From Terrisporobacter sp. (GTDB lineage Bacteria > Bacillota_A > Clostridia > Peptostreptococcales > Peptostreptococcaceae), in assembly GCA_029851945.1 (NCBI GenBank), contig JARKUZ010000076.1, forward strand, positions 1-45,310: 45,310 bases of DNA. The letters are read 5' to 3'. The notes under the pieces were generated by a model, which saw only the letters and a program-made list of their open reading frames with translations, made no database searches and was not told where the DNA came from. Made by a program: the position numbers and the translations under genes. Shown here piece by piece: positions 1 through 45,310 of this stretch (positions within the stretch are counted from its first letter, which is position 1; the number at the start of each line of letters is the position of its first letter).

Positions 1-1092
1 ATTTTATTTACACACATAATAGCTTTAAGTACACAAATGTTAAGTAGTAATCAATACTTTTTTGGAGTATATATTAAGCAAATAATTTTAGAGGAAGATT
101 TAAAAAAGAAAATAAATAAGGATTTTAAGAGAAAATTAAATATATCTTTACTCTTAACAATAGCAATTTATTTAATTCTAAAAGATATATTTAATTTAAA
201 TTTAGGAGCTAATATTATAATAAGCATTACAATATATTTTGTTTTATTCTATTTGATTTTAAGGGATGAATATAAAAAGGTTAAGTATATTAAAGATACT
301 TATTTAGCAAACCTAGAAATTATTCAAGGTGAAAATAAAGATCAAATATCTGCAAAAGTTACTACAACTGAAGATAAAGCTCTTACAGAGCAAAAGAAAA
401 AACTAATTAAGAAGTTCAAAATATTATTTGGTATATGTATAGGATTATCAGCAATGTCATTTTTATATGTATTGATAAACTATAAAAATATACCAGATAT
501 TATAATTACTCACTGGGGTAGTGGTGGTAAACCTGATGGTTTTGCTAAGAAAAATATAATAGATGTATTTTTTGTTAATGGATTGGATATATCATTAGTT
601 CTATTATTTGCAATTATGGGTATTGGGAGTATATCTGGAAATACTTATATAGATACAGAAAATTTAGAAGTAAATAGAAAGAAGGCTATAAAATATTTAA
701 ATGGTATAGGGTATTCTTTTTTTGTTTTAACTCTTAGCATGCAATCTATTACATCTACAACACCTATATTTATGGTCCAAGAAAAAGATATGCCAATGTG
801 GCTTATGATAGGAGGATGTATATTACCAATTTTTACATCAGTAGCCATGATTTATTATTACTTGATGTTAAGTAGTTTAAAGCCTAAGAGCAGAAATATT
901 TATACTGTAGAAAATGATGATGAAAAATGGATTTATGGTTTTATTTATTACAATAAAGAAGATCCAAAACTTATGGTAGAAAAAAGACTAGGTGCTGGAT
1001 GGAGTATGAATATGGCTCATCCTTTAGGGAAGTTTATTACTATATTACTTGTAATTATTACAGTTGGAAGTTTGTTGATAGGTTTTATATAG
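1..1092 (+). CDS. DUF1648/DUF5808-type membrane protein, 5' end outside window
   Basis: The frame is open from base 1, so the real start lies upstream. The first ATG, at 37, falls inside the usual N-terminal block of the family (the N-x-YFGV stretch), which argues against it as the start; 363 residues are visible. Several hydrophobic helices are present. The middle segment with ITHW, then GKPDGFAKK, is the DUF1648 signature. The C-terminal part with WIYGFIYYNKEDP, KRLGAGW and a final helix is the DUF5808 signature. Proteins of this architecture resemble SdpI-type immunity or signalling membrane proteins, but no function can be assigned. The gene ends at a terminator shared with the convergent ECF operon. 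Confidence 0.75.
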   Translation: MLFTHIIALSTQMLSSNQYFFGVYIKQIILEEDLKKKINKDFKRKLNISLLLTIAIYLILKDIFNLNLGANIIISITIYFVLFYLILRDEYKKVKYIKDTYLANLEIIQGENKDQISAKVTTTEDKALTEQKKKLIKKFKILFGICIGLSAMSFLYVLINYKNIPDIIITHWGSGGKPDGFAKKNIIDVFFVNGLDISLVLLFAIMGIGSISGNTYIDTENLEVNRKKAIKYLNGIGYSFFVLTLSMQSITSTTPIFMVQEKDMPMWLMIGGCILPIFTSVAMIYYYLMLSSLKPKSRNIYTVENDDEKWIYGFIYYNKEDPKLMVEKRLGAGWSMNMAHPLGKFITILLVIITVGSLLIGFI

Positions 1093-1120
1093 ATTTAAAT
1101 ATTGTATAGTAAAATATTTA

Positions 1121-1161
1121 AAAGGAACTACTAAGATAAAAATCTCAGTGGTTCCTTTTTT
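1121..1161. terminator. Bidirectional terminator between convergent genes
   Basis: The arms GGAACTACTAAGAT and ATCTCAGTGGTTCC pair with G-U wobbles around a short A-rich loop. There is a T run on the right and an A run on the left, so it can serve both the membrane protein gene and the leftward ECF operon. Confidence 0.8.
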
Positions 1162-1179
1162 AAAATATCTAAAATTCTA

Positions 1180-2007
1180 TTAAAATGGATAATAGAATCC
1201 TGTCATTACATTATTTTTTAAATAAACAGCCGTAACTAGCAACACTATACAACTAATTATAAAAGCATAATCCATGCCTTTTAATTTTTTATAACTATAC
1301 CAAGTTCTTTTTTTCTTCTTACCAAAACTTCTTAGCTCCATAGCATTGGAAACTGTTTCTATTCTTTTTATAGAAGATGAAACAAGTGGAACGAATATAG
1401 TAGTATAATTTTTTAATCTTTCTATTATAGTTCCTTCGCCTTTATTAAAAGCTAAGCCCCTTGCTTGTTGTGCATCTAATATATTTTTATATTCAGTCAT
1501 AACATCTGGTATATATCTAAATGCTATGTTTATAGCGTAAGCAATTTTATATGGTATTCCCATTTTATTTAAGCTACTTGCAAATTCACTTGGATGTGTT
1601 GTAAATATAAATATAACAGTTATAGGCATAAGAACTGCATATTTTAAAGATATTGTAAGAACATAAAATAATGTTTCCTTGTTTATATAACTATATCCTA
1701 TATTTATAATTTCTGTGTTAGTACCTACTAGTTCAGTTCCGTATTGTGGAGTGATAAGTAATATAAATATAATATTAATTATATTAAATACTACCATTAT
1801 CCATAGTAGGGGTTTAATTGTTTTTGATGGTATTTGAGAGAAATATAACATTATAGCTCCTACAATACCCATCACTAAGAAAACTCTTATATCCAAGAAC
1901 ATTACTGTCATTATTGTCCATGTAAGGAATAATAATATTTTACTTATACCATTTAATTTATGGAATATAGAGTCACCCTCAATATATAGAGTTTTGGCTC
2001 TACTCAT
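1180..2007 (-). CDS. ecfT: ECF transporter transmembrane component EcfT
   Basis: This 275-residue integral membrane protein of the CbiQ/EcfT family couples the ATPases of an energy-coupling factor transporter to its substrate-binding S component. It has several hydrophobic helices, followed by the cytoplasmic coupling-helix region with the family's two Ala-Arg-Gly-like motifs: QQARGLAF, and further on SNAMELRSFG in the second position. It starts 10 bases after the ATPase gene and is the last gene of a three-gene leftward operon (S component, double ATPase, EcfT) behind a SAM-I riboswitch. It is therefore probably dedicated to this one transporter and not a shared housekeeping T component. Confidence 0.9.
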   Translation of the reverse strand: MSRAKTLYIEGDSIFHKLNGISKILLFLTWTIMTVMFLDIRVFLVMGIVGAIMLYFSQIPSKTIKPLLWIMVVFNIINIIFILLITPQYGTELVGTNTEIINIGYSYINKETLFYVLTISLKYAVLMPITVIFIFTTHPSEFASSLNKMGIPYKIAYAINIAFRYIPDVMTEYKNILDAQQARGLAFNKGEGTIIERLKNYTTIFVPLVSSSIKRIETVSNAMELRSFGKKKKRTWYSYKKLKGMDYAFIISCIVLLVTAVYLKNNVMTGFYYPF

Positions 2008-2017
2008 TATTTTTCAC

Positions 2018-3694
2018 CTATCTTTCGTAATCTATAAAGAACTGTACAAAATCATTTGTATTATCTATGCCAATGGCTCTAGCTAATGTTGATAATGATG
2101 TTTCTTTTAGATTTGCTTTTGTTATAATATTTTTGTCAGTTAAAATATTTGATGGTTTATCGTCAGCTATTTTTTTACCATCAGATAAAACTATTGCTCT
2201 ATCACAATATTCTAATGTTAATTGCATATCATGAGTAACAAGAATTATAGATATTCCTTTGTTAGCTAAGTCTTTTATAAAATTCATAAACTCAGTATAA
2301 TGATTATAATCTTGACCTGCTGTTGGTTCATCTAATATGATAACTTCTGGATCTAATGCTAATATAGAAGCTATAGTTACTCTTTTCTTTTGACCGTAGC
2401 TAAGTGCTGATATTGGCCAATTTCTATATGGATATAAACCGCATATTTTAAGAACTTCTTCTACTTTCTCATTTATATATTCTTTAGAGTAACCTCTACA
2501 TTTTAGACCTAATGCAATTTCATCTTTAATCATATGTTGTGATATCATTTGATTTGGATTTTGCATTACATACCCTATAGAATTTCCTCTTTTTTTGATG
2601 CTCCATGAATCCATACATTCATCTTTTAAAAACATAGTACCTTGTTTATATTTTAAAATTCCTGTTATAACTCTACATAAAGTAGATTTTCCTGCGCCAT
2701 TATTACCTAAAACAGCTAAAATTTCACCTTTATTAAGATGGAAAGATACATTATCAACAGTATTTTTTATTCCATCATGAGAGAAACTTAAATCTTTAAT
2801 TTCTAATATTTTTTCAGATTTTTTACATTCTTTATTTATTGATTGATTCTTAAACCAGTCTTTAATAGTTGATTTAGAATCTTCACTTATATTAGTAAAA
2901 TCTCTTAAGTTTGACATTTCTTCTATATTGCAACCAGCTGTTTTTATAGCTTCTACATATAAAGGTTCTCTAAGACCATTACTTCTTAATAAATCTGATT
3001 TTAAAATCTCATCAGGTGTACCTATACCTTTAATTTCACCTTTATTCATGACAATAACTTTATCAAAAGGTTGATCTAGTACGTCTTCGATTCTATGTTC
3101 AACTATTATTACAGTTTTATTAGTTTGAGCATGAATATCATTTATTAATTTCATGATTTCTTTTCCACTAGCTGGGTCTAAGTTTGCTAATGGCTCATCA
3201 AACAGAAGTACATCTGCATCACTTCCAAGTACTCCAGCAAGGGATACTCTTTGTTTTTGTCCACCAGATATTTCATAAGGACTGTGGTTAATATATTTTT
3301 CCATATGAACTAATTTTAGTGCATCTACAACCTTTACTTTCATTTCTTCAATAGGCATAGCATTATTTTCAAAATTAAATGCCACATCTTCGCCTACAGA
3401 AAGACATATAAATTGAGAGTCTTGGTCTTGTAATATAGTTCCTACTTTTTTACTTACTTCTGATAAACTTTCTTTGTATGGTTTTATATTGTCTATTGTT
3501 AATTCCCCCTCTATTTCTCCATTATATGAAAAAGGAATAAGTCCATTTATACAATGAGATAGAGTAGATTTTCCAGAACCACTTGGTCCTACGATTAAGA
3601 CTTTCTCACCTTTATTAATAGTTACATCTATATTTTTTAAAGTTTTATCAACTACATTATTGTATTTAAAGCTAAAGTTTTTAAAACTTATCAT
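2018..3694 (-). CDS. ECF transporter ATPase, two ABC domains fused
   Basis: This 558-residue protein carries two complete ABC ATPase domains, the equivalents of EcfA1 and EcfA2. Domain 1 has Walker A GPSGSGKST at 36-44, signature SGGQKQR at 143-149 and Walker B VLLFDEP at 162-168. Domain 2 has Walker A GNNGAGKST at 330-338, a variant signature SYGQKKR at 432-438 and Walker B VIILDEP at 451-457. A linker of about 60 residues separates them. Fused ATPases are typical of group I ECF systems dedicated to one substrate. The start has a good site (AAGGAG, 7 bases before ATG). The gene lies between the S component and EcfT. Confidence 0.92.
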   Translation of the reverse strand: MISFKNFSFKYNNVVDKTLKNIDVTINKGEKVLIVGPSGSGKSTLSHCINGLIPFSYNGEIEGELTIDNIKPYKESLSEVSKKVGTILQDQDSQFICLSVGEDVAFNFENNAMPIEEMKVKVVDALKLVHMEKYINHSPYEISGGQKQRVSLAGVLGSDADVLLFDEPLANLDPASGKEIMKLINDIHAQTNKTVIIVEHRIEDVLDQPFDKVIVMNKGEIKGIGTPDEILKSDLLRSNGLREPLYVEAIKTAGCNIEEMSNLRDFTNISEDSKSTIKDWFKNQSINKECKKSEKILEIKDLSFSHDGIKNTVDNVSFHLNKGEILAVLGNNGAGKSTLCRVITGILKYKQGTMFLKDECMDSWSIKKRGNSIGYVMQNPNQMISQHMIKDEIALGLKCRGYSKEYINEKVEEVLKICGLYPYRNWPISALSYGQKKRVTIASILALDPEVIILDEPTAGQDYNHYTEFMNFIKDLANKGISIILVTHDMQLTLEYCDRAIVLSDGKKIADDKPSNILTDKNIITKANLKETSLSTLARAIGIDNTNDFVQFFIDYER

Positions 3695-3734
3695 CTATGT
3701 TCTCCTTAAATATTAATTTTAAAATAGAAGTGTT

Positions 3735-4283
3735 TTATTCTTCTATTTTTAGATTACTGTTTCTTTTATTAGTTTTTATAAAACCTAGTATAATTGGGAT
3801 TCCCGCCCCAAAGAATACTATTGAGTTTGTGACTATAGCTAATATAGTTTGTATTTTCATTTTATCTAAAGGTTCGCCCATAAATATTATGTCAAAACCA
3901 GCTGCAAAACTATATGCTAATACTATACCCAAGAAACCTGTAACTGCTAAGTATATAATATGGAATTTGCTACATAAACCATCTTTAATACTAAAATTTT
4001 TACATTTAAATACTAATCCCATAAATAATCCAAGGATACCAGAACTAGCTACCCAGCCCCACCAGATACCCCAACCAGCAATCATGTCAGTTAGCATATG
4101 TCCTATAAATCCCATACTAAATCCTACTAATGGTCCAAACATGGCTGAAAATACAGCTATCAATGCTATAGACGGTTTTAGTTGAGTATTAGGCCCTATT
4201 GGTATACCTACAAATCCTAAAGCTCCGTATAAGGCAGCAGCTACACCTATTGTTACTATTGTTTTTGTATCTATTTTTATCAT
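3735..4283 (-). CDS. ECF transporter S component, UPF0397 family
   Basis: This 182-residue membrane protein matches the UPF0397 family of ECF substrate-binding components: an N-terminal AAALYGALGF helix, the conserved GPNTQLKPSIAL region, FGPLVGFSMGFIGHMLTD, then GWGIWWGWVASSGILG. It is the first gene after the SAM-I riboswitch and is followed by the double ATPase and EcfT. UPF0397 systems controlled by S-box or methionine regulons have been predicted by comparative genomics to take up a methionine-related compound or precursor. The substrate here is inferred from that regulation and is not shown by the sequence. Confidence 0.85.
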   Translation of the reverse strand: MIKIDTKTIVTIGVAAALYGALGFVGIPIGPNTQLKPSIALIAVFSAMFGPLVGFSMGFIGHMLTDMIAGWGIWWGWVASSGILGLFMGLVFKCKNFSIKDGLCSKFHIIYLAVTGFLGIVLAYSFAAGFDIIFMGEPLDKMKIQTILAIVTNSIVFFGAGIPIILGFIKTNKRNSNLKIEE

Positions 4284-4349
4284 ATTAATTGCCTTTCCTT
4301 ACTTTTTTATATTTTGTGTATGATAATTGATTTTTATAAATTTATGCAT

Positions 4350-4493
4350 AAAAAAATCTCTTTCCCGAAAGAAAGAGATTATGTATACGTAATCTTATCT
4401 TCCAGAATTCATCTGTAGGAATTAGCACCTTTGTCGTAATGACCGGTTGCTGGGCTTCATAGGGCCAGTCCCTCCACCTCTCTTGATAAGGAA
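4350..4493 (-). ncRNA. SAM-I (S-box) riboswitch with terminator, controls ECF operon
   Basis: Read on the minus strand, the element opens with CTTATCAAGAGAGGTGGAGG, continues with GGGACTGGCCC and the conserved GAAGCCCAGCAACC, and contains AAGGTGCTAATTCC. It closes with GATAAG, which pairs with the 5' CTTATC to form P1 (4394-4399 with about 4485-4490). This is the S-box consensus. It is followed by a terminator hairpin at 4350-4382 (AATCTCTTTC / GAAAGAGATT plus a T run). SAM binding is expected to favour termination and so shut off the ECF genes when SAM or methionine is plentiful. Confidence 0.95.
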
Positions 4494-4517
4494 TATTCTA
4501 TTTAAGTTCCGTTAACT

Positions 4518-4546
4518 ATTTTATTATGAAGATCGAAATTTGTCAA
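4518..4546 (-). promoter_or_regulatory. Promoter of SAM riboswitch and ECF operon
   Basis: On the minus strand there is a perfect -35 TTGACA (4541-4546), a 17-base spacer and -10 TAAAAT (4518-4523), about 25 bases upstream of the aptamer. Confidence 0.75.
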
Positions 4547-4638
4547 GTACCTGAATTTATTTAAGTAAATATATTAAAAAGATAAATATTACTTTTTTTA
4601 TATGGAAGATAATCATATTTAGATTTTATTTAGTAAAA

Positions 4639-4704
4639 TATGAAAAGAGTATATTCTTATTAAGTGGATAGAATAATTTTATGAAAAGAGTATATGTTTA
4701 AGTG
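4639..4704 (+). repeat. Imperfect direct duplication in the PIG-L gene leader
   Basis: TATGAAAAGAGTATAT occurs at about 4639-4654 and again at 4680-4695. Each copy is followed within a few bases by TTAAGTGG or TTTAAGTGGG. The second copy ends in the ribosome binding region of the PIG-L gene. It looks like a small tandem duplication of the leader. Apart from this I see nothing in 4547-4715. Confidence 0.6.
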
Positions 4705-4715
4705 GGTGATTATTT

Positions 4716-5525
4716 ATGAGTAAAAGAAATAAAATTTTACTTTATATATTATTAGTATTTGGATTATTTGTATCATTCAAATTATTTATACCAAAAAATA
4801 ATTTGAATAGTTACATAAAAAAGAATATAGGTATAGAGGATAGGATATTTAAAGAATATGTTGTGTTTTACCCTCAACATCAAGATGATGAAGTTTTGTG
4901 GGGTGGAAGTGCAATAAGGAGAGCTATAAATAGATTAGGATCAGATCATGTTTTTGTGGTTTTAGTATCAGATGGAACAGGAGTTAATGTATTTAAGGAT
5001 AAAATATATAAAAATACAAGTAGAAAAGAAAAAGAACAGCTTAGAGACAATGAATTTTATGCATCATTAAATGATTTAGGTGTAAATAAAGAAAACATTA
5101 TAATACTTGCTAATATAGATGATAAAGTAGGAAGCCACTTTGATTTAATGAGAGAAGTTGCACTAAATTTTGAAGATAAATATGAAAGTGTAACTCATAT
5201 AGCACAATCATATAAATATGATAATCATCCTATGCATAGAAAAAATGGAAAAGTTATTTATGATTTATATAAAGAAGGAAAAATAAAAGATGCTATGTTT
5301 TATTTGAAACCCAAATATGTTGAAAAAGTTCCTGTAGACAAAAGAGTAATCCATAAAGCTAAGAAATTTAAAGATTATGAAGCTATAGTTAATGCATGTA
5401 ATGAATATAAGGTTATAAACAATGAAAAAGGAAGAAGAGGAATAGGGTACATTTCTTCACATGAATATTTTGACCATTTATTGAATGATTCTGATTTGAC
5501 ATCATTTTTACATTTACCAGATTAA
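4716..5525 (+). CDS. PIG-L family deacetylase, membrane-anchored
   Basis: This 269-residue protein of the PIG-L/LmbE family is a zinc-dependent N-deacetylase acting on N-acetylglucosaminyl-type substrates. An uncleaved N-terminal hydrophobic segment (about residues 8-24) should anchor it outside the membrane. The zinc motif is PQHQDDE at 53-59 (family form P-H-x-D-D-E), and the distal zinc histidine motif is DNHPMH at 169-174. The first motif residues are intact, so it should be active. It stands alone between the riboswitch region and a convergent VanZ-like gene. The extracytoplasmic location suggests a cell-surface glycan or glycolipid substrate, but the actual substrate is unknown. Confidence 0.85.
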   Translation: MSKRNKILLYILLVFGLFVSFKLFIPKNNLNSYIKKNIGIEDRIFKEYVVFYPQHQDDEVLWGGSAIRRAINRLGSDHVFVVLVSDGTGVNVFKDKIYKNTSRKEKEQLRDNEFYASLNDLGVNKENIIILANIDDKVGSHFDLMREVALNFEDKYESVTHIAQSYKYDNHPMHRKNGKVIYDLYKEGKIKDAMFYLKPKYVEKVPVDKRVIHKAKKFKDYEAIVNACNEYKVINNEKGRRGIGYISSHEYFDHLLNDSDLTSFLHLPD

Positions 5526-5607
5526 TGAGTATTAGCCAGCAAAGGTCTTTATTTTTTATAAAACTTATATTCTTATGATATAATCGGTATAAATATTTTA
5601 AGAAATG

Positions 5608-5638
5608 AAAAATAAGGCTTTAATTAAGCCTTATTTTT
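5608..5638. terminator. Bidirectional terminator
   Basis: AAATAAGGCTT and AAGCCTTATTT pair around TAATT, with A and T runs on the two flanks. It lies between the convergent PIG-L and VanZ-like genes. Confidence 0.85.
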
Positions 5639-5639
5639 G

Positions 5640-7043
5640 TTATCTCAATGCAGGTATAAATATATAATTTTCTAAATTTCTGCTTTCTGTAGTAAACTTA
5701 TAAACTGGTTGATAAAATCCTTTACTATCAATTTCATAAACTATATCAATATCCTTTATATTTATTTCAGAATCAGCTATATCTGAGTATGTAATAAACT
5801 TTCCATCTAAAAGTTTCTCATAGGCTTCTTTTTCAGATATAATATCAAAATCTTTATATTTCTTATATGAAACAATATTATTAGAAAATCTTATTATATT
5901 TTTAGTTTCACTAATTGAACATACTAACATTCCATTTATATACTCATCATCACCTATCATATCTACAGAGATACTATAATTACCATCATTATCATCTGTA
6001 AAATCTGCTTTCTCAGGTAGTTCAATATTAAAATCAGCTAATAGAGATTTTACTTCATTATAAGTTAAATTTTCTTTTCCTGAGGAACTAAGTTCATGAA
6101 AATTTGTATAATCTGCCTTTAAACCAGTATAGTCTACCCATACTGAATAATTTTCATCTTTACTTTTATATACTATAGTATTATCATATACATCATTTTT
6201 AGACTCATCTACTTTTGAATCAACAGAACTAAGAATTTTATTCGCAACTTCTAGTGTATCTTCAGATGAGCCAACAGTAGCTTTATAAACAGAGGCTTTA
6301 TCTGGTTTATTTTTTAATTTTATATTTGTAGTTACATTTACATTTGACATATTTTGTTTATAAATATAATTACAACTTAAATTTCCTAACTCTTGTTTAG
6401 AATAACTTATAAATATTATACTAAAGGCTATAACTGTAAGACATAGGGGTAACTGAAGAGTAGTGAGAATTAATTTTTTGTTATTTTCATACTGATTCTT
6501 ATCTACAAAACATGATATAAAAATCATCACTATTCCATATCCTATAATACAACCTAAAGTATTATTAAAAATGTCATCAATTTCAAAAATTCCCCTACCA
6601 CTTATAAGTTGTATTACTTCTATAATTAGAGTAAAAAATAGTCCTAAAAGATAAGTTATCCAGTACTTTCTGCAATTCTTAAAAATCAAAGGTAACAAGA
6701 TACCAAGTGGAACAAACATTAGTATGTTTAAAATAATATTTCTCCATGCTCCTGGTGAAAAGTTATTCCATGTATCTTTATAAGAACTAAATAAATGCAT
6801 ACTTAGACTTTTATAGTCTGTTGACATTCGATCACCAATTGTTGCACCAAAAACTATAACGATATAAATGAATAATATAGAAATTAATGCTACCTTACTC
6901 ATTTTTAATTTTTTTGTTCCCTTCAACAATCGCCTATACACTACAAAATACCCAAATAAAAATAAAGCTATTCCAATGACTAGCCCAATCATCCCTAATA
7001 AAAAATACTGTTGTGCTAGTGCTATAACTGATGAAATTCTCAT
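5640..7043 (-). CDS. VanZ-like membrane protein with large C-terminal outer domain
   Basis: I start this at MRISSVIALAQQ because GGAGGG lies 8 bases upstream. A longer frame to 7163 has no such site. It gives 467 residues. The N-terminal half has about six helices with the VanZ signature: LNILMFVPLGILLPL at about 105-119 and IEVIQLISGRGIFEIDDIFNN at 141-161 (the ExxQ and DxxD motifs). After the last helix (about 195-215) roughly 250 mostly hydrophilic residues should face outward, which is much larger than plain VanZ proteins. VanZ homologues are linked to teicoplanin or lipoglycopeptide tolerance. No vanHAX genes are nearby, so a resistance role is not implied. Confidence 0.82.
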   Translation of the reverse strand: MRISSVIALAQQYFLLGMIGLVIGIALFLFGYFVVYRRLLKGTKKLKMSKVALISILFIYIVIVFGATIGDRMSTDYKSLSMHLFSSYKDTWNNFSPGAWRNIILNILMFVPLGILLPLIFKNCRKYWITYLLGLFFTLIIEVIQLISGRGIFEIDDIFNNTLGCIIGYGIVMIFISCFVDKNQYENNKKLILTTLQLPLCLTVIAFSIIFISYSKQELGNLSCNYIYKQNMSNVNVTTNIKLKNKPDKASVYKATVGSSEDTLEVANKILSSVDSKVDESKNDVYDNTIVYKSKDENYSVWVDYTGLKADYTNFHELSSSGKENLTYNEVKSLLADFNIELPEKADFTDDNDGNYSISVDMIGDDEYINGMLVCSISETKNIIRFSNNIVSYKKYKDFDIISEKEAYEKLLDGKFITYSDIADSEINIKDIDIVYEIDSKGFYQPVYKFTTESRNLENYIFIPALR

Positions 7044-7222
7044 TATTTTTTCCCTCCTTATTTCTCCCTTACTTAATAAATTTTCAAAATATAAATTTAG
7101 CATACCATAGACGACAATATATTCCAATAATGTAATATATCTACTCATTAATAAAAAATACAAATAAACTTTTTGAAATACAGATAAATTTACTATATAA
7201 TGGAAAAAATATACTGTTTAAA

Positions 7223-7250
7223 CTGACATAAAAAGTATATAAATTATAGT
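7223..7250 (+). promoter_or_regulatory. Likely promoter of the repeat protein-AAA-VWA operon
   Basis: -35 CTGACA (7223-7228), a 16-base spacer and -10 TATAGT (7245-7250) lie 50 bases before the first start codon. The match to consensus is moderate. Confidence 0.45.
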
Positions 7251-7299
7251 AAGAAGTAATTATTTTAAAATATAAAATAATAGATAGGGGAGGTACAGT

Positions 7300-8115
7300 A
7301 TGGAAGAATCAAGACTTATTGAAATGATAAAAAGAAATCCTACTATTATAGAAACAATAGATAATCCAACAGACGAGATGAAATTATTAGCCATTGGCAA
7401 AAATGGCCTTTTATTAAGAGATATAAAAAATCCAACTAGAGAAATGGAAGAGTTAGCTATAGAGAACAATCCTAGAGCTATTCAATATATAGATGATCCA
7501 AGTGAAGAAATGATGATAAAGGCTGTAAGTGAAGGATGGAGTATATTAGACTATATTAAAAATCCAACTGACAAAGTTATTGAATTAGCTATAAATCAAT
7601 CAGGGTGGGCTATTCAATATGTTAAAGAGCCAAGTGAAGAATTACAAGTATTAGCGGTAAGGAAAAATTATGACTCAATAAAATATATAAAAGAGCCTTG
7701 TGAAAGAGTTCAAGAAGAAGCTGTAAAAATAAAACATGATGCATTAAGATACATAAAATCACCTAGTTTTAGTGCACAGGTTTTAGCAGTTAAAAATAAC
7801 GAATCGGCAATTAATTTTGTAAGTGATTTAGATAAGTATAAAATATTAGAATTTTTAAAAGTGAATATTTTAGTAAGCAAATATATAACAAATAAAATAC
7901 CTAAAGAAGAACTAGAAGAAGTTTTAACACAAGCATTAAAAGAAACACTATCTAGTGAAGATGTTGAAGAAAAATACGTAAGAGATTTCTTAAATTGTTC
8001 TATCATAGACAGAAATAGCAGTACAATATCAATGGATAAAATTTTATTCATTCATAAATACGGAAGTAAAAAAGCTAAAAAAATAGCTGTGGATGAAAAA
8101 CTAAAGATGATGTAG
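7300..8115 (+). CDS. Protein with tandem 22-residue DUF4116-like repeats
   Basis: This 271-residue soluble protein has seven consecutive 22-residue units from about residue 28 to 181, plus an N-terminal half-diverged one. The unit pattern is x-x-x-A-[IV], then two or three residues, N, then [AS]-I-x-[YF]-[IV]-[KDE]-[ND]-P-[ST]-[ED]-E-[ML]. Such helical units resemble DUF4116-type repeats and suggest a curved protein-binding scaffold. The last 90 residues are non-repeat. The start follows a strong GGGGAGG site. The gene is followed after 12 bases by the AAA ATPase and then the metallopeptidase/VWA gene, so it is probably an adaptor or target of that pair. That role is inference; no function is known to me. 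Confidence 0.75.
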   Translation: MEESRLIEMIKRNPTIIETIDNPTDEMKLLAIGKNGLLLRDIKNPTREMEELAIENNPRAIQYIDDPSEEMMIKAVSEGWSILDYIKNPTDKVIELAINQSGWAIQYVKEPSEELQVLAVRKNYDSIKYIKEPCERVQEEAVKIKHDALRYIKSPSFSAQVLAVKNNESAINFVSDLDKYKILEFLKVNILVSKYITNKIPKEELEEVLTQALKETLSSEDVEEKYVRDFLNCSIIDRNSSTISMDKILFIHKYGSKKAKKIAVDEKLKMM

Positions 8116-8127
8116 GAGAGAGACAAA

Positions 8128-9255
8128 ATGAATTTTATAGATACATTAAAAAGTGTTGAGTTAGTATTATCTACTGAAGAAGTACCTTTAGTAGTTGGTG
8201 AAAGTGGAATCGGAAAAACGGCTTTAGCTAAAAAACTTGCAAAAGACAATGACTGGAGCTTAATTGTTATAGATGGAAATCTTCTTAAAGAAGGTGAAAT
8301 AGGTGGTCTTCCAACTGTAGAATCTTATATAAGTATAGATTCTAATGGAAATAAAGTAGAAAAGAAGACTACAATATATGCAGTTCATAATAAATTAAGA
8401 GAAATTGATGAAGAAATTTCTAAAAATAAGTCAGTTTTATTATTTATAGATGAAATAAACCGTTGTGAACATACAGTACAACAAGAGCTTATGAACTTAA
8501 TATTAAATAGAGAAATAAATGGATATAAATTACATGAAAATGTAAAAATCTTAGCTGCAATGAACCCATCAAGTAAATATGGTTCAGACTTTGACTATCA
8601 AGTTGTAGATATGGATGCAGCTCAAGAAAATAGATTTGTATGGTTAAACATGGAGCCTGATTATACAGTTTGGCTAAAATGGGCAATAGATGCAGGAATT
8701 GAACAAAAAGTTATAGAGTTTATATCTACATTCCCAGAATATTTAAATAAGGTAAATGAAGATGATGTAAGAGCAACTCCAAGAAGTTTTGAGAGAGTTT
8801 CTAAAAGTTATAAAATATATAAAGAAAACAAAGATTCAATACCTAAAGCAATATTCTTAAATGTTATAAAAGGTAATGTGGGGAGAGTTATAGCAGAAGA
8901 GTTTGTAAGTTTTATAGAGTCAGATTCTAGTCCTTTAATATCTTTTGAAGATATATTCTCAGGGGATAGCCTTGATGAATCTGTTATAGAAAGAATAAAA
9001 AATGAAAGTCATACAAGACTTTATATAAGTGCTATGAATATTTTAAAAGCTTTAGAATTAAATATGAAAGATGAAGATGAAGCCAAATATTATATAGCTA
9101 GACTTGTTGAATTTTTAAAAGTATATCCTATAGATTTAATGGTAGGAATTATGAAAGATATAAAAAATAGTTATTCTGAAGTATATAAAAGAGCCATAGA
9201 AAATGAAGAGTTTGTGGAAGCATATTTTGAGTCTTATAGCTCAATAAGGGGATAA
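8128..9255 (+). CDS. MoxR-type AAA+ ATPase
   Basis: This 375-residue AAA+ protein of the MoxR/AAA_5 kind has Walker A GESGIGKT at 24-31, Walker B LLFIDE at about 104-109 followed by INR, sensor 1 AAMNPS at 143-148, and the ENRF arginine-finger region at 167-170. The C-terminal third is the helical lid plus extra helices. MoxR ATPases usually work with a VWA-domain partner encoded next door, as chaperones that assemble or activate other proteins. Here the partner gene begins 3 bases after this stop. A GGAGAG site precedes the ATG. Confidence 0.9.
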   Translation: MNFIDTLKSVELVLSTEEVPLVVGESGIGKTALAKKLAKDNDWSLIVIDGNLLKEGEIGGLPTVESYISIDSNGNKVEKKTTIYAVHNKLREIDEEISKNKSVLLFIDEINRCEHTVQQELMNLILNREINGYKLHENVKILAAMNPSSKYGSDFDYQVVDMDAAQENRFVWLNMEPDYTVWLKWAIDAGIEQKVIEFISTFPEYLNKVNEDDVRATPRSFERVSKSYKIYKENKDSIPKAIFLNVIKGNVGRVIAEEFVSFIESDSSPLISFEDIFSGDSLDESVIERIKNESHTRLYISAMNILKALELNMKDEDEAKYYIARLVEFLKVYPIDLMVGIMKDIKNSYSEVYKRAIENEEFVEAYFESYSSIRG

Positions 9256-9258
9256 TAT

Positions 9259-10671
9259 ATGGAAAATAATTTTCAAAAACAAGCAAAAGAGCTTTATAAT
9301 AAAGCAATTGATGTTGTTAATAGAGAAGTAGATTCAAAATCGAATTTTGATGGTGAAGCATTTGAGATAGATATACCACAAGATTATAAAAATGAGTTTT
9401 TTAGTCTTGTAGATAAAGTTGTTTTAAGTCTTATGGAAGAAAAAGATAATTTTTATGGATACTTTTTATTTCAAATGGGAAGAGAAATTAAATTTGATAT
9501 AAGTAGTCCTACTGCTGTTAATTTCAAAGGAGCTAAATATGTTATATATTTTAATCCAATAATTTTCTTACAACTTAATATGAAGCAAATGGAATGTACG
9601 ATTAAGCATGAAGTACTTCATGTATTATCTATGCATTTAATTAGAGCTAAAGAATTAAGAGAAAAATATAGTACACTTGCTATTAATATGGCTATGGATA
9701 TAGTAGTAAATCAACATTTAGATTATCTTCCACCTTATGCTGTAACTTTAAACTGGATAAACTCAAAATATCCATCTTTAAAACTTGAGCCATATAAAAC
9801 TTTTGAATACTATGTGGATAAAATTCAAATAGAATTAGATTTACAAGAAGTAGATGAAGAAGGGGAAGAAAATGATAAGATTGAAAATGAAAATGTAGAG
9901 ACTGAATTTAGACCAGAAAACACTCATGATATTTGGGATGATTCTGATGAAATAGATGAAAAGACTCTTAAAGAATTTACAGAAAAGTTTGCGGGTAATT
10001 CTCAAAAAGGTGAAATTCCAACTTATTTAAATGGGATAATAGCATTACTTAAAAAGAGTAAAAGTGAGCTACCCTGGAATTTATACCTTAAAAAATTAAT
10101 GGGAACTGTGGAAAGTAATAAGAAAAAAACTATAACTAGAAGAAATAGAAGACAACCTCATAGATTAGATTTAAGGGGTGAGCTTAGAGGACATAAAGCT
10201 GAAATAGCAGTAGCAATTGATATAAGTGGAAGTATCAGCAATGAAGAGTACAAACAAGCTATTAAAGAAGTCCTAAGTATAGTAAAAAGCCATAATCAAG
10301 AGATTACAATTATAGAATGTGACAAAGAAATTAGACGTGCATATAAAGTTAAATCTGTAAAAGATTTAAAAGATAGATTTGCCACAGGTGGAGGAACAGA
10401 ATTTACTCCAGTATTTGAATATGCAAATAATAAAAACATTAATTTACTAATTTACTTTACTGATGGTAAAGGAGAAACTAGATTAAAAGTAAAACCTAGA
10501 GGATATAAAGTATTGTGGGTTATCTCTGGAAGAGGAGATAAGCTTTCATTAATAGAGCCTTATGGAGTAGTCAAAAAGTTAAGTAAGGTTGAAGTTAAAG
10601 ATGATATGATAGATATGAGTGATATTAGAAGTGATGGATATTCAATGAATAACCAAGCACCTATTTTGTAA
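9259..10671 (+). CDS. DUF2201-type metallopeptidase-like protein with VWA domain
   Basis: This 470-residue protein combines an N-terminal zincin-like domain with HEVLH (HExxH) at 117-121 and the downstream NMAMDIVVNQHL segment, an acidic linker at about 190-245, and a C-terminal VWA-like domain. In that domain the MIDAS motif DISGS is at 321-325, GGGTEF at about 377-382 and YFTDG at 399-403. This is the DUF2201 architecture commonly paired with MoxR ATPases. The zinc and metal-ion sites look intact, so proteolytic activity is plausible but unproven. It is the last gene of the triad and is followed by a clear terminator. Confidence 0.88.
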   Translation: MENNFQKQAKELYNKAIDVVNREVDSKSNFDGEAFEIDIPQDYKNEFFSLVDKVVLSLMEEKDNFYGYFLFQMGREIKFDISSPTAVNFKGAKYVIYFNPIIFLQLNMKQMECTIKHEVLHVLSMHLIRAKELREKYSTLAINMAMDIVVNQHLDYLPPYAVTLNWINSKYPSLKLEPYKTFEYYVDKIQIELDLQEVDEEGEENDKIENENVETEFRPENTHDIWDDSDEIDEKTLKEFTEKFAGNSQKGEIPTYLNGIIALLKKSKSELPWNLYLKKLMGTVESNKKKTITRRNRRQPHRLDLRGELRGHKAEIAVAIDISGSISNEEYKQAIKEVLSIVKSHNQEITIIECDKEIRRAYKVKSVKDLKDRFATGGGTEFTPVFEYANNKNINLLIYFTDGKGETRLKVKPRGYKVLWVISGRGDKLSLIEPYGVVKKLSKVEVKDDMIDMSDIRSDGYSMNNQAPIL

Positions 10672-10736
10672 AATATTTATAAAGTAATATCAACAATTAA
10701 AGATATAAATTTATAAAATCAAGATAAAAACTTATT

Positions 10737-10770
10737 AAAGAATATTGATGAAAATCAATATTCTTTTTTT
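10737..10770 (+). terminator. Terminator of the repeat protein-AAA-VWA operon
   Basis: GAATATTGAT and ATCAATATTC form a perfect 10-bp stem with a GAAA loop, followed by seven or more T. Confidence 0.9.
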
Positions 10771-10833
10771 ATTTAATATATAAAAATATGACAATTTTTA
10801 TCACGTTTTTTGATTACATACGTATATTATATT

Positions 10834-10861
10834 AAGGATTTAAATTAAAATATAAATCCTT
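10834..10861 (+). promoter_or_regulatory. Hairpin in the leader of the Cys/Arg-rich gene
   Basis: AAGGATTTA and TAAATCCTT can pair as a 9-bp stem with a 10-base loop. It is only 25 bases before the start codon and has no T run, so it is either an mRNA structure near the ribosome site or a DNA operator. Confidence 0.4.
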
Positions 10862-10886
10862 AGAAACTTAGAAAGTGGTGAAAATT

Positions 10887-11270
10887 ATGTGTAGAAGAAG
10901 AAATAATAATGATGAATTTAGATTTATTGCTAGAGGATCTGAATGTAGACGCAATGAATGCAGATGTGAAGGATGTTGTAGAAGACGTGATTGCGAATGT
11001 AGATGCAATGAATGCAGATGTGAAGGATGTTGTAGAAGACGTGATTGCGAATGTAGACGCAATGAATGCAGATGTGAAGAATGTTGTAGAAGACGTGATT
11101 GTGATTGTAGAAGAGACGAGGATGATTTCTCTGGAGGAAACTTTTTCTCAGGTGAAGAAAGAGAAAGAGAAAGACAAAGAGAAATAGAAAGACAAAGAGA
11201 AAGAGACAGAGACAGAGATCGCTGTGAAGGATCACGTAGATGTGTAATTAGAAATAATCGTTGTAGATAG
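10887..11270 (+). CDS. Cys/Arg-rich repeat protein, possible spore-surface protein
   Basis: This protein of 127 residues starts at the ATG giving MCRRRNN; a GTG four codons upstream is possible but lies in the ribosome site. Residues about 18-72 are three 18-residue repeats of the form ECR-x-NECRCE-x-CCRRRDC, encoded by three 54-bp DNA repeats. The rest is a strongly charged stretch rich in ER, QR and DR, then a short CEGSRRCVIRNNRCR tail. Two cysteine pairs per repeat could bind metal or form disulfides. I know no family for it. Small Cys-rich, repeat-bearing proteins in spore-formers are often spore coat or exosporium components, which is inference here. Confidence 0.65.
   Translation: MCRRRNNNDEFRFIARGSECRRNECRCEGCCRRRDCECRCNECRCEGCCRRRDCECRRNECRCEECCRRRDCDCRRDEDDFSGGNFFSGEERERERQREIERQRERDRDRDRCEGSRRCVIRNNRCR
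10941..11102 (+). repeat. Three tandem 54-bp repeats inside the Cys/Arg-rich gene
   Basis: Units lie at 10941-10994, 10995-11048 and 11049-11102, each beginning GAATGTAGACGCAATGAATG (the second has T for the first C of CGC). They differ by one to three bases. The unit length is a multiple of three, so copy number can change without breaking the frame. Confidence 0.92.
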
Positions 11271-11330
11271 AAGAAATAGTTAATAAATAAAATTTAAGTA
11301 CCATAATAATATATTTTATCAATAAATTAC

Positions 11331-11367
11331 TCTCATGAAAGCAGGAATGCTTTCATGAGATTTTTTT
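11331..11367 (+). terminator. Terminator after the Cys/Arg-rich gene
   Basis: CTCATGAAAGCA and TGCTTTCATGAG form a perfect 12-bp stem with a GGAA loop, followed by a T7 run. Confidence 0.92.
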
Positions 11368-11487
11368 ATGGAATAAAAACCATATTTAAGAAGGCATTTT
11401 TTACCATATTAAGCGCATAAAAAACAATAGCATATGAAAAAAAAATAAATATAATTATATTATCACTAATAAAGGGGGAGGGGTAAT

Positions 11488-12693
11488 TTGACAACTATAG
11501 TCCAAAAATACGGAGGAAGCTCACTAGGGAGTATAGAAAAAATAAAATCAGTTGCAAAAAGAGTTATCAGCGAAAAAGAGAAAGGCAATGATGTAGTAGT
11601 TGTAGTTTCTGCTATGGGAAAAACTACTGACCATCTAGTTAACTTATCAAAAGAAATATCACCAAATACTAATAAGAGGGATATGGATGTACTACTATCT
11701 ACAGGAGAACAAATATCAATAGCATTATTATCTATGGCTATTCATGCCTTAGGATATGATGCTATATCATTTACTGGGTTTCAAGCTGGCATAAAGACAG
11801 ATGGAATTCATACTAAAAATAAGATAGTTGATATAGAAATAGAGAAAATAAAGGGGAATTTAAAAGAAGGAAAAATAGTTGTTGTAGCAGGATTTCAAGG
11901 GGTAAATGAGAATGGAGATATAACAACATTAGGTAGAGGTGGATCTGATACTACAGCAGTTGCACTTGCAGCAAAACTTGGATGTGAGTGTGATATATAT
12001 ACTGATGTGGATGGAATATATTCAGTAGATCCAAGAGTTTATCCAAAAGCAAAGAAATTAAAAAATATAAGTTATCAAGAAATGATAGCAATGGCCAGTT
12101 TAGGTGCTGGTGTCATGGAAACTAGAGCTGTAGAAATTGGTTATAAATATAATGTGCCTATATATGTAGCCTCAAGTAGTGAATATATACAAGGAACTTA
12201 TATAAAGGAGTATGAAAAAGAGATGGAAGAGCAGGTCATTAAAGGAATTGCAATAAATGATAATATTTTGATGGTTACAATTGAAAATATTTTACTTAAT
12301 TCTAACAACATAGCAAGAATAATTGAAAAACTTAGTGAAGAAAATGTAAATATAGATATGATAAGTCAATCAGCTCCACAAAATGGACATGCAAGCTTAT
12401 CTTTTACAGTTTGTAAGGATGATTTAAATTCAATATATAAAGTTATGGATGAAATAATTTCAGAAACAGAAGAAATAAAAATTGATATACAATCAAATAT
12501 AACAAAATTGTCAGTCGTTGGCTTGGGAATGATGAACCAAAGTGAGATTATAGGTAAAATGTTTAGAGTACTATCAAATAATAATATAGAATTCAAACAA
12601 TTTACTACATCTGAAATGAGCGTATCCTATACTATAGAGAATAAAGATAAAGAAAGAGCGGTAGAAATACTGTCAAAAGAGTTTAATTTATAA
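11488..12693 (+). CDS. lysC: Aspartate kinase
   Basis: This 401-residue enzyme phosphorylates aspartate, the first step to lysine, threonine, methionine and diaminopimelate. The kinase domain begins QKYGGSSLGS and includes VVVVSAMGKTTD, LLSTGEQIS, GFQGV and GRGGSDTTAVALAA. Two ACT domains follow from about residue 245. The start is TTG with GGGGGAGGGG just upstream. It is monofunctional and stands alone, with terminators on both sides. The 110-base leader shows no lysine riboswitch, so feedback is likely to be allosteric through the ACT domains. Confidence 0.93.
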   Translation: MTTIVQKYGGSSLGSIEKIKSVAKRVISEKEKGNDVVVVVSAMGKTTDHLVNLSKEISPNTNKRDMDVLLSTGEQISIALLSMAIHALGYDAISFTGFQAGIKTDGIHTKNKIVDIEIEKIKGNLKEGKIVVVAGFQGVNENGDITTLGRGGSDTTAVALAAKLGCECDIYTDVDGIYSVDPRVYPKAKKLKNISYQEMIAMASLGAGVMETRAVEIGYKYNVPIYVASSSEYIQGTYIKEYEKEMEEQVIKGIAINDNILMVTIENILLNSNNIARIIEKLSEENVNIDMISQSAPQNGHASLSFTVCKDDLNSIYKVMDEIISETEEIKIDIQSNITKLSVVGLGMMNQSEIIGKMFRVLSNNNIEFKQFTTSEMSVSYTIENKDKERAVEILSKEFNL

Positions 12694-12721
12694 TGAGGTA
12701 AGTGATTATAATAAGTTTAGA

Positions 12722-12764
12722 AATAAGGGCTGTCTAACTAAATCATAGTGAGACAGCCCTTATT
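12722..12764. terminator. Long inverted repeat after lysC, probable terminator
   Basis: AATAAGGGCTGTCT and AGACAGCCCTTATT form a perfect 14-bp stem with a 15-base loop. The following T run is poor (ATTTTTATT about 6 bases on), so termination is likely but the element could also have another origin. Confidence 0.65.
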
Positions 12765-12917
12765 GAAATAATTTTTATTGTATTTTTAAAAATATAATTA
12801 ATATAAAAAATTTAATTTAGCAATCTAAATATGGTTAGAATTATATAAATGAAGGTAAAAAAGATAATACTAAAGATAAGTTAAATCATGTGATAGAAAA
12901 ATTAAGGAGGGAAAATA

Positions 12918-13280
12918 ATGGATTTAAGAGAGATTATGAGGTATAATGTATTTGTAGTAATAGGGGACACTTTAAATGAAGAAAAATATGCATACAAGAT
13001 AAAACATGAGTTAATAAATAGCAGATATAAAGTATATTCAGTAGGAAAAGAATTAAAATCAATAAATGATATAGAAGAAGAAATAGATATTATAGACTTA
13101 TGTATTAATCCACCGGCGGGGATAAAATTATTAAAAGAAAATAAGAAAAAATTCAAATATATAATAATACAACCAGGGGCAGGTAGTAAAGAGATTATTG
13201 AATATTTAGAGGAAAATAATTATCCATATATGGACGGCTGTTTATTAGTTGGAATACGATTATATGGGAAATATAATTAA
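12918..13280 (+). CDS. CoA-binding (Rossmann-like) domain protein
   Basis: This 120-residue single-domain protein of the CoA_binding_2 type has an N-terminal VFVVIGDTLNEEKYAYKI segment, corresponding to the nucleotide-binding loop, then IDIIDLCINPPAGIKLLKE and YIIIQPGAGSKEIIEYL, all landmarks of the family. Members bind CoA or a nucleotide; no catalytic role is known. A GGAGGG site lies upstream of the ATG. It is monocistronic, between the lysC terminator and its own. It is slightly diverged in the first loop, where GDTLNEE replaces the usual Gly-rich form. Confidence 0.75.
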   Translation: MDLREIMRYNVFVVIGDTLNEEKYAYKIKHELINSRYKVYSVGKELKSINDIEEEIDIIDLCINPPAGIKLLKENKKKFKYIIIQPGAGSKEIIEYLEENNYPYMDGCLLVGIRLYGKYN

Positions 13281-13347
13281 TAGATCATATAGAGGATTGG
13301 AAATTATTATAAATATTAGATTATAAAATATATTATGGAATACTTGG

Positions 13348-13379
13348 AGATATTGATTTAAAAAATTAATATCTTTTTT
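13348..13379 (+). terminator. Terminator after the CoA-binding protein gene
   Basis: AGATATTGATT and AATTAATATCT pair (one G-U) and are followed by T6. Confidence 0.75.
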
Positions 13380-13428
13380 GTTGGAATATATTTTATATAT
13401 GAAATATTCTCAATAAAAAGTCGAATAG

Positions 13429-13456
13429 TTTACAACTTTGAAACATTTAGTATAAA
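13429..13456 (+). promoter_or_regulatory. Possible promoter of the VanY-type gene
   Basis: -35 TTTACA (13429-13434), a 16-base spacer and -10 TATAAA (13451-13456), about 50 bases before the chosen start. Confidence 0.4.
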
Positions 13457-13504
13457 TATCTGAAAAAAACTTATTGTAATCTTGTTTCAAAGGAGATGAA
13501 CGGT

Positions 13505-14305
13505 ATGAATGATTTATCAAGTGTAGAAAACAAAGGGGATATTTCAAAACACACATCAAATAGTAGGAAAAGGTTTTTAAGAAAAATAAGAAAAAAGAAA
13601 AGAAGATTAAAAAAAATTTTTAGATATGCAGTATTATCTACTGTATTTCTACTTATTATACAAGGATTAACATCATTATCAGTATTAGGTAATGAGGATG
13701 ATAATAACAATTACGTAGATAATTCTAGTAAAGTTGAAGAAAGTAATATTTTGATATTAGTTAATAGAGAAAATAAAATTGACGAAAACTATGCACCAAA
13801 TGATTTAGTTGTACCAAATGTTGAATTTATAAGTGAAAATTCGCCTAATAAAACTATTAGAAGAGAAGCTGCTTTACAATTGGAGAGTATGTTTGAAGAT
13901 GCAAAAGAAGAAGGAATATATTTACTAGCAGTTTCAGGATATAGATCTTATGAATATCAAAAAAAATTATATGATAAGAAGGTAAAAAGATCAGGAAAAG
14001 AGGAAGCTGATAAATATGTTGCAGTACCAGGAACTAGTGAACATCAGACTGGATTTGTTATGGATGTTTCATCTAATGAATATAAAAAATTAGAAGAAGG
14101 ATTTAAATATACGGATGCATATAAGTGGTTATGCAACCATATGGATAAGTATGGATTTATAATTAGATATCCAAAAGGAAAAGAACATATTACAGGATAT
14201 GAATATGAGCCTTGGCATTTAAGATATGTTGGAAAAGATGCGGCGAAAGAGATAAAAGATAAAAACATAACACTTGAAGAATACATAGAAATGGCGAAAA
14301 AGTAA
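13505..14305 (+). CDS. VanY-type D-alanyl-D-alanine carboxypeptidase, membrane-anchored
   Basis: This M15B zinc peptidase trims the terminal D-Ala of peptidoglycan stem peptides. I chose the second ATG (266 residues) because AGGAG is 9 bases upstream; the ATG at 13496 abuts that site. The first 40 residues are basic and cytoplasmic, followed by one transmembrane helix at about 41-60 and the outer catalytic domain. The domain shows SGYRSYEYQ, the zinc motif SEHQTGFVMD (His180, Asp187) and EPWHLRYVG (catalytic Glu235, zinc His238). All key residues are present. It is monocistronic with its own terminator. The absence of vanHAX argues for cell-wall maturation rather than resistance. Confidence 0.88.
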   Translation: MNDLSSVENKGDISKHTSNSRKRFLRKIRKKKRRLKKIFRYAVLSTVFLLIIQGLTSLSVLGNEDDNNNYVDNSSKVEESNILILVNRENKIDENYAPNDLVVPNVEFISENSPNKTIRREAALQLESMFEDAKEEGIYLLAVSGYRSYEYQKKLYDKKVKRSGKEEADKYVAVPGTSEHQTGFVMDVSSNEYKKLEEGFKYTDAYKWLCNHMDKYGFIIRYPKGKEHITGYEYEPWHLRYVGKDAAKEIKDKNITLEEYIEMAKK

Positions 14306-14332
14306 ATTAAACATATTGGTTAAATTTACATA

Positions 14333-14376
14333 AAAAAGCAAGATTTGAAAATGAATCAAATCTTGCTTTTGTTTTT
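14333..14376. terminator. Bidirectional terminator between VanY-type and TatD genes
   Basis: AAAAGCAAGATTTGA and TCAAATCTTGCTTTT form a perfect 15-bp stem with a 7-base loop and an A run and T run outside. Confidence 0.92.
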
Positions 14377-14395
14377 AGATAGTTTCTGTATGATA

Positions 14396-15139
14396 TTAAA
14401 GATTAATAATATCATTATAATTTTTATTTATATAATATTTTAACTCACTATCATCAATATTTTTAACATCACAAATACCATTATAAACATTAATAATTTC
14501 ACTAGGCATACCGTAAACACCATTAACCCATTCCAGGGAAGTAGGTCCATCAGTTTCAGCAAGAATATTTCTAACAGGTATAAGTTTAGTAAATTCTTTA
14601 CTTTTTTCAGAATAATTAATATCTACACTAATGGTGAAAAGTGAATTTGCATCTATGAATTTTTTTAAAGTATGAGTATTACCACTGTACCAGTGGATTA
14701 TAGATTTTTCTAGCATATTTTCTTTGTATAAAATATCATAAATCAGTTCTTCTGCACCTTTGGTATGAATATTTAAATATTTATCATATTTTTTAGCTTT
14801 TTTAACAAAATGTTTAAATACTTTTACTTGAGGTTCAAAAGTAGATTTATCTTCAACCCAGTGAAAATCTAAACCAACTTCTCCTATAATTTTACTATTT
14901 TTTATATAATCGTCGTAAATATCTAAATTAGGAATTTCTTTAGTAACTCTCCATGGATGTATACCAAAAGTAGGTATGATTCTATCACATTCTTTTGAAA
15001 ATCTTAAATTATTTTTGTAACTTTCTTCATCCATAGCACAAGAGATTACTTTTATATTGTTTTTTTCTATATCTTTATAAACTTTTTGTAATTCATCATT
15101 TTTATAAAAATCTATATGATTGTGAAAATCTATGTACAT
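14396..15139 (-). CDS. TatD family metal-dependent hydrolase
   Basis: This 247-residue TIM-barrel hydrolase of the TatD family (nuclease-like or amidohydrolase-like) has the N-terminal metal motif DFHNH (HxH), TFGIHPW, the GEVGLDFHW block carrying the bridging Glu, a NIHTKGAEE block with a metal His, IIHWYSGN and LAETDGP with the metal Asp. All expected ligands are visible. TatD proteins are usually deoxyribonucleases, but the diverged members cannot be assigned a substrate. It is a single leftward gene between terminators. Confidence 0.83.
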   Translation of the reverse strand: MYIDFHNHIDFYKNDELQKVYKDIEKNNIKVISCAMDEESYKNNLRFSKECDRIIPTFGIHPWRVTKEIPNLDIYDDYIKNSKIIGEVGLDFHWVEDKSTFEPQVKVFKHFVKKAKKYDKYLNIHTKGAEELIYDILYKENMLEKSIIHWYSGNTHTLKKFIDANSLFTISVDINYSEKSKEFTKLIPVRNILAETDGPTSLEWVNGVYGMPSEIINVYNGICDVKNIDDSELKYYINKNYNDIINL

Positions 15140-15170
15140 ATAAGTAAATTTAAACCTTTCTAATAATAAT

Positions 15171-15206
15171 TAAGGCTTATAGAAAGTAAAATTTCCATAA
15201 GCCTTA
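15171..15206 (-). terminator. Hairpin ending the ThiXYZ-like operon
   Basis: TAAGGCTTAT and ATAAGCCTTA pair, extended inward by GAAA/TTTC. On the minus strand the following T run is weak (TTATTATT), so confidence is moderate. Confidence 0.6.
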
Positions 15207-15246
15207 TAATCCTTCATATTCTTAGAACAATAAACGAATTTTATAT

Positions 15247-16029
15247 TTACAGATATCCTAAAATTTCTTTTTTTAGTTTAGCCACATTTTCTAGATTATC
15301 TTTGTTATAGAGACTTTTATCTACTAAAACTTCTTTATTAACTACAGCTGGTTTGTTAGATAAAATATAAATTCTATTAGATAAAATTATAGCCTCGTCT
15401 ATATCATGGGTTATAAGAAGTATGGTTGATTTAATATCTTTTTTTATATCTAATAACCAATTTTGCATAGATGTTCTAGTTATAGAATCTAGAGCACCAA
15501 AAGGCTCATCCAATAGCATAATGTCGCTGGAATTAATAAAGGTTCTCATGAAATTAACTCTTTGCCTCATACCACCAGACAGTTCATCAGGATATTTATT
15601 TTCGTATCCTTCTAATCCAAATATGGAAAAGTAAGGCTTAACTTTTTCATGACTTTTTTTCTTTTTTTCATTTTTTAGAATTAGAGGCATTGAAACATTA
15701 TCTATAATATTTTTATAAGGAAGTAGTAAATCTTTTTGATACATATAACTGAACTTTCCATTTATATTTATTTCGCCACTGTCAGGAGTAGTTAAGTTAG
15801 AAAGTATATTAAAAATAGTACTTTTACCACAACCACTAGGACCTATAATAGAAACTATTTCATCCTCATAAACAGATAAATTAATATCTTTTAATATAAG
15901 TTTATCTTTGAATCTCTTACATAAATTACTAATGGTAATTTTTTTATTCCTTGCACTGTTTGTATTATCTACTACATTTAAATTATTTGTATTATTTATT
16001 TGGTAAGAATTCATTTGTGTATGCATCAC
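15247..16029 (-). CDS. ABC transporter ATPase, NitT/TauT/ThiZ type
   Basis: This ATPase has up to 260 residues from a GTG at 16029. An in-frame ATG follows directly and another lies at 16014, and none has a strong ribosome site. The ABC domain starts near residue 29 and has Walker [10 protein letters not shown] at 63-71, signature LSGGMRQR, Walker [13 protein letters not shown] and the H-loop LLITHD. The first 28 residues are Asn-rich and non-conserved. The gene overlaps the 3' end of the binding-protein gene by 38 bases, so translation is probably coupled. With the permease, binding protein and MTH1187 protein next to it, it is the ThiZ-like motor of a thiamine-precursor importer. Confidence 0.88.
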
Positions 16030-17002
16030 TTGCTTTCATATCCTTGTTTATTAATTTATATTCCATCATGAAATCAGTGTAATTATTCCAAACACTATCT
16101 TTCATTTCACCCCATCTAGGTGCGTCATCTATATATTTATCAGCTAAGAATTTTTGACTTTCTATAGCTAATTCTTCGTTAATTTCAGGTGCATATTTTA
16201 ATAAAATTTTTGCACTTTCTTCTGGATTATTTACACAATCTTCATAACCCTTACTTGTTGCAGCTAAGAATTTCTTTGCTAGTTCTGGATTTTCATTTAT
16301 GATTTTATCATTAGTTATTAAAAGTGGAGTGTAGTAATCTAATCTTTTATCTAAGTCTTTAGTAGCAATAAAGTTTATTTCTTCACCACGAAGTTTTGCT
16401 TCTACTCCTGTCCAACCTTCAAAAACATTAAATATATCTATTTCTTTTTTAGTTGCTGTAAAGAAGTCATCTTCACCCACATCTAATATTTTTACAGTAT
16501 CAAAATCAGCACCATTATTAGTCATTACTGCATTTAAAGTGGCTTTTTCTGATTCTGATCCCCATCCACCATAAGTTTTGTTTTCAAAATCTTTTACAGT
16601 TTTTATATTTTTACTTGCTGGAGATGCGAATCCAGAAGTGTTATGTTGTATTATTGTAGATATTGCTTTTATAGGAAGTGGATCTTCACTAGTTTTAGCA
16701 TAAGTAACATCTTCTTGATAGCTTACTCCAAAATCCGCCTTATTAGTAGCAACTATAGTTGTAGCATTACCATCAGATGGCTGGACTATTTCCACATCTA
16801 AACCTTGTTCTTTATAATAGCCTTTATCTAAAGCAACATACAATCCTGTATGATTAGTATTTGGAGTCCAGTCAAGAACTACTGTAACTTTTTCTAAACC
16901 TGAATTATCTTCTTTCTTGTTATCTTTATTAGTACATCCAGTTATTAATCCTAGTGTTAATAAAGCTGTTGTAATTAATGATACACTTTTCTTAAACTTC
17001 AT
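15992..17002 (-). CDS. ABC substrate-binding lipoprotein, NMT1/THI5-like (ThiY type)
   Basis: This 336-residue protein has a lipoprotein signal with lipobox LITGC (lipidated Cys23), followed by an NMT1/THI5-like periplasmic-binding fold. It begins [20 protein letters not shown], the hallmark of the ThiY/HMP-precursor branch, and continues with [18 protein letters not shown]. ThiY proteins bind a formylaminopyrimidine salvaged from degraded thiamine. Genes for a permease and the thiamine-binding MTH1187 protein lie upstream and the ATPase gene downstream, which supports a thiamine-pyrimidine substrate. The substrate is inferred from family and context. Confidence 0.88.
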
Positions 17003-17003
17003 T

Positions 17004-17777
17004 TTATTCTCCTTTATACTTATGTCTTAACATAATTTTCTTTAAAATATTTACAATCATTACAAACATTAAACTAAATACAATTACTAAAATAGTTGAT
17101 GCGAATACTTTATCTAAAGCATAAGCACTTTTTGCTCTAACCATATAAACACCAAGTCCAATACTTCCACCTAGCCACTCTGCTACAGTAGCTGATACAA
17201 AAGCATAAGTTGCAGAAATTTTTAATCCTGTAAATAAACTTTCTAAAGACATGGGAAGTTTTAAATGGATAAAAGTTTTTAATTTACTTGCATCCATAGT
17301 TTTAAATAAATTAAGATAATCTTTATCTATATTTTCTATACCATCAACAAAATTTATTAATATGGGGAAGAAACAAGTGGCAATTACCATAATTATTTTT
17401 GGTAAAGAGTCAAACCCAAACCATATTATTAAAAGTGGAGCTATAGTTATTGTCGGTATCATTTGTGAAACTAACATTAATGGATAAAAACATTTTTTTA
17501 CTATTGGTATAAAGTCCATGATTGTCCCTATTGTAAGTGCCAATATGATGGAAAAAATAAATCCTAACAGGGATTCTTTTAAAGTAACCATAGCATGCAT
17601 TTGTAAATTTGCATTATCTGTAAAAAATACTTCTATTATATCTGTTGGTGATGGCATTAGATACTGAGGAACATTATAACTTACCACAATAAATTGCCAT
17701 ACTATTAAGATTGATATAAAAGTTACAATAGGATATATGTAATTTTTAATTTTATCTGTGATTTCTAAGTTTGTCAT
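17004..17777 (-). CDS. ABC transporter permease, ThiX/SsuC type
   Basis: This 257-residue membrane protein of the BPD_transp_1 family has about six helices. The N-terminal [18 protein letters not shown] segment and the cytoplasmic EAA-like loop ([20 protein letters not shown], then [21 protein letters not shown]) are characteristic of NitT/TauT/ThiX permeases. Its start overlaps the end of the MTH1187 gene by 26 bases, and its stop is one base before the binding-protein start codon region, so the four genes form a tightly packed operon. Confidence 0.9.
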
Positions 17778-18042
17778 CTATTGTTAAGCCTCCAGCTTTC
17801 TCGTCAACTCTTGCCACTGTGATGACTCTTTCACATCCAAGCTCAAATGGGATTTTATGTATTATTTTAATTAAATCAAAAACTTCATCAAAATCCCCTT
17901 CAATTGTAGTACTCATAGCTCCGATTTCGTATTTAAGACCACTTTCTTTTATTTTTTCGATACATTTATCTACTACCTTATACATTTCATCTTCACATGC
18001 ATAAGGTCTAAGAGGCATAACCGCCACATCTGCTATTACCAT
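17752..18042 (-). CDS. MTH1187-family thiamine-binding protein
   Basis: This 96-residue ferredoxin-like-fold protein of the DUF77/MTH1187/YkoF kind begins MVIADVAVMPL and contains YEIGAMSTTIEGDFDEVFDLI and GCERVITVARVDEKAG. Family members bind thiamine or its pyrimidine and are commonly encoded with ThiXYZ-like transporters. It is the first gene of the operon and follows a strong AGGAGG site. It may hand over or sense the imported ligand; that function is inferred from family and context. Confidence 0.85.
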   Translation of the reverse strand: MVIADVAVMPLRPYACEDEMYKVVDKCIEKIKESGLKYEIGAMSTTIEGDFDEVFDLIKIIHKIPFELGCERVITVARVDEKAGGLTIDDKLRNHR

Positions 18043-18070
18043 GTATACTTCCTCCTTTATTTTTCATATT

Positions 18071-18100
18071 ATTATAATTCCCTTTAGTTATGTAACTAAA
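18071..18100 (-). promoter_or_regulatory. Promoter and palindromic operator of the thiamine-type ABC operon
   Basis: On the minus strand -35 TTAGTT (18094-18099), a 17-base spacer and -10 TATAAT (18071-18076). An 18-bp palindrome TTTAGTTATGTAACTAAA (18083-18100) covers the -35 and part of the spacer, the classic position for a repressor. No TPP riboswitch sequence is visible in the leader. Confidence 0.6.
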
Positions 18101-18320
18101 ACTATTTATAAGGATATCATAACACATTGTTAAGTTGTAATTAAGTATTTAGAAAAGAAAATATTAACAATAACTTTAATTATAAAGTATTATATTTTGA
18201 GATTTTTTAATCTTTCATATTCTTAAGGTTAAATTTATGGCAGAAATTAAATATATAAACTATTATTAAAATATATCTTTATTTAAATTAGTTTTGGATA
18301 TTACTTATGTGGGGGAGCTT

Positions 18321-19508
18321 ATGAAAAAAGAAAAGAAAAAACTAAAAAAATTTAATTCATTTGATTTATTAGATGCTGAAATTTTAGAAGAGTATTTAAG
18401 TAAAATGGCCCTTGAAGGATGGATGATAAGTGATATAGGAAGAACGTTTTTAACTTTTGAGAAATCTACACCAAAGGTTATTAAGTTTTTTGCTGATATT
18501 ACAACAAAGGATTTAGTAGGTGATAACTATATTCCTACTACTGATTATATAAATTCTTTCAAAGCAAAAGGGTTAGAGCATGTTTGTGGTAATGATGACT
18601 TTCAAATTTTTATAAAGAATGATGCTAAAGGTACACTAGAAAGAAGAAAGTTGAAGTTTACCAGAGTATTTAAGAACGAATTTTCACAGCTAATTTCAAT
18701 TATATTCATTTTTATGCCATTACTTTTAAAAAATAATTCATTTTTGGATGATTCATTTATTACATTTATATCAGATAAATATTTTATACTATTGATGATT
18801 TCCGTGGTTATTATATTAGTACTAAATTTATGTTCTACTATACTAAAAATAATCAAGTATATAAAAGTAGTAAAAGTAAATAATGATAATTTTAATCATG
18901 GAAGAAATTTTAAAATTAGAGATATATTATTAAAGGTTATAAACTCTAATTTTATCTTATTTGTAATGACTTTATCCATAACATTATTAAATCCTAATGG
19001 AGATATGGGAGGATATACTTCAAAGAATGAACTACCTATGTCTTTAGAAGATTTTGATGTAGAAATTCAAGAAATAAGACAATGTGATCTTGCAAAGACC
19101 TCATCACCTTTTGCAAAATATATATATGGTACTGATAATACTTATAAAGAGGTAGTTACAAAGGTATACGATGAAGAAAGTAATAGTTATTACGATGAAT
19201 ATAGTGAAGAATATTCAGCATCACTGTCTTACACTGTTTTCAAAAGTAAATATGATAAAATTATAAATAAAGCTTTAGATTCTATTTTAAGGTCTTATGA
19301 TAAATTTAGATTGGATTATGAAAAGTCGGATGATGCACGAGAATTAAAAAAATGGGGGGCAAAAGAAATTTATACAATTAATGCTTGGGATGAGAAGGTA
19401 ATAGTTTATAGTGATAAGATTCTAAAAATAAGTGGAGATATTGAATATAATGAAAAAAATATAAATATAATTAAAGATAAAGTCTTAAATGGAGTTAACT
19501 TTAAATAA
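18321..19508 (+). CDS. DUF2812 domain membrane protein
   Basis: I start at the ATG giving MKKEKKKLKKF, which directly follows GGGGGAG; a TTG 27 bases upstream is less likely. It has 395 residues. The N-terminal 100 residues match DUF2812 (FNSFDLLDAEILEEYLSKMALEGW, then FADITTKD). Transmembrane helices follow at about 120-170 and near 210-230, then a long hydrophilic C-terminal part. DUF2812 proteins are often encoded with PadR regulators, but none is next to this gene. Function unknown. Confidence 0.75.
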   Translation: MKKEKKKLKKFNSFDLLDAEILEEYLSKMALEGWMISDIGRTFLTFEKSTPKVIKFFADITTKDLVGDNYIPTTDYINSFKAKGLEHVCGNDDFQIFIKNDAKGTLERRKLKFTRVFKNEFSQLISIIFIFMPLLLKNNSFLDDSFITFISDKYFILLMISVVIILVLNLCSTILKIIKYIKVVKVNNDNFNHGRNFKIRDILLKVINSNFILFVMTLSITLLNPNGDMGGYTSKNELPMSLEDFDVEIQEIRQCDLAKTSSPFAKYIYGTDNTYKEVVTKVYDEESNSYYDEYSEEYSASLSYTVFKSKYDKIINKALDSILRSYDKFRLDYEKSDDARELKKWGAKEIYTINAWDEKVIVYSDKILKISGDIEYNEKNINIIKDKVLNGVNFK

Positions 19509-19537
19509 CTTTAATATATTTTTGAAATAATAATATA

Positions 19538-19565
19538 TTGACAATAGAAATAAATATTATAAAAT
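19538..19565 (+). promoter_or_regulatory. Promoter of the glycine riboswitch transcript
   Basis: Perfect -35 TTGACA (19538-19543), a 16-base spacer and -10 TAAAAT (19560-19565), about 25 bases before the first aptamer. Confidence 0.6.
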
Positions 19566-19589
19566 AGAGTTAATAAATCAAATATAATC

Positions 19590-19808
19590 GGATGAGGATA
19601 ATCTTAGACATTACTTAAATGTAAGGCCGAAGAAGCAAAAGGAAGAACTTAATCTTATTCTTTCTTGAAACTGACAGGCAAAAGGAAGATTATCTGACGA
19701 AGCTTTGGAGAGAACGGATAACCGTCGCCTACGTGGCCATAACCAACTGGCAAAAGGACAGAGTGATAAGACGCTTTTTTAGTGTACTTATTACTCTGTC
19801 CTTTTTTA
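19590..19808 (+). ncRNA. Tandem glycine riboswitch with terminator
   Basis: Aptamer 1 (about 19597-19694) has P1 GATAATCTT/AAGATTATC, GGCCGAAGAAGCAA and CTGACAGGCAAAAGGAAG. Aptamer 2 (about 19700-19766) has TTTGGAGAGAACGG, CGTCGCC and AACTGGCAAAAGGACAGAG. These are the gcvT-element landmarks. The linker is short, as in known tandem glycine switches. The 3' strand of aptamer 2 (AAAAGGACAGAGTGATAAG, 19752-19770) is also the 5' arm of a terminator whose other arm CTTATTACTCTGTCC ends in T6. Ligand binding should therefore prevent the terminator: a glycine-ON switch for the gene that follows. Only weak landmarks distinguish the aptamer 2 P3 region, so its ligand preference is inferred. Confidence 0.88.
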
Positions 19809-19854
19809 TTTGATTAAAATGATAAAAGTTTTTAGAGTAAAAGGAGATAAAGTT

Positions 19855-21159
19855 ATGAGAATGATGTTAGTAGGAGCAGGAGCAGTAGGAGAGTCAATAC
19901 TTAGAATACTGCAAAGTAGAGAAAATCATAAGGAGTGGTTAGACTTTGTTTTAGTTGCTGACTATGATTTAGATAGAGCTAAGGAAGTTGTAAATAATTT
20001 AGAAAATATATCTAAAGAAAAAGATAAATTAAATAAAGAAAATGAATCTGATAAGGACAATGAAAGATATTATGTACCTATAAAAGTTGATGCTAGAAAT
20101 AAAGATGAGATGATAAAGTTAATAAAAGATTATAAGATAGATTTCGTAATGGATGGAGCAGCACCATTTGTCAGTAATCAAATATTTGATGTAGCTTACG
20201 AAGGTGGTGCAAATTATGGAAGTATGGGTACTTGGTCAGTTCCTATGGATAACCCAAAGTTTGGTTTAGGAATTGAAAATAGTTATACAGAGCCTATGAC
20301 TAAGTATAATTTTGACAGACATGAAGATTGGGCTAAGAAAAACCAAATGGCTTGTATCTGTATGGGAATAGATCCAGGAGTAGTTAATGTCTTCGCAAAA
20401 TATGCAGCAGAATATGAATTTGATGAATTGCATGAAGTTCATGTGAAAGATGGTGGAAACTTAGAAATACCAGGAGCTAAAGAAAATGATATAACTTTTG
20501 GGTTTAATGTATGGACAGTTTTAGATGAAGTAATGAATCCTAATGTTGAATATGACAAAGAAAAAGGTGGATTTATAGTAGAAGATGCCTTTAGTGGAGA
20601 AGAAGTTTTTAATATGCCAGAAGGTGTGGGAGAAAATACTCTTATAAAGGTAGAACATGAAGAAGTAGTAACTATGCAAAGATATTTATCTAAATATGGG
20701 CTTAAAAAAGCTACTTTTAAAATTGCCCTAGACCCTTCTCTTATAAATGCTCTTAAAGTAATAGATTCATTAGGTCTTAGAAGTATACATCCAGTAGATG
20801 TGGGAGGAGTAAAAGTAGTTCCTAGGGATGTAGTAGCAGCTTGTGCACCTCAACCAAAGGATATTGGTGATGAAATGATAGGAATGATGCTTGTTGGAGT
20901 TCATTGTGTAGGTATAAAAGATGGTAATAAGAAGGAAATATTCATGTATCAGCCTTTTGAAAATCAACAATCTATAAAAGATTGGGGAATGCAGGCAGTT
21001 GTTGCTCAAACAGGATTTGGAGCAGCACTTAGTATAGAACTTATTGGAAGGGGAATTTGGAGTGATAAAGGAGTATTTTCGCCAGAATATTTTGATCCAA
21101 TGCCATATTTAAATCTTATGAAAGAAACTGGATTTAGATATGAGATGGTTGAAATTTAA
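19855..21159 (+). CDS. Saccharopine dehydrogenase-like NAD(P)-dependent oxidoreductase
   Basis: I start at MRMMLVGAG because AAGGAG lies 8 bases upstream. It has 434 residues. The N-terminal Rossmann fold has VGAGAVG (GxGxxG) at about 6-12 and acidic VADYD after the second strand. The saccharopine dehydrogenase-type middle (GMGIDPGVVNVFAKYA-like: CMGIDPGVVNVFAKY) and a long C-terminal domain follow. A charged Lys/Glu-rich insertion is at about residues 50-75. Relatives include saccharopine and carboxynorspermidine dehydrogenases. The reaction here is unknown. It sits directly behind the tandem glycine riboswitch, which suggests a role in amino acid breakdown or glycine-linked metabolism rather than lysine biosynthesis. 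Confidence 0.78.
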   Translation: MRMMLVGAGAVGESILRILQSRENHKEWLDFVLVADYDLDRAKEVVNNLENISKEKDKLNKENESDKDNERYYVPIKVDARNKDEMIKLIKDYKIDFVMDGAAPFVSNQIFDVAYEGGANYGSMGTWSVPMDNPKFGLGIENSYTEPMTKYNFDRHEDWAKKNQMACICMGIDPGVVNVFAKYAAEYEFDELHEVHVKDGGNLEIPGAKENDITFGFNVWTVLDEVMNPNVEYDKEKGGFIVEDAFSGEEVFNMPEGVGENTLIKVEHEEVVTMQRYLSKYGLKKATFKIALDPSLINALKVIDSLGLRSIHPVDVGGVKVVPRDVVAACAPQPKDIGDEMIGMMLVGVHCVGIKDGNKKEIFMYQPFENQQSIKDWGMQAVVAQTGFGAALSIELIGRGIWSDKGVFSPEYFDPMPYLNLMKETGFRYEMVEI

Positions 21160-21252
21160 AATTAAAATGAAGTAATAAAATTTCTATAAATTATAAAATA
21201 AAATTAAAATAATTATTGTATTAAAAAATAAAATATGCTAAACTTTTACAAA

Positions 21253-21296
21253 ATAAACGAACTATAATTTTAAAAAGCAAATTAATTATCGGTAAA
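21253..21296 (+). promoter_or_regulatory. Possible PurBox pair upstream of adenine deaminase
   Basis: ATAAACGAACTAT (21253-21265) matches the PurBox consensus AWWWCCGAACWWT at 12 of 13 positions. An inverted weaker copy, AATTATCGGTAAA (21284-21296, about 10 of 13), follows after 18 bases. The arrangement resembles PurR sites, but the region is extremely AT-rich. Confidence 0.25.
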
Positions 21297-21366
21297 ATAA
21301 AAAATATATATATAAAAATATTAATTTATTATATTCGGATAAATGTATTGTAAAAGGAGTATAAAT

Positions 21367-23097
21367 ATGCAAAAGAATGATCTTAAAAAGTTAATTGATG
21401 TAGCATCAGGAAAAGTTCCAGCTGATATAGTTATTAAAAACTGTAAAGTAGTGGATGTTTATAATGGAATTATAATAGATGGAGATATAGCTATAAGTGA
21501 TAATTTAATTGCTGGTGTAGGGAGTTACGAAGGCAAAGAAGTAATAGATGCTAAAGGTAAATATGCAGCCCCAGGATTTATCGATAGTCATATACATATA
21601 GAGTCATCTTATGTTTCTCCAGAAGAACTAGGGAGACTTATAGTACCACATGGTACAACTACTATTATTGCTGATCCTCATGAAATAGCTAATGTATGTG
21701 GTTTTACAGGGATAGATTATATGCTAAAAGCATCAGAAAGAACTGCTTTAGATATTAAAATGATGTTACCGTCATGCGTGCCAGCTACACCATGGGAACA
21801 TTCAGGTGCAGTAATAGAAGCAAAAGATATGGTAGAACCTATGAAAAGTGGTAAACTTCATGGATTAGGAGAGTTTATGAATTTTCCAGGAGTAGTTGAA
21901 GGTCATGATGAAGTATTAGATAAAATTCTTGCGGCTGTAAATGAAGGAAGAGTTATTGATGGTCACAGTCCAGGATTAAATGGAAATGCTCTTAATGCTT
22001 ATGCAGCAGCTAGAATAAAAACAGATCATGAATGTGCAACTGTTGAAGATATGCATGATAGAATATCACGTGGAATGTATGTTATGTTACGTCAAGGTTC
22101 AGCATGTCAGGATTTAAGAAATTTAGCTAAGGGAGTGACTCCTTTTAATAGTAATCGTTGTTTATTATGTGCAGATGATATGCAAACAAAAACTATTTTA
22201 ACTGTAGGGCATTTAGATAATAGTTTAAGAATATGTGTAGAAGAAGAAATTGATCCTATTATAGCTATTAGAATGGCAACTTTAAATGCGGCTCAATGTT
22301 ATAATTTAGAAGATAGAGGAGCAATAGCACCAGGATTAAAAGCAGATATAGTTCTTTTTGATAATCTTAAAGATTTTAATGTGGATAATGTTTTAATAGA
22401 TGGAAAAGAAGTGGCAAAGAGTGGTGAATACAAGTTACCAATATCATTCTATGACCCTTCATCAACAAAAGGTAGTTTCCATGTAAAAGATTTTTCTAAA
22501 GATAAATTAAAATTAACTATTAATTCAGATAAAGCCTATGCAATTAATATACTACCTGGTGGTGTAGTTACTAGTAAAGAAGTAGTAAGTATCTACAGAG
22601 ATGAAAATAATGAGTTTGTTTATAATAAAGAAGAAGATGTAGTTAAAGTAGCAGTAGTTGAACGTCATCAAAATACTGGAAATGTAGCAGTTGGATTATT
22701 AAAAGGTTATGGAATAAAAGAGGGAGCAATAGCACTTTCCATAGCTCATGACTCACATAATATTATAGTTGTCGGTGTAAATGATGATGATATGGCTTAT
22801 GCTGTAGAAGAATTAATAAACCAAGGTGGAGGTATCATACTTGTAAAAGATAAAGAAGTAATTGAAAGTATGCCAATGCCAATAGCTGGTCTTATGAGTG
22901 ATAAAAGTGGTGAATGGGTAGCAGATCGACTTGCGAGTATACATGAAATAGCTCATAAAAATCTTAGTATTAATTATACTGTTGAGCCAGTTATGACACT
23001 TTGCTTTATGTCTTTAGCAGTTATTCCAGAACTTAAAATCACAGATATGGGATTATTTGATGTGACTGAGTTTAAATTTATATCAATTGAAGCATAA
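21367..23097 (+). CDS. ade: Adenine deaminase
   Basis: This 576-residue amidohydrolase converts adenine to hypoxanthine and ammonia (purine salvage). The start follows AAAGGAG; an in-frame ATG 24 bases upstream lies before that site. The metal motif HIH is in GFIDSHIHIESS (His75, His77), followed by VPHGTTTIIADPHEIANV, IDGHSPGLNG, LCADDMQTK and the C-terminal adenine deaminase domain with NTGNVAVGLLKGYG and GGGIILV. Length and motifs match Bacillus AdeC. It is about 200 bases behind the riboswitch-controlled gene, with no terminator seen between them, so read-through from the glycine switch is possible. Confidence 0.95.
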   Translation: MQKNDLKKLIDVASGKVPADIVIKNCKVVDVYNGIIIDGDIAISDNLIAGVGSYEGKEVIDAKGKYAAPGFIDSHIHIESSYVSPEELGRLIVPHGTTTIIADPHEIANVCGFTGIDYMLKASERTALDIKMMLPSCVPATPWEHSGAVIEAKDMVEPMKSGKLHGLGEFMNFPGVVEGHDEVLDKILAAVNEGRVIDGHSPGLNGNALNAYAAARIKTDHECATVEDMHDRISRGMYVMLRQGSACQDLRNLAKGVTPFNSNRCLLCADDMQTKTILTVGHLDNSLRICVEEEIDPIIAIRMATLNAAQCYNLEDRGAIAPGLKADIVLFDNLKDFNVDNVLIDGKEVAKSGEYKLPISFYDPSSTKGSFHVKDFSKDKLKLTINSDKAYAINILPGGVVTSKEVVSIYRDENNEFVYNKEEDVVKVAVVERHQNTGNVAVGLLKGYGIKEGAIALSIAHDSHNIIVVGVNDDDMAYAVEELINQGGGIILVKDKEVIESMPMPIAGLMSDKSGEWVADRLASIHEIAHKNLSINYTVEPVMTLCFMSLAVIPELKITDMGLFDVTEFKFISIEA

Positions 23098-23162
23098 TAA
23101 AGGTGATATAAATTAATATACACAAGAAGGTAATAAATTAAAATTTATAATTATAGATAACG

Positions 23163-23208
23163 AATTAAATAATTTAATAGAATTAAATAATTTAATAGAA
23201 TTAAATAG
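23163..23208. repeat. 18-bp tandem repeat
   Basis: AATTAAATAATTTAATAG occurs twice in a row (23163-23180 and 23181-23198), followed by a partial third copy. It is a non-coding, AT-only microsatellite-like stretch after the ade gene. Confidence 0.85.
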
Positions 23209-23211
23209 CAT

Positions 23212-23243
23212 AAAGGACTATGAATTAAAATCATAGTCCTTTT
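23212..23243 (+). terminator. Terminator after ade
   Basis: AAAGGACTATGA and TCATAGTCCTTT form a 12-bp stem around ATTAAAA-type loop bases, followed by a short T run. Confidence 0.8.
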
Positions 23244-23327
23244 AATGTTTATAGTAAATCATATGAATCAATATCCTTAGTAATTTTTTTGCTAAAATAT
23301 TTGACTAATAAATAATCAATACTAAGA

Positions 23328-23786
23328 CTACTCAATATCATCTTCATCCATATCTAATTCTTTTTCAATCTTATCTTGTTTTCTTTTACTAAAATAATAT
23401 AAAAGATAATTAATACCACCAAATCCAATTATAAAAGTTAAGTAGGAAGTTATAATCGATTTTGTATCCTTTTCACCACTTAATATAACAAAAATAACAA
23501 TGTAGAATATTCCACCAAGTAAAGTATTTTTTATGATTTTCTTACCAGAATCTTTATCCTCACCGTAAAGGTTATTTCCAATTCTCATATTACAAATAAG
23601 ATTGTAGAAACCAATTCCTACTAAACATAAAAATTCAACAATGTATTGACTAAGTGGAGCTTGTAAAAAGAATTGTTGAACTAACACTGATATAAGCAAT
23701 GCGTAAACTAATAGTTGATATCCATCGCTTTGAATTTTTCTTCTTTGACTTATAACTCTTTCATCTTGATTTTTAATATTTTTCAT
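23328..23786 (-). CDS. DUF6773-like small membrane protein
   Basis: I start at MKNIKNQDERV; GGAGG lies 7 bases upstream, inside the last codons of the XRE gene. It has 152 residues with a short charged N-terminus (QDERVISQRRKIQSDGY), then four predicted helices, and an acidic C-terminus. The pattern matches the DUF6773-type membrane proteins that are encoded with small XRE regulators in clostridia. The two genes are separated by two bases and clearly co-expressed. Function unknown; these pairs behave like autoregulated membrane modules. Confidence 0.75.
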   Translation of the reverse strand: MKNIKNQDERVISQRRKIQSDGYQLLVYALLISVLVQQFFLQAPLSQYIVEFLCLVGIGFYNLICNMRIGNNLYGEDKDSGKKIIKNTLLGGIFYIVIFVILSGEKDTKSIITSYLTFIIGFGGINYLLYYFSKRKQDKIEKELDMDEDDIE

Positions 23787-23788
23787 TT

Positions 23789-23983
23789 TTATTCCTCCCA
23801 AAACAAATCATCTAAGGTTTTACCTAAAGCCTTACATATTGCAATACAAAGTTTTAGAGTAGGATTATAGTTTCCTGATTCTATTAATCCTATAGTCTGC
23901 CTTGTTACTCCTACTGCTTTGGCTAAATCATCTTGTTTCATGTCACATTCGATACGAGCTATTTTCATTTTTTTATTCTTCAT
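23789..23983 (-). CDS. Small XRE-family transcriptional regulator
   Basis: This 64-residue single-domain helix-turn-helix protein contains KIARIECDMKQDDLAKAVGV followed by TRQTIGLIESGNYNPTLKL and CKALGKTLDDLFW, the typical short YgzD-like regulator. It starts behind AGGAGG. A strong promoter overlapped by a palindrome lies directly upstream, so it very likely represses its own operon with the following membrane protein. Confidence 0.9.
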   Translation of the reverse strand: MKNKKMKIARIECDMKQDDLAKAVGVTRQTIGLIESGNYNPTLKLCIAICKALGKTLDDLFWEE

Positions 23984-23995
23984 ATAAACCTCCTT

Positions 23996-24033
23996 ATATT
24001 ACGTAGTATATGATAAACTTAACAAAAAGTCAA
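23996..24033 (-). promoter_or_regulatory. Promoter with overlapping operator of the XRE operon
   Basis: On the minus strand -35 TTGACT (24028-24033), a 17-base spacer and -10 TATACT (24005-24010). The near-palindrome ATATTACGTAGTAT (23996-24009; one mismatched pair, centre TACGTA) covers the -10, as expected for autorepression. Confidence 0.75.
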
Positions 24034-24107
24034 TTATATATTGCATTATGTTTTATAAAAGTGCCATATTTTAATATAATAATGATATTAGAAAAAACTT
24101 TTATAAC

Positions 24108-24148
24108 AAAAAAGTAGGGGTATCCTAACTGATATACACCTACTTTTT
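24108..24148. terminator. Bidirectional terminator
   Basis: AAAAAGTAGG and CCTACTTTTT form a 10-bp stem with an additional inner GTAT/ATAC pairing. It most likely ends the leftward small membrane protein gene at 24228. Confidence 0.7.
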
Positions 24149-24227
24149 CATCCCATTATATAAATATTATGAATAAATTAAATATAAAAAACTATGATCA
24201 AATATTGATATATTGTTTTTTATATAT

Positions 24228-24494
24228 TTATATTGATCTTTTTTCAATTAAGTTTAATACCACTATCTTTGTAATTACCCATAATATTAAGGTAACTATT
24301 CCACATATAATTCCTATTTTCATGGTATAAGCCATAGCACAAACACCTGCCAATATGCAAATAAGCCAACTTATAGGACTATATCTAAATTCTGAATATT
24401 TCATATCGTGAAGTTTATCATATGCATATACTCCTAATCCAAATAGTATAAATACTACTCCTACTACAGTTCTTACAATTTCAACTGTATTCAT
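24228..24494 (-). CDS. Small membrane protein, three helices
   Basis: This 88-residue protein has hydrophobic helices at about 7-25, 42-58 and 60-80 and a basic C-terminus. The start follows a strong GAGGGGGG site. It is monocistronic with a terminator downstream. I do not recognise a family. Confidence 0.6.
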   Translation of the reverse strand: MNTVEIVRTVVGVVFILFGLGVYAYDKLHDMKYSEFRYSPISWLICILAGVCAMAYTMKIGIICGIVTLILWVITKIVVLNLIEKRSI

Positions 24495-24792
24495 AATATC
24501 CCCCCTCTTAATTCTTATAATTAATTACTTAGATAGTATCATAATTATTTCAAATATATACAAGAAGTTCATTATTTATAAAATTATATATTTTTGATTT
24601 AAATTATAACAATTACGTACTTATTTTTATTATAGTATTATTCTAACTCATTTATTACCATTTACATAAACTGTGGTATTCTTAACTACTTAAATTTTTT
24701 AGTTGGTAAATTATTTAATAAGATTTATAATATAAGAAGTTTATAATTTTTATATGTTGAGAAATAATAAATCTTTCTAAAGGAGAATTTCA
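24495..24792. other. Intergenic stretch without visible features
   Basis: About 300 bases of very AT-rich DNA between two divergent small membrane protein genes. Apart from the ribosome sites at both ends I see no riboswitch, RNA gene or convincing operator. Confidence 0.5.
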
Positions 24793-25074
24793 TTGAAAAA
24801 AAACATAAATAATAAATTGATTCAAAAATTAATAATAAGCTTACAAATACTTTATGTTTTATTATTTTTTGCAACAAGTAATATAAATAATATCTATTAT
24901 ACATTTGGAGCAAGCATAATAATAAGTATAATAAGCTTAATTTTAAGTATGATAAATGCTATAAATAAAGGTAATTTTAACGTTTTATTTATATTAATAA
25001 GTATTGCTGAAATTTTACTTACTGTATTCATATACCTTCTTCCAGAAGCGGGTATGCCTGCTCCAATTAGATAA
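24793..25074 (+). CDS. Small membrane protein, TTG start
   Basis: This 93-residue protein has a basic N-terminus and three hydrophobic helices (about 12-28, 36-54 and 64-83). The TTG start has AAAGGAG 7 bases upstream. It ends in the short hydrophilic PEAGMPAPIR. No family recognised. The lipoprotein gene follows after about 70 bases. Confidence 0.55.
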   Translation: MKKNINNKLIQKLIISLQILYVLLFFATSNINNIYYTFGASIIISIISLILSMINAINKGNFNVLFILISIAEILLTVFIYLLPEAGMPAPIR

Positions 25075-25147
25075 TTTTAATTGGTAGTAAATTTAATGTT
25101 ATTACACGAAGTAAACTTTGATTAAGAATATTATGAGGGATATTAAT

Positions 25148-25624
25148 ATGAAAAAAATATATTTAACAATAATTATTATATCATTATTAATGCTTGTAGC
25201 TTGTACTTCCATAGAAAGTACGGATTTAAGTAATATCAAAATAGATAATATATTATTAGGGCAAGCCATTGATAATGTAGATTTATCAAAATATAAACTA
25301 ACAGATGAATATGATAATGAATATAACTATACATTTAAAGGGCTACAACTTAAAACTAATGATAGTAATAATATAGATAAAATATGGATCAATATGATAG
25401 AGTATGATTTTTTATCTATAGATAAGGAAAATAAATTTGAAAATATAGACCAAATTACAGATATATTAGGGTCTAATTATAAAGAATATTGGTATGATAA
25501 AGAGCAAGGGCTAAAATCTCATGAATACATAGATAGTGAAGCAAAAATTAAAATAAACTTTGTGTATAATGGCTTATCTAATCAAGAAAAAGAACTTGTA
25601 TGGGCAATATTAGAAAGTCTGTAG
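25148..25624 (+). CDS. Small lipoprotein of unknown function
   Basis: This 158-residue protein starts at MKKIYLTII, preceded by a GAGGG site. It has a signal peptide with the lipobox LVAC and then an acidic, Asn/Asp-rich secreted domain. Two in-frame ATGs further upstream lack a good site. I do not recognise the domain. A terminator follows at 25718. Confidence 0.65.
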   Translation: MKKIYLTIIIISLLMLVACTSIESTDLSNIKIDNILLGQAIDNVDLSKYKLTDEYDNEYNYTFKGLQLKTNDSNNIDKIWINMIEYDFLSIDKENKFENIDQITDILGSNYKEYWYDKEQGLKSHEYIDSEAKIKINFVYNGLSNQEKELVWAILESL

Positions 25625-25717
25625 TATTATTAACTAAAAATAATAAGAAATAACAGTAGTGTTTTCTTTAATGAAATACTATACTAACAAATTAATATAT
25701 AGTGAATTAAAATAAAT

Positions 25718-25765
25718 AAGGCTATCTTTTTGATAATTAAGATTATTAAAGATAGTCTTTTTTTA
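25718..25765 (+). terminator. Terminator
   Basis: AAGGCTATCTTT and AAAGATAGTCTT pair (one G-U) around an 18-base loop with some internal pairing, followed by T7. Confidence 0.75.
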
Positions 25766-25875
25766 TTTAATACACAGTATAATTATACTTATATAAAAAT
25801 AATATTTATTATCAAGAAATATTATATCTTAGGGATATTATCATAAGCACATAAAACATTAAAAAGGGGGATTTT

Positions 25876-27660
25876 ATGTTTGAAGGCAATAAAAAATACA
25901 AAGTTATTATAGGGTTACTGGTAATTTGTTTACTAGTATCTTTAGGGGTTAATATTTTAAATCAAAATGGTGTGAAGAAATACAAAAAGGAATATAAGTT
26001 TTATGTAGATTCTTTTGATGAATTTGTGATAGGAGATTTTATAGATGGAGATGTTGATTATGATTTTATGGTAGAGGAATATCAGCATTATATTGATAGT
26101 TACAAAACAGCTATAGATAAAAAAGATATAAATGAATGTGAAAAGATTAGTAGTAACATATCAAATATACGTAGTGATTTAGCAGCCATGAATAACCAAA
26201 TTTTATATTATAAGTTGGAAGAAATAGAAACTGAACAAAATGAAAAAAATATATACGAATATGAAAATATAATTTTTGATAAAAATAAATCAGAAATTGA
26301 AAGTTTAATGAAAGAAGAAAAGTATAATAATGCTTATAATAGTTGTATTAGAATAATATCTGATATTGATAAAATTTCAAATAATCTAATCAAAGTAACT
26401 CAATACGATTTTTCTGAATTTCCAAAAGTAAGGGTATATCTAGATGGTGATAATTTAGAACAAATAATAAATACATCTATTGATAAAACCAGATTTAGGA
26501 TAGTTGAAAAAATAGGAGATAAATATAAAGATATTAAGATAGAAAATCAAGGAACAGTAAAAGAGCAAGGTAATTTAAATTTAGATATAGTAGCAGATGT
26601 TAGTGCTAGTATGTACGATTACTTAGGTGAAGTTAAAATGGCGACTAAAAATTTAGCTGGAAATATTGATATGAGAATGAATAAAGTAGGTTTATTAAGT
26701 TTTTCGGACTATGCTATGAGAAATACTACCTTTACTAACGATAAAGATTTTTTATATAATGAAATAGAAAATTTAAATACCTATAATATGACATCTTTAT
26801 ATGATTCACTGTGTGAGTCAATATCATATACTGCACAACAAAATGGAGCAAAATGTATAGTTGCATTTACAGATGGACTTGATAATAAAAGTATTTATGG
26901 ATATGAAGATGTAATAAATTTAGCTACTAAGTATGAAATTCCTATTTATATTATTGGTATAGGTATTTATGACAGTTCGTATGAACAAATTTTAAATGAT
27001 ATATCATCTAGTACAGGTGGATATTATAAAAATATTAATAACAACAATATTTCTTATGAGATGGAAAACATATACAATGATGTATGTACAAAGCAAAAAT
27101 CACTTTATTATTTAGAATATACAGACCAAATTAAAGATAAATCTGATAAAAGAAATTTATTTATAGAATATAATAGTGAAAATACAGTTGTGCGTAATAA
27201 ACTAAAAGAGACTATTACAGAAAATAATACTTCCGTTGATGAAGTAGGAAAAAAGGCACAAGTAGCAAGCTTTGTAAAAGAATGCAATTATAAATATTTT
27301 GAAGCGTTAAACAATAGAGATGTTAGTATAGTAAATAATTACTATTCAAAATCCAGTGCAGGTAAAGCTTTAGTCAATGAAATTAATTTTCACATAAAAA
27401 ATGATGAAAAAAATAATTATTATTATGAGTATTGTGATTATAAAATAGAAAACATAACTAAAGAAAGTGATAATACTTATAAAGTTACTTTCTCCCAAAA
27501 TTTCACAATAAAATCAAATAATTCTATTATTAGTTCTTATACAAATGCAAGAGCTATAGATAAAGTAGTAGAGATTAATGGTAGATTTTATATTGATGGG
27601 TATGAGCATTTAAGCAATGGTGAAAAAACAGAAAATCTTACTAATAACTTAACAGAATAA
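25876..27660 (+). CDS. Membrane-anchored VWA-domain protein with TcaA-like C-terminal domain
   Basis: This 594-residue protein has a signal anchor at about residues 9-27, then a helical, probably coiled-coil region at about 60-175. A VWA domain spans roughly 235-410 with MIDAS DVSASM, the TSLYDSL loop and FTDGLDN. The last 130 residues (FVKECNYKYFEALNNRD onward) resemble the NTF2-like outer domain found in TcaA-type proteins. It should sit outside the cell and bind a protein or matrix partner. The start follows GGGGG. It is monocistronic, with terminators on both sides. It does not look related to the DUF2201/VWA gene at 9259. Confidence 0.78.
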   Translation: MFEGNKKYKVIIGLLVICLLVSLGVNILNQNGVKKYKKEYKFYVDSFDEFVIGDFIDGDVDYDFMVEEYQHYIDSYKTAIDKKDINECEKISSNISNIRSDLAAMNNQILYYKLEEIETEQNEKNIYEYENIIFDKNKSEIESLMKEEKYNNAYNSCIRIISDIDKISNNLIKVTQYDFSEFPKVRVYLDGDNLEQIINTSIDKTRFRIVEKIGDKYKDIKIENQGTVKEQGNLNLDIVADVSASMYDYLGEVKMATKNLAGNIDMRMNKVGLLSFSDYAMRNTTFTNDKDFLYNEIENLNTYNMTSLYDSLCESISYTAQQNGAKCIVAFTDGLDNKSIYGYEDVINLATKYEIPIYIIGIGIYDSSYEQILNDISSSTGGYYKNINNNNISYEMENIYNDVCTKQKSLYYLEYTDQIKDKSDKRNLFIEYNSENTVVRNKLKETITENNTSVDEVGKKAQVASFVKECNYKYFEALNNRDVSIVNNYYSKSSAGKALVNEINFHIKNDEKNNYYYEYCDYKIENITKESDNTYKVTFSQNFTIKSNNSIISSYTNARAIDKVVEINGRFYIDGYEHLSNGEKTENLTNNLTE

Positions 27661-27666
27661 AAATAT

Positions 27667-27711
27667 AAAAAGAGAATTACTTTTACTTCAATATTAGTAA
27701 TTCTCTTTTTT
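27667..27711 (+). terminator. Terminator after the VWA-domain gene
   Basis: AAAAAGAGAATTACT and AGTAATTCTCTTTTT pair with a loop of about 15 bases, followed by T6. Confidence 0.88.
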
Positions 27712-27822
27712 ATAATTAAATTAATTAATTTGAAAAAAATATAAAAATATATTATTCTAATCTAGGACTTCATTATAAAGTGTGAGGCAAGAACATATTA
27801 TATATAATAATTGGAGGAGTAA

Positions 27823-28674
27823 ATGTACAAAAGGTTAGTATCAGTAATATTAATAAGCGTTACAGTTATATTAGCAGTAGGCTGCTCAAAAGAAGAAGCA
27901 AAATTAGAAGAAATACCAAATGGAGAGAAAGTATCACAAGAGGTAAAAGGTGTAGAAGAAATTTTAAACGGTAAATATGTGCATATAGTAGAAGATCAAA
28001 ATGATACAGGGTCTATTTATTATTTTAAAGATGATGAAATAGCATTAATATATGGATATCATATAGATATATATGAAATATTAGAAAGAAATTCTAGTGA
28101 TAAAAGTATTACTTATAAGCTTAGAACTACCGAATTTGGAAGCTCTGATAATATAATAAATTCTACATTAAATATAAGTAAAAACGAAGATGATACAATA
28201 AATATGAAGTGGGAATATGAAGATGGAAGTGTATATGAAGAAAATAATTTAAAACTTATGAATGCTAGAGAATCTGTAAAATCAATAATATCATCATATC
28301 CAACATATAGACATGATAGATCATGGGATGACTTTGGACTAACTTCACAATTATTCGATGAAGTATATAAAGAGTTATCTAAAAAGGAATTAGATAAACA
28401 AATATCAGAGGAAGAAGCTCTTCAGATATGTAAAGATAGTATAAAAGGAACATGGAACACCGATAACTTATTCATAGGTAATGGGGAATTTGGATTAGAT
28501 AAAATTATAAATATCAATGGACGTCAATACTATGGAGTGTATTATCAAGATGAAGATGTAGTTGGAGATTTTAGATTCTGTGTGAATATATCTACAGGTG
28601 AAGTATTTTACCAAAGTACAGCAGATTTAAAATCTTTAACTCCTATAGATGAATATTTAAAGGAAGTTCTATAA
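27823..28674 (+). CDS. Lipoprotein of unknown function
   Basis: This 283-residue protein has a type II signal peptide and lipobox AVGC, then an acidic region (EEAKLEEIPNGEK). Residues about 45-145 look like a lipocalin-like or beta-rich block (NGKYVHIVEDQNDTGSIYYF). A helical C-terminal part contains EEALQICKDSIKGTW and VNISTGEVFYQSTAD, reminiscent of small PepSY-like extracellular domains. The start follows TTGGAGGAG. Monocistronic. Function unknown. Confidence 0.7.
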   Translation: MYKRLVSVILISVTVILAVGCSKEEAKLEEIPNGEKVSQEVKGVEEILNGKYVHIVEDQNDTGSIYYFKDDEIALIYGYHIDIYEILERNSSDKSITYKLRTTEFGSSDNIINSTLNISKNEDDTINMKWEYEDGSVYEENNLKLMNARESVKSIISSYPTYRHDRSWDDFGLTSQLFDEVYKELSKKELDKQISEEEALQICKDSIKGTWNTDNLFIGNGEFGLDKIININGRQYYGVYYQDEDVVGDFRFCVNISTGEVFYQSTADLKSLTPIDEYLKEVL

Positions 28675-28675
28675 A

Positions 28676-28720
28676 AAAACGTAGTTACTGAGAATGAAAT
28701 CTTAGTAACTACTATTTTTT
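28676..28720 (+). terminator. Terminator after the lipoprotein gene
   Basis: GTAGTTACT and AGTAACTAC form the core stem, extended by AGA/TCT, and are followed by T6. Confidence 0.85.
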
Positions 28721-28826
28721 AGCAATTTCCTATAAAAATATTCTTTATTTTTTATATAAATAAGTTTATAATTATTCTGAATATTATAACTATAATTTTA
28801 AATAAATATACGTGATGGAGAGTTAA

Positions 28827-29462
28827 ATGAAAAGTAATATGAAAACTTTAATGAGACTACTAATAGGGTTTATCTTATGTTCGAGCTCAACTGTGTTTAT
28901 GTTGAATTCTAACTTAGGATTATCACCATGGGATGTATTTCATCAAGGAATATCTAATGTTACAGGAATTACAATAGGACAAGCAAATATAATAACAGGC
29001 GTTATATTTGTTGTTGTAGGTATGTTTTGTGGACAAAAGTTGGGAATTGGGACTATATTAAATATGGTTTTAATTGGTCAGTTTGTTGATTGGATAATGT
29101 ATCTAGATATTATTCCTAAATCTAATAATATAGTAACTGGAATTATAATGATGATTATAGGAATGCTAACTATGGGGTATGGTTGTTATCTATATATTAG
29201 TTGTGGATGGGGATGTGGACCTAGGGATGGAGTAATGGTAGTACTTAGTAAGATATTAAATAAGAATATTAAATACGTGAGAGCAGGTATGGAAATTATA
29301 GTTCTTATTATTGGTATTTTTTTAGGCGGAACAATGGGACTAGGGACAGTTATCTCTGCTATTTTCTTAGGATATAGTATGCAGCTTGTATTCAAACTAA
29401 AAAACTTTGATGTGTCAAAGGTAGAACATAAATCTATAATAAATATAAAATTTAATGATTAA
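28827..29462 (+). CDS. YczE/YitT family integral membrane protein
   Basis: This 211-residue protein has about five to six helices and the YczE/YyaS signature: LNSNLGLSPWDVFHQGIS at about 26-43, then GQANIITG, and CGWGCGPRDGVMVVLSK in the second half, an internal repeat of the same motif. In Bacillus a relative affects lipopeptide production, but the biochemical role is unknown. The start follows TGGAGAG. A terminator directly follows the stop. Confidence 0.8.
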   Translation: MKSNMKTLMRLLIGFILCSSSTVFMLNSNLGLSPWDVFHQGISNVTGITIGQANIITGVIFVVVGMFCGQKLGIGTILNMVLIGQFVDWIMYLDIIPKSNNIVTGIIMMIIGMLTMGYGCYLYISCGWGCGPRDGVMVVLSKILNKNIKYVRAGMEIIVLIIGIFLGGTMGLGTVISAIFLGYSMQLVFKLKNFDVSKVEHKSIINIKFND

Positions 29463-29470
29463 TCAAATAA

Positions 29471-29506
29471 ACACTATAAGAGTATTATCTATTCTTATAG
29501 TGTTTT
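29471..29506 (+). terminator. Terminator after the YczE-type gene
   Basis: ACACTATAAGA and TTCTTATAGTGT pair around about 10 bases and are followed by TTTT. Confidence 0.8.
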
Positions 29507-29680
29507 TAGTTTTTATAAAATTCAATGAAAATAGCATTAAATATATATTTATTTGTTGGAAATGTATTCATACTATGTATTATACTAGTATACAAATTTT
29601 GGCAATATTATTTTTTAGATTCTTAATATTAGAGGGGGGGTCATAGATTTTTTTACTATAAAATATTTTAAATAGCAAGA

Positions 29681-30514
29681 CTATTTATATTTTTTTATTT
29701 CATTGTAATATTCTTTTGGAGTAATACCGAATTCTTTTTTAAAAGCACGGAATAAATTATTATAACTTCCTATTCCACAAATTCGTGCAATGTCTACTAT
29801 AGCATTTCCCTCTTCTATAAGTTTTTTACATAAATCTAATTTAGTTTTTACTATATAACGGTGTAATGTCAAACCTGTAGCTTTTTTGAATTCTCTTGAT
29901 ATATGAAATTTACTAACATAAAATTCTTTTTCAAGATGATCAAGAGAAATTTCTTCTGTAATGTGGTTGTTAATATATGTAAAAATGTCATCAACCAAAA
30001 AAGGCTTGTTTTTTCTTATTTTTTGTTTTGGTTCTGCATATATACACGATCTTAGTACTAAAACTAAAACTATTGACAGCATGCTTTTAATATATAGGTT
30101 ATCAGCAAACTCATTATTTTCTTCTTTTAAGTACACAAGCTTTCTTAATATATTTTTTATTAACATATTAGTTTCTGTATTTGCATCTATTACTGCACAT
30201 TCAAAAGGTACAGTATTAAAACTTCTAACTAAATCTACTTCTTTATCTGATAATTTATTCAGTAATTCTATCGTAATTGATAGTTCATATGTTATAAGAG
30301 GTTGATTTGACTTTGATTCTATATCAATCTCATTATTAGGACTTATTAAAATAATATTGTCAGTACCACATCCTTGAGATTTGTTATTTAGTTTTACATT
30401 ACAATTTCCTGAAAATATACATAATACTTTGTAATATTTATTAGATTTAATTCTTTTAGTTTTTATATTATTAAATTTAATTTCCCTTACAAAATAATCT
30501 TTTTTATCAATCAT
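29681..30514 (-). CDS. AraC-family transcriptional regulator
   Basis: This 277-residue protein has an N-terminal cupin-like sensor region (about 1-120) and a linker containing KQKIRKNKPF. The C-terminal double helix-turn-helix runs from about 178 to the end (ISLDHLEKEFYVSKFHISREF, then IVDIARICGIGSYNNLFRAFKKEFGITPKEY). It is transcribed divergently from the symporter-esterase-reductase operon and is almost certainly its regulator. The ligand could be bilirubin, a bilirubin conjugate or another transported substrate; that is inference. Confidence 0.88.
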   Translation of the reverse strand: MIDKKDYFVREIKFNNIKTKRIKSNKYYKVLCIFSGNCNVKLNNKSQGCGTDNIILISPNNEIDIESKSNQPLITYELSITIELLNKLSDKEVDLVRSFNTVPFECAVIDANTETNMLIKNILRKLVYLKEENNEFADNLYIKSMLSIVLVLVLRSCIYAEPKQKIRKNKPFLVDDIFTYINNHITEEISLDHLEKEFYVSKFHISREFKKATGLTLHRYIVKTKLDLCKKLIEEGNAIVDIARICGIGSYNNLFRAFKKEFGITPKEYYNEIKKYK

Positions 30515-30628
30515 TAATACTCCCCTTTACATAATTTATTAACTAACATATCAATTTTTGTTAATATTATATCAATATATGGATACAATTTTATTTTACT
30601 ATATGAGATAATAAAAATACAAATAAAT

Positions 30629-30658
30629 ATGACAGTTCTTGTCGCATTTACTTATAAT
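30629..30658 (+). promoter_or_regulatory. Promoter of the symporter-esterase-bilR operon
   Basis: -35 ATGACA (30629-30634), an 18-base spacer and -10 TATAAT (30653-30658). An inverted repeat GACA-GTTCT-TGTC starts in the -35 and continues into the spacer (30631-30643), a possible site for the divergent AraC protein. Confidence 0.55.
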
Positions 30659-30692
30659 TTATTTTTAATCAACATTAGGGGGGAGTTATTTT

Positions 30693-32057
30693 ATGCAAAA
30701 ATTTTCAATGAAAGATAAAATCGGTTATACTCTTGGAGACTTAGGGTGTTGCTGTACAGAACAATTTAGAGCTATGTTTTTAACAGTATTTTATACATTA
30801 GTTCTGAAGGTTAATCCTATCCATGTAGGTACAATAATGTTAATAACAAAATTCTGGGATGCTATTAATGATCCTATAATTGGAGCTATTATAGAGTCTC
30901 GTAAAGCAAAACCTGGTAAAAAATTCATACCTTGGATTCGTGCATTTTCTATACCGTGTGCAATATTAATGTGTATCGGATTTGTAAACGTTTCCAATTT
31001 AGATTATGGTTTAAGGTTAGCTTATATTTTAATTACTTATGTTCTATATGAAGCTATGTATACTTGTGTAAATGTTCCATTTGGATCATTATCAAGCGTT
31101 ATGACAGATGATGTTAACCATCGTACAGATTTATCAAGATATAGAAGTTTAGGTGGAACTATTTTTATGACTGTCATAGTTATCGTTGGACCACTATTCT
31201 TATATAAAGATAATGTACCTGTTCCTTCAAACTTTTTACTATTAGCTATTATTTGTGCTTGTGTAAGCGTTTTCTGTTTACAAGTTACATCTGTATGGTG
31301 TAAAGAACGTGTTGAGTTACCTCATATAGAAAATGAAAAATTTAATTACTTTGAAGTATTAAAAAACATTTTAAAAAATAGAGCTTTATTTGGAGTTATA
31401 ATTGCTAGTTTAGTTGGTATGATATCAGCTAGTGTTGTTAATGGATTAAATACTTATTTATTTAAAGATTATTTTGGTAATGTACAAATAATGGCTGTGT
31501 CAGGAATGTTGAGTACAGTTTATTCAATAATTACATTTGTTGGTACTAAATTTGTTGCAAATAAATTTGGTAAAAAAGAATGGTGTATGTATGGTGCTGG
31601 TTTTGCTGCAATAGTATATGGAGTTTTATTCTTCTTCCCAATAGATAACCCAATGATGTTTATAGTAATCAATGGTGTTTGTTATATAGGAGCTTCTGGT
31701 TTCCAAATACTAATTTGGGCTATGGTAAATGATTCAATAGATTATCAAGAGTTACAAACTGGAACTCGTAATGAAAGTATGATTTACTCTACATATTCAT
31801 TTTTTAGAAAGCTTGCTGCTGCTTTAAGTGCAAGTTTAAGTAGTTTTATACTTGCATTTATAGGATACAACGTACATGCTTCAACTCAAACTGCAGAAGT
31901 TGTTTCGCATCTTTGGAAAGCGTATACAGGGATTTATTCAGGGGGATATATAATAGCAATCTTAGCATTATTCTTTATATATCCTTTAAGTAAGAAAAAA
32001 ACTCAAGAAATGTTAGAAGAATTATCAATCAAGAGAAAAAACATGAAGAATGTTTAA
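30693..32057 (+). CDS. GPH-family (MelB/UidB-type) cation symporter
   Basis: This 454-residue protein has 12 predicted helices. It begins KDKIGYTLGDLGCCCTEQFRA, with LITKFWDAINDPIIGAIIESR at about 46-66, the MelB-type Asp-containing helix II motif, and later GFQILIWAMVNDSIDYQELQTGTRNE, the GPH signature. The GPH family imports glycosides, pentosides and hexuronides (for example glucuronides through UidB) with a cation. The start follows GGGGGGAG. It is first in the operon with an alpha/beta hydrolase and a bilirubin-reductase-like enzyme. A glucuronide or other conjugate is a reasonable substrate but not proven. Confidence 0.87.
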   Translation: MQKFSMKDKIGYTLGDLGCCCTEQFRAMFLTVFYTLVLKVNPIHVGTIMLITKFWDAINDPIIGAIIESRKAKPGKKFIPWIRAFSIPCAILMCIGFVNVSNLDYGLRLAYILITYVLYEAMYTCVNVPFGSLSSVMTDDVNHRTDLSRYRSLGGTIFMTVIVIVGPLFLYKDNVPVPSNFLLLAIICACVSVFCLQVTSVWCKERVELPHIENEKFNYFEVLKNILKNRALFGVIIASLVGMISASVVNGLNTYLFKDYFGNVQIMAVSGMLSTVYSIITFVGTKFVANKFGKKEWCMYGAGFAAIVYGVLFFFPIDNPMMFIVINGVCYIGASGFQILIWAMVNDSIDYQELQTGTRNESMIYSTYSFFRKLAAALSASLSSFILAFIGYNVHASTQTAEVVSHLWKAYTGIYSGGYIIAILALFFIYPLSKKKTQEMLEELSIKRKNMKNV

Positions 32058-32084
32058 AATATAGTAAGTTATAGGAGAGCAAAA

Positions 32085-32846
32085 ATGGTTAAATTAATAG
32101 AAATAAAAAATCGAAAAAATAAAATATTAAGAGGGGTACTTACTCTTCCTGATAATATAGAAAATCCTCTTATAGTGTTAAATCTACATGGATTTGGAGG
32201 AAGTATGTCAGGGTATAAGTATGCACATACTCATTTGTCAAGAGTACTTGAATCTGATGGTTTTGGTTGTGCTAGGTTTGATTTTTATGGTTGCGGTGAA
32301 AGTGATGGAGAATTTGAAGAAATGACTTTCACTGGACTTATAGAAGACACGATAGATGTATACAACTATCTAATTGATTCTAAAGTAACAACTGCTGACA
32401 GAATCATATTATCTGGTCATAGTATGGGTGGATATGTAGCTTCTTGTGTAGCTCCAAAGTTACAACCTATTGGTCTAATTCTTATGTGCCCTGGTGGTGG
32501 TATGTGGTATGGTTGTAAAGAACGTGCTGATGGATTAAAGGCACAATCTATGCAATATGCTGATATGGAAGGTTTAAAATTTAGTATTGATTTTAATTAT
32601 GATTTATACAACTATGAGCCATTTTCTAATGCAATGGGTTATGACAAAGATGTCATAATTATAAGAGGTACTGAAGATAAATTAGTTGATAATCGTGCTT
32701 GTCAGGCTTATTTAAATTGTTATAACAGTGACAAGTCAACGTATGTAGAAGTTGAAGGCGGAGATCATAATTTCGCCAATATAAAAGCTAAAAAAGAATG
32801 TGAAGATGCAATCATTGATTTTTGCAAATTAATTAATAATAAATAA
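32085..32846 (+). CDS. Alpha/beta hydrolase (esterase-like)
   Basis: This 253-residue alpha/beta hydrolase of the cinnamoyl/feruloyl-esterase-like kind has oxyanion LHGFGGS at 35-41, nucleophile elbow GHSMGG with Ser113, acid Asp198 in RGTEDKLVD and catalytic His228 in EGGDHNF. It has no signal peptide, so it works in the cytoplasm on an imported substrate. It lies between the symporter and the reductase with spacing under 30 bases. Family members cleave aryl or acyl esters. In this operon it could split an ester-linked conjugate, such as a bilirubin acyl-glucuronide, before reduction. That idea is inference. Confidence 0.85.
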   Translation: MVKLIEIKNRKNKILRGVLTLPDNIENPLIVLNLHGFGGSMSGYKYAHTHLSRVLESDGFGCARFDFYGCGESDGEFEEMTFTGLIEDTIDVYNYLIDSKVTTADRIILSGHSMGGYVASCVAPKLQPIGLILMCPGGGMWYGCKERADGLKAQSMQYADMEGLKFSIDFNYDLYNYEPFSNAMGYDKDVIIIRGTEDKLVDNRACQAYLNCYNSDKSTYVEVEGGDHNFANIKAKKECEDAIIDFCKLINNK

Positions 32847-32863
32847 ACTAAGGGGGAATTAAT

Positions 32864-34786
32864 ATGAAACTTTTAGAAAAAATCAATATAGGAAATATTA
32901 CCCTAAAAAACAGAGTTATGTTTCCTCCGCTGACTACTGGCTATGAAGGTAGAGATGGTAGTTTAACTAAACAAAGTATTGAATTTTATGAAAGATTAGC
33001 AAAAGGTGGTGTTTCATACATAGTAATTGGTGATGTTTCTCCAATTAATGGCTTTACTTCTACACCTAAATTATATGACGATAGCCAAATAGATGGTTTC
33101 AGAAAATTATGTGATTCAATACATAAATATGGAGCGAAAGTATCTGCTCAGATATTTCATCCAGAGTATGATTGTGATGCTATAAATAAGATAGTTGCTA
33201 CTGGTGATATGAAAGCTGTAAGAGAAAAACTACATCATGATATGCAACACTTCGTAAATGAGGTTAGTGAGGAAGGTCTAAAAGATATCATCGATAAGAT
33301 GTGTAATTGTGCAATCCGTGCTCAAAAAGCTGGTGTTGATATTATTCAAATACATGGAGATAGATTAGTAGGTTCATTATGTAGTACTATATTAAATAAA
33401 AGAAATGATAAATTTGGGGGAACTCTAGAAAACAGAACTAGATTTGCACTAGAACTTGTAAGAGCATTAAAAAAAGCTGTTCCTGATATGCCTATTGATT
33501 ATAAATTTTCAGTTGTTACACCTGAAAGAGGTAAAGGTGGAATCAATCTAGATGAAGCACCTACATTTGCTAAATGGTTAGAAGAAGCTGGAGTTGATAT
33601 GCTTCATGTGGCTCAGGCAAACCATACTGGTAATATGGCGGATACTATTCCTCCAATGGGTGTACAGCCTTATGGATTCTTTGTTGATATTGCTGCTCAA
33701 ATAAAGAAATCAGTAAATATTCCAGTTAGTACTGTTGGTAGAATATTTAATCCTAAAATGGCAGAAAGTATCCTAGAAGCTGATAAGGCAGATATAATTG
33801 GACTTGGTAGAATTCTACTTGCAGATCCTGATTGGGTTAACAAAGTAAAAGAGAACAAATTTGAAGATATTCGTGAATGTATATCTTGTAATAAAGGATG
33901 TACTGACAATATTCAAAACCGTAAGTTTTTAAGCTGCATACTAAATGCTGAAAATGGATATGAAGGAACTAGAAAAATCACTGAAGCTGTAACTAAGAAA
34001 AAAGTTATAGTAGTAGGAGGAGGACCTGCAGGGCTTGAAGCTGCACGTGTAGCAAGCTTAAAAGGTCATAGTGTTACTTTATTTGATGAAAATACATCTT
34101 TAGGAGGTCAATTAAATTTAGCTTGTATTCCTCCTAGAAAAAATGAAATTCGTAGAGCTATTAGATTTTTAACACATTCTGTAACTTCTCAAAATGTAGA
34201 ATTGCGACTTGGGAAAAAAGTAACTCAAGAAGATATATTAACTTTAAATCCAGATGTTGTATTAGTTGCAGTAGGAGCAAATAATTTTATACCAAGTATA
34301 GATGGTTATAATAAGCAAATGGTATGTGATTCATGGAAAATTTTAAGTGGTGAACAACAAGTATTTGGTAATATTGCTGTTATTGGTGGAGGTATGGTAG
34401 GTTGTGAAGTAGCTGAGCACTTATGCCTTCAAGAAGGAAATAAAGTTTCTATAATTGAAATGGATAATAGTATAGCTAAGGGTGAAAGTAGTACTATACT
34501 TCCGACTTTAATGGAAAATTTCACTAGAAACAATGTTGAAATCTACACTAATCACAAAGTTAATAAAATAGATAAAGAATGTATAATTTGTGAAAATAAT
34601 AATAATGAAATAAAAATACCTTGTGATTACGTAGTTATGGCAGTTGGTGCTAGACCTAATAGCTTTGATGTTGATAAACTATTAGAAAATAATATTAAAG
34701 TTGTTAAAATAGGTGATTGTAAAGATAGAGCAGCTGATATTGAAAATGCAATTAAAACTGCTTATGATGCTGCTAATGAAATATAA
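32864..34786 (+). CDS. bilR: Probable bilirubin reductase BilR (OYE-FeS-FAD enzyme)
   Basis: This 640-residue protein has the 2,4-dienoyl-CoA reductase architecture. An OYE-type FMN barrel spans about 1-335, a 4Fe-4S motif has Cys339, 342, 346 and 358, and a FAD-binding GGGPAG lies at 385-390. A second dinucleotide fold has GGGMVG at 508-513. In the active-site loop, where most relatives have HxxHGY or HxxNGY, it has His164-Gly-Asp-Arg167. I recall HGDR at 164-167 as the signature of BilR, which reduces bilirubin to urobilinogen, and the position agrees exactly. BaiCD/BaiH and enoate reductases have the HAAH-type motif instead. It is last in the operon. As I recall, some species carry a flavodoxin-like BilS partner; none is seen here. 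The alternative is an unknown ene-reductase of the same clade. Confidence 0.78.
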   Translation: MKLLEKINIGNITLKNRVMFPPLTTGYEGRDGSLTKQSIEFYERLAKGGVSYIVIGDVSPINGFTSTPKLYDDSQIDGFRKLCDSIHKYGAKVSAQIFHPEYDCDAINKIVATGDMKAVREKLHHDMQHFVNEVSEEGLKDIIDKMCNCAIRAQKAGVDIIQIHGDRLVGSLCSTILNKRNDKFGGTLENRTRFALELVRALKKAVPDMPIDYKFSVVTPERGKGGINLDEAPTFAKWLEEAGVDMLHVAQANHTGNMADTIPPMGVQPYGFFVDIAAQIKKSVNIPVSTVGRIFNPKMAESILEADKADIIGLGRILLADPDWVNKVKENKFEDIRECISCNKGCTDNIQNRKFLSCILNAENGYEGTRKITEAVTKKKVIVVGGGPAGLEAARVASLKGHSVTLFDENTSLGGQLNLACIPPRKNEIRRAIRFLTHSVTSQNVELRLGKKVTQEDILTLNPDVVLVAVGANNFIPSIDGYNKQMVCDSWKILSGEQQVFGNIAVIGGGMVGCEVAEHLCLQEGNKVSIIEMDNSIAKGESSTILPTLMENFTRNNVEIYTNHKVNKIDKECIICENNNNEIKIPCDYVVMAVGARPNSFDVDKLLENNIKVVKIGDCKDRAADIENAIKTAYDAANEI

Positions 34787-34808
34787 AATTTATATATAAG
34801 ACAAAAGA

Positions 34809-34834
34809 ATCTTCTTATGAATTCAAGAAGATTG
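34809..34834 (+). terminator. Hairpin after bilR
   Basis: AATCTTCTT and AAGAAGATT form a perfect 9-bp stem with an 8-base loop just after bilR. There is no T run, so it may be an mRNA 3' stabiliser rather than a terminator. Confidence 0.45.
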
Positions 34835-34852
34835 AGAGTATAAATTGATTAT

Positions 34853-34938
34853 AGTCCACTTTTTCATCATATTCTGACTTGCTAAATAAAGCATTTTTAG
34901 CAGGGATACGTTTGATTGGAAAGTGGACTTCTTTTTAT
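34853..34938 (+). ncRNA. Possible structured RNA or long terminator hairpin
   Basis: AGTCCACTTT (34853-34862) pairs perfectly with AAAGTGGACT (34920-34929). Inside, TGCTAAA and TTTAGCA form a second hairpin, leaving GGGATACGTTTGATTGG single-stranded before the closing strand. TTCTTTTT follows. It could be the operon terminator or a small structured RNA of about 85 nt ending in a T run. Confidence 0.4.
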
Positions 34939-35070
34939 TATTTCTATTTTATACAGATCTTTTGTTTGATCATGTATATTCGCGTTAACCCACAAAAGAT
35001 ATGAGTACATATTATACATAGGTATATTAATCCAGTAAGGATATGGATATGATTTAGAAAAATTATACAT
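34897..35070 (-). CDS. Small Tyr-rich protein, hypothetical
   Basis: This 57-residue protein starts at MYNFSKSYPYPYW, with AAAGGAG 8 bases upstream. The first half is rich in Tyr, Asn and Pro (YPYPYWINIPMYNMYSYLLW) and the second half is charged. Tyr-rich short proteins are common in spore coats, but that is only a composition argument. The 3' end of the gene runs into the structured element on the opposite strand. The strong ribosome site is the main evidence that it is real. Confidence 0.45.
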   Translation of the reverse strand: MYNFSKSYPYPYWINIPMYNMYSYLLWVNANIHDQTKDLYKIEIIKRSPLSNQTYPC

Positions 35071-35152
35071 ATTTATCACTCCTTTTATAGACTTTATAAA
35101 ATTATATGATAACTTTTATATAAGGTGATTATTTATCTAGGTAATAATACAT

Positions 35153-35530
35153 TTAGTTATTAGACAATGGATAAGGATGATAACTATGAATATCAGAATG
35201 AATAAGTTTATCATCTTTATCGTAAATATATTTAATTGTGACTACTACTTTATCTCCTTTAGATACATTTTCATATAATTTTTTACTCTCAATAAAGTAA
35301 TCTTCATCATTGTAAGATAGTTTTACAGTACAATTTTCTGATTTATATTCAACAGTATTTAGTAATGGAAAATACTTTTTATCACCTTTAGAGTAATAAA
35401 AGCCTTCAACTGTCATTATATAAGTTCCAAAGGACATCCATTTAGCATTTTTATTTAAATCTATTTTTTTATTTAAATTTGATAATTCTGGTTTATCAAG
35501 AAATTTTTCAAACAAAGACTTATTTTTCAT
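35153..35530 (-). CDS. Hypothetical soluble protein
   Basis: This 125-residue protein has no signal peptide or helix of membrane type. It has a charged N-terminus, then a probable beta-rich block (WMSFGTYIMTVEGFYYSKGDK) and a C-terminal part with KGDKVVVTIKYIYDKDDKLI. No family recognised. A GGGGTG-type site lies upstream of the ATG. It is 40 bases downstream of the permease-prefix gene and may be co-transcribed with the PadR operon. Confidence 0.6.
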   Translation of the reverse strand: MKNKSLFEKFLDKPELSNLNKKIDLNKNAKWMSFGTYIMTVEGFYYSKGDKKYFPLLNTVEYKSENCTVKLSYNDEDYFIESKKLYENVSKGDKVVVTIKYIYDKDDKLIHSDIHSYHPYPLSNN

Positions 35531-35569
35531 ATAGAAGCACCCCTTTTTATTATTTTGTAATAGAATTAT

Positions 35570-36010
35570 TTAATTCCCTTCTATTTTTTTGTTTGTTATA
35601 AGAATTAAAATACTAAGGAGGATTAATATAATTACTGAAGCAGATATTAAAATAAGTAGCCATGATGGGACTATATTTTGAAGATTTTGATATGCAGAAA
35701 AGAATGATGCGCCTAGAAGCCAACCCGTTATATTAACAAATGTCCATCTTAATTTTCTTAGTTTTTTTAATTTTTCTTTTCTAATATCTATTTTTTGTGT
35801 ATAAATGGATCGTAATTCTGTTGTTGTATCACTACCATCATCAAATTGTTTAATTGCTTTATCCTGAGCTTCATCAATTTTACATCCTTGTGCAATAAAT
35901 TCATTTGCTGAAGTTATTAAGTGTTCTTTTAACTCTTCTTTTAGCTCCATGGCTTCTTTGCTATCATCATTTTTATATAGATTATTTAAATAATCTTCTA
36001 TAATTCTCAT
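35570..36010 (-). CDS. Permease prefix domain 1 / DUF1700-like membrane protein
   Basis: This 146-residue protein has an N-terminal helical domain (YLNNLYKNDDSKEAMELKEELKEHL, then EAQDKAIKQFDD), the pattern of the permease prefix domain 1/DUF1700-like region. Two transmembrane helices follow at about 90-107 and 113-138. It starts 3 bases after the PadR gene and shares the PadR operon. PadR genes are often followed by such proteins. Its role may be to modulate membrane or ABC functions; function unknown. Confidence 0.75.
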   Translation of the reverse strand: MRIIEDYLNNLYKNDDSKEAMELKEELKEHLITSANEFIAQGCKIDEAQDKAIKQFDDGSDTTTELRSIYTQKIDIRKEKLKKLRKLRWTFVNITGWLLGASFFSAYQNLQNIVPSWLLILISASVIILILLSILILITNKKIEGN

Positions 36011-36013
36011 AAT

Positions 36014-36340
36014 TTATACCCCCCTATTTAAAAATCTGTTCATAACTTCTTGGATAAAATTCCACTCTTTAATTTTTATTTCTAAATTTGTTTTTCCATC
36101 ATCAGTTATATGGTAGTACTTTCTTCTACTACCTGAATCTTGATCAGCCCAATAAGATTTTATCAACCCCTTAGATTCTAATCTTTTAAGTGAAACATAC
36201 ATGGTGCTATCTTTTAACTCAAATGTAGTTTCATCTTTCACAATTTTTGCAATTTCATAGCCATATGAATCTTTTTGATTTAATATTGACAATATCAAAG
36301 TATCAATATGGCCTTTAAGTAACTCCTTATTTAAATCCAA
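36014..36340 (-). CDS. PadR-family transcriptional regulator
   Basis: This 108-residue protein is typical of the small PadR subgroup: LLKGHIDTLILSILNQKDSYGYEI, then STMYVSLKRLESKGLIKSYW, then SRRKYYHITDDGK. The start is TTG, with GAGGTG 8 bases upstream. A perfect 35-bp palindrome lies between promoter and ribosome site, so strong autorepression is expected. It is the first gene of a two- or three-gene operon. Confidence 0.92.
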   Translation of the reverse strand: MDLNKELLKGHIDTLILSILNQKDSYGYEIAKIVKDETTFELKDSTMYVSLKRLESKGLIKSYWADQDSGSRRKYYHITDDGKTNLEIKIKEWNFIQEVMNRFLNRGV

Positions 36341-36357
36341 AAATATATCACCTCACT

Positions 36358-36392
36358 TTATAAGTTACCTTATAATATAAGGTAACTTATAA
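36358..36392. promoter_or_regulatory. Perfect 35-bp palindromic PadR operator
   Basis: The left arm TTATAAGTTACCTTATA and its exact reverse complement are separated by a single central A at 36375, giving a perfect palindrome from 36358 to 36392. It lies immediately downstream of the PadR promoter. It can also fold as an RNA hairpin, but there is no T run after it. Confidence 0.85.
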
Positions 36393-36396
36393 TATA

Positions 36397-36425
36397 ATAG
36401 TAGTATGTTTGGTAAAAGTTTACAA
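36397..36425 (-). promoter_or_regulatory. Promoter of the PadR operon
   Basis: On the minus strand -35 TTGTAA (36420-36425), a 17-base spacer and -10 TACTAT (36397-36402), just upstream of the palindrome. The remaining 36426-36678 is AT-rich leader between divergent genes with no other clear feature. Confidence 0.55.
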
Positions 36426-36678
36426 GTGGAATTTGGATTTATATTTATATATTTGATTTCATAAACTGTAAAGATTATATGTAAAAATATAAATAGTAAG
36501 TTTATTACTATGTTCTTCATACATTGATCGATAAATTCTGGACTTATATCGTGGAATAAGTGTGTCTATGATATAATAATAAAAAATAAATTTAATAATT
36601 AGGTGAACATATATTAAAAATAATCTAATTGAAATATAAGATTTTATTTTAATAAAATATAAATACAGGAGTACTTTA

Positions 36679-37035
36679 ATGAGTGAAAAGATAAAATTAT
36701 GTGAGTGCAATGTAATACATGAAGATGTAGTAAATTATGTAAAAGAAAATATGCCAAAATCTAAATCTATAAACAACTTAACAGAATTCTTTAAAATTAT
36801 GGGAGATAATACTAGAATACAGATTTTATGCGCTTTAGCACAAAGTGAAATGTGTGTATGTGATTTAGTATCTGTAGTAAATGTAAGTAGATCTGCCATG
36901 TCACATCAGTTAAGAATATTAAGACATGCTCATCTAGTTAAATCTAGAAGAGAAGGTAAAAATATATTTTACTCTTTAGATGATGATCATGTAAAATCAG
37001 TTATACAAATGTCATTGGAACATACAGAAGAATAA
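36679..37035 (+). CDS. ArsR/SmtB-family metal sensor, CadC-like
   Basis: This 118-residue winged-helix repressor resembles staphylococcal CadC. The N-terminal Cys8 and Cys10 and the EMCVCDL motif (Cys59, Cys61) correspond to the Cd/Pb/Zn thiolate site. Asp102, His104, His115 and Glu118 match the spacing of the second zinc site in the last helix. The DNA-binding helix is VVNVSRSAMSHQLRILRHAHLV. It probably releases DNA on binding cadmium, lead or zinc. The usual partner, a CadA-type efflux ATPase, is not adjacent; only a gene remnant follows. The start follows CAGGAG. Confidence 0.9.
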   Translation: MSEKIKLCECNVIHEDVVNYVKENMPKSKSINNLTEFFKIMGDNTRIQILCALAQSEMCVCDLVSVVNVSRSAMSHQLRILRHAHLVKSRREGKNIFYSLDDDHVKSVIQMSLEHTEE

Positions 37036-37049
37036 ATATAATCATTAGT

Positions 37050-37079
37050 ATGCTACGGGAATTACCTGTAGCATTTTTC
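37050..37079 (+). terminator. Terminator after the ArsR-family gene
   Basis: ATGCTAC and GTAGCAT pair around GGGAATTACCT, with GG/CC closing inside, followed by T5. Confidence 0.8.
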
Positions 37080-37085
37080 TATTCC

Positions 37086-37182
37086 AAGCAAGTATACAGA
37101 GTATTGGAAATTTGACAATATAAATGGAAGATGGCTATTAGATGAAATTAAACAAGTATATGAACTAGAAGAAATAATTTAA
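37086..37182 (+). pseudogene. C-terminal remnant of a Tim44-like or related protein gene
   Basis: The frame at 37090 reads KYTEYWKFDNINGRWLLDEI and then KQVYELEEII before a stop at 37180. The E-Y-W-x-F, then W-L-L-D-E-I pattern is the typical end of Tim44-like/NTF2-fold proteins. There is no start codon or ribosome site and the preceding ArsR terminator is in the way, so this is the tail of a deleted gene. Confidence 0.55.
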
Positions 37183-37194
37183 ATAAGTTAAAAG

Positions 37195-37222
37195 AAGGAT
37201 GTGTATAAGACATCCTTTTTTA
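37195..37222 (+). terminator. Terminator after the gene remnant
   Basis: AAGGATGT and ACATCCTT pair around GTATAAG, followed by T6. It presumably belonged to the now-deleted gene. Confidence 0.75.
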
Positions 37223-37268
37223 TTATTATATTTCAACAAGATTATTTCATAGAGTTTTTTAAAAATAC

Positions 37269-37320
37269 TTGCAATATAAATTGTATTACTGTATTATTGT
37301 ATTAAAGTATTAATACAATA
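37269..37320 (+). promoter_or_regulatory. Promoter and operator of the GntR-ABC operon
   Basis: -35 TTGCAA (37269-37274), a 17-base spacer and -10 TATTAT (37292-37297). The perfect inverted repeat TATTGTATTA-AAGTAT-TAATACAATA (37295-37320) begins in the -10 and covers the transcription start, as in YtrA-type autorepression. A half-copy TTGTATTA also sits in the spacer at 37281-37288. Confidence 0.7.
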
Positions 37321-37332
37321 GGAAGTGAAGAG

Positions 37333-37701
37333 ATGGAATGGTATATCGATAATAATAAACCTGTATATATCCAGCTTGTTGAACAATTAAAATCAAAGAT
37401 AATATCAGGAGAATTTAAACCTGGGGATAAGATAGATTCAGTTAGAAATTTGGCACAAGAAGCTGAGGTTAATCCAAATACAATGCAAAAAGCTTTAGTA
37501 GAATTGGAAAGGCAAGGTTTAGTTTTTAGTAAAAGAACTAGTGGCAGATTCATAACAGATAACGAGGAGATGATTAAATCAAAGAAAGAGGAATTAGCTG
37601 GTGAAGAAATAAGAAACTTAAAAATAAATTTAGAAAGATTAGGTTTTAGCAAGGCAGAGATAATTCAACTTGTTATATGTAATATAAGGGAGGAAAATTA
37701 A
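37333..37701 (+). CDS. GntR-family regulator, YtrA type
   Basis: This 122-residue protein has the winged helix near its N-terminus: PVYIQLVEQLKSKIISGEFKPGDKI, then SVRNLAQEAEVNPNTMQKALVELERQGL. Only a short helical tail follows, which is the mark of the YtrA subfamily. It is immediately followed by an ABC ATPase (no gap) and a permease, the standard YtrA arrangement in which the regulator senses cell-envelope stress and represses its own operon. Confidence 0.93.
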   Translation: MEWYIDNNKPVYIQLVEQLKSKIISGEFKPGDKIDSVRNLAQEAEVNPNTMQKALVELERQGLVFSKRTSGRFITDNEEMIKSKKEELAGEEIRNLKINLERLGFSKAEIIQLVICNIREEN

Positions 37702-38400
37702 ATGGGAAATATCGTGGAATTTAAAGATGTCCATAAAAGTTATAGCAAGAAAGAAGTATTAAAGGGATTAAATTTAAATATACCAAAAGGGAAAATAGTA
37801 GGATTACTAGGTCCAAATGGTAGTGGAAAAACTACTATGATTAAATTAATGAATGGACTACTTCAACCAGATAGAGGAAGTATAGAAATAAATGGAATGA
37901 AGCCATCTAAAGAAACTAAAAAAATAGTTTCATATTTACCAGAGAGAACTTATTTAAATGACTGGATGAAAGTCAAGGATATATTAGAATTTTTCTATGA
38001 TTTCTATGAAGACTTCGATGTACAAAAAGCTAATGAAATGATTAATTCTTTAAAAATAGATAAAAATGAAAAACTAAAAAGCATGTCTAAGGGTACAAAA
38101 GAAAAGGTTCAGCTAATATTAGTAATGTCTAGAAAAGCTGATTTATATATACTTGATGAACCAATAGGTGGTGTTGATCCAGCAGCAAGAAGTTATATAC
38201 TAAAAACTATTTTAACTAATTATAATGAAGACTCTACTTTATTAATTGCAACACACCTAATTAGTGAGATTGAAAATATTTGTGATGATATATTATTTAT
38301 ATCTAATGGAGAAATAGTACTTCAAGGGAATGTGGACGAAATTAGAGAAGATAAAGGAAAATCTATAGATGCATTATTTAGGGAGGAATTTAAATGTTAG
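37702..38400 (+). CDS. ABC transporter ATPase (YtrB/BcrA-like)
   Basis: This 232-residue ATPase has Walker A GPNGSGKTT at about 37-45, Walker B LYILDEPIGGVDP and the H-loop LIATHL. The signature is degenerate, MSKGTKEKV in place of LSGGQ, which is usual for this YtrB/DUF-type branch. The C-terminal ISNGEIVLQGNVDEI is typical of drug- or bacitracin-type exporters. It starts directly at the GntR stop and overlaps the permease by 7 bases. Substrate unknown. Confidence 0.9.
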   Translation: MGNIVEFKDVHKSYSKKEVLKGLNLNIPKGKIVGLLGPNGSGKTTMIKLMNGLLQPDRGSIEINGMKPSKETKKIVSYLPERTYLNDWMKVKDILEFFYDFYEDFDVQKANEMINSLKIDKNEKLKSMSKGTKEKVQLILVMSRKADLYILDEPIGGVDPAARSYILKTILTNYNEDSTLLIATHLISEIENICDDILFISNGEIVLQGNVDEIREDKGKSIDALFREEFKC

Positions 38401-39242
38401 GTAAATTAATAAAATATGAATTTAAAGCTTGTGGTAGAACTTTTTTTCCAATATATATAAGTATTTTAGTTTTAGCAGCAATAAATGGTTTATTTAATAA
38501 CTATAATATTTTTAATATAAATATGGAGGATGGGGGAACATATCTAAATTTTTCCATAGAGGATATTAAAGGAATATTTATGCTAGTATTGGTTGCTTTG
38601 TTTGTAGCTTTATTTGTGATTACTATAGTTCTTACAATACAACGATTTAAGAAAAGTTTATTAGAGGATGAAGGATATTTAATGTTCACTTTACCAGTAA
38701 GCACTAAAAACCTTATTCTATCTAAATATTTAGTTGCACTTATATTTGTTGTACTTAGTGCTTTAATAGGAATAGCATCATTTATTATCGTAGGATTGTT
38801 TTCTGGAGGAATAGGATTTTCAGATTTGGCAAATATGTTTAGTCAAGATATATTTGTTGGATATGATTCAAGTGCTGAGTTTTGGAGATTTGCAATATTT
38901 TCAATTATATATTTATTACTAATGTATAGTATTTTCATATTTACTGTATATTTAGCTATATCTGTTGGGCAGTTTCCACAGTTTAATAAACATAGAGTAG
39001 CAGCAGGAGTAGTAGCTTTCTTTATAATAAATATGATAGTAAATTATTTACAAGGTTTTATTAGTAGATATTTAGGTCTAAATAATGTAGATTATGATGG
39101 GGTTACAGGAGTTGCATCAAATATTTCAACTATTTTTTTTGAGTGGTATGATTTAATTGCAGTAATATTGAATATATTGATATTAGTAATATTATTTATG
39201 GGAACTAATTGGATATTAAATAAAAATTTAAATTTAGAATAA
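38394..39242 (+). CDS. ABC transporter permease
   Basis: This 282-residue membrane protein has about six helices. It starts MLGKLIKYEFKACGRTFFPIY, the usual opening of ABC-2-type/DUF permeases in GntR-ABC operons, and carries the LLEDEGYLMFTLPVSTKNLILSK cytoplasmic motif. It overlaps the ATPase gene by 7 bases, so they are translationally coupled. It is probably a stress-induced exporter of an unknown envelope-active compound. Confidence 0.87.
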   Translation: MLGKLIKYEFKACGRTFFPIYISILVLAAINGLFNNYNIFNINMEDGGTYLNFSIEDIKGIFMLVLVALFVALFVITIVLTIQRFKKSLLEDEGYLMFTLPVSTKNLILSKYLVALIFVVLSALIGIASFIIVGLFSGGIGFSDLANMFSQDIFVGYDSSAEFWRFAIFSIIYLLLMYSIFIFTVYLAISVGQFPQFNKHRVAAGVVAFFIINMIVNYLQGFISRYLGLNNVDYDGVTGVASNISTIFFEWYDLIAVILNILILVILFMGTNWILNKNLNLE

Positions 39243-39245
39243 TAT

Positions 39246-39277
39246 AAAAAGTGCCAATATAATAATTGGTGCTTTTA
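39246..39277 (+). terminator. Terminator of the GntR-ABC operon
   Basis: AAAAGTGCCAAT and ATTGGTGCTTTT pair (one G-U) around ATAATA, then ATTTTATT. Confidence 0.8.
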
Positions 39278-39419
39278 TTTTATTAAAAAAAGTTGCAAAC
39301 ACAACTAAGTCATTATATAATAGTTGATATGCAATTTTACAGATTATATAAACGTGATTGATAAGCGGGTATACTAAAAAAATTATGAATAAATCAAAAT
39401 ATAAAATAGGAGGACATTA

Positions 39420-40790
39420 ATGAATAACAATCAACAAATTTTAGGGACAGAACCTATAGGGAAATTACTTTTGAGATATTCGCTACCAGCAATAATAGGT
39501 ATGATGGTAAATGGATTATATAATGTAGTAGATAGAATATTTATAGGTAATATGCCAGGAGTTGGACCACTTGCTATAACTGGTTTAGGTGTTACAATGC
39601 CTGTAATGACTATAATATTAGCCTTTGGTATGCTTATAGGTATAGGAACTGCTACTAATATTTCTATTAAGTTAGGACAAGGTAAAAAAGACGAAGCAGA
39701 AAAACTTATAGGAAATTCAATTACCTTAGCAGTAATAGTTGGATTAATAATAATGGTAGTTGGATTAATATTTGGAGACCAGATACTTCAATTATTTGGA
39801 GCTAGTGCAGATAGTTTAGAATATGCAAAAGCATATATTAATATAATATTACTAGGAACTGTATTTAATATGATAGGATTCATTTTCAATAGTACTATCA
39901 GAGGGGATGGTAATCCAAAACTTTCTGCAACAATAATGGTTGTGGGATGTGTGTTAAATATAATTTTAGATGCAGTATTTATTTTTGTACTTGGGATAGG
40001 AATAAAAGGTGCAGCATTAGCAACTATTATAGCTCAGTTCACTACTGCTGTTTGGGGATTATCTTATTATACAAAAGGAAAATCTAATTTAAAATTAAAA
40101 AAAGCTAATTTAAAATTAGATAAATCATTAGTATCTATTATAATTGCAATAGGAGCAGCTCCGTTTGCTATGCAATTAGCAGCAAGCGGTGTTCAAGTAA
40201 TAAGCAATAATGCACTTAGAACTTATGGTGGAGACTTAGCTATAGGTGCTATGGCTACTATAAACTCTATAATAATGATGGTAGGAATGCCAATAGTAGG
40301 TATAAGTCAAGGAGCACAGCCTATAATAGGGTTTAACTATGGATGTAAAAAATATGATAGAGTAGAAAAAACTCTTAAATTAGCTACAATAGCTGCTACT
40401 CTAGGATTAACTATAGGTTGGGCAGTTGTTCAATTATATCCGGAATCAATAGTAAGTATGTTTAATAGCAATGCAGAGCTTGTAAAGATATCAGTAGATG
40501 GAATAAGAAAATATTTATTCATGATGCCTTTAATAGGAATGTCTATGATTGGCTCAAACTATATTCAATCGATTGGTAATGCTAAGCAATCAATGTTCTT
40601 AGGTCTACTTAGACAGGTAATATTATTAGTTCCTATGATGCTTATTTTACCAAAGTTTTTAGGGTTAGATGGTGTTTGGTTCTCTCAACCAGTAGCAGAT
40701 GTAATATCTTTTATAATAACATTTATATTAGTTAGTAGAGAAGTTAAATCTCATAAAAAGGTAGATACAGATATAGAATATGTAGCTTAA
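39420..40790 (+). CDS. MATE-family efflux transporter
   Basis: This 456-residue protein has 12 helices. It begins PIGKLLLRYSLPAIIGMMVNGLYNVVDRIFIG, the MatE opening, with an internal repeat whose second half has PIVGISQGAQPIIGFNYG. It exports cationic drugs or metabolites with Na+ or H+. The start follows AGGAGG. It is monocistronic with its own terminator. It belongs to the MepA-like branch by the opening motif, but substrate is not predictable. Confidence 0.92.
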   Translation: MNNNQQILGTEPIGKLLLRYSLPAIIGMMVNGLYNVVDRIFIGNMPGVGPLAITGLGVTMPVMTIILAFGMLIGIGTATNISIKLGQGKKDEAEKLIGNSITLAVIVGLIIMVVGLIFGDQILQLFGASADSLEYAKAYINIILLGTVFNMIGFIFNSTIRGDGNPKLSATIMVVGCVLNIILDAVFIFVLGIGIKGAALATIIAQFTTAVWGLSYYTKGKSNLKLKKANLKLDKSLVSIIIAIGAAPFAMQLAASGVQVISNNALRTYGGDLAIGAMATINSIIMMVGMPIVGISQGAQPIIGFNYGCKKYDRVEKTLKLATIAATLGLTIGWAVVQLYPESIVSMFNSNAELVKISVDGIRKYLFMMPLIGMSMIGSNYIQSIGNAKQSMFLGLLRQVILLVPMMLILPKFLGLDGVWFSQPVADVISFIITFILVSREVKSHKKVDTDIEYVA

Positions 40791-40810
40791 AATATTAAAT
40801 ATTAAATATT

Positions 40811-40844
40811 AGGTATTAGTCTATTGGCTGGTACCTATTTTTTT
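40811..40844 (+). terminator. Terminator after the MATE gene
   Basis: AGGTATTAGTC and GGCTGGTACCT pair with G-U pairs around TATT, followed by T7. AATATT-type AT repeats lie just upstream. Confidence 0.75.
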
Positions 40845-41125
40845 GATATGTATTGAATTTAATAATTAATTTTATATTTAATCTCTTTGACAAAAGTAAA
40901 TAAATGATATAATATAAACATGAAAATTTATGAGGGAGTGTTATTTATTAGAAATTTAAAACTTGTAATGACGTCAAATAAGGGGAAATATATTAAAAAA
41001 ATAAATTATAGTAAATATAAAAAAGTTATTATAAAATAATATGTATTCTAAACATTTATTAAATAAATTTCTAATAAATAAGAGCTATAATCAAACCAAT
41101 AATTAAAATCGAGGAGTGGGATATT
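40845..41125 (+). other. Intergenic region with a strong promoter but only a 39-codon frame
   Basis: A -35 TTGACA at 40887-40892 with TATAAT at 40908-40913 (15-base spacer) or TAATAT at 40910-40915 (17-base) is a strong promoter 210 bases before the GntR-family start. Behind it a short frame from ATG 40920 runs 39 codons to a stop at 41037-41039 (it contains KLVMTSNKGKYIKK). The frame would be nearly leaderless. A GAGGGAG sequence lies inside it. It may be a leader region of the GntR-family gene or a gene remnant. Confidence 0.4.
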
Positions 41126-41809
41126 TTGATATTATATGAAAAGAAAGAAAAAGAGAAAGGTAAAGACTATGCTTATAGGGTATTAAAAGATAATATTATG
41201 ACTTTGAACTTAAAACCAGGGGAATTATTAAGTGAGGCTGATTTATCTGAGAAGCTAGGAATATCTAGGACACCAATAAGAGAGGTGTTAATGAGATTGA
41301 AAAATGAACATTTAATAGAAGTAAAGCCTCAAACAGGGACATATATATCGTTAATAGATAGCAATATGATAGAACAAGCTGTATTCATGAGATATACATT
41401 AGAAAAAGAAGTATTAAAAGAGTTATGTAATGGAATTAGCGATGATATTTTAATGGAATTAGAGAAGAATTTATTTGCACAAAAGTTAGTTGCCAATAAA
41501 GTTGATTCAGCAATTGAGTTTCATGAATTAGACCAGGAATTTCACGAGTTATTATTCAAAGGAGCTAATAAAGGGGATATATGGAATAGCATATTAAATA
41601 TAAGTACTCATTACAACCGTATGAGATTATTAATAGAACTCAGAGCTGATAAAAAGAAAAACATAAAAGATCACGAATACTATTTAAATGCAATTAAAAA
41701 TAAATCACCAGAAGGAATAGATGAAATTATAACATCTCATATAAAAAAATCTACTCAGGACTGGCTAAAAATCGCAGAAGAAAATGACTTAATTAAGTAT
41801 TTAAAATAG
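41126..41809 (+). CDS. GntR-family regulator, FadR/FCD type
   Basis: This 227-residue protein starts with TTG, GAGGAG lying 9 bases upstream. The N-terminal winged helix includes LKPGELLSEADLSEKLGISRTPIREVLMRL. The C-terminal FCD ligand-binding domain includes EFHELDQEFHELLFKGANKG with the metal-type His/Asp residues and a late DHEYYLNAI with another His. FCD regulators often sense hexuronates or related acids (UxuR/ExuR). It is encoded just before the fructuronate/KDG operon, whose promoter carries a matching palindrome, so it is very likely its regulator. Confidence 0.9.
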   Translation: MILYEKKEKEKGKDYAYRVLKDNIMTLNLKPGELLSEADLSEKLGISRTPIREVLMRLKNEHLIEVKPQTGTYISLIDSNMIEQAVFMRYTLEKEVLKELCNGISDDILMELEKNLFAQKLVANKVDSAIEFHELDQEFHELLFKGANKGDIWNSILNISTHYNRMRLLIELRADKKKNIKDHEYYLNAIKNKSPEGIDEIITSHIKKSTQDWLKIAEENDLIKYLK

Positions 41810-41856
41810 TAACAAGTATCAGGAACAGATATAATGATTTTAAGATTTAAGTTAGG

Positions 41857-41889
41857 AGGTTAATGGAATATACTTCATTAACTTTTTTT
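41857..41889 (+). terminator. Terminator after the GntR-family gene
   Basis: AGGTTAATG and CATTAACTT pair around 10 bases, followed by T6. Confidence 0.75.
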
Positions 41890-41944
41890 ATTCTTTGATA
41901 GAAAAATAACAAGAACAAAGCTATAATATTTTGTAGGAAAAAGC

Positions 41945-41976
41945 TTGCATAATTTTTGTGTGTATGCTAGTATACA
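41945..41976 (+). promoter_or_regulatory. Promoter and operator of the uxuB-kdgA-kdgK-uxuA operon
   Basis: -35 TTGCAT (41945-41950), a 17-base spacer and -10 TAGTAT (41968-41973). The near-perfect palindrome TGTATGCTAGTATACA (41961-41976; a single mismatched pair) covers the -10 and resembles FadR-type GntR sites. Confidence 0.65.
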
Positions 41977-42028
41977 AGTATGAATAAAACTTGTTTATAA
42001 TTATGTACAAATTCAGGAGGAGAGCAAC

Positions 42029-42880
42029 ATGAAATTACCATTAAATGTAGATTTAAAGAACAAAGTAGCAGTTGTAACAGGGGGAACAGGAGTATTATGC
42101 GGAGCTATGGCAGACGCACTAGCTGAGTGTGGAGCTAAAGTAGCAATACTTGCATTAAACCAAGAATCATGTGACGCTAAAGCTGAACAAATAAAAGCTA
42201 AAGGTGGAACTGCTATAGGTATAGAAACTAATGTTTTAAATAAAGAGAGTATAAAAAATGCTCATGAAATAATATTAAAAGAATTCGGTCCATGTGACAT
42301 ATTAATAAATGGAGCTGGTGGAAACCATCCAAAAGGAACTACAACTAATGAATACTTATTACCAGAAGATTTAGATAATGAAGAATTAACTACTTTCTTT
42401 GATTTAGATCCAGAAGGTGTAAACTTTGTATTTAACTTAAACTTCTTAGGAACATTACTTCCATCACAAGAGTTTTCAAAAGATATGATAAACAGAGAAG
42501 GTGCAACTATAATAAACATATCATCAATGAATGCTTACACACCTTTAACTAAAATACCTGCATACTCAGGAGCTAAAGCTGCTGTAAGTAACTTTACTCA
42601 ATGGTTAGCAGTGCATATGTCAAAAGTTGGAATAAGAGTAAACGCTATAGCTCCAGGATTCTTCGTAACAGCACAAAATGAAAAATTATTATTCAACGAA
42701 GATGGAACTCCAACACCAAGAAGTGAAAAAATATTAAACAGTACTCCAATGGGAAGATTTGGAGAAGCTCATGAATTATTAGGAACATTATTATACTTAG
42801 TAAATAGTGATGCATCTGGATTTGTTAATGGAGTATGTATACCAGTAGATGGAGCATTCTCAGCTTATTCAGGAGTTTAA
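42029..42880 (+). CDS. uxuB: SDR-type D-mannonate oxidoreductase (fructuronate reductase)
   Basis: This 283-residue short-chain dehydrogenase has a Rossmann start VVTGGTGVLCG at about 15-25, NGAGGNHPK at about 94-102, catalytic Ser around 165-166 and Tyr179-x3-Lys183. The C-terminal PRSEKILNSTPMGRFGEAHEL and VNGVCIPVDGAFSAYSGV segments match the SDR form of UxuB found in Firmicutes (YjmF) rather than the larger E. coli UxuB. It reduces fructuronate to mannonate. The start follows AGGAGGAG. It is followed after 26 bases by kdgA, with kdgK and uxuA beyond, which confirms the pathway. Confidence 0.88.
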   Translation: MKLPLNVDLKNKVAVVTGGTGVLCGAMADALAECGAKVAILALNQESCDAKAEQIKAKGGTAIGIETNVLNKESIKNAHEIILKEFGPCDILINGAGGNHPKGTTTNEYLLPEDLDNEELTTFFDLDPEGVNFVFNLNFLGTLLPSQEFSKDMINREGATIINISSMNAYTPLTKIPAYSGAKAAVSNFTQWLAVHMSKVGIRVNAIAPGFFVTAQNEKLLFNEDGTPTPRSEKILNSTPMGRFGEAHELLGTLLYLVNSDASGFVNGVCIPVDGAFSAYSGV

Positions 42881-42906
42881 GATATAAATATTGTAGGGGG
42901 TATATC

Positions 42907-43521
42907 ATGTTAGATAAAATAAAAAAAGAAGGTATAGTAGCCGTAATAAGAGCAAAAGATCACCAAGAAGCATTAGGATATATAAATGCTTGTGTAAATG
43001 GTGGTGTAAAAGCAGTAGAGCTTACTTATACAATACCAAATGTAGTTGAATTAATAAAATATGTTAATGAAAATTATGATGAAGATGTATTAGTTGGTGT
43101 AGGTAGTGTATTAAATGGAAAAATGGCAAAAGATGCAATAGAAGCAGGAGCAAGTTATGTTGTAAGTCCAGGATTTTCAGATGAAGTAAATACTGTTTGT
43201 CACGAAATGAATACATTATATTTACCTGGATGTATGACAGTAACAGAGGTTATGAATGCATTAGATAAAGGAAATAAAATGATTAAGTTATTCCCAGGTG
43301 AAGTATTCGGAGCTAAATATGTTAAAGCTGTAAAAGCTCCAATACCTCATGTTGAAATTATGCCAACAGGTGGAGTATCTATAGATAATGTTGAAGAATG
43401 GTTTAAAATGGGTGTTTCATGTGTAGGAGTTGGAAGCTCATTACTAGGTGCTGGTTCTTTAGAAGATATAGAGAATTTAGCTAAAGAATTCAAAAGAAAA
43501 ATTGAACAAATTAGAAAATAA
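42907..43521 (+). CDS. kdgA: KDPG/KHG aldolase
   Basis: This 204-residue class I aldolase splits 2-keto-3-deoxy-6-phosphogluconate into pyruvate and glyceraldehyde-3-phosphate. It has VAVIRAKD near the start, AVELTYTIPN with the catalytic Glu region, VGVGSVLNG, and KMIKLFPGEVFG carrying the Schiff-base Lys. The C-terminal phosphate-binding part is MPTGGVSIDNVEEWFKMG. I start at MLDKIKKEG, preceded by GGGGGT; longer in-frame extensions run through uxuB. It overlaps kdgK by 20 bases, so they are translated together. Confidence 0.92.
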   Translation: MLDKIKKEGIVAVIRAKDHQEALGYINACVNGGVKAVELTYTIPNVVELIKYVNENYDEDVLVGVGSVLNGKMAKDAIEAGASYVVSPGFSDEVNTVCHEMNTLYLPGCMTVTEVMNALDKGNKMIKLFPGEVFGAKYVKAVKAPIPHVEIMPTGGVSIDNVEEWFKMGVSCVGVGSSLLGAGSLEDIENLAKEFKRKIEQIRK

Positions 43522-44533
43522 TCAAAATAATAAAGTATTAGCCTTTGGAGAGGTTATGTTAAGGCTTACTCCTACGAATTTCCAAAGAGTTATACAAGCT
43601 GAAGAATTTGATGCCACTTACGCTGGTGGAGAAGCTAATGTTATTTGTAGTTTAAGTATGTTTGGACATGATACTAAATTGATTACAAAATTGCCAAACA
43701 ATGTTTTAGGTGATAAAGTAATAAGGGCTATGAATAGTTTTGGTGTTGATACAGACGATATTGTAAGGGGTAAAGGAAGACTAGGAATTTATTTCTTAGA
43801 GCAAGGTCATGGGGTTAGAAACTCTAATGTAACATATGATAGAGAGTATTCTGCCATATCTATGGCTACTAAGGAAGATTTTGATTTTGATAAAATACTT
43901 GATGGTGTGAAAATGATACATATATCAGGAGTAACACCAGCTCTAAGTGCTAACTTATATAATATTTGTATTGACTTAATAAAGGCTGCTAATGAAAGAG
44001 GTATACTAGTATCTTATGATTCTAACTATAGATCAAAATTATGGTCTTTAGAAGATGCTAGAAAATTTATGCTAGAAGTATTGCCTTTTGTTGATATAGC
44101 ATTTTTAGGATTATTAGATTTTATAAATATCTTAGAATATAAGGTTCAGGAAGAAAAAAATTTAGAAGCTAAATTAGATGACTTATATAAGGTATTATTT
44201 GAAAAATATCCTAATCTTAAATATGCAGCATGTACAAAAAGAGTTGTTAATTCTGTAAATAATAACTCACTACAAGGCTTTTTCTTTGATGGTGAAAAGT
44301 TAAATTTATCTAGAACTCATACCTTCGATATATTAGATAGAGTTGGTGGAGGAGATGCTTTTACTGCAGGAATATTACATGGTATTTTAAATAACATGGA
44401 TAGTAGTAATGTTGTAGAATTTGCTACTTGTGCAAGTGCTCTTAAACATAGTATAAGAGGCGATATAAATATGGTGGACTTAGAACAAGTAGAAACTCTT
44501 ATGAATTGTGGAATTGAAAATATAAACAGATAA
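43502..44533 (+). CDS. kdgK: 2-keto-3-deoxygluconate kinase, PfkB family
   Basis: This 343-residue PfkB/ribokinase-family sugar kinase phosphorylates KDG to KDPG. It starts with TTG inside kdgA (no better start exists before the KVLAFGEVMLRLTP strand). Motifs: YAGGEANVICSLSMFG for sugar binding, and the C-terminal DRVGGGDAFTAGILHG with the catalytic Asp and anion hole, a GAGD variant. Its place between KDPG aldolase and mannonate dehydratase fixes the substrate as KDG with fair confidence. Confidence 0.88.
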   Translation: MNKLENNQNNKVLAFGEVMLRLTPTNFQRVIQAEEFDATYAGGEANVICSLSMFGHDTKLITKLPNNVLGDKVIRAMNSFGVDTDDIVRGKGRLGIYFLEQGHGVRNSNVTYDREYSAISMATKEDFDFDKILDGVKMIHISGVTPALSANLYNICIDLIKAANERGILVSYDSNYRSKLWSLEDARKFMLEVLPFVDIAFLGLLDFINILEYKVQEEKNLEAKLDDLYKVLFEKYPNLKYAACTKRVVNSVNNNSLQGFFFDGEKLNLSRTHTFDILDRVGGGDAFTAGILHGILNNMDSSNVVEFATCASALKHSIRGDINMVDLEQVETLMNCGIENINR

Positions 44534-44570
44534 TATAAGGAATATGTAATTATTAGGAGGGAAATCACTT

Positions 44571-45310
44571 ATGGAAATGACATTTAGGTGGTACGGACAA
44601 GATGATCCTGTTAAAATAGAGTACATACGTCAAATACCAGGAATGAAAGGTATAGTAACGGCTATATATGATATACCAGTAGGTGAAGTATGGCCTCTAG
44701 ATAGAATATTAGAACTAAAGAAAACAGTTGAAGATGCTGGATTAGAACTTTCAGTAATAGAAAGTGTTCCAGTACACGAAGATATAAAATTAGGTCTTCC
44801 AACTAGAGATAAATATATAGCAAACTACTGTGAAACTATAAGAAACTTAAGTAAAGCAGGAATAAAAACAATATGCTACAACTTTATGCCAGTATTTGAC
44901 TGGACTAGATCTGATTTAGAATATGAATTAGAAGATGGTTCAACTTGTCTAATATATGATGAAGCAGATGTAGCTAAAATGGATCCAGCATTAGGGGAGT
45001 TAGAATTACCAGGATGGGATACTTCATATGGTGAAGGCGGACTTGGTGCATTACTTGATCAATACAAAGATATAGATGAAGAAAAACTTTGGAAGAACTT
45101 AGAGTACTTCATAAAAGGAATAATGCCAACAGCTGAGGAAGAAGAAGTAAAAATGGCAATACATCCAGATGATCCACCATGGGGAATATTTGGACTTCCA
45201 AGAATAATAACAAACTTTGAAAATGTGGATAGATTCTTAAACTTATATGATAGCCACTATAATGGATTAACATTATGTACAGGTTCTTTAGGATGTACAT
45301 CTACAAATGA
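44571..45310 (+). CDS. uxuA: Mannonate dehydratase, 3' end beyond the window
   Basis: This frame is open from ATG 44571 (AGGAGG 10 bases upstream) to the right edge, showing 246 residues of a protein normally about 350-390 long. [22 protein letters not shown] and [19 protein letters not shown] are typical UxuA openings. [21 protein letters not shown] and [18 protein letters not shown] (metal-binding His and Asp) match the catalytic core. The enzyme dehydrates mannonate to 2-keto-3-deoxygluconate and so supplies kdgK. It is the fourth gene of the operon. Confidence 0.93.

Follow-up and report, generated by a model that had tools for sequence, protein, structure and literature searches.

The genes for an AraC-family regulator, a GPH-type symporter, an alpha/beta hydrolase and the bilirubin reductase BilR form, as judged by comparison of sequences, one unit in Terrisporobacter sp., and this unit suggests dedicated uptake and processing of host bile pigment. 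It lies on contig JARKUZ010000076.1, in a stretch of 45,310 nt that was analysed as a whole and is referred to here as the window (Table 1). The best explanation that we can offer is a self-contained inducible bile-pigment cassette that combines sensing by AraC, import of a conjugate, ester cleavage and reduction by BilR, and we give this close to an even chance, perhaps a shade under.

Table 1. Features of the bilR locus (window positions)
Feature	Position	Strand	Details
AraC-family regulator	29681..30514	-	277 aa; HTH_18/HTH_AraC; divergent from operon
Putative AraC operator, half-sites ATATCAATTTTTG / ATATCAATATATG, direct repeat 21 bp apart	30548..30581	+	7-promoter alignment
GPH-type cation symporter	30693..32057	+	454 aa; MFS_2; TIGR00792 above cut-off
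Alpha/beta hydrolase with lid, putative bile-pigment ester hydrolase	32085..32846	+	253 aa; Hydrolase_4
Catalytic Ser113 codon	32421..32423	+	triad with Asp198 (32676-32678) and His228 (32766-32768)
BilR, bilirubin reductase long form without insertion	32864..34786	+	640 aa; NF045599 and tree
HGDR motif, BilR residues 164-167	33353..33364	+	read from translation

The first-pass annotation had described an AraC gene divergent from a trio for symporter, hydrolase and flavoenzyme, and both the open reading frames and the domain families agree with this. The intergenic gaps are 178, 27 and 17 bp in the order AraC, symporter, hydrolase, bilR. The complete Ser113-Asp198-His228 triad of the hydrolase (with GHSMG at 111-115) and the HGDR at 164-167 of the 640-residue flavoenzyme were both found again when the translations were checked, and a family search gives Oxidored_FMN and Pyr_redox_2 domains in the latter. 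Scans with promoter and terminator consensus sequences did no better than shuffles (40 against 42.4 and 1 against 1.2 respectively), and we thus claim no -35 or -10 boxes.

The full four-gene cassette is present in the same order at nine loci, the window, L001, L002, L003, L005, L021, L126, L131 and L132, with that of L126 being plasmid-borne. The lowest identities to the window among the cassettes are 41% for AraC, 67% for the symporter, 47% for the hydrolase and 57% for BilR, and over 36 pairs the identity of any one gene closely tracks that of the other three (correlations of 0.93-0.96). Orthologues of the symporter were found in 3 of 206 genomes in one scan and 1 of 391 in another, and all four adjoin bilR; the hydrolase has matches in 3 of 397 genomes, each of them in a full cassette. 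The cassette is also present in other gut and related bacteria, the full form only in Bacillota among the loci examined. A chance neighbourhood is rejected, as the same four genes recur together in the same order at other loci.

The association of symporter and hydrolase with bilR in related genomes, as had been expected, holds for a set of them but not for every bilR locus. In the first scan bilR is without the cassette at 13 of 21 insertion-less loci, and in G054 no symporter and hydrolase adjoin the AraC gene and bilR; both observations count against our best explanation. The AraC gene and its operator face bilR directly in G054, which speaks for the proposed regulation. The full cassette was not seen in the DNA examined around 59 insertion-type bilR loci. 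Presence of the cassette requires six changes on the BilR tree (as few in 25 of 500 shuffles), which implies repeated loss or transfer. The absence at insertion-type loci and these changes likewise weigh against our best explanation. Our literature survey, which did not extend to the ISME J paper on the BilR clade (wrae242), found no description of this module.

By sequence model and phylogeny the window reductase is BilR. It scores 1033.8 bits with NF045599, "bilirubin reductase, long form" (cut-off 750), and also exceeds the cut-off of NF045592 (548 against 425). A bile-acid reductase of the BaiCD type was ruled out (487.7 bits, cut-off 825). In a midpoint-rooted tree of 58 rows of our own choosing, for which the program warned of long branches (short forms against the 8 non-HGDR rows), the 50 HGDR rows are united at 100/99 and separate from the 8 BilV-type and other OYE rows, so that the reductase lies inside the BilR clade, the placement that the first-pass annotation had staked its reading on. 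The window BilR is within a 41-row branch (95/91) together with the insertion form (Faecalibacillus intestinalis, L044), and short-form BilR is the sister of this branch. HGDR is found in the best match at all 80 first-scan loci. However its position at 164-167, which had been taken as a mark of the clade, fails on its own, and we have dropped the numbering as a mark because in insertion-type BilR the motif falls around residues 189-197 when counted along that protein. Published activity covers insertion-form and short-form enzymes (PMC10769871 and PMC13252198, excerpts), and in the excerpts of these two papers we found no assay of the window subclade, with full-length, insertion-less BilR.

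A divergent AraC homologue, 41-85% identical to that of the window, is present in all eight other full cassettes. Alignment of seven promoters, on which the claim rests, gives a conserved putative operator that is tandem with a 21-bp period. The pattern has one match in the window and none in 100 shuffles. Six genomes have exactly one match apiece, and these six follow by construction as the pattern was derived from the promoters of the genomes searched; no seventh match was found in these genomes with up to 3 mismatches. For four distant cassettes the operator was judged by eye only. A direct-repeat test of single promoters, taking the best repeat at any spacing from 17 to 25 with 100 shuffles each, was mostly non-significant: the number of shuffles scoring as high was 29 (window), 3, 0, 8, 0, 9, 21, 33, 5, 97 and 23 of 100 for the 11 promoters, with 3 or fewer for only 3 of the 11, and in several promoters the best direct repeat differed from the operator.

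The window symporter exceeds the cut-off of TIGR00792 (gph; 276.9 bits against 231.35). Its proposed link to glucuronide carriers is borne out in part. The cassette symporters form a 10-row clade of their own (100/100), which joins symporters from uronate or beta-glucuronidase loci (100/100), and their nearest paralogues reside in such loci. However the window protein is far under the cut-off of the GusB equivalog PRK09848 (196.5 bits against 528), and E. coli GusB is outside the 14-row clade that contains the cassette symporter, which counts against our best explanation. The helix-II residues D56 and D60 are common to 8 and 9 respectively of nine other symporters compared, and the conserved aspartates of this helix form the cation site of MelB. 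Charges of the cassette symporters such as E23 and R26 are missing from the nine. The direction would probably be inward and the cargo a conjugate.

In the aligned hydrolase family S113 and D198 are present in 109 of 109 proteins and H228 in 99%. At the place of Glu43 in the lipase all 109 have Gly43, followed in 108 by Lys or Arg45. The solved structures closest to the hydrolase are those of a monoacylglycerol lipase and of feruloyl esterases, and this kinship counts against our best explanation. Acyl-migrated isomers of bilirubin conjugates resist beta-glucuronidase. In the parts of the acyl-migration literature covered we found nothing on bilirubin isomers with such resistance. Human esterases are able to cleave acyl-glucuronides (PMC8793843, excerpt). 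Bilirubin acyl-glycosides appear to be the best candidate substrate for symporter and hydrolase alike.

Sequence comparison supports the four-gene unit, the assignment to BilR, the conservation of the operator and the kinship of symporter and hydrolase; the AraC ligand, the direction and cargo of the symporter, the hydrolase substrate and the sequence of events are proposals. The steps of the proposed mechanism would be as follows. AraC would sense bile pigment or its conjugate, bind the tandem operator between the two divergent transcription units and switch on a symporter-hydrolase-bilR transcript. Together with a cation, the symporter would bring in bilirubin as a water-soluble acyl-glycoside, a glucuronide or perhaps a glucoside or xyloside, and the serine hydrolase would split the ester between pigment propionate and sugar, freeing the sugar for catabolism. 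The hydrolase might also serve for conjugates resistant to beta-glucuronidase, or where the cell lacks that enzyme. BilR would then act on the pigment itself, reducing its methine bridges and giving the cell an outlet for electrons.

The strongest rival, which we consider unlikely though by no means negligible, is also a bile-pigment cassette, with deconjugation left to beta-glucuronidase of the same or other bacteria, the symporter moving free pigment or exporting the reduced product, and the hydrolase removing other pigment or bile-lipid esters. Our search for beta-glucuronidase was for GH2 (PF02836) only and gave 31 matches in 10 genomes, of which 14 were scanned with NCBIfam (3 of the 12 in G607, and not the single one in G006). 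Four of eight cassette genomes (G001, G002, G004 and G007) encode a recognised beta-glucuronidase above cut-off, and there the esterase is thus not needed for ordinary deconjugation, a point against our best explanation. Two GH2 proteins (G003 and G054) are above the beta-galactosidase cut-off, and 8 of the 14 pass no cut-off, four resembling the beta-glucuronidase LacZ4 at 551-581 bits against 950 (G005, G196, G054 and G607) and one G196 match being cut by the contig end. Against this rival are the location of the closest symporter paralogues in glucuronide or uronate loci, the Gly43 of the hydrolase family, and Romboutsia timonensis, which has the cassette and two uronate isomerase genes, and in which the GH2 search found no beta-glucuronidase, the sole match being a beta-galactosidase. 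The case of R. timonensis also speaks for our best explanation.

In the case of Clostridium perfringens, homologues compared singly are 88% (BilR, P0184), 84% (hydrolase, P0006) and 87% (symporter, P0258) identical to the window proteins. The species is reported to reduce bilirubin and has bilR in 137 of 315 genomes (PMC10769871, excerpt). Its beta-glucuronidase deconjugates bilirubin in pig bile (PMC12113761, excerpt), an observation that counts against our best explanation.

The cassette could instead serve plant-phenolic esters, with a feruloyl or caffeoyl ester of sugar or quinate being imported, the acid released and its double bond reduced. The best fold matches of the hydrolase include feruloyl, cinnamoyl and chlorogenate esterases, and it has the feruloyl/cinnamoyl esterase fold and triad; ene-reduction of hydroxycinnamate-type acids commonly serves anaerobes as an electron sink. 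However the reductase scores far above the cut-off of the BilR model and is inside the HGDR clade, with D166 and R167 of that motif being required for bilirubin reduction (PMC10769871, excerpt), and that of C. perfringens, a reported bilirubin reducer, is closely similar; we thus regard this alternative as improbable. A cassette for another linear tetrapyrrole (phyllobilins of the diet or algal bilins), the hydrolase removing methyl or sugar esters, gains from the reduction of biliverdin by BilR (PMC13252198, excerpt), which means that BilR accepts more than one bilin, and from insertion-less BilR in genera that include Lysobacter, Flavobacterium, Psychrobacter and Acinetobacter, but with the full cassette confined to Bacillota among the loci examined and no tie to plant or algal pigments it is very improbable.

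Returning to the bile-pigment cassette with its own ester cleavage, a wider proposal is that gut Bacillota have a dedicated mobile operon for import of the whole acyl-glycoside, with esterase instead of beta-glucuronidase and intracellular reduction under a locus-specific AraC, and that the same cassette is behind the strain-specific reduction in C. perfringens. We think this possible while leaning somewhat against it. The BilR paper calls for experiments with bilirubin diglucuronide (PMC10769871, excerpt), and the cassette, by tying a putative importer, esterase and sensor to bilR, provides four defined genes through which the uptake step can be studied. It also offers a possible esterase route that would complement beta-glucuronidase, and a candidate sensor of bile pigment. 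If the proposal is true, acyl-migrated and non-glucuronide conjugates would be usable via the esterase, and species without beta-glucuronidase could join in the processing of conjugated pigment, with relevance to the enterohepatic circulation of bilirubin and to neonatal jaundice.

With regard to known systems, the likeness to the bilQRS and bilR operons of Hall et al. 2024 (PMC10769871) is a BilR with HGDR, of the same model and clade. The bilQRS operons combine the MarR gene bilQ, bilR and the flavodoxin-like bilS (same paper, excerpt), whereas in the window bilQ and bilS are absent beside bilR, a full-length insertion-less form whose operon neighbours are AraC, GPH symporter and hydrolase; in L020, a relative of the window clade, bilR is directly preceded by a MarR gene. 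The bilR-bilV operons (PMC13252198, preprint) are alike in the BilR clade, and L061, L063 and L064 have near BilR an AraC protein 33-36% identical to that of the window. However the second gene of these operons is for another flavoenzyme, with an AHAH motif (preprint excerpt), and the DNA examined at the three loci has no symporter-hydrolase pair. Glucuronide utilisation loci, with GPH symporter, beta-glucuronidase and glucuronate enzymes, resemble the cassette in symporter family and in the probable import of a glycoside, but the cassette has an ester hydrolase in place of the glycosidase, and a pigment reductase in addition, and its symporters are a separate clade with their own charges. The Thermoanaerobacter monoacylglycerol lipase and the feruloyl esterases with a helix-hairpin-helix lid have fold, lid and triad in common with the hydrolase (PMC10682391, excerpt). 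The window protein is 33-34% identical to that lipase, from which its family differs in the replacement of Glu43 and the basic residue at 45.

The four genes proved to have the positions, families and residues stated in the first-pass annotation when ORFs, families and residues were checked, with gaps of 178 bp at the divergent promoter between the AraC and GPH symporter genes, and then 27 and 17 bp before the alpha/beta hydrolase and bilR genes. Reductases named Terrisporobacter are 97% identical to that of the window, and in a Terrisporobacter MAG (L093) the AraC and symporter genes lie at a contig end, arranged as in the window, with 90.8% identity over 2273 bases.

Conservation of symporter and hydrolase next to bilR in related genomes had been named as a test of the reading, and it is borne out in a set of these genomes, though not at all bilR loci. 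The bilR loci were collected with one genome per species and the best 80 of 85 relatives named L001 to L080, the best match at each having HGDR. Among the 21 insertion-less loci (L001-L021) in this first scan, five have the full cassette. At L004 the contig begins within bilR, and AraC and symporter genes terminate another contig of the same genome; L016 (Collinsella) has only hydrolase and bilR; upstream DNA is too short to judge at L006; and the cassette is absent from the other 13, two with less than 2 kb of upstream DNA. The symporter and hydrolase pair was found at none of the remaining 59 loci (L022-L080) in the sequence examined, short stretches in some cases. A plasmid of Subdoligranulum variabile also carries the full cassette, which means that it could be transferable between species, and so do two genomes from the G007 family.

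Full cassettes and other features with their coordinates
Locus	Source	Position	Feature
Window	Terrisporobacter sp.	29681-34786	full cassette
L001	C. thermobutyricum		full cassette
L002			full cassette
L003	R. timonensis		full cassette
L005			full cassette
L021	'Lactobacillus rogosae'		full cassette
L126	Subdoligranulum variabile, OY725841.1, 93,621-bp circular plasmid	4758-9923	full cassette
L131, L132	two genomes, family of G007		full cassettes; L132 contig ends within bilR
Window	Terrisporobacter sp.	19588-19765 (+)	glycine riboswitch (Rfam)
Window	Terrisporobacter sp.	4392-4492 (-)	SAM riboswitch (Rfam)
Window	Terrisporobacter sp.	25876-27660	594-aa protein upstream of cassette; von Willebrand A and TcaA-type domains
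L020	Acetivibrio ethanolgignens	1395-1820	MarR-family gene directly upstream of bilR

Gene order is identical in the nine full-cassette loci, window included, with operon gaps of 60 bp or less and identities to the window as low as 41% (AraC), 67% (symporter), 47% (hydrolase) and 57% (BilR). Pairwise identities of the four genes are correlated at 0.93-0.96. An all-against-all comparison of the ORFs that flank the cassette at four loci (the window, L001, L003 and L021, the last with a single partial ORF) gave no family in common. The cassette label needs 6 changes on the BilR tree, a number as low being found in 25 of 500 shuffles, and loss or transfer of the cassette must therefore have been frequent.

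How specific the linkage is was judged from homologue searches. Of 206 genomes in the G001 family, 3 have a symporter orthologue at E <= 1e-100, and in the class to which R. timonensis (G003) belongs 1 of 391 does, each adjoining bilR; one further symporter over threshold (41% identity) is in a uronate locus of G005. At E <= 1e-45 the hydrolase has matches in 3 of the 397 genomes searched from the G007 family, all three being full cassettes. Window-type BilR is present in 3 of 71 genomes of the R. timonensis family: G003 with a full cassette, G004 with the cassette divided among contigs, and G054, in which AraC and bilR face each other with no symporter or hydrolase between them.

The reductase was expected to fall in the BilR clade, and does so. 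It scores 1033.8 bits against the NCBI long-form bilirubin reductase model (cut-off 750); as BaiCD it scores 487.7 bits, under the cut-off of 825, and that identity was rejected. The tree is of the barrel domain of 58 hand-picked rows, midpoint-rooted and with a long-branch warning from the program, and in it the 50 HGDR rows, including the window, form one group (100/99) separate from 8 BilV-type or other OYE rows. The nine short-form rows, of which L102, L105 and L109 are taken for Clostridioides, are sister to a 41-row branch (95/91). Both the insertion form, with Faecalibacillus intestinalis among its members, and the full-length proteins that lack the insertion, the window's among them, are in that branch. 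Activity is published for the short enzymes of C. difficile and C. symbiosum, and also for those of R. gnavus and F. intestinalis (PMC10769871, PMC13252198). Putative bilirubin-reducing activity in the insertion-less group has support from C. perfringens: its BilR is 88% identical to that of the window and in the same 7-row group (91/95), and bilirubin reduction has been reported for this species, which has bilR in 137 of 315 genomes (PMC10769871). Insertion-less BilR of 58-64% identity is also found, cassette-free and with almost no common neighbours, at L007, L008, L010-L015, L017 and L018 in Lysobacter, Flavobacterium, Bizionia, Psychrobacter and Acinetobacter harbinensis, with two copies in Lysobacter antarcticus.

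In a tree of 32 symporter rows (28 different) the cassette symporters are a clade of 10 (100/100), joined by their closest relatives from G001, G002, G005 and G007 in a 14-row group (100/100) that does not include E. coli GusB. At the loci of the relatives in G001, G002 and G007 there is also a recognised beta-glucuronidase, scoring 911.5, 921.0 and 809.0 bits respectively (cut-off 544), and a uronate isomerase gene adjoins the symporters of G001, G002 and G005. The ten cassette symporters have private charges that set them apart from nine others compared, including E23 and R26 near the first helix, and these may adapt them to another kind of substrate, bulkier and anionic. In one 604-aa symporter (P0243, named Faecalibacterium prausnitzii) part of the sequence is present twice, through either duplication or assembly fault.

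Deconjugation is the weak link of the cassette reading, as beta-glucuronidase, where present, could do that step. A GH2 search in ten genomes gave 31 matches, 14 of them classified with NCBIfam. Beta-glucuronidase is over cut-off in G001, G002, G004 (908.4 bits; cut-off 544) and G007, while R. timonensis has the full cassette, two uronate isomerase genes and a beta-galactosidase as its sole GH2 match. Among the proteins scanned, none from G005, G196 or G607 is over any NCBIfam cut-off, and their LacZ4-like proteins, which score 551-581 bits against a cut-off of 950, may be distant beta-glucuronidases. A recognised GH2 beta-glucuronidase thus accompanies the cassette in some genomes and not in others. 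The C. perfringens enzyme deconjugates bilirubin in pig bile (PMC12113761).

An esterase could be useful even beside beta-glucuronidase, because bilirubin glucuronides isomerise through acyl migration to forms resistant to beta-glucuronidase, and because some hosts produce bilirubin glucosides and xylosides, likewise esters. The literature passages searched held no confirmation of such resistance.

The putative AraC operator is a tandem ATATCAATTTTTG repeat of 21-bp period, aligned across seven promoters. The pattern has one match in the window and none in 100 shuffles, and exactly one per genome in six genomes, at the cassette or bilR locus, the reversed control pattern having no match in the same six. 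In G054 the element is directly before bilR. The regulator seems devoted to one locus and stays beside bilR even in the absence of symporter and hydrolase, from which we infer that it may sense the substrate of BilR.

The simplest reading is that AraC would sense a bile-pigment conjugate, the symporter take it up, the hydrolase cleave the ester and BilR reduce the pigment. Transporter, symporter, AraC, esterase, uptake and permease are words absent from the main text of PMC10769871, in which BilR is described, and that of the BilV preprint (PMC13252198) has no mention of hydrolase, transporter, AraC or esterase despite its bilR neighbourhood survey. Within the literature searched, no description of bilR with symporter and esterase was found, the one match being an unrelated review, and for bilirubin, acyl glucuronide, esterase and gut bacteria the one match was a review on beta-glucuronidase.

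With regard to the known operons, L061, L063 and L064 have BilR paired with a second flavoenzyme, and nearby an AraC protein 33-36% identical to that of the window. The bilQRS operons have a MarR gene, bilQ, and in the BilR tree L020, with its MarR-family gene, is sister to L021, which has the cassette. The bilQ-like and AraC contexts alternate between close BilR relatives.
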